From contig NZ_AUCA01000020.1 of assembly GCF_000429525.1 (NCBI RefSeq), positions 1 through 64,000 on the forward strand: a DNA stretch of 64,000 nucleotides, written 5' to 3'. This stretch comes from Alicyclobacillus contaminans DSM 17975. GTDB taxonomy: Bacteria > Bacillota > Bacilli > Alicyclobacillales > Alicyclobacillaceae. The notes beneath the pieces are model-generated. The model did no database searches. It was not told the DNA's origin and was given only the letters and a program-made list of their open reading frames with translations. Position numbers and translations under genes: made by a program. Below are positions 1 to 64,000 of the stretch, piece after piece (position 1 is the first letter of the stretch; each line of letters opens with the position of its first letter).

Positions 1-219
1 GGTTACAACAACCCCGATGCTGACGGATACATCGAGCGATTCTTCCGGTCGCTGAAGGAGGAGGAGGTCTGGCTGCAAGAATACAGCAGCTTTACCGAGG
101 CGAAAGCGGCGATCGAGTCATACATTCACTTTTACAACACGGACCGACCTCATTCCGCACTAGGTTATCGGTCACCGTCGGAATTCAGAAACTGGAAAAT
201 GCAACAGAACGCAGCGTGA
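1..219 (+). CDS. IS3-family transposase (orfB) C-terminus, cut by window edge
   Basis: The frame is open from base 1 and stops with TGA at 217-219, giving 72 residues of a DDE integrase-type transposase. The segment ERFFRSLKEEEVW carries the last catalytic Glu of the DDE triad. The tail FYNTDRPHSALGYRSP is the characteristic end of IS3-family OrfB proteins. Only the C-terminus is inside the window, so whether the element is active cannot be judged. It is followed by the presumed right inverted repeat of the element. Confidence 0.9.
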   Translation, partial: GYNNPDADGYIERFFRSLKEEEVWLQEYSSFTEAKAAIESYIHFYNTDRPHSALGYRSPSEFRNWKMQQNAA

Positions 220-303
220 GACGGTTTTTATCTGAATTGTAAATCTATCATCTCTTTCTTAAAAGCCATCCCATCTGTCTTGACAATGTGGGGTTCAATA
301 CGC
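205..303. repeat. Direct repeat copy 1: IS3 right end
   Basis: This segment, from the last transposase codons through the terminal repeat, recurs with a few substitutions and small indels at 449-546. Copy 1 is attached to the transposase reading frame. Copy 2 is an orphan. Confidence 0.85.
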
Positions 304-442
304 TGGCCGTGCGGTCCTCCACTCCAGTCGTGGCCTCCAAGCGGTCTCCGTGTCCCTTCCCGACGCAAGCGGTTGGCGATTGCCGCGATAACCGGCTGAC
401 CAACGGCCGGCCGGTTGCACCCGTTCCTCCAACCACCGACAC
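304..442 (-). pseudogene. Fragment of a NAD(P)-binding Rossmann-fold protein between two IS ends
   Basis: On the minus strand a GTG at 442 opens SVVGGTGATGRPLVSRL, the glycine-rich GxxGxxG beta-alpha-beta start of NAD(P)-dependent epimerase/reductase (SDR-like) proteins. The frame runs only about 46 codons and is then cut by the IS end at 303. Its upstream side is cut by the orphan IS end at 449. The fragment cannot make a functional enzyme. The assignment rests on the dinucleotide-binding motif alone. Confidence 0.4.
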
Positions 443-448
443 TCTCCT

Positions 449-546
449 CAGAACGCAGCGTGAGACGTTTTTATCTGAATTGAAAGTCTATTATCTCTCT
501 CTTAAAAGCCATCCCATCTGTCTTGACAAAGTCGGGCTCAATACGC
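449..546. repeat. Direct repeat copy 2: orphan IS3 right end
   Basis: This is a second copy of the 205-303 segment in the same orientation. It begins with the transposase stop context (GAACGCAGCGTGAGACG) and ends in the terminal-repeat sequence (GACAAAGTCGGGCTCAATAC). No transposase coding sequence precedes it. It is best read as a remnant of a related, slightly diverged IS copy left by deletion or nested insertion. Confidence 0.8.
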
Positions 547-815
547 CGTGTACCAACGCCAGCGGTGGACTGGCGTAACAACGACACTCCGCAAACACCC
601 CGTGGTGGATACTCTCCACTGATGCCAGTGTAGCAGGATATGTCGCCTAGCGAGTCCGGTCTCTTTCCGGTGATTTTCCGGTTGCTGGATACGACCAGCG
701 TGCTATAGTATGGATAGTCATCCTGGTTGTTTAGTTTCATAAAACGATTCCCATAATGGTGATTAAAAAGTGTGATGTAGCTACATTTTTATAAAACGAA
801 GGGAGTCTATTCGGG

Positions 816-1200
816 ATGTCCAAAATCACGCCGTTTTTAATGTTTGATGGTAAGGCTGAAGAAGCCATGAATTTTTACGTCTCTTTATTTGACCAATCAG
901 AAATAAATAGTGTTTTTCATCATGAAGATGGAACAGTGCTTCATGCTACATTCAAATTAAAGGGCGTTTATGTGCATAGATAGTAGAGTTAAGCATGAGT
1001 TTGCATTTACTCCTTCGATCTCGCTATTTGTAACGTGCGACACGGAGACAGAAATTGATGAACTCTTTGATAAGTTATCTCAAGATGGACAAGTTCTCAT
1101 GCCATTAGCTTCTTCTCCAGTTAGTAAAAAATTTGGGTGGGTCACAGATAGATACGGTGTTTCTTGGCAACTGAACCTTGCAAACAATCAATTAAAATAG
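816..1200 (+). pseudogene. VOC-fold (PhnB-like) protein gene, frameshifted
   Basis: ATG at 816 opens a frame reading SKITPFLMFDGKAEEAMNFY, the typical start of PhnB/glyoxalase-like VOC proteins. The frame meets TAG near codon 51. From about 964 a different frame continues the same family (FMCIDSRVKHEF, then the C-terminal FGWVTDRYGVSWQL) to TAA at 1200. Family members keep both halves in one chain, so a deletion of about five bases (or an equivalent shift) near 963-966 has broken the gene. A plausible Shine-Dalgarno (GGGAG) precedes the ATG. The segment looks more AT-rich than the core genes downstream, consistent with acquisition. The original function (VOC enzyme or resistance-type protein) is unknown. 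Confidence 0.75.
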
Positions 1201-1230
1201 CTGTAACAACCAAGGCATGGTGATGCATTG

Positions 1231-1455
1231 TTACAGGCGGCTGCCATACCCTGGCCGCATGGCCGTTTCACTGTCGAACAGCACCATACCTTCGTCGATT
1301 ACGATGAACAGGTGTGGGAACTGCGGCGGGGTTGACGGTTTAGCTTAGCTTCGCGAATCTGGTTCAACCGTTCCCACATGACTGCTTTCGCTTCTTCCAG
1401 CTCCTGTTCTGCCTGTTCCAGTGTGTACTTAACGTCAGACCCGTAACGGAGTTAT
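1231..1455 (-). pseudogene. Remnant of an FtsK/SpoIIIE-like ATPase (mobile-element type)
   Basis: The minus strand reads YGSDVKYTLEQAEQELEEAK in one frame. After a shift around 1326-1331 it continues as QFPHLFIVIDEGMVLFDSE to TAA at 1231-1233. The hydrophobic run followed by DE (LFIVIDE) looks like a Walker B strand preceded by the helical region found in FtsK-type coupling ATPases of integrative elements. Both ends are missing and the frame is broken. The family call is a similarity judgement by eye. Confidence 0.4.
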
Positions 1456-1641
1456 AGCGTGTATGTAAACTGACTTCTATCCTCTGAACAAGACAGAAAA
1501 CCAACAAACCTTGTGGTTACGGCATATTTGGAACCCTGACTTAATCCCGTTCCAAATTTACGTAAATTCCACGACGGGGTGCCCATGGGACAAACAGGAA
1601 CCACGATATACCCCATTGGGGTACCACTGTCAAATACAACG

Positions 1642-1686
1642 AAAAACCGCACCATCATGGACATGTCGTCAACATGATGATGCGGT
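1642..1686 (-). terminator. Rho-independent terminator of rnpB
   Basis: On the minus strand a 14-bp stem (ACCGCATCATCATG paired with CATGATGGTGCGGT, one G-T pair) encloses a 13-base loop and is followed by TTTTT. It lies about 25 bases beyond the 3' end of the RNase P RNA. The 1441-1640 stretch on its far side holds nothing I can recognise. Confidence 0.85.
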
Positions 1687-1707
1687 GAATCAAAAGGGTA
1701 TGTACCT

Positions 1708-2168
1708 TGCAGGGAAGCAAGCCTGTAAGCCGAGTTCTGTACTCCGCGTGCTGCAAACGGCAGACTGACGCCCGTATCCAGAATGGACGCGGCGCCCCGC
1801 TGCCTCGCACGCATATGGAGTGGCAACCATCTATCTAGGCCGACTGTTGCCAGCCGGCTCAAGCGACCAACCCGAGCGCGTGGCGGGCCACCACATGTGC
1901 GCTCCTATCCGGTCTTGCTCCAGGTGGGGTTTACCTAGCCAGCCTGTCTCCAGGCTGCTGGTGCGCTCTTACCGCACCGTTGCATCCTTGCCTGTGACGC
2001 GCGACCGCAGCCGCAGCCGCACAATCCATCGGCGGTCTCCATTTCTGTGGCACTTTCCCTAGGATTGCTCCCGCCGGACGTTATCCGGCACCCTGCCCTG
2101 TGGAGCTCGGACTTTCCTCCCGTGCGGCCTTTCGGCACTGCACCGGCGGTTGCCCAGCTTACTCCCCT
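1708..2168 (-). ncRNA. rnpB: RNase P RNA, type A-like architecture
   Basis: This is the catalytic RNA of ribonuclease P, which matures tRNA 5' ends. On the minus strand the universal core is present in order: GGAGGAAAGTCCGAGCTCC (P4 side and CR-I), the AAGTGCCACAGAAA segment, GGTGCGGTAAGAGCGCACC, GGTAAACCCCACCTGGAGCAAG, TAGATAGATGGTTGCC, and the 3' ACAGAACTCGGCTTACAG. The ends can pair as P1 (GGGAGTAAGC with GCTTGCTTCCC). The GGTGCGGTAAGAGCGCACC hairpin with the following block resembles the ancestral type A fold and not B. subtilis type B. The ends are estimated from the P1 pairing. Confidence 0.93.
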
Positions 2169-2291
2169 GTTCAAGTCAGCAAGTATGAGTATATCGCATC
2201 CGCGAATGAATGTTCAAGTGCAAATGTCTGGAAAACGTATGCATACGCAGACAAACGGCGGAACGCATCTGGCTGGGCCCTTGTGCACGGC

Positions 2292-3404
2292 TCATAACCA
2301 ACGAAACGGATCTTCTTCCACATCCGCAATGTGAACCTGCACCGCTGCACCGAACGCTTCATTGAACCACGTTTGGACCGCCTGCAGCACGGGACGCTCC
2401 ATCGCAGCATGGGTGGCGTCAATCATGGCGAGTCCATCGTCCCAGGCATCCGCGACCACGTGGTGGCTACAATCAGCGGTCACGAGGACATCGGCCCCTT
2501 TGGCCAATGCCTTGGCCGCCCAACCACCGCCGGATCCACCGAGCACGGCGACACGCTGGACGGGCATACCGGGATCTCCGGAAAATCGAATATGCGCGAG
2601 TCCAAGTCGGGTTCGAACCTGTTCGGAGAACGCGGACAACGGCATCGGCTCGGCCAGCGTACCGATGCGGCCAATACCGAATGATTTCCCTGGAAGTTCT
2701 AGAGGATACAGGTCGTACGCCACTTCCTCGTAGGGGTGCGCGGCCAACATCGCGCGGACCACCGACGGGACCAGAGGTTCCGGAACCACCGTCTCCAGCC
2801 GCACTTCCGCCACGCGTTCCAACCGCCCGACCTCGCCGATGAATGGTTGTGCGCCCGCCTGCGGAAGAAACGTTCCCTGTCCCTCGACGCTGAACGTACA
2901 GTGGCTGTACTGTCCGATGTGGCCCGCCCCCGCCGCGCACACGGCCTGCAACACCTGTTCGTGATGCGTTTCCGGAACAAAAACCACCAGCTTCTGCAAT
3001 CGTTCGCGGCGCAAGGGGTCGAGCACCTCCACCTGCTGTAATCCCAACAGATTGGCCAGAACATCGTTGACGCCGCCTTCCGCCACATCGAGGTTGGTGT
3101 GCGCATTGCAGATGGCGAGGTCCGCGGCCAGTGCCGCCTGCAGGGCGCGGCCGCGCGCCGTACTGGTGTCAATGACCTTTAGCGGTCGATAGATCAACGC
3201 ATGATGTGTGAACAATAGATCCGACTGTGCCGAGATGGCGGCGTGGATGGCGGAGGGAGACGGATCGAGCGCCAAACAGATCCGACGCACGGGCTTGTCC
3301 AGACGCCCCACCTGCAGACCTATCACGTCACCGTCCATCGCCAGTTCCGGTGGTGCATGACGGTGAACCACGTCCATCACGTCGCGGACGGTTACCTTGC
3401 TCAC
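2292..3404 (-). CDS. Nif3-like dinuclear metal centre hexameric protein
   Basis: A 370-residue protein of the Nif3/YqfO family, whose members bind two metal ions and whose reaction is not settled. The N-terminal half has the metal-ligand motif LLFTHHALIY and NAHTNLD. The C-terminal half has TADCSHHVVADAWDDG and IDATHAAME. Between them is the extra PII/CutA-like domain seen in Firmicute members, and the length matches B. subtilis YqfO. I chose the GTG at 3404 because GGAGGT lies six bases upstream; the open frame continues much further upstream without family similarity. It follows trmK closely (the Nif3 ribosome site lies within the end of trmK), as in B. subtilis yqfN-yqfO. Confidence 0.92.
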   Translation of the reverse strand: MSKVTVRDVMDVVHRHAPPELAMDGDVIGLQVGRLDKPVRRICLALDPSPSAIHAAISAQSDLLFTHHALIYRPLKVIDTSTARGRALQAALAADLAICNAHTNLDVAEGGVNDVLANLLGLQQVEVLDPLRRERLQKLVVFVPETHHEQVLQAVCAAGAGHIGQYSHCTFSVEGQGTFLPQAGAQPFIGEVGRLERVAEVRLETVVPEPLVPSVVRAMLAAHPYEEVAYDLYPLELPGKSFGIGRIGTLAEPMPLSAFSEQVRTRLGLAHIRFSGDPGMPVQRVAVLGGSGGGWAAKALAKGADVLVTADCSHHVVADAWDDGLAMIDATHAAMERPVLQAVQTWFNEAFGAAVQVHIADVEEDPFRWL

Positions 3405-3415
3405 GAGCAAACCTC

Positions 3416-4141
3416 CTATCCTACTGGATGCCACCGAGCGATGAATGCCATGTGGGCTTCCAGATCTTCGGCGCGCCGCAGGGCGGACGCCGAGGTACCC
3501 TGGCGTACTTGCTGCAGCTGTTCCCGCAGTTTCTTCCAAAGTTGCTGGAAATACGCGCGCGTCACCGCATCGTCCGCAGTCAACAGAAACGGACCGTAGT
3601 GCACCGCGAAGCGCATTTCCTCGGGATGACCGCGATATCTTTCGTACGCGGCATCGGGAGCAGTTCCCCGCTCGGCAGACAAGACTTCGTAAAAGCGTCC
3701 CTCTTCTGTTACGACGGCTTCTTCCTTCAACGTGAAGCCAGCGTCCAGCAGCCATTGTCGCACGGCGCCGGACGCGTTCATGGGTTGTATCAACACGCGC
3801 CCGAGGGTATCGACCACCTCTGGGCATGCTCGCAGGATCTCGCTGGCAGTGGCGCCGCCCATGCCCGCAATCACCACGGTGTCGACTTCGCCGGGCCGAA
3901 TGGTCGCCAGGCCGTTGCCCTGGCGCACGGAAATGACCCGCCGGAGACCATACCGCTGCACATTCTCCGCCGCGCTGCGGCAGGGCCCGGCCGCCACGTC
4001 CGACGCAATGGCCGAGGTGCAACGCCCCGACTGAATGAGGTAAATGGGCAACAGGGCGTGGTCGGTTCCGATATCGGCCACCGAGGGCCCATGCACTCGA
4101 TCCGCGAGCCACTGTAACCGATGAGACAGTACGATGGTCAA
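3416..4141 (-). CDS. trmK: tRNA (adenine(22)-N1)-methyltransferase TrmK
   Basis: Predicted to methylate N1 of A22 in bacterial tRNAs using S-adenosylmethionine. The 241-residue protein starts LSHRLQWLADRV and carries the SAM-binding motif VADIGTDHALLPIYLI and the family motif VIAGMGGATASEIL. Its C-terminus is a helical coiled region. The likely start is TTG at 4141, preceded by AAGGAAG. This TTG overlaps the TGA of the upstream ydcF-like gene, suggesting translational coupling. The length matches B. subtilis TrmK (YqfN). Confidence 0.9.
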   Translation of the reverse strand: MTIVLSHRLQWLADRVHGPSVADIGTDHALLPIYLIQSGRCTSAIASDVAAGPCRSAAENVQRYGLRRVISVRQGNGLATIRPGEVDTVVIAGMGGATASEILRACPEVVDTLGRVLIQPMNASGAVRQWLLDAGFTLKEEAVVTEEGRFYEVLSAERGTAPDAAYERYRGHPEEMRFAVHYGPFLLTADDAVTRAYFQQLWKKLREQLQQVRQGTSASALRRAEDLEAHMAFIARWHPVG

Positions 4142-4755
4142 GTGATTCTTCCTTTCCGAACCCACACGGCTTTTCCCCGGAGAACGTACAACACCCGCGC
4201 CAGCACTTCGCGCCGAGCGACGCGAAGGTCGCGCATGTTCGACCACGCCGCATAGCCGGATGCGTCCATTCCGAGCACTTTGGCGACGGCCAGTGCGCGC
4301 GGCAGATGGTAGTCGCTGGTCACAATCACGGCGGATTTCAAGCCATGCTCCTGCATGACGCGCAGGCTGTTTCCGAGATTTTCCCACGTATCCGTGGAGT
4401 GCCGGTCTTCGAGAATCGCGTGCGGAGGGACTCCGTTCATCATCAGAAACCGTTTCATCGAACGAGATTCGCTGACGGTTTCATCTTCTCCTCGTCCGCC
4501 ACTCACAATAAAATACGACACATACCCCAGACGATACAAATGGAGCCCCGCTCGCAGTCGATTTCTCAAGGTTGCGCTGGGGCGGTACCCATTCGTGTAC
4601 GCCCCCAAGATCACGGCACAGTGCGCGGGCCGCGGCTTCTCCCGCCGGCCCCGCCGCCGCACATCGATGGCCATCCAAGTCCATATGGCCCACATCCCTG
4701 CCAGCCACACCAAACCGACCAGAATTCCTCTGAAGCTCCATCGAAAGACCACCAT
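4138..4755 (-). CDS. YdcF/SanA-like DUF218 membrane-anchored protein
   Basis: A 205-residue protein with one N-terminal membrane helix (about residues 10-28) and a DUF218 domain outside it. Family signatures are VILGAYTNG, FIVSGG, a STDTWENLGNS segment and VTSDYHLPRAL. SanA/YdcF proteins are linked to envelope integrity, but the biochemical activity is not established. The ATG at 4755 has AAAGGGG four bases upstream; a GTG six codons earlier is also possible. It is probably the first gene of the ydcF-trmK-nif3 operon. Confidence 0.85.
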   Translation of the reverse strand: MVVFRWSFRGILVGLVWLAGMWAIWTWMAIDVRRRGRREKPRPAHCAVILGAYTNGYRPSATLRNRLRAGLHLYRLGYVSYFIVSGGRGEDETVSESRSMKRFLMMNGVPPHAILEDRHSTDTWENLGNSLRVMQEHGLKSAVIVTSDYHLPRALAVAKVLGMDASGYAAWSNMRDLRVARREVLARVLYVLRGKAVWVRKGRIT

Positions 4756-4838
4756 GACACCCCTTTGCCGCACACCCGCCCCTGAGCCCGACCCGTCCTT
4801 GACGGTAAAGTATATGGTGGTCGTCCTTGAAATTAGAA

Positions 4839-4876
4839 GGGACCGGCCCGGCGGATGTCGCCCGCCTTCCGGTCCC
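4839..4876 (-). terminator. Putative terminator after the acyl-CoA dehydrogenase gene
   Basis: An interrupted inverted repeat (GGGACCGG ... CCGGTCCC) lies 20 bases beyond the stop of the minus-strand acyl-CoA dehydrogenase gene. On that strand it is followed by TTCTAATTTC, only a weak T tract. Confidence 0.5.
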
Positions 4877-4896
4877 GTGCCCCCATCCGCAGCTCG

Positions 4897-6030
4897 TCAG
4901 CATCCCAACTGTCGGGCAATCACCAAACGTTGAATTTCTGAAGTGCCTTCGCCAATCTCAATCAACTTGGCGTCCCGCAAGTTCCGCTCCACAGGGTACT
5001 CTTTCATGTAACCGTTTCCACCCAGAATCTGAATCGCTTGAGTGCACGTCTCCGTGCATATCTCCGACGCGAACAGCTTCGCGTAGGACGCTTCGAGCGT
5101 GTACGGCAAGCCCTGGTCCTTGCGCCAGGCCGCTTTGAGCACGGCGGTGCGGGCGAGGTCAATGTGCATCGCCATATCGGCCAGCTTGTGCTGAATGGCC
5201 TGAAACTTGGAGATGGACTGCCCGAATTGTGTGCGCTGTTTCGCATAGGAGAGCGCTGTCTCGAACGCCGATTGGGCAATGCCGACCGCGAGCGCCGCAA
5301 TGGCCACGCGCCCTCCGTCGAGCGTCGACAGAAACTGCTTGAACCCCGCGTTCAACGGGCCCAGCAAGTTTTCCTCCGGAATCCGTACGTTTTCAAGGAT
5401 GAGCTCCACCGTGTTCGATGCGCGCATCCCCATCTTTTCATAGGGTTTTGACGTCGAGAAGCCCGGTGTGTCTGTGGGCACGATGAACGCGCTGATGCCG
5501 CGCGTCGCCGGATCGGTGACTGCGGTCAACACCACCGTTTTCGCGTAGCCGCCATTGGTGATGAAAATCTTGTTCCCGTTGATCACCCAGGAATCTCCGT
5601 CAAGCACGGCGGTGGTGCGCGTTCCACCCGCATCCGATCCCGCTCCGGGCTCGGTCAACCCAAACGATCCGATGCCTTCGCCGGACGCGAGAGGTACGAG
5701 ATACTTCTGCTTCTGTTCCTCCGTGCCGTAGAGCAACAATGGAACGCAGGCGAGTGAAACATGGGCTTCGTAGCTGAGCCCGGTGCCCGCACAGGCTCTG
5801 CCGATTTCTTCGAGCGCGAGGCAATAGCTGATCATATCTGCTCCCGCTCCGCCGTACGCCTCCGGAATGGGCAACCCCATCAGCCCTAGTTTTCCCATTT
5901 TATCAAAGATTTCGATAGGGAACCGAGCGTTCCGGTCCAGTTCCGCCGCCTTCGGTGCGATTTCCGCTTCCGCAAACTCACGAACCATGTTACGAATCAT
6001 CTGTTGTTCCGAACTAAATTCGAAATTCAT
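4897..6030 (-). CDS. Acyl-CoA dehydrogenase
   Basis: A 377-residue flavoprotein predicted to desaturate acyl-CoA at C2-C3 and pass electrons to ETF. It has the N-terminal helical domain ([18 protein letters not shown]), the FAD/substrate loop [30 protein letters not shown], and the C-terminal dimer/catalytic region with [11 protein letters not shown] and [20 protein letters not shown]. The size is typical (about 380). I chose the ATG at 6030, with GGGGAGG ten bases upstream. Substrate chain length cannot be read from sequence; butyryl or short-branched acyl-CoA is plausible. It is flanked by terminator-like hairpins and is probably monocistronic. Confidence 0.93.
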
Positions 6031-6080
6031 GTCCGCCATCCCTCCCCGTGACGCATCCATTATACCCGTAACCCCGCCCG

Positions 6081-6141
6081 AAAAGAAAGCGCTTGCACAA
6101 GCGTACACAGACAGGACCGTCGCATTTGCGGCGGTCCCGTC
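6081..6141 (-). terminator. Two hairpins after rpoD
   Basis: Downstream of the rpoD stop on the minus strand there is a 14-base imperfect stem (GACGGGACCGCCGC with GCGACGGTCCTGTC). It is followed by the palindrome CGCTTGTGCAAGCG and CTTTCTTTT. The second hairpin with its T-rich tail is the better termination candidate. Confidence 0.5.
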
Positions 6142-6169
6142 TTCTCCGTTTTCACGCAACTGTACCGGT

Positions 6170-7339
6170 TCACTCGAGGAAATCCTTCAGCCGCTTGCTG
6201 CGGCTCGGATGGCGAAGTTTCCGCAAAGCCTTCGCCTCAATCTGGCGAATCCGTTCACGGGTTACGCCAAAGACCTTGCCGACTTCCTCCAGCGTGCGCG
6301 TCCGGCCGTCGTCCAGCCCAAACCGGAGACGGAGCACGTTTTCTTCGCGCTCGGTCAGGGTGTCAAGCACGTCTTCGAGCTGCTCTTTGAGCAATTCGTA
6401 CGCGGCCGCGTCGGCAGGCGCCAGCGCATCGTCGTCCGGAATGAAGTCTCCCAGGTGCGAATCGTCCTCTTCGCCAATCGGAGTTTCCAGAGAGACCGGT
6501 TCCTGGGCAATTTTCTGGATTTCCCGCACTTTTTCGGGACTCAGGTCCATTTCCGCAGCGATTTCCTCCGCAGTCGGTTCACGGCCGAGTTCCTGCAGCA
6601 GCTGCCGCGAAATCCGGATCAACTTGTTGATGGTTTCAACCATGTGCACCGGAATTCGAATCGTCCGCGCCTGATCCGCAATGGCGCGCGTGATGGCCTG
6701 GCGAATCCACCACGTGGCGTACGTACTGAATTTATATCCTTTGCGGTAGTCAAACTTCTCCACGGCCTTGATCAAGCCGAGATTCCCTTCCTGAATCAGG
6801 TCAAGAAACAGCATGCCGCGCCCCACATAGCGCTTCGCAATGCTCACGACCAAGCGAAGGTTGGCCTCTGCCAGGCGACGCTTGGCTTCTTCGTCGCCTT
6901 CCTCGATGCGCTTTGCGAGCTCGATTTCCTCTGTGGCGGACAGCAGCGGCACACGCCCGATTTCCTTCAGATACATGCGAACCGGATCACTGATTTTGAC
7001 TCCGGGCGGCATCGTCAAGTCGTTTAGGTCGATGCGCTCCTCGTCCAAATCTTCGCCGTCTGCCGGCTCAGTCGCCTCGTCGTCGGCGTCGTCCAAGTCT
7101 TCCAAATCGTCGTCTTCATCGTCGTCGCGGCCGTTCACCACGTCGATGCCAAGCTCGGACAAATGCTCGAAGAATTCGTCCATCGCGTCGGGATCGACAT
7201 CGAACGGAGCGAGTCGGTTCGCGATTTCGTGGTACGTGAGCGTCCCACGCTTTTTGCCAAGCGCGACCAGGGCATCCTTGGTTTGTTGAAGGGTGAGTCC
7301 ACGTTCTCCATCGCGGGCTTCTTCTCTGTTGTCTTTCAT
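6170..7339 (-). CDS. rpoD: Primary sigma factor RpoD/SigA
   Basis: A 389-residue housekeeping sigma-70 factor. Region 1.1 is followed by an acidic stretch ([17 protein letters not shown]). Then come region 1.2 ([16 protein letters not shown]), region 2 with [20 protein letters not shown] and [15 protein letters not shown], region 3 ([13 protein letters not shown]) and the region 4 helix-turn-helix ([20 protein letters not shown]). I chose the ATG at 7339 with GGAGG ten bases upstream. It starts 16 bases after the dnaG stop, the conserved dnaG-rpoD arrangement. Confidence 0.97.
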
Positions 7340-7355
7340 TTCATTCCCGCCTCCT

Positions 7356-9185
7356 TTACCCTGTGACCATGCTGCCGGCAAGTTGCTGTCGCAACGCAGC
7401 ACACGTTTCCTGGAGTTCCTCCACTGTGTGCTTGAGCGCCGTCACATTGTCACAGCCATCGACCTGTGCCTGAACCAATTCCTTCATGGCTTCGCGAAGT
7501 TTCCGCTCCGCTCGGTGCAGTTTGAAAATCCGCAGACAGTCGTCAATGACCGCCTCTGAACACTCCGGTGGATCCTCCATAAGTAATGATGAAGCCAATC
7601 GAATTAAGAGAGGATCCTCGAGAGAGTCCAAAAACGCGCTGGGACTGCCGTCCTGATGCACGCTGCGAAAATGATACAATCTGGCCAACAGCGCGGTCTG
7701 TTCCACCGTGGCCAATTCATCCACGCCGCGGGACAATAACCATTCATACGCCCGCGGCTCCACCAACAAGGCCTGCAGTATCCGCTGACTGGCGGAGACA
7801 TCCTTTTCCTGCACCGGCACAGACGCACGATGCACTTCTTCAGGTGCCGCCATCCGAGACTGTCGGTTCCGCTTGGGGCGTCGCTTTGCGACCATCGCCA
7901 GCTCTTGGCGCAACGCCTCCGGAGATACCTGAAATTCACTGCTCAGGCGCCGCAATTCGGCATCCTGTTCAATGGGGCTCGCCCGTTCCGCCAAAAGGGC
8001 GAGCGCCCGGCGCAGAAAGTCGGTCCGGCCCGCCATGCTGTCCAAGGCGGCCTCTGACCGCAGGTCCTCCAGCAGAAACTCCAGTTCTGTCACCGCCAAA
8101 TTGTGCACCTGTCGCTGAAAGGCTGCGGCACCGCGTTCACGGACGAACTCGTCCGGATCCATCTCATCTGGAAACAGAGCGACCCGCACCGTGAGCCCGT
8201 AATTCGCGGCAATCTCCAGCGCGCGCTTGGTGGCCTTGCGACCGGCTGCATCGCCATCGTAGGCAATGACCAGCACGTCGGCATACCGTTTCAGCCGCCG
8301 TGCATGCTCTTCGGTCAACGCGGTGCCCATGGTCGCCACCGCATGCCGGACGCCCGCCTGCCACGCTGAAATCACGTCCATGTATCCTTCAAATAGGACG
8401 GCGGTTCGCGATTTCCGAACGTTCTTGCGCGCTGCGTGGAAATGGAACAGAACTTCGCTCTTGTGGAACAGCTCCGTTTCGGGAGAGTTCAGGTACTTCG
8501 GCTTCGCGTCGGCGGTCAACGCGCGTCCGCCGAACGAAATCACCCGCCCCTCTGCATCTCGGATGGGCACCATGACTCGGTTTCGAAACCGATCCACAAC
8601 CTTGGCGCCCATCGCAACCCCGAGCCCTGACTCCACAATCAGCGACGGGGAATATCCGCGTTTTCGCAGAAATCGAACCAGGGCGTCGGGTGCGTCCGGT
8701 GCAGCGCCCAATTCAAAATCCATAATGGTTTGCCGCGAAATTCCTCTGCCTTCCAAATACGTTAGGGCTTGCACACCTGCGGCGGTATTCATTAGAATGT
8801 AGTTGTAGTATTTCGCGGCCAGTTGGTGTGCGTCCAGCATCTGCTGGCGGCGGCTGTCCTGCGGCGGTGTCTCGCCCTGTCGGTGAAAGCCCGCTGGCAA
8901 TTGCAAATCTACCCGATGCGCCAATTTCTCAACCGCTTCGGGAAACGTAAGGCCTTCTATATCCATGACGAAACGAATCACTGTACCGCCCGCGCCGCAA
9001 CCGAAGCAGTGAAACAATTGTCGATCCGGGGATACCGAAAACGACGGCGACTTCTCGTTGTGAAACGGACAGAGACCAACGAAGGAGCGACCCGCACGAC
9101 GTAACGGAACATACTCGGAAACGACATCCACGATGTCCACGCGCTGGCGCAATTCCTCGACCCATTCGTCGGGAACTTTTGTCAC
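7356..9185 (-). CDS. dnaG: DNA primase DnaG
   Basis: A 609-residue primase that lays down RNA primers for replication. It has the N-terminal CHC2 zinc ribbon (CPFHNEKSP ... FHCFGCG), the RNA polymerase core with TOPRIM motifs ([11 protein letters not shown] and [14 protein letters not shown]), and a C-terminal helicase-interaction region. The GTG at 9185 is chosen because the family N-terminus follows at once and AAGAAGGTGATGGG lies just upstream. It is the first gene of the dnaG-rpoD unit and lies about 105 bases behind a sigma-H-type promoter. Confidence 0.96.
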
Positions 9186-9289
9186 CCCATCACCTTCTTT
9201 GGGATACACGGGGCGAAAGCAAAACGAGTGCCGATGCCTTCTGCCGAATGCATCCATTCACTGTGTTGCTTTTCACTGTAATGTGTTTT

Positions 9290-9315
9290 ATTCTACAACA
9301 AAACGTCTATTTCCT
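9290..9315 (-). promoter_or_regulatory. Sigma-H-type promoter upstream of dnaG-rpoD
   Basis: The minus strand reads AGGAAAT at 9315-9309, a 12-base spacer, then GTAGAAT at 9296-9290. This fits the sigma-H consensus (RnAGGAwWW, 11-12 bases, RnnGAAT). B. subtilis sigA is also served by a sigma-H promoter, so the match has biological context. The rest of 9186-9508 shows no gene. Confidence 0.65.
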
Positions 9316-9508
9316 CCCTTTGTACAAAAAATCATGTGACGTTTTTCGCCGCCAATCGACATCGCCAAAGGGCGAACGACGGCGGGACATACGTCGCCTG
9401 GTGAAACAACCTCTAGTATCGACGCACACAGTTAAATTTATCCTCATCCACGTTCCTGCATTCAAGTCTATGGCGCATTTAAACAGGTTATGTTCGCGAC
9501 CTGCACAG

Positions 9509-9540
9509 AAAAGTCAAGCCCACCGCACGGGCTGCTTGAC
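9509..9540 (-). terminator. Rho-independent terminator after ppsR
   Basis: The minus strand reads GTCAAGC, a 14-base loop region with further inner pairing, GCTTGAC, then TTTTC. It lies 26 bases beyond the ppsR stop and closes the recO-ccpN-ppsR run. Confidence 0.8.
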
Positions 9541-9566
9541 CAACGGTGCGCCTGGGCATCTGGGGA

Positions 9567-10379
9567 TTATTTACGGCGGGCGGCGTATTCCAAGATGATG
9601 GCCGCCGTTTCCTCGACCGCCTTGTCACTGACATCAATCACGCGACACCCCAATTGGGCCAGAATCCCGTTCGCGTATTCCAATTCTTGCGCGATGCGTT
9701 CTGGACTGGCGTAACTCGCGTCCGGTGTCAAACCGAGACTCTTCAGCCGCTCCTGGCGGATGAGATTCAACTTGTCCGGGCGAATGGTCAGCCCGACAAT
9801 TTTCCGGCGTTCCAGTTGAAACAGTTCATCCGGTGGCGCGACTTCCGGAACCAGCGGAACATTCGCCACCCGCAGCCGCCGGTGCGCCAGATACATGCTG
9901 AGCGGCGTTTTCGAAGTCCGGGAGACTCCCACGAGCACGATATCGGCGCGTTCGAGTCCGCGCGGATCCCGGCCATCATCATATTTTACCGCAAACTCAA
10001 TCGCCTCGACGCGGCGAAAGTATTCGTCATCCAGTTGATGCACCAACCCGGCCTTGTGATGGGGTCGTTCACCGAGCACCTGTTCAAACGCTGCCAACAT
10101 GGGCCCCATGATGTCCACCAACGGTACATCGGCGGCCGCCGCGGCGGTGGCGAGGTGTTCGCGCAGTTCCGGAACCACCACGGTGTACGCGATGATGGCA
10201 CTCTCCTCCCGGGCGCTCGCCACCACTTCGTCCAGCACGGACACGTCATTCACGTGCGAAACCCGGCGCAGGTCGACGTTCCCGCCGTCAAACTGGCTGG
10301 CCGCCGCCCGCACCACAAACTCCGCCGTTTCTCCTACGGAATCGGAGACGATGTAGACAATCGGTGTTTTCGAAGGCAT
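9567..10379 (-). CDS. Putative pyruvate, phosphate dikinase regulatory protein (kinase/phosphotransferase)
   Basis: A 270-residue protein of the PPDK regulatory protein family, the same length as B. subtilis YqfL. Family members phosphorylate and dephosphorylate a Thr of PPDK or PEP synthase, using ADP and Pi. The sequence starts IVYIVSDSVGETAE, has the P-loop-like GVSRTSKTPLSMYLA, and ends with DVSDKAVEETAAIIL. Of two adjacent ATG codons, 10379 has better spacing to GGGGGG. It follows ccpN, as yqfL follows yqzB in B. subtilis, which points to control of gluconeogenesis or pyruvate metabolism. Confidence 0.92.
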   Translation of the reverse strand: MPSKTPIVYIVSDSVGETAEFVVRAAASQFDGGNVDLRRVSHVNDVSVLDEVVASAREESAIIAYTVVVPELREHLATAAAAADVPLVDIMGPMLAAFEQVLGERPHHKAGLVHQLDDEYFRRVEAIEFAVKYDDGRDPRGLERADIVLVGVSRTSKTPLSMYLAHRRLRVANVPLVPEVAPPDELFQLERRKIVGLTIRPDKLNLIRQERLKSLGLTPDASYASPERIAQELEYANGILAQLGCRVIDVSDKAVEETAAIILEYAARRK

Positions 10380-10402
10380 CATTGTTCCCCCCAAGGTATC
10401 CA

Positions 10403-11038
10403 CTACACCTCGCGATACTGTCCGAGTTCCACGAACGCGCGTGTAATCGTCGTTTTGGAGACACGTCCCACGACTTCCAAACCGCTTGACTCCGGATGCG
10501 GACGCACCACGGGCAAGGAATCCACTTCGTGGCGAACCATCAGGCTCGCTGCTTCGTACAGGGACTCCTCAATATCCACGGTCACCACATGCGGCATCCT
10601 CGTCATGGCCATATTGATGGGAAATTGCCGAATGTCTCCGCCACCGATGGCCACCTTCAGCAGATCCTTGCGGGATACCACCCCTTGCAACAGGCTGTCG
10701 CGAACCACAATCAACGTTCCGACATCCTCCATGAACATGGTCACTATCCCGTCATACACGGACGCTTTTTCACCGATAACCACGGGAACGGACTTGTAGT
10801 CCTTCACCTTCAGTTTCCGCAATGCCTCACCGTATATATCGCCGTTCCGTTTGCCACTGTAATAATAGCCAACGCGCGGACGCGCTTCGAGGTAGCCAGC
10901 CATCGTGAGAATGGACAGGTCCGGACGCAGTGTGGCCCTGGTCAACGACAACAACTCGGCGATCCGCTCCCCGGTGATGGGTCCCTGCCGCTTCACAATC
11001 TCCAATATCTGTTGCTGACGCTTTGTCAGGTCGATAAT
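10403..11038 (-). CDS. ccpN: CcpN-like transcriptional repressor of gluconeogenesis genes (HTH plus CBS pair)
   Basis: About 211 residues. An N-terminal winged-helix domain (KRQQQILEIVKRQGPITGE and LTRATLRPDLSILTMAGYLEARPRVGY) is followed by two CBS domains (SVYDGIVTMFMEDVGTLIVV and the MTRMPHVVTV region). B. subtilis CcpN represses gapB and pckA. Similarity to the family N-terminus starts at IIDLTKRQQQIL. No ATG, GTG or TTG exists in frame there. An ATT at 11038, five bases after GGGGGG, is the best start. The next canonical in-frame start, TTG at 11005, would remove conserved residues and has no Shine-Dalgarno. Confidence 0.88.
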   Translation of the reverse strand: MIDLTKRQQQILEIVKRQGPITGERIAELLSLTRATLRPDLSILTMAGYLEARPRVGYYYSGKRNGDIYGEALRKLKVKDYKSVPVVIGEKASVYDGIVTMFMEDVGTLIVVRDSLLQGVVSRKDLLKVAIGGGDIRQFPINMAMTRMPHVVTVDIEESLYEAASLMVRHEVDSLPVVRPHPESSGLEVVGRVSKTTITRAFVELGQYREV

Positions 11039-11138
11039 CGCACCCCCCGCTCCTGCTGGCAGGCAGCACAGACCGTTACGCTGTCCCTGCGTGGGTTATC
11101 CCTAGTATATCGGACCGGCCCTGAGGATGCACAACCGT

Positions 11139-11939
11139 CTATCCGTCGCTCTCCGGTCCTTCCTCTTCCGTCGATGGAAACACCGCATCAATGCTTTCCA
11201 ACATCGCTCGAGATTTGGGAGACAAACCAGCAAAATCTCGCAACTGCACCTCGAGGATTCGCCGAACCGTCCGGTGAGTTGCAGGCCGCAGTTGAACCGA
11301 CCCGAGCTTCGTCCAAGGTACGCTTTCAAAACTCTTCAAGATTCTCGGAACCACGGCGGGCACTGTCCACATCGTATCAGCCGCCGTGCCGGGAATCAGA
11401 CAGCGCCGACAGACAAAGCCACCCTCACCGGGCAGATATGCCACCGGCGCCGGTCCCTCCCCGAGTGGCTGACCGCATCGCACGCATGTGGTCCAGTCGG
11501 GACTCGCCCCTGCCATACGCAGAATTTTGGTTTCCCAAACGCGGGCCATCAGCGGTGGTTGCGCCGCTGCCTCGAGCTTATCAAGCGCCCTCACCAGCAG
11601 ACGGTACAGCGTTTCACTGCCATGCGGCGCCTCTTCGGCAACCGCCGTCGCCAACTCACAAAAATAGGCGGCATACGCCGCCCGTTGCAGGTCTTCCCGC
11701 AAGTGCCGCCTTGCGTTGACAATTTCCACTTGGGACAGGGTGCCCATTCCCGACCTCCGGTATAGTGTGAACACGCCCTGAACACACAGTTGGACTCCGG
11801 CCGCGTACCGGCTCTGCGGTTTTTTGGCACCCTTGGCCAGAACGGCGAGTCGACCGGAAGGCGTCAACAGCGTGACGATGGCATCCGATTCACCGTACGC
11901 AATATTCCGTACCACGATGGCTTCTGTGTTGTAAAGCAA
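11139..11939 (-). CDS. recO: DNA repair protein RecO
   Basis: A 266-residue mediator that loads RecA with RecR during recombinational repair. The N-terminal OB fold starts LLYNTEAIVVRNIAYGESDAIVT. The C-terminal helical domain carries a four-cysteine zinc site (CVRCGQP ... CRRC). The start is probably TTG at 11939, since homology begins there and no ATG or GTG is near. It follows yqzL and era, the order seen in other Bacillales. The glyQ-glyS genes that follow recO in B. subtilis are missing; ccpN comes next. Confidence 0.92.
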   Translation of the reverse strand: MLYNTEAIVVRNIAYGESDAIVTLLTPSGRLAVLAKGAKKPQSRYAAGVQLCVQGVFTLYRRSGMGTLSQVEIVNARRHLREDLQRAAYAAYFCELATAVAEEAPHGSETLYRLLVRALDKLEAAAQPPLMARVWETKILRMAGASPDWTTCVRCGQPLGEGPAPVAYLPGEGGFVCRRCLIPGTAADTMWTVPAVVPRILKSFESVPWTKLGSVQLRPATHRTVRRILEVQLRDFAGLSPKSRAMLESIDAVFPSTEEEGPESDG

Positions 11940-11979
11940 CCGACGTTCCCACTCCCGTAAGGATTGGACAACCCTGGAC

Positions 11980-12132
11980 TCAATCCATGGATGGCTCTCC
12001 GGCGGCCGCCGGTTCTTCGTGCCCGTCCGCTGAATCTTCCACCAGTTCCTGATGTCTTTTGTACAGCAAATAGGCGTCGATGTCACCCGTCAATGTGAAG
12101 TATCTCCATGAAAACTCCCGCAACCAAACCAT
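11980..12132 (-). CDS. YqzL family small protein
   Basis: A 50-codon frame between era and recO. It reads VWLREFSWRYFTLTGDIDAY then LLYKRHQEL and an acidic tail. The xFSWRYFTLTGDIDAYLLYK core matches the YqzL family, a roughly 47-residue protein of unknown function found at this exact place (era-yqzL-recO) in Bacillus. The start is either the ATG at 12132, directly after AAAAGGGG, or the TTG three codons later, which has better spacing. The 12133-12239 stretch upstream holds no gene. Confidence 0.82.
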   Translation of the reverse strand: MVWLREFSWRYFTLTGDIDAYLLYKRHQELVEDSADGHEEPAAAGEPSMD

Positions 12133-12239
12133 CCCCTTTTAGAATGTTCCTTCAGCTGCGTGGTGTCTCAGGGTGCCTCACACTTAGAGTGCCGCGGCCC
12201 AACATCAATATACTATGAACAAACTGCCAGCCCGGTCCA

Positions 12240-13151
12240 TCACACGTCGTCAAACCCGAATCGGCGGAGCATGCTCGGCTCGTTGCGCCAATCCTTTTTC
12301 ACCTTCACCCAAAGTTCGAGGTACACTTTGTTTCCAAACAGCGCCTCCAACTCCTGGCGCGCCAATTGGCCGACCTTGCGGAGCATCGCCCCTCGTTTGC
12401 CAATCAGGATGCCCTTTTGGCTGTCGCGCTCCGTGTAGATCACCGCGTGAATGTAAAGGACGTCGCTCGCCTCCCGTCGTTCGAGCTGTTCAATCCCGAC
12501 AGCGACCGAATGAGGGACTTCCTCGCGCGTGAGGTGCAGCACCTTTTCACGGATGATCTCAGAGATGATGAACTGCTCCGGATGATCCGTCACCATATCC
12601 GCCGGGTAAAACTGCGGTCCTTCCGGCAACACGCGTGCAAGCGCCGCAGTGAGCACATCCAATTGCTCCTGATGCTTCGCGGACACCGGAATGATTTCCG
12701 CGAACGAATGCTTGTCTCGATACGTCGCAATCATCTCGAGAATCTTCGGCTTCTCCACCGCGTCCACCTTGTTCAACACGAGGAACACCGGCGTTTGAAC
12801 GTTTTTCAGCTTCTCCAAAACATGATCGTCCCCAGGGTGATTCGGTTGGGTCACGTCACACACAAACAGAATGACATCGACCTCGCGGAACGTGGCCTCG
12901 GCCGCTTCCACCATGTATTCCCCCAACCGGTGATGCGGTTTGTGAATCCCCGGCGTATCGATGAACACAATCTGCATCTCCGGCGTGGTCAACACCCCGC
13001 GAATTCGGTTCCGCGTGGTCTGCGGCCGGTTCGACATGATGGCGACCTTCTGACCCACCAACGCGTTGAGCAGCGTCGATTTCCCCACATTCGGGCGTCC
13101 CACCAAAGCAGCGAACCCGGACCTGTACTGTGCTTCCGATGTCTTCGTCAT
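12240..13151 (-). CDS. era: GTPase Era
   Basis: A 303-residue ribosome-assembly GTPase that binds the 3' end of 16S rRNA. It has G1 GRPNVGKST, G3 DTPGIH, G4 NKVD and G5 SAK, followed by a C-terminal KH domain (IGKRGAMLRKVGQLARQELE). Two adjacent ATG codons overlap the dgkA stop. The second (13151) lies seven bases after AGGAGG. The ybeY-dgkA-era order is conserved; the cdd gene found there in B. subtilis is missing. Confidence 0.97.
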   Translation of the reverse strand: MTKTSEAQYRSGFAALVGRPNVGKSTLLNALVGQKVAIMSNRPQTTRNRIRGVLTTPEMQIVFIDTPGIHKPHHRLGEYMVEAAEATFREVDVILFVCDVTQPNHPGDDHVLEKLKNVQTPVFLVLNKVDAVEKPKILEMIATYRDKHSFAEIIPVSAKHQEQLDVLTAALARVLPEGPQFYPADMVTDHPEQFIISEIIREKVLHLTREEVPHSVAVGIEQLERREASDVLYIHAVIYTERDSQKGILIGKRGAMLRKVGQLARQELEALFGNKVYLELWVKVKKDWRNEPSMLRRFGFDDV

Positions 13152-13663
13152 CATTTCACCTCCTGCTTCCCGTCCTGGCAGCCGCGCCAATATCGAACGC
13201 ACAGACCCCAGATCCACAACATGACGAGCCCGACCAGCGCCAACACGGCCGAGCCCATATGTACCTCCGACAAGCCGCGCCAATGCCACGGCCAGGTTTC
13301 CGCCATGGCGAAACCTCCGACGGCAATCGCTCCCGCACTGACCATCAACGCCGCACCGGCCGCCGTATCCTTCGCCGCTTTTGCGATGGCGCTGTGCTTG
13401 CCTTCAGAGGCCAAATCGACTACCCGTTCCACCGCCGTGTTCACCAATTCGGCAGCCATGACCAAGCACGAAACCACCACCAGGGTGGTGGTTACCGCCA
13501 ACGGCGGTCGCACACACAGCGCCCAGACCAACACGACGTTCGCAGCGGTGTAGTGAATCTTCATATTCCGCTCGGCGACCAACGCGTGACACATGCCGGC
13601 GAACGCCGCTGCAAACGACCTCGGCAATGATTGCCTCGGCCGACCGAACGTCTTGCCAATCAC
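13151..13663 (-). CDS. dgkA: Diacylglycerol/undecaprenol kinase DgkA with extended C-terminus
   Basis: A 170-residue integral membrane kinase of the DgkA family; in Gram-positives it acts on undecaprenol and supplies lipid carrier for wall synthesis. It has AERNMKIHYTAANVVLVWAL and the signature AAELVNTAVERVVDL ... HSAIAKAAKDTAAGAAL. The usual family length is about 120-130. Here an extra 40-45 residues add a further membrane helix (LALVGLVMLWIWGLCVRYW). The GTG start overlaps the ybeY TGA (GTGA). Confidence 0.92.
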   Translation of the reverse strand: MIGKTFGRPRQSLPRSFAAAFAGMCHALVAERNMKIHYTAANVVLVWALCVRPPLAVTTTLVVVSCLVMAAELVNTAVERVVDLASEGKHSAIAKAAKDTAAGAALMVSAGAIAVGGFAMAETWPWHWRGLSEVHMGSAVLALVGLVMLWIWGLCVRYWRGCQDGKQEVK

Positions 13664-14142
13664 GATGAAAAGGGGCCCCTCGTCAGGCCCAGCGACTGCA
13701 GAACCTCTTCCTGCAGCCCGAACATTTCCCGTTCCGCAGTCTCGTCCTGGTGGTCATAGCCAATCAAATGCAGAAAACCGTGCACCAGCAGAAAGCCCAC
13801 TTCCCGGGCCATGCTGTGACCGTATTCCAACGCTTGCTCCTCAGCGCGCGGAATACTGATGACAATGTCGCCCAACCACTCCGGTTCCCCCGGGCCGACC
13901 GGCATCTCGTCTCCTTCCCGCAACGCGAAGGAGAGGACATCCGTGGGCCTGTCCACCCCTCGATAGTCGCGATTCAAGGCGTGGATCTCGTCATCGTCGA
14001 CGAACGATACAGACACCTCGCCTGAGGTTTGGACGCGTTCACCTGCCGCCTGCAGCACGCGTTGCACAAATGACTCGTCCAGGGCGGGATACGCAGACAT
14101 ATCCACCCGAACGTCCAAATGACTCTGCACCACAACGCTCAC
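13660..14142 (-). CDS. ybeY: Endoribonuclease YbeY
   Basis: A 160-residue metal-dependent RNase involved in 16S rRNA 3' processing and ribosome quality control. The zinc motif HGFLHLIGYDH (HxxxHxxxxxH) is intact, and RGVDRPTDVLSF is the other family block. The GTG at 14142 has AAGGAAG seven bases upstream and overlaps the pgpH stop. Confidence 0.95.
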   Translation of the reverse strand: MSVVVQSHLDVRVDMSAYPALDESFVQRVLQAAGERVQTSGEVSVSFVDDDEIHALNRDYRGVDRPTDVLSFALREGDEMPVGPGEPEWLGDIVISIPRAEEQALEYGHSMAREVGFLLVHGFLHLIGYDHQDETAEREMFGLQEEVLQSLGLTRGPFSS

Positions 14143-16256
14143 CTGGATACTTCCTTTCGGATTTTTTCCGGATCTGGATATTCAATTCTCGAATGATAGA
14201 TTCCCTTCAACGTCTTCATGAATGCGCCGACCATCACGTCCAAATCCTGCAGCGTCAAGTCGCACTCGTCCAATTGGCCGTCCTGCAGACGGTCTCGAAT
14301 AATTTTTCGAATCACGCCCTCTACGCGGTTCGGCGTCGGACGCTGCATGCTTCGGACCGCAGCTTCCACCGCATCGCAGATCATGACAATCGCGCACTCG
14401 CGCGTCTTCGGTTTCGGGCCTGGATAGCGGTAGTCGTCCACATGCACGGTACCGTTCTTGTCAGCTTCCCGAGCCTTGTTGTAGAAATACCACAAAATGG
14501 TCGTTCCGTGGTGCGTGGCGCAGATGTCGCGAATGGGCTTCGGCAATCCCGCCTTCTCCAACATCTCCAGGCCATCCGCCACGTGTGACGTGATGATGAG
14601 GTGACTTAGGCTCGGTGCAATGCGATCGTGCGGATTGTCCTTCGTCATCTGATTCTCAACGAAGAACAGCGGTCGTTTGGTCTTGCCGACATCGTGATAA
14701 TAGGCGCCGACTCTGCAGATGAGCGGATCTGCACCCACAATCTCCGCCGCCGCTTCCGCCAGGTTTCCCACAATCAAACTGTGATGATACGTGCCCGGTG
14801 CTTCCATCAACAGTTTCTTCAACAGCGGGTTGTTTGGATTGGACAGTTCCAACAACCGAATCGACGTCAGCAGGCCGAAGGCCGTCTCAAAAAACGGCAA
14901 AATCCCAATGGTCAGGACGGCGCTGATCACCCCGTTCAGAATGCCCAATCCGACATGGAGCGAGAACGTGTGAAAATCCATTCGGTTGTCCGACTGCATC
15001 AGATACATGGCGGTGATGGCCAGCACGTTCACACCCGCCACCAAAAAGCCCGCGCGCATGAATGTGCCGCGGTGCGTGACCTTGGCGACGCTGTACGCTC
15101 CGACCAGACAGCCGAGAAACGCGATGCACGCATACCAAAAATCCGCGCCAAGGGCGGCCCCGAACAACAGAGAGACATAAAATGAGACCACCACCGCCAG
15201 CGACGCGTCCGCCAAGACCGTCACCAGCATGGCTCCCACCGAGAGGGGGACCGCGTAGGCCACCGACGTGGGACCACCACTGTTCAGAATGCCCTTGGTG
15301 CAGGCGATGAGTATGGACATCAACAGCAGCACCAGACCGAGGATGATGAGCATCAGGTTGTCCATGCGCCGCCGCGACGATCTCCGCTCAATATAGGTTG
15401 CCACCAAGCCGATGGACAACGCGATGAACAGGGCAAAGCCGAGAAAAATTTTGTAATTCGGCTGATTGCTGTACAGACCCACGTCACGAAGCCGACTTTG
15501 CACACTCTGGGTGATGATCCCGTTCTTCGAGACGATAACGTCCCCCTGGTGAATGTACACGTCGGGCACTGCCTTCGCGGCGGCTTCCCGCGCCGCTTTG
15601 GTCGCGTCCGGCTTGTACACCATATTCGGCTTCAACACGCTCTGCACCACGTCCTGTACAATCAGGCGCGACACGCGGTCCAGGTCAAACGTCTGCATCT
15701 GACGTTCCACGAGCAAGCCCGCCTGCTGTACGGAATCCTCGTAGAATGGTGCGCCGAGCAAATCTTGAACGATTCGTACCGAAACGCTCTCCAGCACGCC
15801 CAGCTCGTGTGAATTCATGGCCAGCATGGCCTGCAATGTCGAGGAAGAAACTTTCTGCGGCGCCACCGCCGTCAACTCCTGCAAGCGCTCCGCAGGCGAC
15901 AGCGATTTGTCCGAATTCACCTGCGCGGCCGTGCTGAACACCTTTTGAACGGTGTTCACGGCGTCTTCCTCGACGGCGGTGGACTGTTCGTACTGCTTCG
16001 GAACCTTGTCCATCGCCTCCTGCTTGGCCTGTTGCGTCGCCAGGGTGTCCACCGCCGTGATGGGCGCTCGTATGGTCACAGGGCTCGTCTGCCCCACCTG
16101 GAAATGGTAGCGCGGCGGCAGAATGCTCCCAATCAGGACCAAGTACAGAACCAGCCCCATGACCAAATATATGATCACGCGAAGCCGGCGACTTTCTCGA
16201 AATGTCGGGTCATCCAGGAACTTTTGTACCGTGTGGTTCCAGTTCGACCATTTCAA
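14139..16256 (-). CDS. pgpH: 7TM-HD phosphohydrolase PgpH (c-di-AMP phosphodiesterase)
   Basis: A 705-residue membrane protein. It has an N-terminal transmembrane helix (about 28-46), an extracytoplasmic 7TMR-HDED domain, seven membrane helices, and a C-terminal cytoplasmic HD domain with the motifs TYHHSL and YYHDVGK. Family members hydrolyse cyclic di-AMP. The likely start is TTG at 16256, with AAGGGG eight bases upstream. It lies in the conserved phoH-pgpH-ybeY-dgkA-era series. Confidence 0.94.
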   Translation of the reverse strand: MKWSNWNHTVQKFLDDPTFRESRRLRVIIYLVMGLVLYLVLIGSILPPRYHFQVGQTSPVTIRAPITAVDTLATQQAKQEAMDKVPKQYEQSTAVEEDAVNTVQKVFSTAAQVNSDKSLSPAERLQELTAVAPQKVSSSTLQAMLAMNSHELGVLESVSVRIVQDLLGAPFYEDSVQQAGLLVERQMQTFDLDRVSRLIVQDVVQSVLKPNMVYKPDATKAAREAAAKAVPDVYIHQGDVIVSKNGIITQSVQSRLRDVGLYSNQPNYKIFLGFALFIALSIGLVATYIERRSSRRRMDNLMLIILGLVLLLMSILIACTKGILNSGGPTSVAYAVPLSVGAMLVTVLADASLAVVVSFYVSLLFGAALGADFWYACIAFLGCLVGAYSVAKVTHRGTFMRAGFLVAGVNVLAITAMYLMQSDNRMDFHTFSLHVGLGILNGVISAVLTIGILPFFETAFGLLTSIRLLELSNPNNPLLKKLLMEAPGTYHHSLIVGNLAEAAAEIVGADPLICRVGAYYHDVGKTKRPLFFVENQMTKDNPHDRIAPSLSHLIITSHVADGLEMLEKAGLPKPIRDICATHHGTTILWYFYNKAREADKNGTVHVDDYRYPGPKPKTRECAIVMICDAVEAAVRSMQRPTPNRVEGVIRKIIRDRLQDGQLDECDLTLQDLDVMVGAFMKTLKGIYHSRIEYPDPEKIRKEVSR

Positions 16257-16327
16257 TGGAATTTCCCCTTACCAGACGCGTCTTCGCTCGTGCTGTGTGA
16301 AGCGGGCAGCGCCGCCGTTGCCCACCG

Positions 16328-17305
16328 TCAATCGGCAGCCGCAGTGCTGTTGCCTTCGTACGCCTCGATGATCTTCTGCACCAGGTGGTGTCTGACGACG
16401 TCCTGACCGCTGAAGTGGTGAAACGCGATGCCAGGAATGTTGGTCAACAGGCGGCTCGCCTCCACCAGGCCGGACAGCCGTCCGCGCGGCAGGTCGATTT
16501 GCGTGACATCGCCGGTGATGACCATTTTCGATCCGAATCCCAACCGGGTCAAAAACATCTTCATCTGCTCTGAAGTCGTGTTCTGTGCCTCGTCGAGAAT
16601 CACAAAAGAATCGTCCAACGTGCGTCCGCGCATGTACGCCAGCGGCGCCACTTCGATATTGCCTCGTTCAAAGGCCCGCTGCACCTGTTCGACGCCGTAG
16701 ACATCGTACAGCGCATCGTAAATCGGGCGCAGGTACGGATCGACCTTCTCCTGCAGGTCACCGGGCAAGAAACCGAGGTTTTCTCCCGCTTCCACAGCGG
16801 GACGCGTGAGTACGAGCCGTTTCACATCTCCACGCTTGAGGGCCATGACCGCCAATGCCACCGCCAGGTACGTCTTGCCCGTCCCGGCCGGACCCACGCC
16901 GAACACGATGTCGTTTTTCCGAATGGCGTCCACATACCGGCGCTGACCCAGCGTCTTCACGCGGATGACCTTGCCGCGGTACGTGGTGGCCACCTCCGCC
17001 GTGTAGAGCGGGACCAGTTCGTCAATCTCGCCCTCTTTCGCCAACTCAATGGCATACCTGTAGTCGCCCTCAGACAAATGTACGCCCAACTGCGCCAATT
17101 GCGTCACTGCGCGCAGCACGGCGTACATCGACTCCACCGCAGATTCTGCCCCGGTCAGGCTGACCTCGGTTCCCCGCGTGGTCACCCTGGCCTCCGCATA
17201 GGCGTCGTCCAACAATTGCAGCAATGCATCGTTCGGCCCCAACACGGATACGGCCTCGTCGTTGTTTGCGAACGCCCATTTGCGAACGATGATTTCTTGC
17301 GCCAA
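16328..17305 (-). CDS. phoH: PhoH-like ATPase
   Basis: About 325 residues. An N-terminal KH-like region is followed by a PhoH P-loop domain: Walker A FGVGPAGTGKTYLA, Walker B FVILDEAQNTT, and VITGDVTQIDLP. PhoH proteins bind ATP and are linked to RNA metabolism; the exact role is unclear. An AAAGGAG lies just before a CTG/TTG pair, so TTG 17305 is chosen. An upstream ATG at 17338 lacks a ribosome site. Confidence 0.92.
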   Translation of the reverse strand: MAQEIIVRKWAFANNDEAVSVLGPNDALLQLLDDAYAEARVTTRGTEVSLTGAESAVESMYAVLRAVTQLAQLGVHLSEGDYRYAIELAKEGEIDELVPLYTAEVATTYRGKVIRVKTLGQRRYVDAIRKNDIVFGVGPAGTGKTYLAVALAVMALKRGDVKRLVLTRPAVEAGENLGFLPGDLQEKVDPYLRPIYDALYDVYGVEQVQRAFERGNIEVAPLAYMRGRTLDDSFVILDEAQNTTSEQMKMFLTRLGFGSKMVITGDVTQIDLPRGRLSGLVEASRLLTNIPGIAFHHFSGQDVVRHHLVQKIIEAYEGNSTAAAD

Positions 17306-17353
17306 CAGGCACCCCACTCCTTTATCACAGTTGCCCATGCGGCCGATGTCGCC

Positions 17354-18571
17354 TCAGGATGAGGGCGATGCAGCTGACCCCGGCGCATGATTTGCGGGCT
17401 GTTGCAGCGAGGAGACAACCCCGATGTCTTCTTCCGTCTTGGTCACAATCGTTTCATATAGCTTACCATGCTCGACTTCGCGATGTAAAACGGTCTGCCC
17501 GAGAACCACTCCGTCTCCGTGCATCTGCGCCTGAACATCCTGGGCCGCCAAGCGCAGTGCCGCCGCCTCCGCCTGCTGCTCCGATTGCTGCAATGGCGTG
17601 GCCGACACCTCAAACAGCGTCCGTGTTGTCCACTGCACGGGAAGCCGCCAGCCGCCGAGTTTCCAGTCGGTCTCCACCTCTCGCTCAAACCCCGGCGTAA
17701 AGTCGGGCTGTTCAAATCCCCACAGGCGGATTCGAAATGATCCCAAGGTCAGATATCCGCGCTCCACACGCCGACCGGTGAGCGCCGCCTGCTCGACCTG
17801 CAGGGGCACGCTGATACGGGAATTATACCAGACCTCGGCGAACACCTGACCATCGGCGGGCACCCGTTTGATCCCATTTCCCAGATTCCCTGAAATCACA
17901 ACCTGCCCTGGATGGACCACCTGACCGGGCTGGACGAGGACCGTGCCCCGATTGGCGTACACTTTGCGAATCACCCCCGGCTTCCCCGCCAGGATGTCAT
18001 GCGGAGCGCTCGGTGGAGGAGCCACATCGGGAACCTTTGGAACGACTTCGATGGTCACCCGGCTGCCGTCAATCTGTACGCCGGCCCACATCAGGGACGG
18101 GAGCTTCTGGAGGAGTCGACTTTGAATCTCGTCATTGGCCGGCAAACGGTTGGACCACGCTCCGCGGTGTACTCCCATTTCTCGCACCGTCTGCAGGACC
18201 ATCTGCTGGGTATCCTCCTCCGCGCCGACCACGGTGACCTGCCATACCACGTGGCTCAGTCCGTAGAGAACGGCGAAAAACGCCACAAACCCCAACAGGA
18301 AAACTTTACGGCGCCACAGCTTTCGACGCCAGAACGGAAACCCCGCCTTTGCCACGAAGCGAAGCTTTACGCCGTGACGCCGACAGACCTCGTAAACTTC
18401 AGGAAAATCCCGCAGTCCGACGGTTACAGTACCGGAATCCCCGTGCAGGCGAACATCAAACAGGGGCACGCCGCGGTGCTGCAGATCTTTCAGCCAAAGC
18501 GCCGAATTCTTGCCCCGAATTTCAAGCAACAGGCTTCCCAACAGGAGGTGTTCCAGGTGGGGACGTCTCAC
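17354..18571 (-). CDS. yqfD: Sporulation protein YqfD
   Basis: A 405-residue membrane-anchored protein of the YqfD family, expressed in the mother cell in sporulating Firmicutes and needed for efficient sporulation. The cytoplasmic N-terminus is followed by one membrane helix (about 88-108, FLLGFVAFFAVLYGLSHVV). A large outer domain follows with FDVRL, GAWSNRLP, ILAGKPGVIRKVYANRGTV and the WGFEQPDF region. The GTG start overlaps the yqfC TGA, so the two are co-translated. Confidence 0.93.
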   Translation of the reverse strand: MRRPHLEHLLLGSLLLEIRGKNSALWLKDLQHRGVPLFDVRLHGDSGTVTVGLRDFPEVYEVCRRHGVKLRFVAKAGFPFWRRKLWRRKVFLLGFVAFFAVLYGLSHVVWQVTVVGAEEDTQQMVLQTVREMGVHRGAWSNRLPANDEIQSRLLQKLPSLMWAGVQIDGSRVTIEVVPKVPDVAPPPSAPHDILAGKPGVIRKVYANRGTVLVQPGQVVHPGQVVISGNLGNGIKRVPADGQVFAEVWYNSRISVPLQVEQAALTGRRVERGYLTLGSFRIRLWGFEQPDFTPGFEREVETDWKLGGWRLPVQWTTRTLFEVSATPLQQSEQQAEAAALRLAAQDVQAQMHGDGVVLGQTVLHREVEHGKLYETIVTKTEEDIGVVSSLQQPANHAPGSAASPSS

Positions 18572-18864
18572 TGCGCGTCCTCCTTCGTCCGCAGGTATGT
18601 CAACGATTCAACCGTTCCTTGCACATGTACCTCTTTCTCCGTGACCAGCGTGACCACGAACTGATGTCCGGTCAGCCGCAGCCTGGAATCTCCGAGGTTG
18701 ATGTCCACGACCGTGTCCGACACATGCAAGAGGGAACGGATGTTTTCAACAATCACTTCCCGGCCATCCAGACACGTCAGGCGGGAGATGTCCAGCAGCG
18801 CATCAGGCGGCAAGGACAACCAATTCGTCGCAGCACGGCGTACTTTTTGTTTCCAGGTGCGCAT
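18568..18864 (-). CDS. yqfC: Sporulation protein YqfC
   Basis: A 98-residue YabP/YqfC-family protein (PPDALLDISRLTCLDGREVIVEN then HQFVVTL). YqfC works with YqfD in the mother cell. The ATG is preceded by AGAAGGAGGG. It begins a transcription unit right after the terminator at 18952-18979. I could not identify a sigma-E promoter with confidence. Confidence 0.92.
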   Translation of the reverse strand: MRTWKQKVRRAATNWLSLPPDALLDISRLTCLDGREVIVENIRSLLHVSDTVVDINLGDSRLRLTGHQFVVTLVTEKEVHVQGTVESLTYLRTKEDAQ

Positions 18865-18951
18865 GATTGTCCCTCCTTCTCAGTTCATCGTATGAAGGAC
18901 GCCCCGGGGCTAGTACTGCCGCCTGAACACCTGCGCCCATGCGGATAGCAT

Positions 18952-18979
18952 AAAAAACCCGCCGAAGTTCGGCGGGTTT
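18952..18979 (-). terminator. Rho-independent terminator after yqeY
   Basis: On the minus strand AAACCCGCCG ... CGGCGGGTT is followed by TTTTT. It lies 80 bases beyond the yqeY stop and separates rpsU-yqeY from yqfC-yqfD. Confidence 0.9.
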
Positions 18980-19060
18980 CCCAGAACAATCGCTGCCAGC
19001 GCACAACCACGCCGCAGCGATCTGTGTATGAAGATTTGTTCCCTTAGGACAAGGAAGCTT

Positions 19061-19504
19061 TTAGGAGAGCAATGACTGGACCACTGCTTGCACCTGACGT
19101 CCGTCCGCTCTACCCCTCACCTTCGGCATAACCGCGGACATCACTTTCCCCATGTCAGACTTTCCAGATGCACCAAGTTCCGCTATGACACCTTGAACGA
19201 TTTCTCTCAGTTCATCTTCCGTGAATGGCTTGGGAAGATACGACATCAAGACATCGATTTCTCCCTGAACTTCTTCCATCAGGTCGACACGTCCGGCACT
19301 CTCGAACGCCTGGAGGGAGTCGCGGCGTTGCTTGAGTTCCTTCTGGATGACTGCGAGGATGTCATCGTCCGAGAGGGGCGATCCGGATTCGATTTCCCGG
19401 TTTTTCACAGCGGCCTTGACCATCCTGACCACGGACAAGCGGACTTTGTCTTTGGCTTTCATCGCCTGCTTCAAGTCTTCGGAGAGTTGTTCGGTCAAGC
19501 TCAC
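19061..19504 (-). CDS. GatB/YqeY domain protein
   Basis: A 147-residue protein consisting of the YqeY domain found at the C-terminus of GatB, the tRNA-binding part of Glu/Asp-tRNA amidotransferase. It reads LSEDLKQAMKAKDKVRLSVVR at the start and ends with MGKVMSAVMPKVRGRADG. Stand-alone YqeY may bind tRNA, but its role is unproven. A GTG start at 19504 lies 24 bases after rpsU. The rpsU-yqeY pairing is conserved in Bacillales. Confidence 0.93.
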   Translation of the reverse strand: MSLTEQLSEDLKQAMKAKDKVRLSVVRMVKAAVKNREIESGSPLSDDDILAVIQKELKQRRDSLQAFESAGRVDLMEEVQGEIDVLMSYLPKPFTEDELREIVQGVIAELGASGKSDMGKVMSAVMPKVRGRADGRQVQAVVQSLLS

Positions 19505-19528
19505 TGGAAATCCCCCTGTTCACCGGAA

Positions 19529-19708
19529 TCAATAAGACCGCCGTTTCTTGCGTGCGGCTTCGGACTTCTTTTTGCGAGCAACACTCGGCTTCTCGTAGTG
19601 TTTACGCTTGCGAACTTCGGCAAGGATACCGTCGCGCGCGGTCGCTTTCTTGAAACGGCGTAACGCACTGTCCAAAGATTCGTTCTTGCGAACCTTGATT
19701 TCGGACAT
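19529..19708 (-). CDS. rpsU: 30S ribosomal protein S21
   Basis: 59 residues: [20 protein letters not shown], then the basic tail with [25 protein letters not shown]. The ATG at 19708 is preceded by GGAGGGAGGGAGAGAG. It sits behind a near-consensus sigma-A promoter. Confidence 0.97.
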
Positions 19709-19751
19709 CTCTCTCCCTCCCTCCAAGCAACACGAATCGTTAATCAGACGT

Positions 19752-19781
19752 ATTATAGTACAGCGAAAAAAGTAGTGTCAA
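19752..19781 (-). promoter_or_regulatory. Sigma-A promoter of rpsU-yqeY
   Basis: On the minus strand TTGACA (19781-19776), an 18-base spacer and TATAAT (19757-19752) match the consensus in both boxes. The start site would be about 35 bases before the rpsU ATG. Confidence 0.92.
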
Positions 19782-19865
19782 ACACACCGGCCCGGGCGCC
19801 GCCTTCACAGATTGGCATGGACCTCCCCATCACCGCATAGCAATCTCACAGGTGAGGTGTTGTCC

Positions 19866-20801
19866 ATGTGGATTCACTTGCTGATGGCAGGACTGTCCCT
19901 GTTTACATTTCTTGGAGGCCTGCGAGTCATGCGACAGGGCCTGGAAGGGCTCGGAGAAGGTCGATTGCCCCTCCTGTTGCAACGGTTCGCGCGGACGCCG
20001 ACCCGCGGCATTCTCACAGGAACCATTGTGACTGCCCTAATGCAGAGCAGCGCCGCCGTCACCGCCATCTCGGTCGGGCTGGTGGCCAGCGGCAGCCTGT
20101 TATTTCGAGATGCCCTCGGCATTGTCCTGGGCGCCAACGTGGGATCCACTGTTACCCCCCAAATGCTGACCTTTGACCTCTGGCTCGCAGTGATCCCATG
20201 CCTCGGCCTCGGTTTCATCGGAATTGCCAGCCGTCGCCCACGGTTGTACTTCCCGAGCGTCGCGCTGCTCGGTTTCAGCGCCCTCGTCATCGGCCTCGAA
20301 ATGTTGACCACGGCCCTTCAACCGTTGGCCGCATCCGCTTGGTTTCACCACTTGCTGCAAACCGCCGGAATGAATCCACTGCTCGCTGCGGGCGCGGGAT
20401 GTCTGCTGAGCGCCGCCATCCAATCGAGCACGGCCACCACCGTGATCACCATGGCATTGGCGACGCAGGCCCTGATTCCCATGTCCGGTGCCATCTCCAT
20501 CGTCCTCGGAGCCAATGTGGGCACATGCCTCACGTCTGTCCTGGCCGCCGTCGGCCAAACGCGCCCCGCACAGCAGGTGGCGCTGGCTCACGTTCTTCTC
20601 AACATCGGAGGTGTCGCACTCTTCCTGCCGTGCATCGCCCCGTTCACAGAATGGATGACCCATTTGGCCACGTCGCCCGCCCAGCAGATTGCCAACGCCC
20701 ACACGCTGTTCAACATCGTCTGCACGCTGCTCGTATGGCCAGTGACCGGATGGTTCGCCAGGTTGGTGGAACGCTTACTGCCGGACCAGGCTCGGGCCTG
20801 A
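19866..20801 (+). CDS. Na+/phosphate cotransporter family protein (YqeW-like)
   Basis: A 311-residue inner membrane protein made of two inverted NptA-type repeats. Each repeat has a QSS motif (ALMQSSAAVTAISVGL and AAIQSSTATTVITMAL) followed by a GANVGS/GANVGT loop. It has no C-terminal PhoU domain. The ATG at 19866 has GAGGTG six bases upstream. In B. subtilis yqeW lies between yqeV and rpsU, which is this position, so orthology is likely. It is one of the few plus-strand genes and converges on the Nudix-DeoC gene with a 27-base tail overlap. Confidence 0.9.
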   Translation: MWIHLLMAGLSLFTFLGGLRVMRQGLEGLGEGRLPLLLQRFARTPTRGILTGTIVTALMQSSAAVTAISVGLVASGSLLFRDALGIVLGANVGSTVTPQMLTFDLWLAVIPCLGLGFIGIASRRPRLYFPSVALLGFSALVIGLEMLTTALQPLAASAWFHHLLQTAGMNPLLAAGAGCLLSAAIQSSTATTVITMALATQALIPMSGAISIVLGANVGTCLTSVLAAVGQTRPAQQVALAHVLLNIGGVALFLPCIAPFTEWMTHLATSPAQQIANAHTLFNIVCTLLVWPVTGWFARLVERLLPDQARA

Positions 20802-22070
20802 GCTGGTGCCGATGCGCGTGGCGCCAAACCGGAGAAAGTTCAGGGCTTCTTGTTGCGCGCGGACGCCGCCCGCAGCCTTGACACCCAGTTTTCCCTCTGT
20901 GGCCACGGCCATTGCCGCCACGTCGGCAATCTGCGCACCGGTGGCCGCAAATCCCGTCGACGTCTTGACAAAATCCGCTCCCGCGGCCGCCGAGAGCAGC
21001 GATGCCATCACAACCTGAGCCATGGTGAGAAAGTGCGTTTCGAATATCACCTTCAACCGCGCACCGTGCGCATGCGCGGCGGTGGCCGCCGCGGCGATGT
21101 GGCGGTGAACCGTCCAGATATCGTCTTCCCGCATCGATCCGACCGGCAGCACCATATCCACTTCCACTGCGCCATCCTCCGCGACCGCGGCCACCTCAGC
21201 AGCCAGCGCCGAAGGCTGCGCAGCCCCGAGCGGAAACCCAGCCACGGTACATGGGATGACCGAACTGCCGCGGAGTTTCTCGGCAGCCAGCGCCACGTGC
21301 TGCGGATTGATGCAGACCGCCCGCAGGTGATGATCAAGGGCCGCCCGGCAGACGGATTCCACATCCACAGCGCTCGCTTCCGGTTTGAGCAACGTGTGCT
21401 CAATCGCATCCCGCAGCGATGCCAGAGGATTCGCGATGGTGCGCGGCAGCACGACTTCCTCTCCTGACTCTGACAGCACGTCTGAGAGCGCCGCTGCAAT
21501 GTCCGGCGCCACAACGGTCAGTTCGCGGCGAACGGCGCGCACCATCTCCGAAAGCAGCGGCTGCACGGAACGCCACGTCTGTTCCAACGTGTCCGCGTCG
21601 GTCGACGCCGCCAATTGGCGCCACTTCTTATCCCACTGCGCCACGTGCCAGCGCCACAGAACGTCCGCTTTCTCGAAGACCCAGCGCCAATTCGCATAGC
21701 CGTTGGCATCGTGTTTGTCTCTGGCCTCATCCCACGGCAGAAAGTACGCGGCCCGCACTTCCTCCAACTGCGGAGACGGCGTCTCTGTTTCGTCAATTTC
21801 CTCGAGCAAGAACAGGCGCACCTGTTTGCGTATGGTCTCTCCATCCCGTTCCACACGGTATTCCACCCGGCCCAGCGGAGCCAGAATCCGCGCCTCCACT
21901 CCAGTCTCCTCGCGAATTTCGCGGATTGCCGCCAGTTCCCACGTCTCTCCTGGCTCCAGATGGCCCTTCGGAAATGTGACGTGCCCATAGCTGTCATCAA
22001 TCAACAACACTTCCGGCCCGGCTGGTGTCCTGCGAACCACCAGGCCTCCCGCCGCACGTTCAATTCGCAC
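20775..22070 (-). CDS. Nudix hydrolase - deoxyribose-phosphate aldolase fusion
   Basis: A 431-residue two-domain protein. Residues about 1-130 form a Nudix domain with an intact Nudix box (GHLEPGETWELAAIREIR, then EETGV; residues 36-58). Residues about 130-215 are a helical linker of no known family. Residues about 216-431 are a DeoC aldolase with VEVDMVLPVG (Asp 305), the Schiff-base lysine in DFVKTSTGF (Lys 369) and the second lysine in GVKAAGG (Lys 398). DeoC cleaves 2-deoxyribose-5-phosphate to acetaldehyde and glyceraldehyde-3-phosphate. The GTG start shares its G with the mtaB TAG and has GGAGGTG eight bases upstream. A separate deoC near yqeV-yqeW is known in related bacteria; the fusion is the odd part. 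Confidence 0.93.
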   Translation of the reverse strand: MRIERAAGGLVVRRTPAGPEVLLIDDSYGHVTFPKGHLEPGETWELAAIREIREETGVEARILAPLGRVEYRVERDGETIRKQVRLFLLEEIDETETPSPQLEEVRAAYFLPWDEARDKHDANGYANWRWVFEKADVLWRWHVAQWDKKWRQLAASTDADTLEQTWRSVQPLLSEMVRAVRRELTVVAPDIAAALSDVLSESGEEVVLPRTIANPLASLRDAIEHTLLKPEASAVDVESVCRAALDHHLRAVCINPQHVALAAEKLRGSSVIPCTVAGFPLGAAQPSALAAEVAAVAEDGAVEVDMVLPVGSMREDDIWTVHRHIAAAATAAHAHGARLKVIFETHFLTMAQVVMASLLSAAAGADFVKTSTGFAATGAQIADVAAMAVATEGKLGVKAAGGVRAQQEALNFLRFGATRIGTSSGPSLVRQ

Positions 22071-23500
22071 TACGCATGCACCTCCGTTGTACAAGTCCAC
22101 TCGTCAACCACGGTCGCATCGACTTCGGCCGTGGTGACCTGATCTTCAAATCGTCCAATTTGCAGTTTCCCCCCAGGCTCATCCAGCGCCACACGGCAGA
22201 CCTCACCGATGAGCGACTCCGGCTTTATCCCGGAGGGCACGGGAAACGCGAACTTCAGATAGTTGTCCGCGTGGCCGGTGAGCCAATATCCCGGTTGGTT
22301 GGCGGGCCCTTGGCCAGGTGGTGTTTTTCGCACCTCGTCGTGATACGGTTCCTCCACCACCACTTCGAACAAAGACCCTCGCTGTGCTGCGGCGTACGCC
22401 GTGGTGAGCGCTTCCGACAGTTCAATCAACCGATGCACTCGCGCTTCTTTCACAGGTTCCGGAACCTGGTCCGGGAACTTGGCCGCCGGAGTACCTTTGC
22501 GCGGAGAGTACGGAAATACGTGCAGCTGGGCGAACCGCTGACTCCGGATGAACGCCTCGGTGGCCTCGAAGTATTCGTCCGTCTCCCCGGGAAACCCGAC
22601 AATCACGTCGCTGGTGATGGCCACATCCGGCAGCGCACGACGTAATTTGTCCAATTTGTCGGCGTAGTCCTCCACCGTGTAATGGCGATTCATGCGGCGA
22701 AGCACCTGGTTGTGGCCTGCCTGCAACGGAATGTGTAGATGTTTGCAGACCTTTGTGGACTGCCCCAGGACATGGATGAGCTCGTCGTCGACCTCGCTCG
22801 CTTCGATGGAACTGATGCGCACCCGATACAGTTCCGGAATGCCTTCCAGATCGCGAAGCAGATGCGCCAATCGGTATCCCTGAAGGTCCGCGCCATATCC
22901 TCCGGTATGAATTCCGGTGAGCACGATTTCACGGTAACCCGCCTTCGCCAATTTGCGAGCCTGTTGCAGAATATTCTCCGGCTTCCGGCTGCGGATCAGT
23001 CCTCGGGCGTACGGAATGATGCAAAACGTGCAGAAATTGTTGCATCCGTCCTGAATTTTCAAGTTGGCGCGCGCGCGATCTTCGAAAAACGGCACGTCCA
23101 TTTCTTCGAATTCTTTGGTCTTCAGGATATTGCCCACGGACTGATAAGGATGCTGCTCTCGCTGCACCTGTTCCACCAACTGGACAATCTGCGATTTTCG
23201 ATCGTTCCCGACCACCAAATCCACGCCGTGGATGGCCGCCACTTCCTCCGGCGCGATTTGCGCGTAACATCCGGTCACCACCACTGTGGCATCAGCGTTG
23301 GTCCGGACTGCCCGCCGAATCATTTGCCGCGACTTTTTGTCGCCTGTATTCGTAACCGTGCAGGTGTTGATCACATACACGTCCGCTTTTTCTTCAAACG
23401 GCACCTGCTCATAGCCGCTCGCCTTAAACATCCGCCAGATGGCTTCGGTGTCGTAAAAGTTGACCTTGCAACCCAAGGTGTGAAACGCCACCGTCGGCAT
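22070..23500 (-). CDS. mtaB: tRNA N6-threonylcarbamoyladenosine (t6A37) methylthiotransferase MtaB
   Basis: A 476-residue radical-SAM enzyme that adds a methylthio group to t6A37 in tRNAs. The N-terminal UPF0004 domain has VAFHTLGCKVNFYDTEA, INTCTV and VVTGCYAQ (three cluster cysteines). The radical-SAM motif is CNNFCTFCIIPYARG. A C-terminal TRAM domain follows. The ATG is preceded by GGGAGGATGAGCGGAG. It follows rsmE by six bases. Confidence 0.95.
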   Translation of the reverse strand: MPTVAFHTLGCKVNFYDTEAIWRMFKASGYEQVPFEEKADVYVINTCTVTNTGDKKSRQMIRRAVRTNADATVVVTGCYAQIAPEEVAAIHGVDLVVGNDRKSQIVQLVEQVQREQHPYQSVGNILKTKEFEEMDVPFFEDRARANLKIQDGCNNFCTFCIIPYARGLIRSRKPENILQQARKLAKAGYREIVLTGIHTGGYGADLQGYRLAHLLRDLEGIPELYRVRISSIEASEVDDELIHVLGQSTKVCKHLHIPLQAGHNQVLRRMNRHYTVEDYADKLDKLRRALPDVAITSDVIVGFPGETDEYFEATEAFIRSQRFAQLHVFPYSPRKGTPAAKFPDQVPEPVKEARVHRLIELSEALTTAYAAAQRGSLFEVVVEEPYHDEVRKTPPGQGPANQPGYWLTGHADNYLKFAFPVPSGIKPESLIGEVCRVALDEPGGKLQIGRFEDQVTTAEVDATVVDEWTCTTEVHA

Positions 23501-23506
23501 CTCCGC

Positions 23507-24283
23507 TCATCCTCCCAACTGTCGATAATGGTGCAGCACGGCGGCCGTTGCCGCCAGTCCCGCCGTCTCTGTCCGCAGGGTACGGAGACCGAGGCTGGTG
23601 CGAATGGCGGCACAGCCGCGCATCCACAGATCCCGCTCCTCGTCCGTCCAGCCGCCCTCCGGACCCACCACCACCACGAGCGCGACACCCTCCGTCCGCT
23701 GCGCCGCGTCCGTGCAACGGTCCACGGCCGTCGCCAATCCGATGGTGCCATCGCTCGATTCGTCCAGAAACAGTACACAAAGAGGATGCCGCTCACGCAC
23801 CCAGTCCAACGCGGCAGCCACATCGGCCGCAAACTCAACCGGCGGGACGACATCTCGTTGCGATTGGCTCGCCGCCTCCTGCACCACCTTGCTCCACCGT
23901 TCCAGTTTTGATGCTCGTTTCTTATCATCCAATCGAACAATGGAGCGACTCGTCGGCAGGAGCAGAAAGCCTGCCGCTCCAACCTCTGTGTTGTGCTGCA
24001 GAATGAAATCTATTTTATCACCTTTCGCGAGCGCTTGAACCAGGTACACGCGAACCTCCGGTTCGTGGGATGGAAGTTCGGCTTCCACTGCGATGGAGAG
24101 GCGCCCCTGTTTGGCGTCGACGGCGGTGACGGTGCCAAGGTAGCCCCTGCCGCCGCTGGCCACCGCCATGGGCTCCCCCACCTCCACGCGCAACACCCTT
24201 GCAAAATGGTGTCCATCCTCGCCGGATACCTCCATGGTCATGCCGACGGACACCGGATGGCTCACAAACACCCGTGGATTCAT
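23507..24283 (-). CDS. rsmE: 16S rRNA (uracil(1498)-N3)-methyltransferase RsmE
   Basis: A 258-residue SPOUT methyltransferase that modifies U1498 of 16S rRNA. The N-terminal PUA-like domain is followed by the trefoil-knot domain with VVVVGPEGGWTDEE and SLGLRTLRTETAG. The ATG at 24283 overlaps the prmA stop (ATGA). Confidence 0.95.
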   Translation of the reverse strand: MNPRVFVSHPVSVGMTMEVSGEDGHHFARVLRVEVGEPMAVASGGRGYLGTVTAVDAKQGRLSIAVEAELPSHEPEVRVYLVQALAKGDKIDFILQHNTEVGAAGFLLLPTSRSIVRLDDKKRASKLERWSKVVQEAASQSQRDVVPPVEFAADVAAALDWVRERHPLCVLFLDESSDGTIGLATAVDRCTDAAQRTEGVALVVVVGPEGGWTDEERDLWMRGCAAIRTSLGLRTLRTETAGLAATAAVLHHYRQLGG

Positions 24284-25224
24284 GGCGTCCGCCGCCCCAC
24301 CAGCGCCACCCAATCCTCACGAACCAACCGGTCCTCCACGATGAACCCGTGCTGACGCAGGCTTTCGCGAATCGGCGTCTCCTGGCTCGTCACAATGCCG
24401 GACAACACAATGCGACCTCCGGGTGCCACCTTCTGCGCAGCTTGCGGCATCATGCGCAACAGAATGTCGCGAAGAATGTTGGCGATGAGGAGATCACACT
24501 GCCCGGCGGCCGCCGGCGACAACAGATCCCCGGTCTCCACCTGCACCACATCGGCGACGTTGTTGTCTGCGACGTTACCCCGCGCCGCCGCCGTCGCAAC
24601 CGGATCGATGTCAATGGCGAGCACGCGGGCAGCGCCCAGTTTGGCGGCCGCTATGGCGAGCACGGCCGTGCCGCAGCCCACGTCAATCACAGACGCTCCG
24701 TTGAGCGGCACCCGCTGCAACGCTTCTAGACACAGCTGCGTCGTCGCATGCGTGCCTGTTCCAAAGGCCATGCCAGGTTCAAGAATGACCGGGATTCGCC
24801 CGTTGAGCTGCACCTCGTCTTCCCACCATTTGGGCACCACCATCAACCGCTCCCCGATGGGCATCGGTTGAAAGCCATCCTTCCAGGCGTTCTCCCAACT
24901 CGATTCGTCCAGCAATTCGAGGCACAGCGTCTCCCTGGCGGCGCCCAGGTCCAGTCCTGCGGACGCCACCTGATTGAACGCGGCGCCCAGGCGCTCGCGC
25001 AACTCAGTCTCGGGCATGGATTCCGGTACGTAGATGCTCATCTCGGTGGTTTCGGAGTCGCTCAACTGCTCGTCCATCCATTCGCCGAATTCCGGATTCT
25101 TGACTGCTTCCCGCGGCCCTCCTTCCATCGCAACGCCCTGGATTTCCGGCCATTCCTGCAACACGCCGGCCAGCGCTTCGGCCGACTGCCACGGAACCGT
25201 CCACCGGACCTGCCACCACTGCAT
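24280..25224 (-). CDS. prmA: Ribosomal protein L11 methyltransferase PrmA
   Basis: 314 residues. The N-terminal substrate domain (WWQVRWTVPWQSAEALAGVL) is followed by the class I SAM domain with GMAFGTGTHATTQLCL, VIDVGCGTAVLAIAA and LLIANIL. It methylates ribosomal protein L11. The ATG at 25224 lies six bases after GAGGAGG; upstream in-frame codons are not family-like. It lies directly after dnaJ as in B. subtilis. Confidence 0.95.
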   Translation of the reverse strand: MQWWQVRWTVPWQSAEALAGVLQEWPEIQGVAMEGGPREAVKNPEFGEWMDEQLSDSETTEMSIYVPESMPETELRERLGAAFNQVASAGLDLGAARETLCLELLDESSWENAWKDGFQPMPIGERLMVVPKWWEDEVQLNGRIPVILEPGMAFGTGTHATTQLCLEALQRVPLNGASVIDVGCGTAVLAIAAAKLGAARVLAIDIDPVATAAARGNVADNNVADVVQVETGDLLSPAAAGQCDLLIANILRDILLRMMPQAAQKVAPGGRIVLSGIVTSQETPIRESLRQHGFIVEDRLVREDWVALVGRRTP

Positions 25225-25299
25225 ACACATCCTCCTCATATTTCGAAAGCGGCCCACGCGGGCCGCTTTCGCTTCGTTCTTGTGGCCAGTCGCCACCCA

Positions 25300-26430
25300 T
25301 CAGTCGTCACCCAAGATGGCACTCTTCATCCGTTCAATAAATGTTTTCGCCTGTTCCTGTGGCGCCTCGCCCAATTCCTTGCCGAGTTCCCGAAACAGTT
25401 CCTTCTGTCGATCCGTCAGGTGCGTGGGTGTGATGACGTGGACCCGCACGTGCTGATCCCCTCGCTGATTGGTTCCCAGCCGCACAATGCCTTTGCCCTT
25501 GAGCCGGAACGATGTCCCCGTCTGCGTTCCTTCTGGGATCCGCAGTTTCACAGGACCGTCGAGGGTGGGCACTTCCACCTCATCACCCAGTGCCGCCTGC
25601 ACAAAGGTGAGCGGATAGTCTACATAGACGTTTGTTCCGTCACGCGTGAACGTGTCGTCGGGCCGAACGTGGATGACAATGTGCAGGTCGCCCGGCTGAC
25701 CGCCGTTTGGACTGGCCTCTCCGGCGCCGGGAATCCGCAAACGCGTCCCCGTATCCACACCCGCAGGCACGCGCACACTCACCGTCCGCCGCACGCGGCG
25801 TCGCCCCTGACCGTGGCAATCCGGGCAGGGTGTCCCTATCTGCACGCCCCGGCCGCGACACGCGGAACACACTTTTCGATTGACCATGCGGCCAAACGGC
25901 GTGTTCACCACCGTCTGCTGTTCGCCGGTACCGTGACAGACCGGACACTTTTCCACTTTGGTTCCAGGTTTGGCTCCGGAACCTTCACAGGTGGAACAGG
26001 TTTCCGTCCGCGGAATCTGGATCTGCTGCTCCACGCCAAACGCCGCGTCGCGGAACGAAATTTCCAATTCATATTCGAGGTCATGGCCCCGCTGCGGTCC
26101 GCGCTGTCCCCGTCCGCCGAAAAACATATCGAAGATGTCGCCAAAACCGCCAAAGTCCCCGAATCCTTCGAACCCGGCGCCGCCGCCCATGCCGCCCATG
26201 CCCTGAGACGGATCGGCATGACCAAACTGGTCGTAGTTCGCCCGCTTGCTGCTATCCGACAGCACTTCGTAGGCCTCTGTGACTTCCTTGAATTTTTCGG
26301 CCGCGTCGGGGTCGTTCTTATTGACGTCCGGGTGATATTTCCGCGCCAACTTCCGGTAAGCCTTCTTTATCTCATCCGGGCTCGCCGAGCGACTGACACC
26401 AAGAACCTCATAGTAGTCGCGCTTGCTCAC
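25300..26430 (-). CDS. dnaJ: Chaperone protein DnaJ
   Basis: A 376-residue Hsp40 cochaperone of DnaK. It has the J domain with YHPDVN (the HPD tripeptide), a Gly/Phe-rich segment, four CxxCxGxG-type zinc repeats ([36 protein letters not shown]) and the C-terminal substrate domain. The GTG at 26430 is preceded by GGAGGGGG. It is separated from dnaK by about 200 bases that include a stem-loop. Confidence 0.96.
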
Positions 26431-26499
26431 AGGATGTGACCCCCTCCTACCCGTCCAACCGATTGTAGCACAGACCTTCACTTCCCCGTACATGCGCAG

Positions 26500-26527
26500 G
26501 CGTGGCAGGGACTGCTCCCTGCCACGC
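26500..26527 (-). other. Perfect 12-bp stem-loop between dnaK and dnaJ
   Basis: GCGTGGCAGGGA, a four-base loop and TCCCTGCCACGC form an uninterrupted hairpin. No T tract follows on either strand, so it is not an ordinary terminator. It may be an mRNA processing or stability element that lowers dnaJ relative to dnaK. Confidence 0.7.
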
Positions 26528-26634
26528 GTACTCAGTTGCGGTCACAGCATCGCGCCGCGTGATTCGCTTGGCTGGCGCCCACGCGCCGGCTGAAGTGGGG
26601 CGTCTGCCACATGTGGCTGCCCCGACCAGGCCCA

Positions 26635-28467
26635 TTATTTCTTGTCGTCATCCACCACTTTGTAGTCCGCGTCCACCACGTTTTCGTCCGCCTTACCGGC
26701 ATCCGCAGCGCCGGTTTGTCCGGCTTGACCGGCTTGCGCCTGCTCATACAGTTTGGTGGTCAACTTGTGCACCACTTCCGTCAGCGCCTGCGAAGCAGTC
26801 TTGACGGCTTCCATATCCGTACCGGCCAGTGCGTCGCGCAGCGCCTTCTGCTTGTCTTCCGCTTCCTTCTTGAGGTCCGCGTCCACCTTGTCGCCGAGGT
26901 CCTTCAAGGTCTTCTCGGTCTGGTACAGCAGCTGATCCGCCTGGTTGCGCACTTCAATCTCTTCGCGGCGCTTCCGGTCTTCTTCCGCGTGCAACTCCGC
27001 TTCCTTCATCATGCGGTCAATCTCTTCCTTGGACAGACCGCTGGAGGCGGTGATGGTGATGCGCTGGCTCTTGCCGGTGCCGAGATCCTTGGCGGACACA
27101 TTGACAATCCCGTTGGCATCGATGTCAAATGTGACCTCAATTTGCGGAACGCCGCGCGGTGCCGGCGGGATGTCGCTCAGGGTAAAGCGACCCAACGTCT
27201 TGTTGTCGCGCGCCATCTCGCGTTCACCCTGGAGCACGTGAATCTCCACGGACGTCTGGTTGTCTGCCGCCGTCGAGAAGATCTGGCTCTTCGACGTCGG
27301 AATGGTGGTGTTTCGTTCAATCAAACGCGTGAACACCCCGCCCAGTGTCTCAATCCCGAGCGACAGCGGCGTGACGTCCAGCAACACGACGTCCTTGACC
27401 TCGCCCGTCAGCACGCCGGCCTGAATCGCCGCCCCAATGGCCACCACTTCGTCCGGGTTGACACCTTTGGAGGGCTCTTTGCCTATCAGCCGTTTGATGG
27501 CTTCCTGAACGGCGGGAATTCGCGTGGAACCGCCGACGAGAATGACCCGGTCAATGTCGTTCACGGTCAATCCCGCATCCTGCAGCGCCTGGCGCGTCGG
27601 CCCCAAGGTCGCTTCGACCAAATCGGCGGTCATTTCTTCAAACTTCGCCCGAGTCAGGTTCACTTCGAGATGCTTCGGCCCGGTTGCGTCCGCCGAGATG
27701 AACGGCAGCGAAATGGTGGTCGTCAGCGTCGAAGACAGTTCCTTCTTCGCCTTTTCTGCCGCATCTTTCAAGCGCTGCACAGCCATTTTGTCATTGCGCA
27801 GATCAATGCCGGTGTCGCGCCGGAACGTCTCCACCAAGTAATCAATGATTTTCTGGTCGAAATCGTCACCACCCAGGTGGTTGTTCCCGCTGGTCGCCTT
27901 GACTTCGAACACGCCATCGCCGAGTTCGAGAATCGAGACGTCGAAGGTCCCGCCACCCAGGTCGTAGACGAGAATGGTCTGTTCGCCCTCTTTGTCCAAG
28001 CCGTACGCCAAGGCCGCCGCCGTCGGTTCGTTGACAATCCGCAGCACTTCCAGGCCGGCGATTTTCCCAGCGTCCTTCGTGGCCTGCCGCTGGCTGTCGC
28101 TGAAATACGCGGGTACGGTAATGACCGCCTGCGTCACCGGTTCACCGAGGAACGCCTCCGCGTCCGCCTTCAGCTTGCGCAGGATCATTGCGGAAATCTC
28201 CTGCGGCGTGTACGCCTGTCCGTCCACGTGAACCTTGTGATCCGTGCCCATGTGTCGCTTGATGGAAATGATGGTCCTGTCCGGATTGGTGATGGCCTGG
28301 CGCTTGGCCACGTCCCCAATCAGCCGCTCACCGTCCTTGCTGAATGCCACCACGGACGGCGTGGTCCGACCGCCTTCGGCGTTCGGGATGACAACGGCTT
28401 CTCCGCCCTCCATCACGGCGACGCAGGAGTTCGTTGTACCCAAGTCAATCCCAATTACTTTTCCCAT
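26635..28467 (-). CDS. dnaK: Chaperone protein DnaK
   Basis: A 610-residue Hsp70. The ATPase domain starts [20 protein letters not shown] and has [14 protein letters not shown] and [10 protein letters not shown]. The substrate domain and a lid ending in a Gly/Ala/Gln-rich tail and an acidic terminus ([12 protein letters not shown]) follow. The ATG at 28467 is preceded by GGAGGGAGATACAT. It is in the hrcA-grpE-dnaK-dnaJ heat-shock series controlled by HrcA/CIRCE. Confidence 0.98.
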
Positions 28468-28528
28468 ATGTATCTCCCTCCACGTTCTTCGGATCTGCAT
28501 GCTTCGCCCGTCTCGGCGACTCCAGCGT

Positions 28529-29155
28529 TCACACGGTCACCTTCACCATCGCCGGACGCAGCACCTTTCCGTTCAACATGTAGCCTTTCTGCAATTCCTC
28601 AACCACCGTGCCCGGTGTTTGTCCTTCCTCCGCGGGCGCCTGCATGACGGCTTCGTGCAAGGTGGGGTCAAACGACGCCCCGACCGTGTTCATCGCCTGT
28701 ACACCGTGCTTTTCCAGCACACTAACCAGTTGGCGGTACACCATTTCGATGCCCTTGCGCAATTCGGCCACCGCCTCGTCTTCAGGCACGGATGCGAGCG
28801 CACGTTCGAGGTTATCCACAACCCCCAGCACGTCGGAGACCACTGCCTTGGTGGCGAACCGCTGCAGGTCTTCCTTTTCCTGCCGCGTGCGCCGCCGGAA
28901 ATTGTCAAAATCTGCGTGCACCCGCAGCAGCTGCCCCTTCACTTCCTCGAGCTCCCGCTCCAAGGCCGACACCGCCGCTTCGGGCGCATCGCCATCTCCA
29001 CCTTCGGCGGCTTCCGTGTCAGCCGCCGACGCCTCCAGCGTGGATTTGGCCGAGGTCTCCCCCGACGCGTCCGCAGCGGGTGTCTCTTCCGCCTGCGCGT
29101 CCACGGACTGCTCCTCCGCCTGCTTGGTTTCGTTCACGTCATGGTCTGCGGTCAC
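28529..29155 (-). CDS. grpE: Nucleotide exchange factor GrpE
   Basis: 208 residues. A long acidic, Ala-rich N-terminal tail (about 70 residues) is followed by the coiled coil ([20 protein letters not shown] and [17 protein letters not shown]) and the C-terminal beta domain ([32 protein letters not shown]). It drives ADP release from DnaK. The GTG start has GGAGG upstream. Confidence 0.96.
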
Positions 29156-29193
29156 AATTGGTTGCCTCCTCTGTCACTGCGTCCACGGCCATT

Positions 29194-30243
29194 TCACCAG
29201 CTGCCGCCGGACAGCCGTTCCGTAATCACGTTGGACAACGCACTCGCCACGTAGTCCAGGATGTGCATCACCCTGCGGTAGTTCATGCGGGTCGGTCCAA
29301 TGACGCCGATGTTGCCCACTGGCACGCCACCGATGGAATAGGTTGCCGAAACCACCGAGCAATCCCGCAGCGGCTCCACCTCATTCTCCTGGCCAATGCG
29401 GACTTGCAGTTTGCTCCCAGCCACTGGAAGGGCGTGCTCCGCAGTGTACCAGTCCGCCTGTTCCAGCCATTCCAGCAGCGGCCGAACCTTGTCCACATCG
29501 CGAAACTCCGGCTGAGTCAGCATGTTCGCTGCACCGCCGACATACACCTTCCCCGGATTGCGATCCGTGACGGTGGCCAGCTCATCCAGCACCGCAATGG
29601 CGTCCTCGAAGTATTCCAACGTGTTCGCCATCTCGGTTGCCACCTCGCGATACAGGTGCGAGCGCAGATTTGCCAACGGCGTACCTTGCAGTTTGCTGTT
29701 CAGCAGGTTGACCATGCGCGCCACGGCGTCCGACGAAATATCCTCGGACAGATGCACCTGCCGATTCTCCACGTGACCGGCGTCCGTGACCAAAATCGCC
29801 ACCGCCGTCCCGTGGGAAAGTGGAATCAGTTGAATGTGTTTGATCTTTTCCTGGTGAATCTTCGGACCGAGCACCAGCGTCGTATACTGTGTTAACTGCG
29901 AAATCACCGTCGTTGTCTGCTGAATCACGCGTTCCACTTCGCTCATCTGTTCCTGGAACAGCGCGCGCAGGGCCACGATGGTCTCCGGATCGACCTCACT
30001 GTCGGTGGCCAGGTGATCTACGTAGAACCGATATCCTTTTTGCGACGGGATGCGTCCTGCCGATGTATGCGGTTGATCCAGATAGCCCAAGTCCTCCAAA
30101 TCGGCCATTTCGTTGCGGATGGTCGCAGGACTGATTTGGAAGCCACGATGCTTGGAGAGCGTACGTGAGCCGACTGGTTCCGCGTATCTGACGTAGTCCT
30201 CGACAATCGCGGCGAGGATCATTTTCTGCCTTTGCGTCAACAT
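29194..30243 (-). CDS. hrcA: Heat-inducible transcription repressor HrcA
   Basis: A 349-residue repressor that binds CIRCE and controls the dnaK operon. The N-terminal winged helix (LTQRQKMILAAIVEDYVRYA, ISPATIRNEMADLEDLGYL) is followed by the dimerisation domain ending in TRMNYRRVMHILDYV. The ATG at 30243 has GGGAGGG seven bases upstream. A perfect CIRCE lies about 105 bases before it, so the gene is autoregulated. Confidence 0.97.
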   Translation of the reverse strand: MLTQRQKMILAAIVEDYVRYAEPVGSRTLSKHRGFQISPATIRNEMADLEDLGYLDQPHTSAGRIPSQKGYRFYVDHLATDSEVDPETIVALRALFQEQMSEVERVIQQTTTVISQLTQYTTLVLGPKIHQEKIKHIQLIPLSHGTAVAILVTDAGHVENRQVHLSEDISSDAVARMVNLLNSKLQGTPLANLRSHLYREVATEMANTLEYFEDAIAVLDELATVTDRNPGKVYVGGAANMLTQPEFRDVDKVRPLLEWLEQADWYTAEHALPVAGSKLQVRIGQENEVEPLRDCSVVSATYSIGGVPVGNIGVIGPTRMNYRRVMHILDYVASALSNVITERLSGGSW

Positions 30244-30348
30244 GTGGCAACCCTCCCGTCGTGCAACGCACCCAATGTCCTGCACATCGCCGGATTCTCC
30301 AAAATTCAGCGGGTTCATAACACACCCTGTTTCACGCGCGACCGCTTG

Positions 30349-30375
30349 TTAGCACTCCAACACTTCGAGTGCTAA
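30349..30375. promoter_or_regulatory. CIRCE operator (HrcA binding site)
   Basis: TTAGCACTC, nine bases, GAGTGCTAA: a perfect match to the CIRCE inverted repeat. It lies just downstream of the sigma-A promoter, so HrcA binding would block initiation or early elongation. Confidence 0.98.
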
Positions 30376-30386
30376 GATACACCAAG

Positions 30387-30415
30387 AACATAGCAACATC
30401 GCGGCAAAAAGTCAA
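30387..30415 (-). promoter_or_regulatory. Sigma-A promoter of the hrcA-grpE-dnaK-dnaJ operon
   Basis: On the minus strand TTGACT (30415-30410), 17 bases, TATGTT (30392-30387). The -35 box overlaps the hemW stop codon. CIRCE begins 11 bases downstream of the -10 box. Confidence 0.8.
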
Positions 30416-31605
30416 TCTGCAAGCGCCCCGATAAATGCTTCAAACACCAGGTTCGCCACAGGCCACGCCCGATCCGTTAACACCAGTCGTTCGCCGCGCC
30501 ATTCCACCAGTTGCTTGGCCGCCAAGTCCGCAACCTCCGCGCCAAACACATCGTTCAGGTCAACGCCGTGGCGTTGCGCAAACCGGCGTCTGTCCACGCC
30601 TTCCGCCAAGCGCAGGCCGAGCATCATGGTATTCTCCATGGATTCCGCCACCGACACGGAGTGCCGCGCCGTGACCGGGCGCACACCTGCGCTCACGTGG
30701 CGGGCGTACTCCGTCAGCGAGTGCGTGTTTTCGTAGCGCTCGCCACCCACGTAGCCGTGCGCCCCCACACCGACGGCCAGGTACGGTTCGTTGTGCCAGT
30801 ACACCAGGTTGTGGGCCGCTTCGTGTCCGTGGACCGCGAAGTTGCTCACCTCGTACCGCTTCAATCCCCGCTCCGACAGCGCGGACTGGATGGCATCATA
30901 CATCTCCGCTTCCGCGTCCTCGCCGGGCAGCGGTAGAGCGCCCTTCGCCTGCCAATCGGCGAACGGCGTCCCGGTTTCCACCTTCAGCCAATAAGCGGAC
31001 ACGTGACAAATGTCGAGCGCAGCCAACGCGTCCACCGCTTCCTGCACATCCGCGAGCGTTTGCTCCGGCAGTCCGAACATCAAATCCACGTTGATCCGCT
31101 CAAACCCTGCCTGCTTCGCCAGGCGCACACTCTCCCGCACTGTATCGGCGTCGTGCAGTCGGCCGATGGCGAGCAGCAAGCGGTCGTTGAACGATTGCGC
31201 ACCGAAGCTGATGCGATTCACGCCCGCTTCCCGCAGAACGGCCAATTTCTCCGCCTGCACACTGCCCGGATTCGCCTCGACCGTGATTTCGGCGTCCGGA
31301 GATACGGGAAACGCCTGGCGCAGTCCGGTCATCAGCCGACGCCACTGCGCCGAAGACAGGACGGTCGGGGTACCGCCGCCGAAGAAGATGGTCTTCAAAG
31401 GATTGGCGGCCATCGGAGCCAGCAACGCGAACTCCTGCAGCAGATGATCCACATAGGCGTTGATCACCTGCGCCGGTGCGACGTACGTGGTGAAGTCGCA
31501 ATAGAAACACCGACTTTTACAAAATGGAATATGCACATACAACGACGTTGGCGATACGCTATGCAGGACATCTCTCGCGTTGTCCAATTCCGGTCGCTGC
31601 ATCAT
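30412..31605 (-). CDS. hemW: Radical-SAM heme chaperone HemW
   Basis: A 397-residue HemN-like protein with the motif CKSRCFYCDF (CxxxCxxC), FFGGGTPTVLS and TVEANPGS. HemW-type proteins lack the extra cysteine and activity of true coproporphyrinogen dehydrogenase and are thought to deliver heme to target proteins. Start ATG 31605 is preceded by GGAGTGAGC; an adjacent ATG at 31602 is equally possible. It starts three bases after the lepA stop. Confidence 0.93.
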   Translation of the reverse strand: MMQRPELDNARDVLHSVSPTSLYVHIPFCKSRCFYCDFTTYVAPAQVINAYVDHLLQEFALLAPMAANPLKTIFFGGGTPTVLSSAQWRRLMTGLRQAFPVSPDAEITVEANPGSVQAEKLAVLREAGVNRISFGAQSFNDRLLLAIGRLHDADTVRESVRLAKQAGFERINVDLMFGLPEQTLADVQEAVDALAALDICHVSAYWLKVETGTPFADWQAKGALPLPGEDAEAEMYDAIQSALSERGLKRYEVSNFAVHGHEAAHNLVYWHNEPYLAVGVGAHGYVGGERYENTHSLTEYARHVSAGVRPVTARHSVSVAESMENTMMLGLRLAEGVDRRRFAQRHGVDLNDVFGAEVADLAAKQLVEWRGERLVLTDRAWPVANLVFEAFIGALAD

Positions 31606-31607
31606 GC

Positions 31608-33416
<1,809 letters not shown>

Positions 33417-33446
33417 GAACATCCTCCTCCATGCAACGCCCGGTGG

Positions 33447-33800
33447 TCACTTGACCACGAATCCCACGCCAACCAAGATAATCAGCACGCCCATCCAGCG
33501 CATCAACGACACGTGTTCGCGGAACACCGCAATGGCCACGATGACCGCCACCACGTACGTCAAAGCCTGCAATGGATACACCAGACTGAGCGGCAGCTTC
33601 GACAACAGGTACACCGAGATCACGGTCGCCACCACGTACAGCAGAATGCCGCCGATGATCCATGGCGAGAACATGGCCATGAGCAGATCTGCCACGCCGT
33701 GCACGGCCCCGTGTCGACCGATGCCTATTTTCCACAGCGTCTGTCCCGTCACCAACAGACAGACGTTCACCAACAGCAACAATCCACTGACCCAATTCAT
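33447..33800 (-). CDS. Small four-helix EamA/SMR-like membrane protein
   Basis: A 117-residue protein with four predicted membrane helices (about 4-24, 38-58, 64-84, 95-115). It has the EamA/small-multidrug-resistance pattern LSLVYPLQALTYVVAVIVAI and FREHVSLMRWMGVLIILVGV. Its ATG overlaps the TGA of the upstream glycosyltransferase (ATGA). By analogy with ArnE/ArnF, a small flippase partner for a lipid-linked sugar is a reasonable inference; drug efflux cannot be excluded. Confidence 0.8.
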   Translation of the reverse strand: MNWVSGLLLLVNVCLLVTGQTLWKIGIGRHGAVHGVADLLMAMFSPWIIGGILLYVVATVISVYLLSKLPLSLVYPLQALTYVVAVIVAIAVFREHVSLMRWMGVLIILVGVGFVVK

Positions 33801-34717
33801 ACGTTTTCCACCCGGTTCAACAGCACCTGAAAGGTTTCCTTGTGCTGCTTGGCAATGGTGTCCAGAATGAATCCGCAAGTCAGCGACATCATCGAGAGCA
33901 TCACCAATCCGACCGCCAACACGGCCGACGGCAGCTTGGTGATGTAGTGCGTCGCCAGATATTCCCCAATCACGGGCAGCCCCACCACGAGCCCTAGCAG
34001 CAGGAAGATCAGCGCAAAGAAGCTGAAGAACGACAGCGGCCGATAGTCTTTGAAAATGCGGAACACGGTCCGCAGCACCCGCAGTCCGTCGCTGATGGTG
34101 TTCAGCTTCGAATAGCTGCCTTCTGGCCGGTCGCGGTAGTCAATGGGAACTTCCACAATGGTCAATTTCTTATCGAGCGCATGGAGCGTCATCTCCGTCT
34201 CAATCTCAAACCCTTCGCTGGTCACCGGCATGGTTTTGACGAAGCGGCGATTGAACACTCTGTAACCCGTCATAATATCCCGCAAGTCAGACTTGAACAG
34301 GCGGTTGATGAGTCCCTTCACCAAATGGTTGCCCATGTTGTGAAACGGGCGTTTGTTCTCCTTTTCATAAGATCCGTTGGAGTGCCGGTCCCCAATCGCC
34401 ATGTCGGCCTCTCCGGCCATCACGGGGGCGAGGAGGTCATGCACGAATTCGGCGGGGTAGGTGTCGTCTCCGTCAATCATCACGTAATAATCGGCATCGA
34501 TATCCCGAAACATGGAGCGCACCACATTGCCCTTGCCCTGCCGCCGCTCAAATCTCACCACGGCGCCCGCCTGACGTGCCAGTTCCGCGGTATTGTCCCG
34601 CGAGTTGTTGTCATACACATAAATGGTCGCGTCGGGCAACTGCGCCCGAAAATCAGAAACGACCTTCTGAATGGTCATTGCTTCATTGTAACAAGGAATC
34701 AATACTGCAATTCTCAC
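33797..34717 (-). CDS. GT2 glycosyltransferase, polyprenyl-phosphate sugar synthase type
   Basis: 306 residues. The GT-A domain has IAVLIPCYNEAMTIQKVV, the DxD-like YYVMIDGDDTYP and the MTGYRVFNRRFVKTMP and GFEIETEMTLHAL regions. Two C-terminal membrane helices follow (about 235-260 and 275-298). This is the layout of dolichyl/undecaprenyl-phosphate mannosyl or glucosyl transferases (DPM1, GtrB). GTG 34717 lies eight bases after GGAGG. It pairs with the EamA-like gene and a GT39-like gene, suggesting a lipid-phosphate-sugar pathway. The sugar is unknown. Confidence 0.88.
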   Translation of the reverse strand: MRIAVLIPCYNEAMTIQKVVSDFRAQLPDATIYVYDNNSRDNTAELARQAGAVVRFERRQGKGNVVRSMFRDIDADYYVMIDGDDTYPAEFVHDLLAPVMAGEADMAIGDRHSNGSYEKENKRPFHNMGNHLVKGLINRLFKSDLRDIMTGYRVFNRRFVKTMPVTSEGFEIETEMTLHALDKKLTIVEVPIDYRDRPEGSYSKLNTISDGLRVLRTVFRIFKDYRPLSFFSFFALIFLLLGLVVGLPVIGEYLATHYITKLPSAVLAVGLVMLSMMSLTCGFILDTIAKQHKETFQVLLNRVENV

Positions 34718-34815
34718 GCAACGCGCGCCTCCAGCATTCGACATTTCGTTCACAAGCATAGCATAAGCGGTTTGCCGTGCAAACCGCCATCCACCATCCC
34801 TCGGACGGTCCCATA

Positions 34816-36057
34816 TCAGTCCAAGAGAGCCCGTTTGTACGCCAACACCTGCGACAATTGCTGCAAGAGCAGCCCCACCCCCACAAAAATCCCCGGCATG
34901 ACCGGCAACACATAGCGCGGGAGCGGAATGAAAGGTAATTGCAGACCGACCAATACGACGAGCAGCACCGCGAACCAACGTGCTCCAACCCGGCGCACGG
35001 CAGCCCACGCCAGCCCTATCACGCCGAGGCACACCCACAGCCCGTGCAGGTGCACCCACCACAGCAACGCCCCCGACTCTCCGTACCAGGGGGAACTGAA
35101 CATCAGCCAGAGCTTGTCGATGGTGTACCACTTCAAATAGCCGAGCGGATGGTCGTGGAAACCCTGCTCAATATTGCGGATGGCCTGGGCTTCCTGCTGT
35201 TGGGCCGTGAATCCGGAGGTCGGCGTGGGGTAATGCGCCCAACTGGGCACGCTGCCGAACAGAAGCGGATTGCCGGCGTCGTCACTGGTCAAAATCAGGC
35301 GGTGCAACGTGACCAAGTTGCGGATCCACCATGGAACCAGACACAGCACAAGCGCACCGAGCGCTGCGCCAAAATGCCGGATGGCGTCCATCCAACGCCA
35401 CCGTCCCACGCGTACCTGCAGGACCATGTACAGCGCCAATCCGGCCATCACCGGCAACGGCGTTGGCCGCACCAAGACGCTCAATCCCAGCAGCAAACCG
35501 CTGACGGCCCACCGCCACATCGTGGGCCGTTCCACCGCGCGCCATACCGCCAGCACAAAGCACCAGAACAACAGGATGTACAACGTCTCGGTCAGCACCA
35601 TGGTGGATGCCACCACCTGCGGCAAATAGAGCGTCCAGACCAATGTCGCGATGCCCGCGAAGAGCGGCCTGCAGAGTCGACGCGCCACCCGATACAAAAC
35701 GAGACTGGTGCATACGGATATGACACACTGGACGAGAACGGTAAAGCGCAGGCCCGGAAGGCCATACTCGCCGTACCTCGGATACACGTGTCCCGCGAAC
35801 CATTTGCACAGTGCCACGAACAGCGGATATCCGGGCATCACCTGCGCAGCTGGCGCGGTCGACCAGTAAGTTAGCACGTGTTTTTGCAAGAGTAGATTGG
35901 CCGCATGATTGTAATACACCATGTCACCGGTCAAAGGGACGTAGGGGCTGCGCCGATACACCCACATCTGGGCTGCACAGGCCACCACCACCACCGCCAA
36001 CAACCACCAGAAATCTGGCCGCCGCGCGACCCATCGTGGCATGAGACGTTGTATCAT
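34816..36057 (-). CDS. GT39-like polytopic glycosyltransferase
   Basis: A 413-residue membrane protein with about 10 helices. It has the PMT/ArnT-like first-loop acidic residue (PLTGDMVYYNHAANLLL) and MPGYPLFVALCKWFAG, then LVPWWIRNLVTLHRLI and a C-terminal helical region. Such enzymes use polyprenyl-phosphate sugars as donors outside the membrane. ATG 36057 lies eight bases after GGGAGAG. It resembles the plus-strand gene at 38288-39604. The acceptor is unknown. Confidence 0.82.
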   Translation of the reverse strand: MIQRLMPRWVARRPDFWWLLAVVVVACAAQMWVYRRSPYVPLTGDMVYYNHAANLLLQKHVLTYWSTAPAAQVMPGYPLFVALCKWFAGHVYPRYGEYGLPGLRFTVLVQCVISVCTSLVLYRVARRLCRPLFAGIATLVWTLYLPQVVASTMVLTETLYILLFWCFVLAVWRAVERPTMWRWAVSGLLLGLSVLVRPTPLPVMAGLALYMVLQVRVGRWRWMDAIRHFGAALGALVLCLVPWWIRNLVTLHRLILTSDDAGNPLLFGSVPSWAHYPTPTSGFTAQQQEAQAIRNIEQGFHDHPLGYLKWYTIDKLWLMFSSPWYGESGALLWWVHLHGLWVCLGVIGLAWAAVRRVGARWFAVLLVVLVGLQLPFIPLPRYVLPVMPGIFVGVGLLLQQLSQVLAYKRALLD

Positions 36058-36145
36058 CCGTCGGTCTCTCCCATCGTGCACATCAAGCATGAATCCATCC
36101 GCTAGTGTACCGACACCGACTGGGAAAGACAAGCATGGCGGAGAC

Positions 36146-36793
36146 CTAGTGCACGTGAGCCTCGCCCGTGTACGCAACTGTCACCGATTCCAAGCCTTCG
36201 CGCAACACGAAGTACACAATGCCGAGCGCGGCCACCGCATCCATCCACCACCAGCCGAACAGCCACTGTGCAGCCAAGCTCACAAACAGAATCCACGACA
36301 TGTATGCGCAGGTCATGCTGCAGGCCGCATCGGCCAACAGCGCATGGCTGTGGAGCGCCGTACCGAGCCGGCGCTTCCACCGTGCCAGCCAGGGGGTGAG
36401 CAGACTCGACGCGGCCGCCACAGCGCTGCCCGCCGGACTCATCACTACTTCTGCACCACTGGCCAATTGACGGCCGGACTCCCATGAGATGTACGCGGCC
36501 AGCAGCAGCAGCGCGAAACCGCAGACGGCGGCCGCCACACGTTCAACGGCCGCCGCGACCTGGTCGCGGCCTCGCACCACTTCCGTCACTAGGCGAACCA
36601 GCAGCACAGCGCCCGAGACCCACTCCACCCCGCTGTCCAAACTGAACACGGAAAGTGCCAAACTCCCTGCAATCCATGCGGCCGCACCCCCGACAGCGAC
36701 TTCCACCATAATCCAGGCCAGCGACAGCACCTCCGCGACCACCGCCTGTCTGAGCGCGCCCTCCCGCGACAACACCGCAGCCCGGCTGTTCAC
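36146..36793 (-). CDS. Reduced cation-diffusion-facilitator-like membrane protein
   Basis: 215 residues with about six membrane helices. The first helices carry SLALSVFSLDSGVEWVSGAV, and a later block reads HSHALLADAACSMTCAYMSW, close to the HxxALxADAxHxxxD metal-site helix of CDF transporters. Several usual ligands are changed (the second His is Cys, the last Asp is absent), and there is no C-terminal cytoplasmic dimerisation domain. Transport activity is uncertain. The GTG start overlaps the stop of the upstream 36790-37287 gene, so the two are coupled. Confidence 0.6.
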   Translation of the reverse strand: MNSRAAVLSREGALRQAVVAEVLSLAWIMVEVAVGGAAAWIAGSLALSVFSLDSGVEWVSGAVLLVRLVTEVVRGRDQVAAAVERVAAAVCGFALLLLAAYISWESGRQLASGAEVVMSPAGSAVAAASSLLTPWLARWKRRLGTALHSHALLADAACSMTCAYMSWILFVSLAAQWLFGWWWMDAVAALGIVYFVLREGLESVTVAYTGEAHVH

Positions 36794-37287
36794 GGCTGGC
36801 CACTCCCCTCCGCCGTCCCAGGCAACTGTTCTACGAACAGGGTCTGCAGAACCCCGGCCAGCACTTGTCCAAACGACTGCTGCACCTGGTCTCCCAGCAA
36901 TACGCCTCCTTCATCCAACGCGTGCTGAACCGGACTGTACATTCTGTCCATCCGCTCGTTCAGCACATCGATGGCCGAAGCGGCCGTTGCGACGGATGCT
37001 CCTCCCAGTCCGCCCCCGCCCCCTTGGTCCCCTCCCGACGCCGCTGCCCCGCCGGCCAGCCCGCCCGTACCCTCGCTTCCCATCAACACGGACGTGGTCC
37101 GACCCGTCGTCGACGCATCTGAGTGCTGCACGCTCACGGGCACGGAGCCCGTCCATCCGGAGAGCGCGCGCATGGCCTCCGCGAACATGGAAAATGCCGC
37201 CGAACAGCCGCCAATCATCAAGGCGATAAACAGCGCCGCGGCCGCCCCGGTTTTCGCTCGTCGAGCCCACTCGGACATCGCAGTCAT
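36790..37287 (-). CDS. Membrane-anchored glycine-rich protein of unknown function
   Basis: I do not recognise this 165-residue protein. It has a basic N-terminus, one hydrophobic segment ending at a cysteine (about 16-31, ALFIALMIGGC, possibly a lipobox), a low-complexity Gly/Ala/Ser region (GDQGGGGGLGGAS), and a short helical C-terminus (VQQSFGQVLAGVLQTLFVE). It could be a lipoprotein or a single-pass protein facing outside. It overlaps the CDF-like gene by four bases and is transcribed divergently from the lytic transglycosylase gene. Confidence 0.6.
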   Translation of the reverse strand: MTAMSEWARRAKTGAAAALFIALMIGGCSAAFSMFAEAMRALSGWTGSVPVSVQHSDASTTGRTTSVLMGSEGTGGLAGGAAASGGDQGGGGGLGGASVATAASAIDVLNERMDRMYSPVQHALDEGGVLLGDQVQQSFGQVLAGVLQTLFVEQLPGTAEGSGQP

Positions 37288-37488
37288 TCCCACCATCTCC
37301 CGATTATCGTGCTCTGGTTTCGAGAGATGTATATGTGCAAACGTCCGAACTTATCACCCCGGTTCATAGCGTCGCACATCTTTGCTAGACTTGAACGCGG
37401 AATTTTCCGCCCGTTGGCAGGAATTTGCCTCGTGCAGCGAGAATGGTGTGGTAGATCAAGATAGAATGAAGAAAGGTGGATGTCTGCC

Positions 37489-38265
37489 ATGGCAGAGATG
37501 CCACTCGTATCCGGCGTTCTCGGCGGCATTCCGAGTGCGTCCACACCAACCCAGGTGCCATTGACAGCCAGCGGTCAGAGTTCTGACGCGACCGCCGAGG
37601 CCTCATTTGATACATGGTTGCAGTCGGCCATCGCACAATGGCTTTTGGAGGTAGAGAGTTCGCTCCCCGTCCCGGGCGCGACCGATTCGCTTTCTGATAT
37701 GGACAATAACCTGCTCGGGTCGGCGGATAGTGGGGAAACGGGTGGGCTTGCGAATCTGTCCACACTCGAGATTTTGCAATCCCTCGCCGCGCTGTCATCG
37801 GCCACGAGCATGCAGACGTCGGCAGCGGAGGCATCCGGTTTCCCGGCAGCGGCGAAGGATTCCTCCGACGCGGCGACTTCTTCGGCCATTGAATCGGCCA
37901 TCCAGACGGCCTCGGACCGCTACGGAATCCCCACTTCCATCATCCGCAGCGTGATTGAGCAGGAGTCTGGCATGAACCCAACCGCGACAAGCCCCGCAGG
38001 GGCCATCGGATTGATGCAATTGATGCCGGACACCGCCGCTGCCCTTGGGGTGAATCCCTGGGATCCGGCGCAGAATATCGACGGCGGAACGCGCTATTTG
38101 GCTCAGTTGCTGTCGCAGTTCCACGGCGATATGCGCTCGGCGCTGGCTGCGTACAACGCGGGTCCCGGTGCCGTACAGGCGTATGGAGGGGTTCCGCCCT
38201 ATCCGGAAACACAAAACTACGTGCAGCAGGTCCTCAGCCGTGCCAACGCACTGGCCGACGTCTGA
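37489..38265 (+). CDS. SLT-type lytic transglycosylase
   Basis: 258 residues. A Ser/Ala/Thr-rich N-terminal 130 residues without a clear signal peptide is followed by a goose-lysozyme-like SLT domain. SVIEQESGMNPTATSPAGAI holds the catalytic Glu, then GLMQLMPDTAAALG and ALAAYNAGPGAVQAYGG. It cleaves peptidoglycan glycan strands to 1,6-anhydro ends. ATG 37489 has AAAGGTGG nine bases upstream. The lack of a signal peptide suggests export by another route, release inside the spore compartment, or a misjudged start. It occupies the place of spoIIP between lepA and gpr. Confidence 0.88.
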   Translation: MAEMPLVSGVLGGIPSASTPTQVPLTASGQSSDATAEASFDTWLQSAIAQWLLEVESSLPVPGATDSLSDMDNNLLGSADSGETGGLANLSTLEILQSLAALSSATSMQTSAAEASGFPAAAKDSSDAATSSAIESAIQTASDRYGIPTSIIRSVIEQESGMNPTATSPAGAIGLMQLMPDTAAALGVNPWDPAQNIDGGTRYLAQLLSQFHGDMRSALAAYNAGPGAVQAYGGVPPYPETQNYVQQVLSRANALADV

Positions 38266-38287
38266 TGCGGCCGCAAGGAGGGACCGA

Positions 38288-39604
38288 ATGAAACCATCTC
38301 GAAAATCCAGCCCCTCCTTCCACGGATGGGGCTTTCATCTGTCTGGAACCCATCTGCTCGCCGTCGCAATTGTCCTCGTCGCATGCGCTGTGCGGGCACT
38401 CACGCTCTGGCACTACGGCTTGGGACTGTCCCTGCACAGCGACGACACAGGCTACACGGACAGTGCCATTCGCCTGCTTGAGACGGGCATGCTCACATAC
38501 CATGAGCCAAATCTGCCCACTGTGCACATGATGCCCGGCATCTCTCTGTTGTTGGCCGCCGTGTTCGCGTGCTTCGGATGGCACGCCGTTGGGCTCTACG
38601 CAGCCAAGAGTGTCATGATTCTGGTGGGCTCGGCAGGCGTATGCGCAGCGTATCTGCTGGGCCGAGAGATCTGGGGGCCGTGGGCTGGCCTTGTCGGCGC
38701 TGGACTGTCCGCCATCTATCCGTCTCTGGTGTTGACCGACACGCTGCTGTTGACGGAACCTCCGTTTGAAGCCAGCTTTCTATTTTTGCTTTTCTTTTCG
38801 GTTCGCCATGCGCGAACCCGCAGCTGGTCGGCGTTTTGGGGCATGGTGGCAAGCTACCTGGTGGCGTTGATGTTTCGCCCCACCGTGGCCCTGTTTCCCA
38901 TCGTGATTCTCCTCTATCATGGAGTGAAACGGGTGCCGCTGCGAATGCTGGCGACCCGCGCGGCGCTGTTCGGAATGATTGTCGTGGTCGTCCTCTCTCC
39001 CTGGTGGATTCGCAACGGTTTGGACTTTCACCGGTTCATTCCTTTAACGGAAGGCTCGGGCGATCCGCTCCTGCTCGGAACATACCAGGGGCACGGGTTC
39101 CCGCAACGTCCGACGTACGATGAGGTCATTCACCAGTTGAAGGTCGAGCACCCGGACTGGAACTCTCACACGCTTCCCATCTACGAAGAAGCGGTTGCAA
39201 AGGAACGGCTGTCCGAATGGTGGAGGACGAATCCCACGTCGCTGCTGGTGAGCTATCTCTGGCAAAAACCCATCCGCCTCTGGCAGGACACATTCTATTG
39301 GATCACCATTTGGAAAATCCCAAAATCCCTTCTGCAGACCTGGCAACCGCGACTGCTGATTGGCGGGCTGGCGGGCCTGCTCGGAGGGCTTATCGTCGGG
39401 ATATCCAGACGTTGGGAACTGGGCTTTATCCTCGCCACTTTGGCGTACTACACCGTGCTGTACAGCATCTACTTTGCGTTTGGCCGCTACAGCGAGCCGT
39501 TGTTGCCCATTGTCTTCGTCGGCGTGGGCATCGCGCTGAGCTGGGCTGGTTCTGCCTTGGCCTTTCTGCTGCGCCTTCGCCGGACCAAGCTCCGATGGGA
39601 TTGA
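38288..39604 (+). CDS. GT39-like polytopic glycosyltransferase (second copy)
   Basis: A 438-residue membrane protein with about 10-11 helices. It has HSDDTGYTDSAIRLLETG (acidic first-loop motif), MPGISLLLAAVFACFG, LSPWWIRNGLDFHRFI and GSGDPLLLGTYQGHG. These blocks align by eye with the 34816-36057 protein, so the two are probably paralogues. ATG 38288 is preceded by AAGGAGGGACCGA. It follows the transglycosylase gene by 22 bases on the plus strand. Confidence 0.83.
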   Translation: MKPSRKSSPSFHGWGFHLSGTHLLAVAIVLVACAVRALTLWHYGLGLSLHSDDTGYTDSAIRLLETGMLTYHEPNLPTVHMMPGISLLLAAVFACFGWHAVGLYAAKSVMILVGSAGVCAAYLLGREIWGPWAGLVGAGLSAIYPSLVLTDTLLLTEPPFEASFLFLLFFSVRHARTRSWSAFWGMVASYLVALMFRPTVALFPIVILLYHGVKRVPLRMLATRAALFGMIVVVVLSPWWIRNGLDFHRFIPLTEGSGDPLLLGTYQGHGFPQRPTYDEVIHQLKVEHPDWNSHTLPIYEEAVAKERLSEWWRTNPTSLLVSYLWQKPIRLWQDTFYWITIWKIPKSLLQTWQPRLLIGGLAGLLGGLIVGISRRWELGFILATLAYYTVLYSIYFAFGRYSEPLLPIVFVGVGIALSWAGSALAFLLRLRRTKLRWD

Positions 39605-39662
39605 GGCCGTCCACCTCGCCGCAGTGCCAATCGACCGTACGTGGCCCGCGACCGGTGTGTGG

Positions 39663-40691
39663 TCAGTGGGCCACGGGCGGATCGGCCTCCGCCATGGCGG
39701 GATGCAGCGCGAGGTTCAGGCCCCGGGCAATCACATCCGCCACATCGTCCACGAAGTCGTCCACCTCTTTGGGCGTGACCATCAAGTTGTTTCCCATTGG
39801 CTCCAGCACTTCTCGAATCATCTGCCATTTTTCACGGCCGTTGAACTGGTCGAACAACGGTGTGGCCGTGTTGTTCGGCACAGAGCGGCGAAGCGTATCC
39901 AACACCAGTTCCATGGCGTCATTGGCAATGGTGGCTGCATCCACCACGGTCGGAACGCCGATGGCGTACACCTGGCAGCCCAGCGTCTCCTCGTCCAGTG
40001 CCTGGCGCTTGTTGCCAATGCCGGAACCCGGTGAAATGCCTGTGTCCGCAATCTGAATGGTGGAATTCACACGGGACAGTGAGAGCGACGCGAGCGCGTC
40101 GATGGCAATCACCACGTCCGGTTTCACGTGTTCGACCACGCCTTTGACCACTTCGCTGGTCTCAATACCGGTCACGCCGAGCACACCGGGCGCAATCGCC
40201 GCCACGGTCCGGTACCCCTGCTGCTTGAGCTGGGGCATGAACCCGAACAGGTGCCTCGTGACGAACAACCGCTCCACGACCTTCGGCCCCAGAGCGTCCG
40301 GCGTGACATTGGCATTGCCGAGGCCAACAATCAGAATCTTGGCGTGTTTGCGCAGCCGGAACAACCGGCCAAACTCCACCTCCAGTTGATCCACCACCCG
40401 GTCCTGCAGCGCCGGGTTCTTGTGCCTGAGGCCCGGAATGTCCAACGTGATGTAGCTCCCTCGCTTCTTGCCAATCGCCTGCTCACCCGCTTCGCTCGTC
40501 ACCTTCACGCGCGAAATGGTGATGTCCTCCAGTTCCTCATGTTCCTCCGTCACCCCTGGGACGGACGGCTGCCTGCGCTTGGCCAGCGCATGCGCCTCCA
40601 GTGCCAGGTCGGTGCGCGGACTGTACCCTGTGCCCGCCCACCCGTCGTCCGTCGGCCGGTTTGGATATCGTGCCTGCCAGTGATTTCGCAT
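39663..40691 (-). CDS. gpr: Germination protease GPR
   Basis: A 342-residue spore protease that degrades alpha/beta- and gamma-type small acid-soluble proteins during germination. Family blocks are RTDLALEAHA (propeptide and start of the mature form), LGNANVTPDALGPKVV, IAAIAPGVLGVTGIETSE, AIDALAS and ISPGSGIGNKRQALDEE. The ATG at 40691 has GGAGG nine bases upstream. In B. subtilis gpr lies next to rpsT, as here, but spoIIP is not found beside it. Confidence 0.96.
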   Translation of the reverse strand: MRNHWQARYPNRPTDDGWAGTGYSPRTDLALEAHALAKRRQPSVPGVTEEHEELEDITISRVKVTSEAGEQAIGKKRGSYITLDIPGLRHKNPALQDRVVDQLEVEFGRLFRLRKHAKILIVGLGNANVTPDALGPKVVERLFVTRHLFGFMPQLKQQGYRTVAAIAPGVLGVTGIETSEVVKGVVEHVKPDVVIAIDALASLSLSRVNSTIQIADTGISPGSGIGNKRQALDEETLGCQVYAIGVPTVVDAATIANDAMELVLDTLRRSVPNNTATPLFDQFNGREKWQMIREVLEPMGNNLMVTPKEVDDFVDDVADVIARGLNLALHPAMAEADPPVAH

Positions 40692-40783
40692 TGCGTATCC
40701 TCCAAACTGTTTCGAACACTCGCAGTGTCCATGGATTCTGGAAATAGCCTGCGCGGAAGCGCGAACACTATACCTGAAACGTA

Positions 40784-40813
40784 TTGCAGTCCTGAGCCCA
40801 CCTGTGATACACT
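40784..40813 (+). promoter_or_regulatory. Sigma-A promoter of rpsT
   Basis: TTGCAG (40784-40789), 18 bases, TACACT (40808-40813). It lies about 45 bases before the rpsT start, in the divergent gpr-rpsT region. Confidence 0.75.
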
Positions 40814-40857
40814 CTCTTTTGTCTGTAATTGCTGGGGATGTTCGAGGAGGTGAGACT

Positions 40858-41130
40858 GTGCCAAACATTAAGTCCGCAGAGAAGCGGGTTCGTGTGAGCG
40901 CCAAGCGCACGTTGCGCAACGCGTCGCTGAAGTCGGCACTGCGAACCACGCTCAAGAAATTTGAAACCACATTGGCGCAGAACGATCTGGAACAGGCGCG
41001 CGTCGCGCTCAGCATCGCGACCCGTGCGTTGGATAAAGCGGCGACGAAGGGCATCATTCACCGGAATGCGGCCAGCCGCAAGAAGTCCCGCCTGACCAAG
41101 CGGTTCAACAAGATTGCAGCCAACCAGTGA
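40858..41130 (+). CDS. rpsT: 30S ribosomal protein S20
   Basis: 90 residues: PNIKSAEKRVRVSAKRTLRN at the start, then the helical SALRTTLKKFETTL and GIIHRNAASRKKSRLTKRFN. The GTG at 40858 has GAGGAGGTGA upstream. S20 binds 16S rRNA early in assembly. It is a single gene with its own promoter and terminator. Confidence 0.97.
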   Translation: MPNIKSAEKRVRVSAKRTLRNASLKSALRTTLKKFETTLAQNDLEQARVALSIATRALDKAATKGIIHRNAASRKKSRLTKRFNKIAANQ

Positions 41131-41167
41131 GCATTTCAGAACACCGGCGTTTTGCAATCCGCGTGAC

Positions 41168-41196
41168 AAAAAACGACCCGTTGCGGGTCGTTTTTT
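41168..41196. terminator. Bidirectional terminator between rpsT and the SASP-like gene
   Basis: AAAAAACGACCCG, loop TTG, CGGGTCGTTTTTT. It has T tracts on both strands and so serves the convergent rpsT and the 41214-41588 gene. Confidence 0.95.
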
Positions 41197-41213
41197 GTGT
41201 TCCCAAAACCGGG

Positions 41214-41588
41214 TCATCGAATCCGGCGAGGTGATTCATCCTGCGCAGGCGCTGACGGATTCGCCAATTCCTGCTCCGCCAGCGCAATCAGGCGCTGAAT
41301 CATGGACCCGCCGAGCACACCGCCGATTTTACCGGCATCCCGCGCACGCAGGTTTCCGTTATCACCAGCATGGAACGGGATGCCCGCCGCCTTGGCAACC
41401 TGTGCCGCCGGGGATGATGCGGCGCGCTCGCGGGAAGGCGTTTGCAGCGCCGAGTTCCCATCCGGTCGCGCAGCGCGCGGCAGCGTTCGCGGTTCAACTT
41501 GGACAACCTCTGTCGCCACGCGCTGTTTCAAGTCATCCAGTGCACTTTCGGCTCCGGGTACCAATGGCGTTCGTCTGCGACGCCCCAT
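41214..41588 (-). CDS. Alpha/beta-type SASP-like protein with internal insertion
   Basis: About 124 residues. The N-terminal part has SALDDLKQRVATEV, like the first SASP helix (ALNQFKYEVANEIG in typical members). The C-terminal part has GIPFHAGDNGNLRARDAGKI and GGSMIQRLIALAEQEL, like the second helix region. About 35 Pro/Arg/Ser/Ala-rich residues separate the blocks, which are normally adjacent. SASPs coat spore DNA and are cut by GPR at the junction between the blocks. Two ATGs are possible; 41588 lies six bases from a run of 12 G, and 41594 directly abuts it. Confidence 0.78.
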   Translation of the reverse strand: MGRRRRTPLVPGAESALDDLKQRVATEVVQVEPRTLPRAARPDGNSALQTPSRERAASSPAAQVAKAAGIPFHAGDNGNLRARDAGKIGGVLGGSMIQRLIALAEQELANPSAPAQDESPRRIR

Positions 41589-41594
41589 GCGCAT

Positions 41595-41606
41595 CCCCCC
41601 CCCCCC
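41595..41606. repeat. 12-base C tract (G tract on the coding strand of the SASP-like gene)
   Basis: Twelve consecutive C at 41595-41606 read as G12 directly upstream of the SASP-like start codons, in the Shine-Dalgarno position. The run lies between the holA stop and that gene. Confidence 0.95.
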
Positions 41607-41610
41607 GCCA

Positions 41611-42651
41611 TTAACGTGCCCGAACCGCGCGTTCGGAAACCGTCTCAGCCGTGCACGCCATGACCACCATATCCAGGGTGTGTTCGGGTGTACGCCGCCC
41701 GGATTTTACGGCAAATTCCGCATCCGCGAGAATGGTGAGCAGCCGTTCCAGCCGTCCTGTGGAAACGCCCTTCGCCTGTTCCGTCGCCACCTTGACCGCG
41801 TAAGGATGGGCGCCGGCCTTGGCCGCAATCTGCTGCTGGCTGTAACCGCGGCCCTGCAACACTTTCGCGTACCACATCAAGCGCAGTTGCCTCGCAATCA
41901 ACGCGTACAGAGCAAACGAGTCGTAGCCGGCCCTCTGAACGTCCGCCAGAACGCCGAACGCCCTCGCCGCATCGCCTTTGACCACACTGTCAATCCACCC
42001 AAATACATTGTCCTCCACCGGCGGGGTCACCAATGCACCGACATCCTCCATGCGGATCTCGGCACCGTCGGTGTACGCCGCCAACTTGTGCAGTTCCGGC
42101 ACCGCCTGGGTCAGACTCTGCGTCCGTCGCCACACTTCCGCCAAAGCGCCCTTTGCAATCCCAATGCCATTCGAGGCGCAGTACGACTGCAGTCGCTTCA
42201 ACGCGGAAGCATCCTTCGGCGGATTGCAATCCACCACAATGTGTTTGCGGGCCAGTTTGGACAACTTCTTGCGCTCATCCACTTTATCTCCGCGGACTGT
42301 GATGACCAGGGTCTTTCCCGGCACGGGGTCCTGCAGGTATTGCTCCAAGTCCGAGACGTCCACTTTGCCTCGCTGGGATGCCAGGAATGCCGTGCAATGG
42401 TCCAGGATCACCACCCCCGCGGCGGAGAACAACGACACCGTTTGACATGCCTGTACCGCCGCGGAACATCCCTGCTCCTCAAATCGATACTTGCTCACGT
42501 CCACGGGCATTCCGTTCGCCGCGGACAGCCTGGTCAACAGAGCGTCCGTGTACCAGCGCATGAGCACATCGTCCGTGCCGACCAATACGTGAACCGGTGC
42601 GTCGGCTCCTCCTTGGCCAAGCACCGCCATCGCTTCGTCCCAATCCTGCAT
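41611..42651 (-). CDS. holA: DNA polymerase III subunit delta
   Basis: A 346-residue clamp-loader subunit of the AAA+ type. It opens with HVLVGTDDVLMRWYTDALLT, has VVILDHCTAFL, the TLVITVRGDKVDERKKLSKL block, the VEDNVFGWIDSVVKGDAARA segment and a C-terminal helical collar. Delta opens the beta clamp. ATG 42651 lies seven bases after GAGGAG, which is itself part of a terminator-like hairpin. It follows comEC in B. subtilis; here ndh lies between them. Confidence 0.92.
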   Translation of the reverse strand: MQDWDEAMAVLGQGGADAPVHVLVGTDDVLMRWYTDALLTRLSAANGMPVDVSKYRFEEQGCSAAVQACQTVSLFSAAGVVILDHCTAFLASQRGKVDVSDLEQYLQDPVPGKTLVITVRGDKVDERKKLSKLARKHIVVDCNPPKDASALKRLQSYCASNGIGIAKGALAEVWRRTQSLTQAVPELHKLAAYTDGAEIRMEDVGALVTPPVEDNVFGWIDSVVKGDAARAFGVLADVQRAGYDSFALYALIARQLRLMWYAKVLQGRGYSQQQIAAKAGAHPYAVKVATEQAKGVSTGRLERLLTILADAEFAVKSGRRTPEHTLDMVVMACTAETVSERAVRAR

Positions 42652-42652
42652 C

Positions 42653-42703
42653 AAAAAACTCCTCCTGCCACCAGTATACCGTTTCGACTGGTGTCAAGAG
42701 GAG
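42653..42703 (-). terminator. Terminator-like hairpin containing the holA ribosome-binding site
   Basis: On the minus strand CTCCTC-TTGA-CACCAGT, an 11-base loop, ACTGGTG-GC-AGGAGGAG, then TTTTTT, and the holA ATG two bases later. The 3' arm holds the holA Shine-Dalgarno. The hairpin begins 35 bases after the ndh stop, so it could end ndh transcripts and also hide the holA ribosome site. Confidence 0.7.
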
Positions 42704-42737
42704 TGACTTGCAGATTATCCGTTCACTGCCGTCGCCG

Positions 42738-43916
42738 TCAGATGTGCACAATGTCCGTGGTCTTGTCTGCAGTCAACCGTGCACCGCCGAGCTGCCAGAG
42801 GTACTTCACCTTCGAACCCTCTTTGAACATTGCAGCCAGCACGCCACGGACGGGCAGACCGCCCACTTGACCAACGCCAACCTCGCGGCCGAGAGAAGCC
42901 AGCGTCCCCATGTTGTGGAAGTGGAACGGCTTCATCGGCTGCCCGTAGATGGCTGCGGACACATTGTCCGCGAGGACCGGCCCCATCTGCATCGCGGCCT
43001 GTGCGGTCGGCGGGATGGGCCGTCCATCCACTTCGAACCACGCGCAGTCGCCGCCAATGAAGACGTGCGGATCGTCCACGGATTGGAGGAATTCGTTCAC
43101 CTTGGCGCGACCACGGCGATCCACCGTGAAGCCGGCCTTCTCCAACAACGGGTTGGCGCGAACACCGCCTGTCCACACGATGGTCCCCGCTTCGACCGCT
43201 TCTCCGCCTTCGAGATGGACGACGCCCGGATCCACCTTGACGAGCTTGGTGTTGGTCCGCAGACGCGCGCCGCGCTCGGTCAACGTCTTTGCGGCCACGT
43301 CCCGCAACGCTTCGGACACCATCGGCAGGATGGTGGGCATCGCCTCGATATTCTGCAGATCCACATCGTTGCGATCGATGCCGTATTTCAAGCACAGTTC
43401 CGGCAGCCAGTCGACCAATTCCCCGACCAATTCGATGCCGGTCAAGCCCGCGCCGCCAATCACGATGGTCAGATGCCGCTTGTCCCCGTCTTCCTTATAC
43501 TTCTTAAATTCTTCCTCAATGTGATTGCGGATGTTGAGTGCAGAATTCACGTCCATGATGGAAAGGCTGTTCTCCGCCATCCCCGGAATTCCGAAGTACT
43601 CCGAAATCCAGCCCAGCGTGATGACCAGGTAGTCGTAGTCATACGATCCGTTCTTGCCCTGAACCTGCTTCTTCTCCCTGTCGATGCCCGTGATCTCGTC
43701 TTCGACAATGGTCGACGTCGGCTTCCGCAGCACATCGCGGATGGGCACGGTGTAATTCATCGCATCCCCGCGTCCGCCCGCGGCTTCGTGAAGCAATGTG
43801 GCCATGTAATGATACGGGTGTTTGTTCACCAGCGTGAACGGCTCAGAAATCTTCTCCAGCCCCACAGCCGTGGTCATTCCCGCATAGCCAGCCCCAAGAA
43901 TGAGAATTTTGCTCAT
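42738..43916 (-). CDS. Type II NADH dehydrogenase (NDH-2 like)
   Basis: A 392-residue FAD protein predicted to oxidise NADH and reduce quinone without proton pumping. The first dinucleotide fold is ILILGAGYAGMTTAVGLE and the second IVIGGAGLTGIELVGEL. FIGGDCAWFEVDGRPIPPTAQAAMQM is the FAD/quinone-site region (quoted in family order). No membrane-spanning segment is obvious; the C-terminal amphipathic region is typical. The ATG is preceded by GAGGGAG. It has its own extended -10 promoter and a terminator-like hairpin, so it appears independent of the comE operon. Confidence 0.9.
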   Translation of the reverse strand: MSKILILGAGYAGMTTAVGLEKISEPFTLVNKHPYHYMATLLHEAAGGRGDAMNYTVPIRDVLRKPTSTIVEDEITGIDREKKQVQGKNGSYDYDYLVITLGWISEYFGIPGMAENSLSIMDVNSALNIRNHIEEEFKKYKEDGDKRHLTIVIGGAGLTGIELVGELVDWLPELCLKYGIDRNDVDLQNIEAMPTILPMVSEALRDVAAKTLTERGARLRTNTKLVKVDPGVVHLEGGEAVEAGTIVWTGGVRANPLLEKAGFTVDRRGRAKVNEFLQSVDDPHVFIGGDCAWFEVDGRPIPPTAQAAMQMGPVLADNVSAAIYGQPMKPFHFHNMGTLASLGREVGVGQVGGLPVRGVLAAMFKEGSKVKYLWQLGGARLTADKTTDIVHI

Positions 43917-44063
43917 GGCTTCTCCCTCTTCCGTGAATTCCTTGGTGAAGCTGTGTCATGGTTGGGTGTACATACTTCTACCATGCACGAATCCCCGTAT
44001 GTACATTCTGACAGAACTCACCAGCCCTTGGCCTCGACGGCCGATAGACGAATACCGTCGAAT

Positions 44064-44072
44064 ATTATATCA
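44064..44072 (-). promoter_or_regulatory. Extended -10 promoter element for the NADH dehydrogenase gene
   Basis: The minus strand reads TGATATAAT, a full TGnTATAAT extended -10. The TGA is the comEC stop codon. No good -35 box is visible. Transcripts would carry a leader of about 140 bases before the ATG at 43916. Confidence 0.6.
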
Positions 44073-45599
44073 CAACCTGACAGAACGCTTGGCAGGTCTT
44101 CGGGAGAAATGATGCCACCAATGCCATGCCCGCATCATCCACCGTCGTTCGCACGCGAGAAAGAGACACAGCCATGCGCCCCAAAACCAGATGGTGGCAT
44201 GCATGTTCATCCTGGACCAAGGCAATCCGGCAATGCCGCGCACAATGCCGGTAAAGGCGACGAGCGTCTGATGGACGCCCCACCCCAGAGGACACAGCCA
44301 ACCGACGCACACCCAGCCCAGTCGAACCGCACTGCACATCACCCAATACAGCGCCGCGGCGGGCAGAAGGACGGCCAGCAGCGGATCGGCGCACACGTTG
44401 GCAAGGACGGCGTACGGAGTATATTGCTGAAAAACCCCCACCACCAATGGCTGCAGCCACAATTCCACGCGCAGCGTCGTCAATGCCAACTGCCACACGT
44501 GCGTGCCAAGCGTTCTCCAAAAACGGGTGTCGTGACGCGGTCGGTGCGACGTTTGCATCGCTCTCTCCACCGCCGCAGTCGCCAACCAAGACAGCGCCGC
44601 TCCGACTGTGCACAGGGTCCTTGGCTGAATCGAAGCGAGGGCCACCGCTGACCAGAACAATCCGGCCCACGGCGCGGTGTTCCGCCCGAGTGCACGCGCG
44701 GTCCAACGATGGGTGGTCATCATCGCTGCGCGTATCATGGACACTTGAAACAGACAGGCTGCCGCATACAGCCAGGCGAAACCCATCTGCACGATGGCAA
44801 AAGCGCCTTCCGACCACCGCAGGCGTCGCCACCAAGGCGCCACACACCACAGCAGGCAGCGTTCCAGAATCAGCAGGTTGGCCCCGCTGGCGGCGAGCAC
44901 GTGCAACAGGCCCGCCGACAGAAATGCCTGCTGCCATTGCGCGGCGAGGGCGTTGTCGTCCCCGAACACAAGGCTTTGCAACAATCGGACGTCGTCTGTT
45001 GTCAACGGCCCTTGCACTTGCCAGACGCCGCGTTCAAACTGTTGCAGTCGTTGGCTCCAGTCCAGGGGCTGAGCCGCCACGGGGGTGGCGCGGCCCAACA
45101 CTTCCATGCGGCTTGTCGCAGACGCATTGTTGGTGGAGGACCACAGCGTGAGCGTCCCGGCAACCTGGACGGCATCCCCCACGGCGAGGTGCTCACGACT
45201 GGACACCCGGATCCAGACACGGCCCTGCCCGCGAATGATTGGCCTGTCCTCCGTCTGCGCTGTCACTTCGACCTCGCAAGTCGTGATACGCCCACCTGGG
45301 TACACGCGGACAATGGTGCCGATTCCGGTCACGCGATGTCCGAGTGCGTCTTCGAGTGTATGTACCGCGCCGCCGCGCCAGCTGCCGAACAGCAACCCTA
45401 ACAGCACCAACCCCAGGGTGACCAACCGCGTGCTGCGATAGAAGACGCCTGCCCCGGCCGCCACCCATCCAGCACCGAGCATCGTCCACACCGCCACGGG
45501 TGTGGACAGCCGCAAGGGCCCCTCGGTTCGCAGCAGGAATCCCGCCACGACCGACAGGCTCCAAATACAGGCGAGAGCCCGCACCGTGCGGGCCCTCAT
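44070..45599 (-). CDS. comEC: ComEC/Rec2 competence channel protein lacking the metallo-beta-lactamase domain
   Basis: A 509-residue polytopic membrane protein. The N-terminal helices are followed by the soluble OB-like loop (TGIGTIVRVYPGGRITTCEV) and the competence-domain signature SAGLLHVLAASGANLLIL with AAACLFQVSMIRAAMM. It forms the inner-membrane DNA uptake channel. Full-length ComEC is about 750-800 residues with a C-terminal metallo-beta-lactamase domain; here the chain stops right after the competence helices. The ATG overlaps the upstream stop (ATGA). The next 150 bases encode no missing domain. Confidence 0.88.
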   Translation of the reverse strand: MRARTVRALACIWSLSVVAGFLLRTEGPLRLSTPVAVWTMLGAGWVAAGAGVFYRSTRLVTLGLVLLGLLFGSWRGGAVHTLEDALGHRVTGIGTIVRVYPGGRITTCEVEVTAQTEDRPIIRGQGRVWIRVSSREHLAVGDAVQVAGTLTLWSSTNNASATSRMEVLGRATPVAAQPLDWSQRLQQFERGVWQVQGPLTTDDVRLLQSLVFGDDNALAAQWQQAFLSAGLLHVLAASGANLLILERCLLWCVAPWWRRLRWSEGAFAIVQMGFAWLYAAACLFQVSMIRAAMMTTHRWTARALGRNTAPWAGLFWSAVALASIQPRTLCTVGAALSWLATAAVERAMQTSHRPRHDTRFWRTLGTHVWQLALTTLRVELWLQPLVVGVFQQYTPYAVLANVCADPLLAVLLPAAALYWVMCSAVRLGWVCVGWLCPLGWGVHQTLVAFTGIVRGIAGLPWSRMNMHATIWFWGAWLCLFLACERRWMMRAWHWWHHFSRRPAKRSVRL

Positions 45600-46711
45600 G
45601 CATTTTCCGTCCCCTCAATCCGAATTCGTTGCTGCACGATGTGCGTTGCCGCAAACCCGGGTGGATTGAACCAGGCATCCTGCTCAGCGCCCCAGGTGGT
45701 ATCAATGTTCAACCACTGCGCATGCTGGCGGTCCCAAACTCGGTTCCACGCGTGCGGTCCTGCTTCCACCGCGGTGCCGCCGATGCCTTCATCAATCTCC
45801 ACGGTCAAACCGCTGGCATGCGCCAGGTCCGCATACAGCAGCGCGTAGTCCGCACACACTCCTTTGCCGGTGTGGAGCGTATCGAGCGGAGATTGGGCAT
45901 CCCATTGATGAAGGTTGACATAGTCGTTGTACTTCTTCCAGTCGTACTGTACATGGTGGATTTCCCATTCGTAGAGCGCGTACGCTTTGGCTCGGTCCGT
46001 GGTCTGTCCGGCCGTGATCCGCTTCGACAATTGGGCAATTTCATTGGGTACGACCAGCATCCCCGTCTCCGATCCGGGGCCCGTAGGCACGGCGAACAGC
46101 GAGATGTTCTTGGCCAGAGGCGCCAGCGCATTCTCGGACAACACCGGCAGCGCCCTGCCCACCAAGGGTCTCAGCCACGGTTGAAACAGCGCGTCGCTCA
46201 TCGTCTGGTAAGGCGCGGAACCACTGGCCAACCGCTGCAGCGATGGAATCGAGAATAACTGCAGCAAAACAAACACCACGGCCCCCACAGTCAACGCGGA
46301 CAGCGCCCCGGCCGCCGTCCCGAGCAGCGCGCCGAACAGGCGACTGTTCCCCAGTCTCCGCGGGATGACTCGCATCATCCACGCCGGGAGCGGGCGTATC
46401 CAGGCCTTCAGGATGGTGGAAAGAATGAGATACAACAGAATCAGCAGGGTCAATTGAACCATACCCGGCGACTGGCGCCAGGTGGACAGCCACGGCGCCA
46501 TCCACTGCGGCACCTGCGCCGCTGGGACGTGCAGCACCCAGCGCGCCAACCATTCGCTGCCCTGCCAAGCGATGGCCAGTGCCAACACCGCAGCCGCCAG
46601 ATGGACGAGCTGCGCCGTCAGATACCCCGCTTCCGGAGCAAAGCGGCGCACGGCGCCGCGCCAGACCGACCACAGGATGAGTGCCAAGAACGCAACCGTC
46701 ATTCCATTCAC
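45596..46711 (-). CDS. CvpA-like membrane domain fused to transglutaminase-like protease domain
   Basis: 371 residues. The first about 155 residues contain four membrane helices of CvpA type (VAFLALILWSVWRGAVRRFA, LILLYLILSTILKAWIRPLP, then GNSRLFGALLGTAAGALSAL). The C-terminal part is a transglutaminase-like fold with GKGVCADYALLYADLA (Cys 286), HAWNRVWD (His 320) and WLNIDTTWG (Asp 337), so the triad is complete. The catalytic domain may face either side of the membrane. GTG 46711 is favoured by GGGAGGAG. It sits between comEA and comEC where many relatives have comEB. Confidence 0.85.
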   Translation of the reverse strand: MNGMTVAFLALILWSVWRGAVRRFAPEAGYLTAQLVHLAAAVLALAIAWQGSEWLARWVLHVPAAQVPQWMAPWLSTWRQSPGMVQLTLLILLYLILSTILKAWIRPLPAWMMRVIPRRLGNSRLFGALLGTAAGALSALTVGAVVFVLLQLFSIPSLQRLASGSAPYQTMSDALFQPWLRPLVGRALPVLSENALAPLAKNISLFAVPTGPGSETGMLVVPNEIAQLSKRITAGQTTDRAKAYALYEWEIHHVQYDWKKYNDYVNLHQWDAQSPLDTLHTGKGVCADYALLYADLAHASGLTVEIDEGIGGTAVEAGPHAWNRVWDRQHAQWLNIDTTWGAEQDAWFNPPGFAATHIVQQRIRIEGTENA

Positions 46712-46849
46712 GGACAGTTCTCCTCCCTGATCACGAGATGCAAATCGCCGTATGCCCACCACGACTGCCACGGTGTGCGGCGGCGAACGGTCCGCGCCAT
46801 AACCTGCGACCTGCGCCTTCGGTTTGTGTCGGTCGCCGCCGCGCCAGAT

Positions 46850-47638
46850 TCAGGTAGGTTGCACCACCACGTAGGGCTGCAGCCGAGCCGCCGTCGCGGC
46901 TCCGATACCCGGCACCTGCAGCAGGTCCTCCAGTTGATGAAACGCCCCGTGCGCCTGCCGGTACCGCACAATCGCCGCCGCTTTGGCCGGACCAATGCCC
47001 GGGAGCGTCTCCAGCGTCTCCTCCGTGGCGGTGTTCAGGTCAATCTTTCCGCCGACAGGCCCATCCGTGCTCGCCGACGCTGGCACGGATGTCGACGCCG
47101 TCCCCGAATCAAGGGTGGTGTCCGGAGAATTTGCAGCGTCCCGATGATCCGTCGCCGCGTCGGCGGCGTTGGGAATCACCAACTCCCCGCCGTCGTCCAA
47201 CACCGCCGCCTCGTTGACCAGTTCCGCGTCTTCCGCATGGCGGTAACCCCCGGCGGCAGACACCGCGTCCTTCACCCGGGCGTTGACCGTCAATCGATAC
47301 ACGCCGGGTCGCCGCACGTCACCATGCACGTCCACCAAGATCCCGTTGTCCGCCGGCGACGCGTTGGCTCCGGTCGTCTGGTTCGACACCGGGGCCGTTG
47401 GAGCCGTTCCTGAGCCGCCCTCCATCCAGTGTAAACCCATTCCCGCTGCGAACGCTGCCGCGGTCAGACAGAACACCGCCAACATGCCGCGCACACGGCC
47501 GGACCAGGAACGCTGGTCCAGCGGCTCACCCGTCCATTCGTAGGCGTGCTCCGGTGTCTCCGCTTCTTTCTCCGACCAGCCAGTCACCGCCGACGCCTCT
47601 GCGTTGACATCCTCCACTGCGGACGCAGCCTCGTTCAT
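46850..47638 (-). CDS. comEA: Competence protein ComEA (DNA receptor)
   Basis: A 262-residue protein with a long cytoplasmic N-terminus (about 48 residues), one membrane helix (about 50-71), a SLBB domain (ILVDVHGDVRRPGVYRL), a flexible Ser/Thr/Ala linker, and a C-terminal double helix-hairpin-helix (KIDLNTATEETLETLPGIGP, then LLQVPGIGAATAARLQP). It binds double-stranded DNA outside the membrane and hands it to ComEC. The ATG has GGAGGGG nine bases upstream. It is the first gene of the comE operon here. Confidence 0.95.
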   Translation of the reverse strand: MNEAASAVEDVNAEASAVTGWSEKEAETPEHAYEWTGEPLDQRSWSGRVRGMLAVFCLTAAAFAAGMGLHWMEGGSGTAPTAPVSNQTTGANASPADNGILVDVHGDVRRPGVYRLTVNARVKDAVSAAGGYRHAEDAELVNEAAVLDDGGELVIPNAADAATDHRDAANSPDTTLDSGTASTSVPASASTDGPVGGKIDLNTATEETLETLPGIGPAKAAAIVRYRQAHGAFHQLEDLLQVPGIGAATAARLQPYVVVQPT

Positions 47639-47822
47639 ATATCGTCACCCCTCCCGCTTGGTACCACACTAATTCGGAGGCGGGCGGCCATCCCCTGTTT
47701 TCCCGACACTCCTTGATTGCATATCTTGTATCAGACCCGGAAAAATTCGGGCTGTTCGTCCCTGTGGCATTGTCAATGCGGATAAGGTAAGATGAAGGCA
47801 AGCAAATTCGGGGGTTGTTCGA

Positions 47823-48254
47823 TTGTTAACACCAAGCATGGAAGACTATTTGGAAAAAATTTATGAGTTGATGAAGGAGAAGGGGTATGCTCGCGTGTCG
47901 GACATCGCCTCGTCTCTGGATGTGCAACCCTCGTCTGTGACGAAGATGCTTCAGAAACTGGACGAGAATCAGTATGTCACATACGAGAAATATCGGGGCA
48001 TTGTGCTCACCGCACGTGGTCACAAACTCGGCAAGCTGATGAAGGAACGCCATCACATGCTGGAGGACTTTTTGCGCATGCTCGGCGTTCAGGAGGACAT
48101 TATCCAGCGGGACGTGGAGGGAATTGAACACCACGTGAGTCCGGATACGTTGAGCTCACTGCAGGCCCTCGTTCTGTTTTTCGCGGAGCGGCCGGATTAC
48201 CTCTCTCACTTTCAGACGTATCTGGCCAAGGTTCAGGAAGAAGCGGCTGACTAG
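47823..48254 (+). CDS. mntR: Manganese-responsive transcriptional regulator MntR
   Basis: A 143-residue DtxR-family repressor. The N-terminal winged helix ([40 protein letters not shown]) is followed by the metal-binding dimer domain with EDFLRMLGV and [10 protein letters not shown]. It has no SH3 domain, as in B. subtilis MntR. Asp, Glu and His ligands are present at the expected places. The start is TTG at 47823 after GGGGG. It is transcribed divergently from comEA; no manganese transporter gene is nearby. Confidence 0.93.
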
Positions 48255-48263
48255 CGTACCGCG

Positions 48264-49001
48264 TCACAGACCGGTACGCCGGCTCAACACGCAGACTCTG
48301 TCTGCGTGCGCCACCTCGTTCGCGCCGAAATCACCGACACATTCCACCACTTCAAACCCTTCGCGCTCCAGCACATCGCGCAGCTGCGGCCACGGTATGG
48401 CCCGCTGCCGGTGGATCTCCGTCGCACGTTCGTATCGGCGGCCGGAGACCTGCGTGAACAATTCCACTTCGTAAGTGATGATGCCCTCTTCATTGATGTC
48501 TGTATCGACCACCACCACCGCTTCTTCCCGGACATCGTGCCAACCGCCCGCCTGAAGCGCCGCCAGTCTCGCCGGACCGAGAATGTCGAAGCAGAACCAG
48601 CCGCCTGTCCGGAGCGCGCGAGCCACGCTTTGCACCGCAGCTTCCAGGTCGCCTTCATTCACAAGGTAGTTCAGCACATCGCACGAGGCGACCACCACAT
48701 CGACCGGAGTCGGCAATCGCAGCGACTGCGCCGGCTGGCAGAGCCACTGCACGCGGACGTTCGCCGCCATCGCGGCAGCCGCAGCTTGGGACAACATGTC
48801 CTCCGAAATATCGATCCCGTAAATCTGACGGCAGTGAGGTGCCAACCGAACCGTGAGTTGTCCGGTTCCACACCCCACGTCCGCCACGTCCAGCTGCTTC
48901 AGATGACCAAACCGCTCGAGCAGCCACCGAGCCCATGTTTTCTGCGGCCCATCCTGCATGAACGCATCGTAGACCCCCGCCAGGATACGGTACGGTTTCA
49001 A
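48264..49001 (-). CDS. Class I SAM-dependent methyltransferase (YqeM-like)
   Basis: A 245-residue methyltransferase of unknown substrate. It starts YRILAGVYDAFMQDGPQKTW, has motif I VADVGCGTGQLTVRLA, ACP-like YGIDISEDML, and SCDVLNYLVNEGDLEAAV. The gene follows rsfS as yqeM does in B. subtilis. The TTG start overlaps the rsfS TGA (TTGA). It converges with mntR with a nine-base gap. Confidence 0.87.
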   Translation of the reverse strand: MKPYRILAGVYDAFMQDGPQKTWARWLLERFGHLKQLDVADVGCGTGQLTVRLAPHCRQIYGIDISEDMLSQAAAAAMAANVRVQWLCQPAQSLRLPTPVDVVVASCDVLNYLVNEGDLEAAVQSVARALRTGGWFCFDILGPARLAALQAGGWHDVREEAVVVVDTDINEEGIITYEVELFTQVSGRRYERATEIHRQRAIPWPQLRDVLEREGFEVVECVGDFGANEVAHADRVCVLSRRTGL

Positions 49002-49363
49002 CGCGCTTCACGCGCCTCGTCGAACGGAATTTGCCGCGCGTCGCCCCACAGCCGTTCCAAGTGGTAAAACTCGCGCTCTTCCGGACGGAACACGTGCACA
49101 ACCACGTCGCCGAAGTCCATGAGCACCCAGCGCCCCTCCTCGAGCCCCTCTGTCCCCTTGCAACGCATCCCCAGTTCTTCCAGCCGATCCCGCACCGCTC
49201 GCGCCACAGCCTCCAGCTGTGTGCTGGAGTTGGCCGAACAGATCACGAAGTAATCCGCCATCGGCGTCAATTCGTGGATATCCAATACCACAATGTCCTT
49301 CGCTTTCTTGTCCGCGGCCGCAGCAGCAGCCTGCAGTGCCAGTTGATCGGTTGTACGTTGCAT
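48998..49363 (-). CDS. rsfS: Ribosomal silencing factor RsfS
   Basis: A 121-residue Iojap/RsfS protein that binds L14 and blocks subunit joining during starvation. Conserved blocks are DIVVLDIHELTPMADYFVIC, SANSSTQLEAVA, and RWVLMDFGDVVVHVFRPEER. ATG 49363 lies seven bases after GGAGG. Confidence 0.95.
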   Translation of the reverse strand: MQRTTDQLALQAAAAAADKKAKDIVVLDIHELTPMADYFVICSANSSTQLEAVARAVRDRLEELGMRCKGTEGLEEGRWVLMDFGDVVVHVFRPEEREFYHLERLWGDARQIPFDEAREAR

Positions 49364-49447
49364 TCGCTTTCCTCCAGTCATCTTTGATCTGAAGCCGAAA
49401 GGGCTCCTCCGTCGCCCGACGGAGATGAGGAACGGTGTACCCTACAC

Positions 49448-50041
49448 CTAGCGCGCCTGGGGCGCCTGTGTCAAGCGTTCCCACAACTCGTTGCGCGCCA
49501 TCACCGTCAATGGAAATATCGGTTGATGCGTCAGAATCAGATACTGCAGTGTATTGTCGAAGGAAGCCGCCACCGCCTGATCCAGGTCGGACTCCGCCAG
49601 TGTCCGAATGTGATCCACGCCGGGGTACACCCGCCCGCGTTCAATCCCATCCGCCAAGTACAGGATTTTCTCCAGCATGGACATGCCCGGGCGTCCGGTG
49701 GTGTGATACCGGATGGCGTTGAGCACGTCTTCATTGTCGATGCCGAACCAGCGCGCCGCGAAATGAGCCGCCACCGGGCCGTGCAGCAGCGCCGGAATGG
49801 AGGCAAAACCGCTCGGCAAATCAATTTCCTCGGCAATTTGGGTCAGACGCTCCAGCGGCCACTCCCGAGCCAAGTCGTGCATCCAGGCCGCGCAGCGCGC
49901 ATCCGCCACATTGACGCCAAAACGCCGCGCCAACGCGTCCGCCATCTCCACCACGCCCACCACATGGTCATAGCGGGCTTCGGACATTTCCGCCCGAACT
50001 TTATCCATCCACAGCTGTTCGTCAAGTACCCGTTCATCCAC
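49448..50041 (-). CDS. yqeK: HD-domain protein YqeK (symmetrical Ap4A hydrolase type)
   Basis: 197 residues with HD-domain motifs: RYDHVVGVVEMADALARRFG, CAAWMHDLAREW, LLHGPVAAHFAARWFG, AIRYHTTGRPGMSMLEKILY and LADGIERGR. Family members hydrolyse Ap4A to two ADP using a metal centre, so a role in alarmone clearing is likely. GTG 50041 is chosen from family length; a GTG at 50074 overlapping the nadD TGA is an alternative. Confidence 0.9.
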   Translation of the reverse strand: MDERVLDEQLWMDKVRAEMSEARYDHVVGVVEMADALARRFGVNVADARCAAWMHDLAREWPLERLTQIAEEIDLPSGFASIPALLHGPVAAHFAARWFGIDNEDVLNAIRYHTTGRPGMSMLEKILYLADGIERGRVYPGVDHIRTLAESDLDQAVAASFDNTLQYLILTHQPIFPLTVMARNELWERLTQAPQAR

Positions 50042-50070
50042 AGCTTTCGTTCCCCCATCCAAACACGCCG

Positions 50071-50700
50071 TCACGCGCCGGGACTCGCTGTTCGTCCGCA
50101 GGTCCCCTCCCCCGCAGCGGTCGTGTATCGCCGCCACAGTTCCAACACCGCCTCAGGTACCCAGCCGCACGTGGGCAATCCGTGATTGAGTCGATCCCGC
50201 AAAAATGTCGAAGACACATCCGACAGCGGCATCTCCACCACGCGGACCTCCATGGCGGGCAGCTGCCGCTTGGCGTCGGACAACACGTCGGTCAGCGAAT
50301 GTCCGGTGCGCGCGGCCACCAGAATGGTGGCCATATGCACCAACTCATCGGCCCGGTACCACCCCGGCAGCGTCGCCAAACTGTCCGCGCCAAGCAGAAA
50401 CTGAAAGCGATAATCCGGGTACCGGCGTCGCAGGGCCCGCAGCGTATCCACAGTATACGAAGGCACCGGCAGTTCCCGTTCAATGTCACACACCGACATT
50501 CCCGGCATCCCCGCGATCAATGCTTCCACCATCTGTACTCGCAGCTCAAATGGTTCCTGCACCTGCTGTTTGTGGGGCGGCACCAGCGCCGGCAGGAACC
50601 AGACCGCATCGGCGCCAGTCTGCTCGAGCGCCAACTGCGACATCATCAAGTGACCGACATGCGGCGGATTGAACGTGCCGCCAAACAGAATGACGTTCAT
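50071..50700 (-). CDS. nadD: Nicotinate-nucleotide adenylyltransferase NadD
   Basis: A 209-residue enzyme that makes deamido-NAD from NaMN and ATP. It has the nucleotidyltransferase motif FGGTFNPPHVGHL, the VPPHKQQ segment and the C-terminal SSTFLRDRL (ISSTxIR). The ATG at 50700 overlaps the yhbY stop (TGATGA). Confidence 0.96.
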   Translation of the reverse strand: MNVILFGGTFNPPHVGHLMMSQLALEQTGADAVWFLPALVPPHKQQVQEPFELRVQMVEALIAGMPGMSVCDIERELPVPSYTVDTLRALRRRYPDYRFQFLLGADSLATLPGWYRADELVHMATILVAARTGHSLTDVLSDAKRQLPAMEVRVVEMPLSDVSSTFLRDRLNHGLPTCGWVPEAVLELWRRYTTAAGEGTCGRTASPGA

Positions 50701-50993
50701 CACTGCGGCAGCACAATCTGTGGGTTCTCCGCCGATGGCCGGTACAGGACAATCGTGCGTCCTAACGACTGCACCCACTCCGCGCCCGTTTCTTCCACGA
50801 GAATTTCCGCCACTTCGTCGCGGGTCAGCGGACTCGTCTCGAGAACCGTAATTTTCAACAATTCATGCGCTTCCAGGTCCTGCTCCACCTGTTCCAGCAC
50901 ACCGGATGTGACTCCGCCTTTGCCAATCTGCATGGCCGCCGACAGGTGATGAGCCTGCGCGCGCAAATACCGCTTTTGTTTCCCGGTCAACAC
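50700..50993 (-). CDS. yhbY: CRM-domain RNA-binding protein YhbY (YqeI)
   Basis: A 97-residue protein with a single CRM domain: LTGKQKRYLRAQAHHLSAAM, QIGKGGVTSGVLEQV (GxxG loop), ELLKITVLETSP, and IVLYRPS. It associates with pre-50S particles. Start GTG at 50993. It lies in the conserved aroE-yhbY-nadD-yqeK-rsfS order. Confidence 0.94.
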   Translation of the reverse strand: MLTGKQKRYLRAQAHHLSAAMQIGKGGVTSGVLEQVEQDLEAHELLKITVLETSPLTRDEVAEILVEETGAEWVQSLGRTIVLYRPSAENPQIVLPQ

Positions 50994-51016
50994 TATCCAA
51001 CGCCCCGTTTCATTCG

Positions 51017-51037
51017 CCGCGCCACGTCGTGGCGCGG
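51017..51037. other. Perfect 10-bp palindromic hairpin after aroE
   Basis: CCGCGCCACG-T-CGTGGCGCGG lies one base beyond the aroE stop and 23 bases before yhbY. No T tract follows, so it is more likely a processing or stability element, or a protein-binding palindrome, than a terminator. Confidence 0.7.
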
Positions 51038-51038
51038 A

Positions 51039-51884
51039 TTATCCCAATTGCAAAGCCGTGTACGCGGCCCGCTGCATCGCGTCCACCGGAGCGTCCATCC
51101 CCGTCCACCAGTGGAACGCGGCAGCGCCCTGCCCCACCAGCATCGGCAACCCGTCCTGAACGATGCAGCCCCGTTCTGCGGCCATGGCCAACAGCCGGGT
51201 GGGCGAGGGCCGGTAAATCAAATCCTGCACAAACTGGCCCGGATGCAGGCAGCCCGCATCCGCCAGGGGACACGCCGACACATTCGGAGACATGCCGATG
51301 GGGGTGGAATTCACCACCCACTCGGCCCGGTTCACGGCTTCATGCCGCTCCTCCCACGACGCCACGTCGGTATGCAGAGAATCTGCAAATTCTTTGGCCA
51401 GCGCCAGCGCCTGCTCTGGGTTTCTGGCGACCAGAAGCAACCGGGTCTCCGGGTGGTTCAGAGCGAGAGCGGTGACCACAGCTCGCGCCGCGCCACCTGC
51501 CCCAAGCAGGGTCACCTGCTTCGGCGGCACCTTCCCCACCATCGGCGCCACGGCTGACCACCAGCCGAGGACATCCGTATTATGTCCGGAAATGCCGCCG
51601 TCGCTCCGGAACGCAAGGCAGTTGACCGCCTTCGCCAACGTGGCCTCCGCCGTCGCATCCGTCGTCAACGCATACACACTCTGCTTGTGTGGAATCGTCA
51701 CATTCACGCCCACCGCGCCCAGCGCCTGCAAGCCGCGAACCGCATCGGCGATGCGATCCGGATGCACCGCGAAAGGCAGGTAGACACCGTCCATCTCTGC
51801 AGCAGCGAAGGCCGCCATCATCATCGGCGGCGATACGCTGTGGCCCACAGGCCATCCAAGCAAACCGTACAGCGCGGTTGCCAT
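51039..51884 (-). CDS. aroE: Shikimate dehydrogenase (NADP+)
   Basis: A 281-residue enzyme of the shikimate pathway that reduces 3-dehydroshikimate. The substrate domain has LLGWPVGHSVSPPMM, VNVTIPHKQSVY (catalytic Lys) and GHNTDVLGW (catalytic Asp). The NADP domain has LLGAGGAARAVVTAL and VARNPEQA; a GMLVGQGAAAFHWWTG-like C-terminal block is present (LPMLVGQGAAAF). The ATG has GGAGGAGGGAG upstream. Confidence 0.96.
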   Translation of the reverse strand: MATALYGLLGWPVGHSVSPPMMMAAFAAAEMDGVYLPFAVHPDRIADAVRGLQALGAVGVNVTIPHKQSVYALTTDATAEATLAKAVNCLAFRSDGGISGHNTDVLGWWSAVAPMVGKVPPKQVTLLGAGGAARAVVTALALNHPETRLLLVARNPEQALALAKEFADSLHTDVASWEERHEAVNRAEWVVNSTPIGMSPNVSACPLADAGCLHPGQFVQDLIYRPSPTRLLAMAAERGCIVQDGLPMLVGQGAAAFHWWTGMDAPVDAMQRAAYTALQLG

Positions 51885-51976
51885 CGCCGCTCCCTCCTCC
51901 GTCAGACAGGCCCTCGAAACGGCTTAACTATAGCATAAGTTGGATCGCTTTGCATGCCACGGCCGATGCTCGTCAC

Positions 51977-52007
51977 AAAAAAGCCGCGAAGGCAGCTAGC
52001 CTTCGCG
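51977..52007 (-). terminator. Rho-independent terminator upstream of aroE
   Basis: On the minus strand CGCGAAGGC, loop TAGCT, GCCTTCGCG, then GCTTTTTT. It ends the yqeG-yqeH(-small ORF) unit, so aroE-yhbY-nadD must have its own start signal in 51885-51976. Confidence 0.92.
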
Positions 52008-52012
52008 TACGG

Positions 52013-52240
52013 TCAGGATTGGAAATGAAGTACCGCAGTCAGTTGGCCGCCCTCAAGGCGCAGGGATACGTCGTACAAACCGCATTCAGCCCATTCCGGA
52101 TGGCACATCCGCGTTTCGGCGACCAGCTGCTGCAAACGCCCCAACAATCCATCCACGGTCAGATCACACCCAGCGTTCTCCGGTGATACCGGCACCGGCG
52201 CCTGCTGTCTGACGACTTCGGACACACCTTCACCACCCAC
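52013..52240 (-). CDS. Small hypothetical protein between yqeH and aroE
   Basis: A 75-codon minus-strand frame that ends six bases before the terminator at 52007. I do not recognise it. The C-terminal part (LTVDGLLGRLQQLVAETRMC, GLYDVSLRLEGGQLTAVLHF) looks like a short helix plus amphipathic beta strands, as in a small folded domain. The start is uncertain: GTG at 52240, or GTG at 52222 after GGTGGTGAAG. Its place in front of the terminator and in the operon direction supports it as real. Confidence 0.45.
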   Translation of the reverse strand: MGGEGVSEVVRQQAPVPVSPENAGCDLTVDGLLGRLQQLVAETRMCHPEWAECGLYDVSLRLEGGQLTAVLHFQS

Positions 52241-52332
52241 ACGCGCGCCAGGAACGCCACCGCAAAGGTGGCGACTGCGCTGTCTTACTCTAGGTGTATT
52301 GCGGGTGGCGTTCGGTTAGCACCGATTTGCTG

Positions 52333-53538
52333 TCACGTCCGCCCCGCTCGGCTCAATTGGCCGAGCAGCCGCGGCCGCTGGCTGACGCGAACGCCCGGCG
52401 GCGCGTACAGCACGGCGCGAATGTTGTGTCCTTGGAGCGAAATCCACCCCAGCCCCGACAACACCACGTCGCATCCCGCCGCGGGGATTTCAATCGCCCT
52501 ATCGGTTTCGCCGTGCAACGGTTTTTGTCGGACGGCGCGAAGGGTCCAGGGAACCAATTTGCCAAGCGAACGCCGGCATTCCGGACACGGGACCTTCAAG
52601 ATGTCGTCCGAGTGTTCGGCATAGATGGCCTCCGCCCGCTCCACCTTCGTCCGATGAACCACCAGGCGGTTGCTGACGTGAACCACCACTGGCTGATGCG
52701 GACCCGACAGGAAGTCAAAGCGCGCGAAACCACCGAGCCACAGGGTCTGGCCGGGATCGAGCTGATACACTCGCTGCCGCAGCGGATCCTGTGGAATGGT
52801 TTGCTTCAGGCAATCGCCGCACAGTTTGTCAATCACCCGATCCCCGTTCAGCAGACCGGGAGTGTCCGACACCACCTTCACGCGCCCGTGCTCTGTGGTC
52901 AGGCGCGTGCTGACCATACCGATGGTCGTCCCCGGGACCCTCGAGGCGGTAAACTGCGCATCTTGTTGCAGACGACGCATCAATCCGTTCAAAATGGTGG
53001 ACTTCCCAACGTTCGCCATACCGACCGCGTAGACGATGTCCTCTCGCGCGGCCTCCACATTTGCCAACAGGCGATCCATGCCAAATCCGGTGCTGCCGCT
53101 GACAAACACCACGTCCGCCAGCTCCACGCCCGACTTCCGCAGTTCCCTGCGAATCCACGACGCCAGTGCTTCGACGCGAACCTCCCGAGGCAGCAGGTCC
53201 ACTTTGTTGACCACCGCAATCACTCGGCTGCCACCGATGAGCCCCGCCAAATCCGGTATGACGGAACCAGGCAAATCGAATACATCGACCACGTACAGGA
53301 CGAGCCCCGGATGTGCGGCAATCGCGGAAACTTCCCTGCGATACTGGTCGTATGGGATGACGATGCGGGAAAACTCTCCGTAATGACGGATGCGGAAACA
53401 GCGTCGGCAGACGGGCTGACTCCGCGCCAGGGCGCTGGCAGGCGCATAGCCTGGAGCGTCGGGAAAATCCGATTGCAGAACGATGCCGCAGCCGGCGCAG
53501 TGGCGTTCGCTCTCCGTCGACAGTTCTCGCTCACTCAT
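52333..53538 (-). CDS. yqeH: Circularly permuted ribosome biogenesis GTPase YqeH
   Basis: 401 residues. An N-terminal treble-clef zinc finger (CAGCG ... CRRCFRIRHYGEF) is followed by a GTPase domain with permuted order: G4 VNKVDLLP precedes G1 GMANVGKSTILN, then G3 DTPGL. A C-terminal domain with CPECRRSLGKL follows. It is needed for 30S assembly. The ATG overlaps the end of yqeG by eight bases. Confidence 0.95.
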   Translation of the reverse strand: MSERELSTESERHCAGCGIVLQSDFPDAPGYAPASALARSQPVCRRCFRIRHYGEFSRIVIPYDQYRREVSAIAAHPGLVLYVVDVFDLPGSVIPDLAGLIGGSRVIAVVNKVDLLPREVRVEALASWIRRELRKSGVELADVVFVSGSTGFGMDRLLANVEAAREDIVYAVGMANVGKSTILNGLMRRLQQDAQFTASRVPGTTIGMVSTRLTTEHGRVKVVSDTPGLLNGDRVIDKLCGDCLKQTIPQDPLRQRVYQLDPGQTLWLGGFARFDFLSGPHQPVVVHVSNRLVVHRTKVERAEAIYAEHSDDILKVPCPECRRSLGKLVPWTLRAVRQKPLHGETDRAIEIPAAGCDVVLSGLGWISLQGHNIRAVLYAPPGVRVSQRPRLLGQLSRAGRT

Positions 53539-54070
53539 TGCCTTTCACCTTTCTTTGCGGAATCACCAAGCCTTTTCGGACCAGTCTGCGAAGGACGATG
53601 CGTTCCAGGCGCCGAACCAACCGCGTCCCCCACCATTCCCGTTCTGCGATGGGCAGAACCAGAATGGTATACAGTCCGCAGCGGTTGCCGCCCTGGATGT
53701 CTGTGAACAGTTGATCCCCGACCATCACGGCGGCTTCAGGCGGCACGCCAAACTGCGCCAGCGCGCGCCGAAACGCTTCCTGTTTTGGTTTTCGGGCTGC
53801 CGCGATGTAATCGACCCCCGCCTTGGCGGCGAACGCGTTCACCCGTGGCCCGGCGTTGTTCGACAGAATGCACACCGAAAATCCGCGCTGTCGTACCGCC
53901 CGCAGCCAGTCGACCAACGCATCCGGCAGCTCTGGATGGTTCCAGGGGACCAGCGTATTATCCAAATCCGTGAGGATTAATCGATAGCCGTTGGCACGCA
54001 GCTTGTCCAGATCAATCTGCTGGATGTCCGCTACGTATTCGTCCGGCCAAAGTCGTTCCAACCAGTGCAT
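53531..54070 (-). CDS. HAD-family phosphatase YqeG
   Basis: A 179-residue HAD IIIA protein: LILTDLDNTLVPW (nucleophile Asp), CILSNNAGPR (motif II), a Lys in RKPKQEAF, and MVGDQLFTDIQGG (motif III). YqeG is related to phosphatidylglycerophosphate phosphatases of the Gep4/PgpP type, so that activity is possible. ATG 54070 lies six bases after GGAGG. It starts the yqeG-yqeH unit. Confidence 0.92.
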   Translation of the reverse strand: MHWLERLWPDEYVADIQQIDLDKLRANGYRLILTDLDNTLVPWNHPELPDALVDWLRAVRQRGFSVCILSNNAGPRVNAFAAKAGVDYIAAARKPKQEAFRRALAQFGVPPEAAVMVGDQLFTDIQGGNRCGLYTILVLPIAEREWWGTRLVRRLERIVLRRLVRKGLVIPQRKVKGNE

Positions 54071-54184
54071 GCACAGCCTCCATGCAGCTGCCGGACCCTC
54101 CCCGGGTCCAGCATCGACTGCGAATTTGGTACTGTTCACTGTACCACACACGCGGAAAGCCCGGCAACGCGCGACGGACGGAGA

Positions 54185-54934
54185 TCATCCGCGTTCATCG
54201 ACCAGCGCTTGGTCGGATTCGCCTGCTTCCATCTGCGCCCCCCGACCCGCTTTCAGGGAATTGTACAACTTGGTCAGCGCTTTGCGTTCAATCCGCGACA
54301 CGTAGGAACGCGAAATGCCGAGTTCCACCGCAATCTCGCGCTGCGTGCGCTCCTCACCATCGGGAATCCCGAATCGCTTGCAGAGCACCTCGCGCTCTCT
54401 CGCGGCCAACTTCGGCAAGTGTTCAAACATTTTTTGTTTCTCCCAGGAGAAGTCCACCTGTTCGACAATCTCGTCCGCACTGGTTCCCAACAGATCGGCG
54501 AGCGTCATCTCGTTGCCATCCTTGTCCGTCCCGATGGGATCGTGGAGGGAGGTGTCGCGCTTGTGTTTGCGGTTGCTCCGCAGGTACATGAGGATCTCGT
54601 TGTGGATGCACCGGGCCGCAAACGTGGCCAACTTCGTGCCGCGGTCAGGGTGATAGCTTTCGACGGCTTTGATCAGGCCGATGGTTCCAATCGATATCAG
54701 GTCGTCCGGGTCTTCACCGGATCCTTCGTATTTCTTCGCCAGGTGCGCAACCAGTCGCAGGTTGTGCTCAATCAACTTGTTTCGGGCGGTGGTGTCCCCT
54801 TCGGCCATCCGCGCCAGCCAATGCGCTTCCTCCTCTGCGCTGAGCGGTTGGGGGAAGGCGTTGTTCTTGACGTAAGAGACAAAGACGGACACATCTTTCA
54901 GCACGAGCGTCAACAAGGTTAAAATCCCAGGCAT
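54185..54934 (-). CDS. sigK: RNA polymerase sporulation sigma factor SigK (uninterrupted)
   Basis: 249 residues, the late mother-cell sigma factor. It has a hydrophobic pro-sequence (about 1-20, [19 protein letters not shown]), then [13 protein letters not shown], region 2 ([57 protein letters not shown]) and the region 4 helix-turn-helix ([20 protein letters not shown]). The pro-sequence implies processing by a SpoIVF-type membrane protease. The gene is not split by a skin-like element. ATG 54934 has GGAGGTGGGACC upstream. It starts 28 bases after the PBP gene. Confidence 0.95.
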
Positions 54935-54962
54935 GGTCCCACCTCCATCAGGCCCGCTGTGT

Positions 54963-56465
54963 CTAGCCTATGTCAGGGGTCCCGTAAAACTGCCTGTACG
55001 TCTCGAGGACAGCCCGCGCGACCGACTGTGTCAGGTGGTGAGCCTCTGCTGAAGGCACCTTTCCCACATACACCGCAAACGCAATCCGGGGATGGGCATA
55101 CGGTGCATAGCCCGCCATCCAGCCATTGACGAGACCGCCCCGCGCCAATTCCGCCGTGCCGGTTTTCACCGCAGCCGGAACGGGCGCACGGGCCAAACTG
55201 TGGGCGGTCCCCGTCGGGGAGGTGACCGCATGACGCATCCCCGCGCCAAGCCAATGCGCGGTCTGCCTGGACATGGCCTGGCCCCACGACGGCACCGGAA
55301 ACGCGCGCAGCACGCATCCTCCGAGCTCCAGATCCAACACCAGTCGCACCGGCGCCATCCGTCCACCGGCGGCGACGGTCCGAGCCAGGTTCGCAACCTG
55401 CAATGGACTCAGCCGCACGTCCTGCTGACCGATGGCCGTATTCGCCAACAGCCCATCATCCCTCCCGGCGCGACGGAATACCACGCCTGAGCGCGCTTCC
55501 CGGACGACGGTTCGTCCATCCACGGTCTGCAACTGCGTTTCGGCCAGATGGAGGCGATGCGTTTCGGCTGTCAGGCCCGCCCGGCCCATCGCCATGCCCA
55601 GCTCTGCAAACGCGGTATCACAGGATTCCGCCAGGGCCTCCGTGAAGGACAGGCGCCCGTGCACCCGCCAACAGTGCATCCGCACCAACGGGGTGCGAAT
55701 CCCCCCAAGGCACAGAAATACGCTGTCCGGGCGGGCTCGGTACGCGTCCAACGCAGCCGCGCCGGTCACCAATTTGAAGATGGATCCCGGCGTGAACGGG
55801 GTCACCGCCACCGTCGCATCTGGGTGACCCGCTCGGACGCCCGCGGCGGCGAGCATCTGATTGGTGGCCACATCCAGCACCACGACGGCACCATCCCGCA
55901 CCCTGTGGTCGGCAAGCCAGGCCTCGGCCCGCCGCTGCCACCCCACGTCCAGCGTGGTTCGTACGTCCGCTCCCGGCAGGGCATGGGCCACGTAGAGGGT
56001 GTCGGAGGACACGCGGCCCTCGGGCGTTCTCAGGCGGGCCACCAGGCTGGGGCGACGGGATTGCAGCGCGGCGTCAAACGTCAACTCCATGCCGCTCCGC
56101 CCCTGCTCCGCCACCGCGCGATGGGGATTGGGCCACACATCCGGCTTGCCCACGCGCCCGGCCAGCGTATCGACAGCTCCTGGCAACTCGGAATGGATTC
56201 GCCAGCGGTGGCCGGCCCATTCGGTGACGACCGCACCATCCCAGAGGGCCAGTCCATTGCGATAGCGAATGCGCCCTCTGCCGTCGTCCACCTGCAGCAC
56301 CTGAAAATGCTGCAAGTCGGCGCGCCCGGCCAACGTATCCTGCCACCGCCTCGACGCGCCCTCGCTCCCCTCCGCCGCAGCGGTGGCTCCGAACACGCGA
56401 ACCAACAGCGCAAACAGAGCCATCAATGTCAAGCCGTTGAGCCAAACCAATCGCCTACGCACCAC
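54963..56465 (-). CDS. Penicillin-binding protein, transpeptidase (class B)
   Basis: A 500-residue D,D-transpeptidase with an N-terminal membrane anchor (about 8-28) and a variable domain. The catalytic domain has the three active-site motifs SIFK (Ser 228, Lys 231), SCD (residue 281, in place of the more common SxN) and KTG (Lys 434). It cross-links peptidoglycan at the outer face. The size and position after mltG suggest a PbpI (YrrR)-like protein; closeness to sigK suggests a sporulation role, which is inference. GTG 56465 lies eight bases after GGAG. Confidence 0.88.
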
Positions 56466-56511
56466 GGGCTACACTCCAACATTCGCATTGGCGCCGCCGT
56501 GCACGGAGACA

Positions 56512-57594
56512 TCACTTCGCGTGCGTTCGAAGGTTCTCTGCGCTCCGCGCCTCATTCTTCAACTGCTCTGCGTACGTCACTGCGAAGTAGTGTTCCCCGC
56601 TTCCGTCATTTTTTACCACGTAATAGAGATAGTTTGTCTTTGCCGGATGCAGCACCGCCTTGATGGAAGCCAGTCCCGGATTCGCAATGGGCCCCGGCGG
56701 CAGCCCCTGGTGCAAATAGGTGTTGTACGGATCATTCACTCGTGTATCCTGTATGGTCACGACATCCCGATGGCCGAGGATATACTCGAGCGTGGCGTCA
56801 ATCTGCAGTTTCATGCCCTTGTGCAGGCGGTTTTGAATCACGCTGGCAATCACCGGCCGCTCGGCGCTGACCCGCGCCTCGCGCTCCACCAGCGAAGCCT
56901 CGGTGATCACTTGCGACAAACTGAGCCCGCTGTGTTGAATTTGCGCGCCGAGCGGATGGACGACCTGTTCCTCGAAGGTGTCAAGCATCTCCTGCACCAC
57001 GTCGTGGGCCGATTCATTGACTGAGAATTGATACGTGTCGGGAAACAGATACCCTTCCAGCCGATACTTCACGTGCGCGGACGCGGGCAGAGATTGTAGA
57101 AACGAGTTGCTGAAAGTGCCCGTCTGCACCTCTTTCACAAACGCCGTTGCGCTGCACACGTTCGACGCCTGCAGACGCGCGGCGATTTGCGCGACGGTGT
57201 AGCCTTCGGGGATGGTCACGTTGACCACATTCCCCGCGCTGCCGCCGCGCTCCAGCACGTGAACCAATTCCGAGACACCGCTTCCTACGGGAATTTGATA
57301 GTCTCCCGCCTGGAACTGTACATTTCCATATCGCCAGCGCACGTAGGTTTCAAAGACCCACGCGTTGCGGATGAGCCCTTGCTTCTGCAACTGCCGGCTG
57401 ATATCCGTCAACGTCCATCCGGTCGGAATGCTGAATCGCACCGATTTCCCCGTCGCCGCCGGCGGCGTCAACGCCTGATACCCCCCCCCGCCAGCCAGCG
57501 CAGCGACGCACAGCAAACCAATCAACAAAACAAAGCCTCGCCGCAGTCCCTTGCGGTGAAAGGCCTTTCTCCATATGATCCAAAACCTTGTCAA
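56512..57594 (-). CDS. mltG: Endolytic murein transglycosylase MltG
   Basis: About 360 residues. One N-terminal membrane helix (about 20-40) is followed by a LysM-like region (FSIPTGWTLTDISRQLQKQG, VTIPEGYTVAQIAARL) and the YceG catalytic domain with LEGYLFPDTYQF, ITEASLVEREA (catalytic Glu) and NPYNTYLHQGLPPGPIANPG-like block (DPYNTYLHQGLPPGPI). It cuts nascent glycan strands. TTG 57594 follows GGGAGAG; an ATG at 57612 lacks a Shine-Dalgarno. Confidence 0.93.
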   Translation of the reverse strand: MTRFWIIWRKAFHRKGLRRGFVLLIGLLCVAALAGGGGYQALTPPAATGKSVRFSIPTGWTLTDISRQLQKQGLIRNAWVFETYVRWRYGNVQFQAGDYQIPVGSGVSELVHVLERGGSAGNVVNVTIPEGYTVAQIAARLQASNVCSATAFVKEVQTGTFSNSFLQSLPASAHVKYRLEGYLFPDTYQFSVNESAHDVVQEMLDTFEEQVVHPLGAQIQHSGLSLSQVITEASLVEREARVSAERPVIASVIQNRLHKGMKLQIDATLEYILGHRDVVTIQDTRVNDPYNTYLHQGLPPGPIANPGLASIKAVLHPAKTNYLYYVVKNDGSGEHYFAVTYAEQLKNEARSAENLRTHAK

Positions 57595-57688
57595 CGGATA
57601 TCTCTCTCCCATGCAGACGTCGTGTCACACCGCCCTGCGCCTCGCCTCCGCTCCCCAGCGTGCACTATGTCTAGCACTCACACCGCGC

Positions 57689-58114
57689 TCAGTGTGAGTC
57701 TCGCCGCCGAAACCCATCCAAATATCCTTGCAGCATCATTGCCGCCGCCACGCCGTCGACCACCGTGCGGCGTTTTTCTCGGCGCAGGTTGGCCGCCACC
57801 AACATCCGTTCCGCTGCGACCGTGGTCAACCGTTCATCGTACAGGTCAACGGGAATCCCGGTCTTCGCTTCCACCAATGCGGCGAACGCCTGGCATTGTT
57901 TCGCCCGTTCCCCGACCGATCCATTCATATTGCGCGGCCATCCCACCACCACGCGCTCAACCTCGTGCTGTTCCGCCAATGCCGCAATCCGTTCCGCCGC
58001 CGCTTCGTCGCTCTCTCGGTGCAGCACCGTCAGCGGTTGCGCAACCAGGCCGGTGGGATCACTGAGTGCGAGACCAATCCGCGCCCTGCCGTAGTCAATG
58101 CCGAGAATTCGCAT
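57689..58114 (-). CDS. ruvX: Holliday junction resolvase-like YqgF/RuvX
   Basis: A 141-residue RNase H-fold protein: RILGIDYGRARIGLALSD, VERVVVGWPRNMNGS, and LYDERLTTVAAERML. Members take part in pre-16S rRNA 5' processing and may resolve junctions. ATG 58114 overlaps the ireB stop region by 20 bases. The alaS-ireB-ruvX order is conserved. Confidence 0.95.
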   Translation of the reverse strand: MRILGIDYGRARIGLALSDPTGLVAQPLTVLHRESDEAAAERIAALAEQHEVERVVVGWPRNMNGSVGERAKQCQAFAALVEAKTGIPVDLYDERLTTVAAERMLVAANLRREKRRTVVDGVAAAMMLQGYLDGFRRRDSH

Positions 58115-58364
58115 CCCGAAATTGCTCCGCGTACGCTCTGACCAGTTCTTCAATCAATTCATCGCGCTCGATGCGGCGAATGGTGTTGCGCGCGTCCAAA
58201 TGACTGGTGATATATGCCGGATCTCCAGAAATCAGGTAGCCCGCCAACTGGTAGATGGGGTTGTACCCCTTCTCCGCCAACGCTCGATAAGCCAGCTGAA
58301 ACGCACGGCGGGCCTCCTCGTTTTCGGACTTTGCCTGAAACCGCATGGTTTCATCCATGTTCAC
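58095..58364 (-). CDS. ireB: IreB family regulatory phosphoprotein (YrzL, UPF0297)
   Basis: 89 residues matching the UPF0297/IreB family: NMDETMRFQ at the start (the family's MDxTMxF motif, with a Thr that is phosphorylated by IreK in Enterococcus), then RALAEKGYNPIYQLAGYLIS, GDPAYITSHLDARNTIRRIE and RDELIEELVRAY. GTG 58364 is chosen from AGGGG eight bases upstream; the ATG two codons later is an alternative. Confidence 0.94.
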   Translation of the reverse strand: MNMDETMRFQAKSENEEARRAFQLAYRALAEKGYNPIYQLAGYLISGDPAYITSHLDARNTIRRIERDELIEELVRAYAEQFRDANSRH

Positions 58365-58471
58365 ATCGGCCACCCCTTTCACCTTCACAGGCCTGAAATC
58401 CCAACGGGTAACGGTGCAGGTTTCCCGCACACCTGCACCGTTTCGAGCACCTCACTGTATAACCATTTCGC

Positions 58472-61114
58472 TCAGCGGCCCGATTCTCCTGCCATCGCCG
58501 AGACAAACTGCGGGACCTGCTCAATGGCCGCCCGGGCTTTGGCTGGATTTTTCCCTCCGGCCTGAGCCAGGTCGGGGCGGCCGCCGCCGCCGCCTTCGGC
58601 CACCTGCGCCACCTGCTTGACCAACTGTCCGGCATGGAGTTTCCGCGCCTGCAAATCCTTCGACACGGCCGCCACAAACTGCACCTTGTCGTCCACGACG
58701 CTCCCCAACACGACCACGTGGGTCGGCAGTTTCTCCCGGACTTCGTCCACCAATTGCCGCAAGCCGTCCATGTTGACATCCGCCACCAACGCCGCCAACA
58801 CCGGTATCCCGTGGATCTCCTGAACCTGTTGCAGCAATTCCGCCGCCCGTCCGCGGTTGAGCTTCGCCACCGCGGATTCCAGATCCCGTTCCAGCTGCTT
58901 GATATCCTCCAGCACCCGATCCAAGCGCGGCAGGAATTCACCCACCGTCGACTTCAACCGGCCCGCCGCCGTCTGCAGCAATTGTTCCTGTTGACGGACG
59001 TAGGCGTACGCATGGCGGCCGGTCACTGCCTCAATGCGCCGTACCCCGGCGCCAATCCCCGTCTCGGAGGTGATTTTGAACAACCCAATCAACCCGGTGC
59101 GCTCCACGTGGCAGCCACCGCACAATTCAATGCTGTAATCTCCGGCTTTCACCACGCGGACCACCTTACCGTACTTTTCCCCAAACAGCGCCATGGCACC
59201 CATCGCCTTGGCTTCATCGATGTCCATCTGCCGGATGTCCACCACATCGTCTCGCCAGATGGCATCGTTGACCCGCCGCTCCACGTCGGCCAATTCCTCC
59301 GGCGTCAGCGCGCCGAAATGGGAAAAGTCGAAGCGCAGCCGAGGACCCTCCACGAGCGATCCGGCCTGGGCCACGTGTTCTCCCAAGACTTCCCTCAGCG
59401 CTTTGTGCAGCAGGTGGGTTGCCGTGTGATTCTTCACGATGTCGCGGCGCACATCCGCCTGAACGCTCGCCCGCACGGGTTGACCGGATTTCAGTTGGCC
59501 GGACACCACGCGGACGCGGTGCAAATGCTGCCCATGCGGCGCCTTCTTCACATCGAGCACCTGGGCCGTGCCCGCCGGGCTCGACAGGGTGCCCACGTCC
59601 GCAACCTGCCCACCGCTCTCCGCGTAAAACGGGGTGACATCCAGCAGGATGTCTCCTTCCTCGCCTTCGCGAAGCCCGTCGACCAGCTCATTCTCCCGAA
59701 CCACGGCGGTGACCACGCTGTTCGTTTCAAGTTTGGTGTAGCCCACGAATTCACTCGGCACCGTCAGCGATTCGAGCACACCCCGGTCCGCATTCATGCC
59801 CTCCTGAGTCTGCCGCGCCGCACGCGCCCGCTCGCGTTGGGCTTCGAGATGATGTGCGAAGCCGTCCCGATCCACCGAGACTCCCTGTTCCAGCGCCATT
59901 TCCTCCGTTAAATCAATCGGAAAGCCAAACGTGTCGTACAGCCGGAACGCATCTTCGCCGGACAGCACCGACTGACCGGATGCCCGAAGGTCGTCCAACA
60001 GGTTTTGCAGGAGGGCCTCTCCTTCCGCCAGGGTTTCGAGGAAGCGTTCTTCTTCAGTGTGCACCACGCGGCCGATGAAATCCTTCTTTTCCCGGACTTC
60101 CGGATAGTCATCCCCCATGATGTCCGAAACCACGTGGACCAGTTGGAAGAAGAACGGCCGTTCAATGCCCAGTTTTCGACCGCTGCGCACGGCGCGCCGG
60201 AGCAGGCGCCGGATGATGTAGCTGCGACCCTCGTTGCCGGGCAGCACGCCGTCGCCGATGGCGAACGTCACCGTGCGCAAATGATCCGCGATGATCTTGA
60301 AGTGGACATCGCGCTCCGGGTCTTCGCCGTACGGAACGCCGGCAACATCCGCCGTGGCCTGGATGATGGGCATGAACAGGTCCGTTTCAAAGTTGTTTGG
60401 AACATCCTGCAGCACCGACGCGATGCGCTCGAGACCCATGCCCGTATCGATGTTTTTCTTCGGCAGCGGCGTGTAGCTGCCATCCGCTTCCTTGTTGTAC
60501 TGAGTGAACACCAGATTCCAGATCTCGAGGAACCGGTCGCAGTCACAGCCCGCTTTGCAGTCCGCTTTTCCGCATCCGTACTGGACACCGCGATCATAGA
60601 AGATTTCTGAACACGGGCCGCACGGACCCTCTCCGATTTCCCAGAAGTTGTCCTCGTCGCCGAGCACGATGCGCTCTTTCGGCAGGCCAATCTCCTGGTG
60701 CCAAATTTCAAACGCCTCGTCATCGCTGTGATGCACGGTGACGGACAGCCGCTCCGGATCCAGTTCCAGCCATTCGGTGAGGAACGTCCACGCCCAGCGG
60801 ATCGCTTCCCGCTTGAAGTAATCTCCGAACGAGAAGTTCCCAAGCATTTCGAACATAGTGTGGTGGCGCGCGGTGTGCCCGACGTTTTCAATGTCGTTGG
60901 TGCGGATGCACTTCTGCGAACTCACAATCCGCGGTTTCTCCGGAATCTCCCGACCGTCGAAATACGGTTTGAGCGGCGCCATGCCGGCATTGATCCACAG
61001 CAGGGTCGGATCGTCATGAGGCACCAGACTGGCACTGGGAAACACGAGATGATCGCGTTCCGCGAAAAACTGCTTGTACATGTTGCGAATTTGGGATGAT
61101 GTCAAACGTTTCAT
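58472..61114 (-). CDS. alaS: Alanine-tRNA ligase
   Basis: An 880-residue class II synthetase. The catalytic core has YKQFFAERDHLVFPSASLVP and LGNFSFGDYFKREAI. The editing domain has the zinc-binding HTATHLLHKALREVLG (HxxxH) and ELCGGCHVERTGLIG. The C-terminal C-Ala/DHHA1 domain ends with a Gly-rich segment (EGGGGGRPDLAQAGGK). ATG 61114 is six bases after GAGGAGG. The leader carries an Ala T-box. Confidence 0.98.
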   Translation of the reverse strand: MKRLTSSQIRNMYKQFFAERDHLVFPSASLVPHDDPTLLWINAGMAPLKPYFDGREIPEKPRIVSSQKCIRTNDIENVGHTARHHTMFEMLGNFSFGDYFKREAIRWAWTFLTEWLELDPERLSVTVHHSDDEAFEIWHQEIGLPKERIVLGDEDNFWEIGEGPCGPCSEIFYDRGVQYGCGKADCKAGCDCDRFLEIWNLVFTQYNKEADGSYTPLPKKNIDTGMGLERIASVLQDVPNNFETDLFMPIIQATADVAGVPYGEDPERDVHFKIIADHLRTVTFAIGDGVLPGNEGRSYIIRRLLRRAVRSGRKLGIERPFFFQLVHVVSDIMGDDYPEVREKKDFIGRVVHTEEERFLETLAEGEALLQNLLDDLRASGQSVLSGEDAFRLYDTFGFPIDLTEEMALEQGVSVDRDGFAHHLEAQRERARAARQTQEGMNADRGVLESLTVPSEFVGYTKLETNSVVTAVVRENELVDGLREGEEGDILLDVTPFYAESGGQVADVGTLSSPAGTAQVLDVKKAPHGQHLHRVRVVSGQLKSGQPVRASVQADVRRDIVKNHTATHLLHKALREVLGEHVAQAGSLVEGPRLRFDFSHFGALTPEELADVERRVNDAIWRDDVVDIRQMDIDEAKAMGAMALFGEKYGKVVRVVKAGDYSIELCGGCHVERTGLIGLFKITSETGIGAGVRRIEAVTGRHAYAYVRQQEQLLQTAAGRLKSTVGEFLPRLDRVLEDIKQLERDLESAVAKLNRGRAAELLQQVQEIHGIPVLAALVADVNMDGLRQLVDEVREKLPTHVVVLGSVVDDKVQFVAAVSKDLQARKLHAGQLVKQVAQVAEGGGGGRPDLAQAGGKNPAKARAAIEQVPQFVSAMAGESGR

Positions 61115-61144
61115 CATGTTCCTCCTCAAAGAGAATGCGAAGAT

Positions 61145-61395
61145 AAAAAAAGCCCCTTGTCCCCACAGGGACGAGAGGTCTGTCTCGCGGTACCACCCTG
61201 ATTACGGATGCTGCCATACCCTGGCATCCGTCACTCTGCCGCGCTAACGGGCGAACCCGGCGTTGTCCACGCGCTTGGGACTGGCTTCCGCACACGGCCG
61301 CTGAGACGTCTTGCACCCTTGGACGTCCTCTCTGGGCAGTCACTGCCGCCTGCGTACTTGGTTCCCGCATTGCTTTCCCTATTTGGAACTTAGTT
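61145..61395 (-). promoter_or_regulatory. T-box riboswitch leader of alaS
   Basis: The minus-strand leader contains the conserved T-box AGGGTGGTACCGCG (61199-61186). A stable hairpin follows (GTCCC ... GGGAC extended by CTCTC with G-T pairs) with TTTTTTT at 61151-61145, the terminator. Upstream sequence from about 61395 (GGGAAAGCAATGCGGGAACC) can form stem I. Uncharged tRNA-Ala binding would favour the antiterminator. The upstream boundary is approximate and I could not fix the specifier codon. Confidence 0.9.
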
Positions 61396-61417
61396 TATGC
61401 AAAAAGGGCAGAGGATG

Positions 61418-61717
61418 TCAAACCGGATGCGGGCCCAGCCACCGCAATAAGACCACCAGTCCAGCGCAGCCGGGGAGAAAACTGAGGAGGACGCAGGCCA
61501 CGGATGCTCGAAAACTCGTTGTGCGACCGCGTGTCAGCATCCAAAATGACCAAATGGAGAGCGCCAAGCCAATCCCATCGGACAGTCGATTCACCGCCTC
61601 CGCCGGATCGCCTCCGTTCGAATGCGCGGATGCCTTGATGGCCAGCACGCCAAACGTCCAGAGAAACGCAGCCAAATTCACCGCAGCCAGCGCCACCGCC
61701 GGCTTCATCCACCGCAT
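61418..61717 (-). CDS. Small membrane protein of unknown function
   Basis: 99 residues with about three membrane segments (AVALAAVNLAAFLWTFGVL, LALSIWSFWML, ACVLLSFLPGCAGLVVLLRW). I do not recognise the family. ATG 61717 lies six bases after GGGAGGG, a good ribosome site. It sits between alaS and the AI-2E gene on the same strand and may be co-transcribed with the latter. Confidence 0.6.
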   Translation of the reverse strand: MRWMKPAVALAAVNLAAFLWTFGVLAIKASAHSNGGDPAEAVNRLSDGIGLALSIWSFWMLTRGRTTSFRASVACVLLSFLPGCAGLVVLLRWLGPHPV

Positions 61718-61807
61718 GCACATCCCTCCCACACACCGTTGCCTCCATTGTGCCCACCGGCCCCGCCGATGTCCAGCACCGTGATTGCGCCGCCGACGTT
61801 CGTCACG

Positions 61808-62866
61808 TCATCCGGAACGGGAGGAACCGCGGATGGTGGTGTACACCACCTTCATCACCGCCAACAGCGGAACCGCGCAGATGAGCCCGAGCATGCCGCC
61901 AATCTCGCCACCGACCAGCACTGCGGCCACAATAGCCATAGGGTGCAGATGCAGAGTCCTGCCCATGATGGCCGGGGAAATGAGATTTCCCTCGCATTGC
62001 TGAACAATCACGTTGACAATCAACACTTTCAACGCCATCGCCGGGCTGATGGTGAAACCAAGGATGACCGCCGGCGCCGCGCCGAGGAACGGACCGAGAT
62101 ACGGAACAACGTCCATCGTCGCAAGGAACACCGCGAACAGGAGGGCGTACGGAAGTCCGATGACCAAGTAGCCCGCAAAACCGAGCACCCCCACAGCGGT
62201 CATCACGAGCAACTGCCCGCGGACGTAACCGCCGAGGGTGTCGTCAATTTGCGTCAGAATATCCCGCACCTCATCGCGATAGGCGCGTGGAAACAGGTGG
62301 ATGAACGCCCGGCCAATCGCCTTTCCGTCCTTCAGCATGTAATACACGAGAAACGGCACCACGAAGGCGACGAACACCGCGTTGACCGTGGTGCTCACCA
62401 TCCCAAGCACGTTGGCCGCCGTTCGGGTCACATGTCCCTGCAAATCAGCCAGTGCCCGCTCCACACCCACGCGCAGCGCGTCCGGCAAGGAACGGCGGCG
62501 TTCCGCGAGTTGGTCCAGCCACGTGTCTGCCTGGGCAATCAATGCGGGCAGGTGTTCGGCCAACTGACTCAACTGCCGACTGATGACCGGCAGTGTCTTC
62601 AAAAGCAACACCGTAAACACAAGGGCAAACCCAAAGTAAATCAGCAGAATCGCCATGCCGCGCGGTACTTTGCGGCGGACCAACTGTTCCACCAGCGGTT
62701 GCAGCACATAGCTCACAATCATCGCGGCCAGGAACGGAATGAACAGGACTTTCACAACCAGCCAGACGTCCCGGAGAAACGGTCGAATGCCCGCCAAGAG
62801 GTTTAGACACATGAGAATCACCAGCACGAACACGGCCGTGCGCAGGTACTTGTTTGGGATGTCCAC
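61808..62866 (-). CDS. AI-2E family transporter (YrrI-like)
   Basis: A 352-residue membrane protein of the UPF0118/AI-2E exporter family with about eight helices. It has VSYVLQPLVEQLVRRKVPRG, FVAFVVPFLVYYMLKDG, GYLVIGLPYALLFAVFLATM and VVPYLGPFLGAAPAVILGF. Homologues range from autoinducer-2 exporters to Na+/H+ antiporters; the substrate is not predictable. GTG 62866 lies six bases after GGGGGG. yrrI also lies beside alaS in B. subtilis. Confidence 0.9.
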   Translation of the reverse strand: MDIPNKYLRTAVFVLVILMCLNLLAGIRPFLRDVWLVVKVLFIPFLAAMIVSYVLQPLVEQLVRRKVPRGMAILLIYFGFALVFTVLLLKTLPVISRQLSQLAEHLPALIAQADTWLDQLAERRRSLPDALRVGVERALADLQGHVTRTAANVLGMVSTTVNAVFVAFVVPFLVYYMLKDGKAIGRAFIHLFPRAYRDEVRDILTQIDDTLGGYVRGQLLVMTAVGVLGFAGYLVIGLPYALLFAVFLATMDVVPYLGPFLGAAPAVILGFTISPAMALKVLIVNVIVQQCEGNLISPAIMGRTLHLHPMAIVAAVLVGGEIGGMLGLICAVPLLAVMKVVYTTIRGSSRSG

Positions 62867-62966
62867 GGCGGTCCCCCCTTCGCTCATCCGGTCGTCATGT
62901 CCCATCCGCTCTGTTCAGTATATGCGGATATTGTCCACTTCTTGTGGAGCTGCGGCCGGCGGTCGG

Positions 62967-62996
62967 TTGCCCACCCGTGGCGGACGCCCGTATACT
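62967..62996 (+). promoter_or_regulatory. Sigma-A promoter of the crcB pair
   Basis: TTGCCC (62967-62972), 18 bases, TATACT (62991-62996). The -10 box lies in one arm of an inverted repeat whose other arm (62914-62922) gives a TATACT on the minus strand upstream of yrrI. I found no fluoride riboswitch motif before the first crcB. Confidence 0.65.
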
Positions 62997-63042
62997 GAAA
63001 CGGACAACCTGGATTCGCCGCCGAATCATGGGAGGGAGACGC

Positions 63043-63450
63043 ATGTCCTATGTCGCGGTGGCCCTGGGAGGCTTCCTCGGTGCGTGCGCCCGCTACTGGC
63101 TGACTGAGCAATTGGGCACCGTGCACGGCTTCCCGGTGGCCACACTGCTCATCAATCTGGCGGGCAGCTTTGTATTGGCCTGGTTTTACACCTTCACGCT
63201 GGAGCGCATGCCGATTCATCCACACGTTCGGATTGGATTCGGCACCGGTTTCATCGGCGCGTTCACGACCTTCTCCACCCTGAACGTGGAACTCTGGTCG
63301 CTGTGGCGCAATGGGCTCTGGCTCGCGTTCGCTGCGTACCTCGTCGCGAGCTACCTCGGCGGGCTCGCCTGTGCCGGCCTTGGCTACGGTCTGGCCATGC
63401 GCCAATCCCGCCTGCGGACCGTACCCGACGGAAAGGATGTGACTTCATGA
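63043..63450 (+). CDS. crcB: Fluoride channel subunit FluC/CrcB (first)
   Basis: A 135-residue four-helix protein: YVAVALGGFLGACARYWLTE, FPVATLLINLAGSFVLAWFY, GFGTGFIGAFTTFSTLNVEL. The Asn in the second helix and the TTFSTF-like motif are the fluoride-path residues. The ATG is preceded by GGGAGGGAGACGC. It overlaps the next gene by four bases. Paired crcB genes in Bacilli can form two-subunit channels. Confidence 0.95.
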   Translation: MSYVAVALGGFLGACARYWLTEQLGTVHGFPVATLLINLAGSFVLAWFYTFTLERMPIHPHVRIGFGTGFIGAFTTFSTLNVELWSLWRNGLWLAFAAYLVASYLGGLACAGLGYGLAMRQSRLRTVPDGKDVTS

Positions 63451-63815
63451 GCTGGTTGTGGGTTGGCGGCGGCGTGGTGGGGGCACTGCTGCGCTACGCG
63501 TTGTCGAAGTGGATAGGCGAACGTTGGATGCTCACCTTTCCCCTGGCAACCCTGTTCATCAACGTCAGCGGAAGCTTTCTGCTCGGCTGGTTCACGCGCT
63601 GGCTGGGAGTGATTTGGCCGCACGCCCAGCCCGCCGCCATGCTGCTGCTCGGATCCGGCCTGTGTGGGGCGTACACCACGTTCTCCACCTTCACGTACGA
63701 GTGCACCATGCTGTTCCGGGAGGGCCGCGTCAACGCCGCCCTGTGGTACATTGCCGCGTCCGCCTGCTTGGGTTTTGCAGCCAGCGCCGTCGGCTTGTTC
63801 GGACTCCCGGGGTAA
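63447..63815 (+). CDS. crcB: Fluoride channel subunit FluC/CrcB (second)
   Basis: 122 residues: WLWVGGGVVGALLRYALSKW, FPLATLFINVSGSFLLGWFT, LLLGSGLCGAYTTFSTFTYE. It is a paralogue of the upstream subunit with the same key motifs. Its ATG overlaps the upstream TGA (ATGA), suggesting the two chains are made together. The group II intron follows in opposite orientation. Confidence 0.95.
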   Translation: MSWLWVGGGVVGALLRYALSKWIGERWMLTFPLATLFINVSGSFLLGWFTRWLGVIWPHAQPAAMLLLGSGLCGAYTTFSTFTYECTMLFREGRVNAALWYIAASACLGFAASAVGLFGLPG

Positions 63816-63838
63816 TGGGATGGCCATACTCCCGCATG

Positions 63839-64000
63839 ATCGAGTAGGAGGGGGCGCCTAGCCCCCGTCCTCTCACACCACCGTACGTGCGGGTCCGCAT
63901 ACGGCGGTTCATGAAACTCCACGAAGCGTAAGGTATCTCGCCTGAAGACTGCGCAGCCCCAGTTGCTCAAAGTACGTTTTGTCCATGGCTTGGTTCAGCA
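63839..64000 (-). mobile_element. 3' end of a class C-like group II intron
   Basis: On the minus strand a 34-base domain V is recognisable (63910-63877: GAACCGCCGTATGCGG, then ACCCGCACGTACGGTGGT). It is followed by a domain VI hairpin (GGACGGGGGC ... GCGCCCCCTCC) with the branch region CTACTCGAT ending at 63839. This is the sequence style of bacterial class C introns. The rest of the element lies beyond the window. Confidence 0.85.
63909..64000 (-). CDS. Group II intron-encoded reverse transcriptase/maturase, C-terminal fragment at window edge
   Basis: The last 29 residues are readable in one minus-strand frame (LNQAMDKTYFEQLGLRSLQA, RYLTLRGVS), ending with TGA at 63911-63909. The stop codon overlaps the first bases of domain V. 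The position and the tail fit an intron-encoded protein; the catalytic part is outside the window. Confidence 0.7.
   Translation of the reverse strand, partial: LNQAMDKTYFEQLGLRSLQARYLTLRGVS

Follow-up and report, generated by a model that had tools for sequence, protein, structure and literature searches.

A Nudix hydrolase fused to deoxyribose-phosphate aldolase downstream of mtaB in Alicyclobacillus contaminans and its recurrence in Bacilli

The DNA analysed here, referred to as the window, is a stretch of 64,000 nucleotides from Alicyclobacillus contaminans DSM 17975. On its minus strand, the window encodes a protein of 431 residues that combines a Nudix hydrolase domain with a deoxyribose-phosphate aldolase (DERA, the product of deoC). 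The relevant features are as follows.

19812–20801, plus strand: Na/Pi symporter gene, convergent with the fused gene and a conserved neighbour
20775–22070, minus strand: nudix-deoC fused gene (GTG start, TAA stop, 431 amino acids), defined by its open reading frame, Pfam and TIGR00126
20778–21419, minus strand: DERA domain, residues 218–431, with D305, K369 and K398 intact
21420–21656, minus strand: helical linker, residues 139–217, fast-evolving and with no Pfam match
21657–22070, minus strand: Nudix hydrolase domain, residues 1–138, with the Nudix box at residues 36–58
22070–23500, minus strand: mtaB, encoding tRNA t6A37 methylthiotransferase, the stop of which overlaps the start of the fusion by one base

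The order of genes is dnaJ-prmA-rsmE-mtaB-[fusion]-Na/Pi symporter-rpsU, with the symporter gene on the opposite strand, followed by a gene that, from its position after rpsU, we take to be YqeY-like. The 3' ends of the fused gene and the symporter gene share 27 bp (20775–20801), and in relatives, too, the two genes converge closely. The fused frame opens with a GTG at 22070, the G of which doubles as the third base of the mtaB stop codon, TAG, and GGAGG lies about 10 bases 5' of this start, within mtaB; the frame then runs for 431 codons, with no internal stop, to a TAA at 20775–20777. The tie between this start and the mtaB stop, which had been pointed out in the original prediction, holds for the window, and the two genes are close in many genomes, but the one-base overlap itself is not conserved, the spacing in relatives ranging from a slight overlap to over 1 kb.

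The nudix-deoC gene is a genuine fusion in which the catalytic residues of both domains are intact. The original prediction had placed the two domains in one frame of 431 residues, without naming the strand, which is the minus strand, and had listed a complete Nudix box together with Asp 305, Lys 369 and Lys 398; the translation and the alignments of relatives agree with it on each of these points. A missed stop, a sequencing error or a chance frame can be rejected because all 41 Alicyclobacillaceae-like genomes sampled contain the Nudix half in the same single open frame and at the same locus, mtaB–Nudix–DeoC–(Na/Pi symporter)–rpsU, with a recognisable DeoC half in 40 of the 41. Judged by the fusion protein, the closest named relative is Alicyclobacillus pomorum, with 67% identity.

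The AlphaFold2 model of the whole chain has a mean pLDDT of 91.6 and a pTM of 0.92. Between the domains, it contains helices at residues 126–143, 146–151, 159–187 and 189–198, mostly with pLDDT above 90, so that the previously noted stretch of unassigned helix is predicted to be a folded module of about 80 residues. No known domain (Pfam) and no solved relative was found for this linker, and structural searches with the whole model and with residues 1–215 were dominated by matches to the known domains. In fusions outside the Alicyclobacillus family, the linker is short or absent. A GTG at residue 207 (about 21450, minus strand), preceded by AGGAG, lies just ahead of the DeoC half and is a possible internal start. 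As a conserved start for a free DeoC, it can be dismissed: it is not kept across the family, where any candidate is present in 10 of 40 cases and at varying positions.

Both the Nudix box and the Nudix fold identify the N-terminal half as a Nudix hydrolase. The Pfam NUDIX profile matches residues 10–122 (E 9e-18, 65 bits), all positions of the box GX5EX7REUXEEXGU are present, and the structural matches display the same fold. The best sequence matches are the Ap4A hydrolase of A. aeolicus (59 bits) and Ndx1 of T. thermophilus (about 55 bits), the next one scoring 32 bits, and the structural ranking is led by the same A. aeolicus enzyme, followed by MutT1 and T. thermophilus Ndx1; the best scores of ADP-ribose and ADP-sugar pyrophosphatases are near 20 bits. 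Sequence comparison places this half nearest to the Ap4A/Ap6A hydrolase subfamily, as its closest characterised relatives hydrolyse ApnA, whereas the score against the full-length NCBIfam equivalog for MutT1 is 41.6 bits, far below the cut-off of 475, with the match confined to the Nudix part. The Nudix half is probably a pyrophosphohydrolase, akin to Ap4A/Ap6A hydrolases and MutT1, and probably clears dinucleoside polyphosphates or damaged (d)NTPs. This predicted substrate range is the weakest point of our interpretation. A yqeK gene is located in the same window (49490–49996, minus strand; TIGR00488, 162 bits), and YqeK is a known family of Gram-positive Ap4A hydrolases (PMC7705103). Given that this usual Ap4A hydrolase of Bacillota is also encoded, the Nudix half may act on another substrate.

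The C-terminal half corresponds to DERA. This textbook and industrial enzyme, which has been studied as a free-standing protein, converts deoxyribose 5-phosphate (dR5P) to glyceraldehyde-3-phosphate and acetaldehyde. Pfam DeoC matches residues 228–414 (E 5e-17), and the score against TIGR00126 is 193.2 bits, above the cut-off of 117.3, as expected of a deoC equivalog. The catalytic Asp (D305), the Schiff-base Lys and the second Lys (K369 and K398) align with those of all relatives with a live aldolase half, and the DERA TIM-barrel fold is recovered with Z of about 26–33 against many solved DERAs. No second DeoC was found in the A. contaminans genome (3.27 Mb), in which the DeoC half of the fusion is the only one. 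Elsewhere, this genome carries deoB and pdp, the genes for phosphopentomutase and pyrimidine-nucleoside phosphorylase; it is therefore plausible that deoxynucleosides are degraded all the way to glyceraldehyde-3-phosphate, with the fusion protein catalysing the last step.

The original prediction suggested that the product of the Nudix half could be channelled into dR5P metabolism. The assignments above do not bear this out: the nearest Nudix relatives release nucleotides, and the halves are separable. Because the products of Ap4A/Ap6A hydrolases and of MutT1 do not feed DERA directly, direct channelling is unsupported; the path from a deoxynucleotide to dR5P still requires release of the nucleoside and the action of Pdp, a phosphorylase, and of DeoB, a mutase. 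For dR5P to be freed by the Nudix half and handed straight to the aldolase, a substrate such as a deoxyribose-containing dinucleotide would be needed, and we know of no common cellular compound of this type. With the Nudix half distant from the ADP-ribose and ADP-sugar pyrophosphatases, and nothing beyond the co-occurrence of two domains with intact sites speaking for such a transfer, we consider it highly improbable. A looser coupling within one pathway would not involve channelling: the Nudix half would turn damaged or surplus dNTPs into dNMPs, the deoxyribose of which would end up as dR5P to be removed by the DeoC half, so that the fusion would bring together the steps with which the disposal of deoxynucleotides begins and ends. 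The presence of MutT1, a sanitiser of 8-oxo-(d)GTP, among the closest structures, the recurrence and specificity of the fusion, and the presence of deoB and pdp are all compatible with this scheme. However, three enzymatic steps separate the two reactions, the Nudix sequence is nearest to Ap4A/Ap6A hydrolases rather than dNTPases, and each half exists without the other, so we regard the coupling as possible but doubtful.

The original prediction had proposed a search for the Nudix plus DeoC architecture across Bacillales; across Bacilli, this architecture is universal in the sampled Alicyclobacillus family and, elsewhere, recurrent, with the two parts variably fused or adjacent. The order is represented in the sample by one more family, f2, in which 15 of 18 genomes have the fused gene, the two domains following each other with hardly any linker. 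In a class-wide draw, the Nudix gene was detected in 81 of 151 genomes: in 39, the most frequent arrangement, DeoC is adjacent on the same strand, in 19, the two are fused, and in 23, there is no DeoC nearby; the Nudix gene is also found in genomes without any DeoC. Conversely, in other Bacilli, mtaB is followed at this locus by DeoC without the Nudix gene, and a profile search for a divergent Nudix domain hidden at these DeoC-only loci yielded none. Fusions are present in families f1, f2, f18, f23, f26, f28 and f31. On a tree of the joined Nudix and DeoC sequences, the fused and adjacent states changed at least seven times, although this was a quick tree with many weak branches and changes were counted without direction. 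No fusion was seen in the genomes of other classes in a 109-genome sample of the phylum. In another family of the phylum, DeoC domains are embedded in frames of 537 and 584 codons (G245:C9:247892-248524 and G283:C8:60045-60674), possibly a different DeoC fusion.

The gene ahead of the fusion provides a comparison. Unfused Nudix-DeoC pairs are separated by a median gap of 25 bases and mtaB-Nudix pairs by a median of 31.5 bases; nevertheless, mtaB and Nudix share one frame in none of 90 cases as against 65 of 93 for Nudix and DeoC, these counts being of non-independent events. Seven changes between the fused and adjacent states against none for mtaB-Nudix suggest that the joining of Nudix and DeoC is favoured or specially tolerated; if mtaB does not tolerate a C-terminal fusion, this control would be weakened. 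Mere adjacency could also ease the loss of the stop codon and leave a joined protein that is simply tolerated, as the short gaps in unfused pairs and the internal start sites retained in some fusions would allow. The absence of mtaB-Nudix fusions despite similar spacing, and of any re-splitting among the 41 family genomes, runs counter to such a neutral origin. Taken as the full explanation, we hold it to be rather unlikely, but the recurrence of the fusion could be partly neutral. Of the seven fusions sampled from families other than f1 and f2, four (L059, L109, L111 and L112) keep a Shine-Dalgarno sequence and a start codon at the old deoC start. Simple loss of the Nudix stop would leave such a trace, and, to judge from these signals, internal initiation in the fused frame might yield a free DeoC in these cases.

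The description of the fusion as one that has not decayed is valid for the A. contaminans protein but not for four of its relatives. In G002 (K369I, K398M), G012, G048 and G052, the catalytic lysines of the DeoC half are lost, and the Nudix box and the open frame are intact. A second DeoC with intact motifs is encoded in G002, G048 and G052 and is missing in G012; thus, a second copy accompanies the dead half in three of four genomes compared to five of 52 with a live half (Fisher p 0.0075, kinship ignored). In G012, the C-terminal half of the fused frame (L044) has decayed beyond recognition by Pfam DeoC. These observations raise the alternative that the DeoC half also supports the Nudix half as a scaffold or regulator, such that its fold matters even without aldolase activity. 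In crude neutral simulations, 2.6 to 6.2 stops were expected, and the probability of observing none was 0.065 for G002, 0.005 for G048 and 0.015 for G052, so that the open frames with dead DeoC fit a fold kept for another reason; a late or recent loss of function is also compatible with them. Moreover, as G048 and G052 are sisters, the losses amount to only about three independent events; the DeoC halves of G012, G048 and G052 evolve much faster than the Nudix halves in the same proteins (39% vs 71% identity in G048/G052, 32% vs 64% in G012); and the Nudix gene lacks a DeoC partner in other Bacilli. On balance, we find a scaffold or regulatory role unlikely. The broader notion of an undescribed partnership, in which a Nudix hydrolase is held or regulated by a DERA domain whether or not the latter is catalytically alive, with fusions repeatedly favoured and the fold outlasting the chemistry, appears to us slightly less likely still.

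Because hydrolysis of Ap4A, Ap6A or (d)NTPs yields no dR5P and the halves live apart, two independent active sites are favoured. The explanation that we prefer, and consider fairly probable, is that of a bifunctional protein in which each half has an active site of its own and which arose by loss of the stop codon between co-directional neighbours, the benefit lying elsewhere than in the transfer of an intermediate. Under this explanation, the C-terminal half, the only dR5P aldolase of the cell, would carry out the last step of deoxynucleoside breakdown, with dR5P supplied by Pdp and DeoB, and the Nudix half would clear dinucleoside polyphosphates or damaged (d)NTPs independently of the aldolase. 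In the ancestral state, nudix and deoC would have followed mtaB as two co-directional neighbours and would have become joined when the stop codon of nudix was lost, in the Alicyclobacillus family with the helical module of about 80 residues in between. DERAs form dimers or tetramers (PMC8403123). The likely benefit would be production of the two enzymes at a fixed 1:1 ratio combined with DERA-driven oligomerisation, with no direct hand-over of an intermediate. Since the halves occur apart in many genomes, any such benefit is not essential.

The original prediction had raised the possibility that the architecture is already common and characterised. Common it is, but no publication on a Nudix-DeoC fusion was found in the open-licence literature, where this new combination of two well-known, ordinary enzymes is apparently undescribed. 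The recurrent and specific fusion hints that, in Bacilli, the breakdown of deoxynucleosides has an unrecognised link with the clearing of dinucleotides or of the nucleotide pool, and the conserved neighbourhood together with the natural dead-aldolase variants makes this link directly testable. Several of the fused forms come from Alicyclobacillus, a genus noted for members that thrive in heat and acid, and may be useful as DERAs.

Among known systems, a precedent for the clustering or fusion of a nucleotide hydrolase with an enzyme of nucleotide metabolism in Gram-positive bacteria is the NadD-YqeK fusion of mycoplasmas, for which proofreading and MutT-like roles have been reported (PMC9426524). 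That protein joins an HD-domain hydrolase to NAD synthesis rather than a Nudix hydrolase to an aldolase, and its hydrolase clears an error of the partner, a role with no obvious counterpart for DERA. The solved DERAs of Geobacillus (8qps) and Bacillus halodurans (BH1352, 6d33), which are 46% and 44% identical to the DeoC half over the domain, share its fold (Z about 32) and its catalytic Asp and Lys pair. The view of DeoC as a single-domain enzyme fits these and the other known DERAs, which are free-standing, but not the fusion, in which a second enzyme precedes DERA in the same chain; the fused DeoC domain also scores lower against TIGR00126 (193–195 bits) than free full-length copies in related genomes (218–299 bits). 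The Nudix half finds both its best sequence match and its best structural match in the Aquifex aeolicus Ap4A hydrolase (3i7u), with the Thermus thermophilus Ndx1 Ap6A hydrolase (1vc8) among the best sequence matches; both have a complete Nudix box and about a third of their residues identical to the Nudix half but, unlike the fusion, are single-domain proteins of 126–134 residues. In mycobacterial MutT1, an 8-oxo-(d)GTP phosphatase and diadenosine polyphosphatase, a similar Nudix domain is likewise joined to a second domain; in the fusion, this position is taken by an aldolase.
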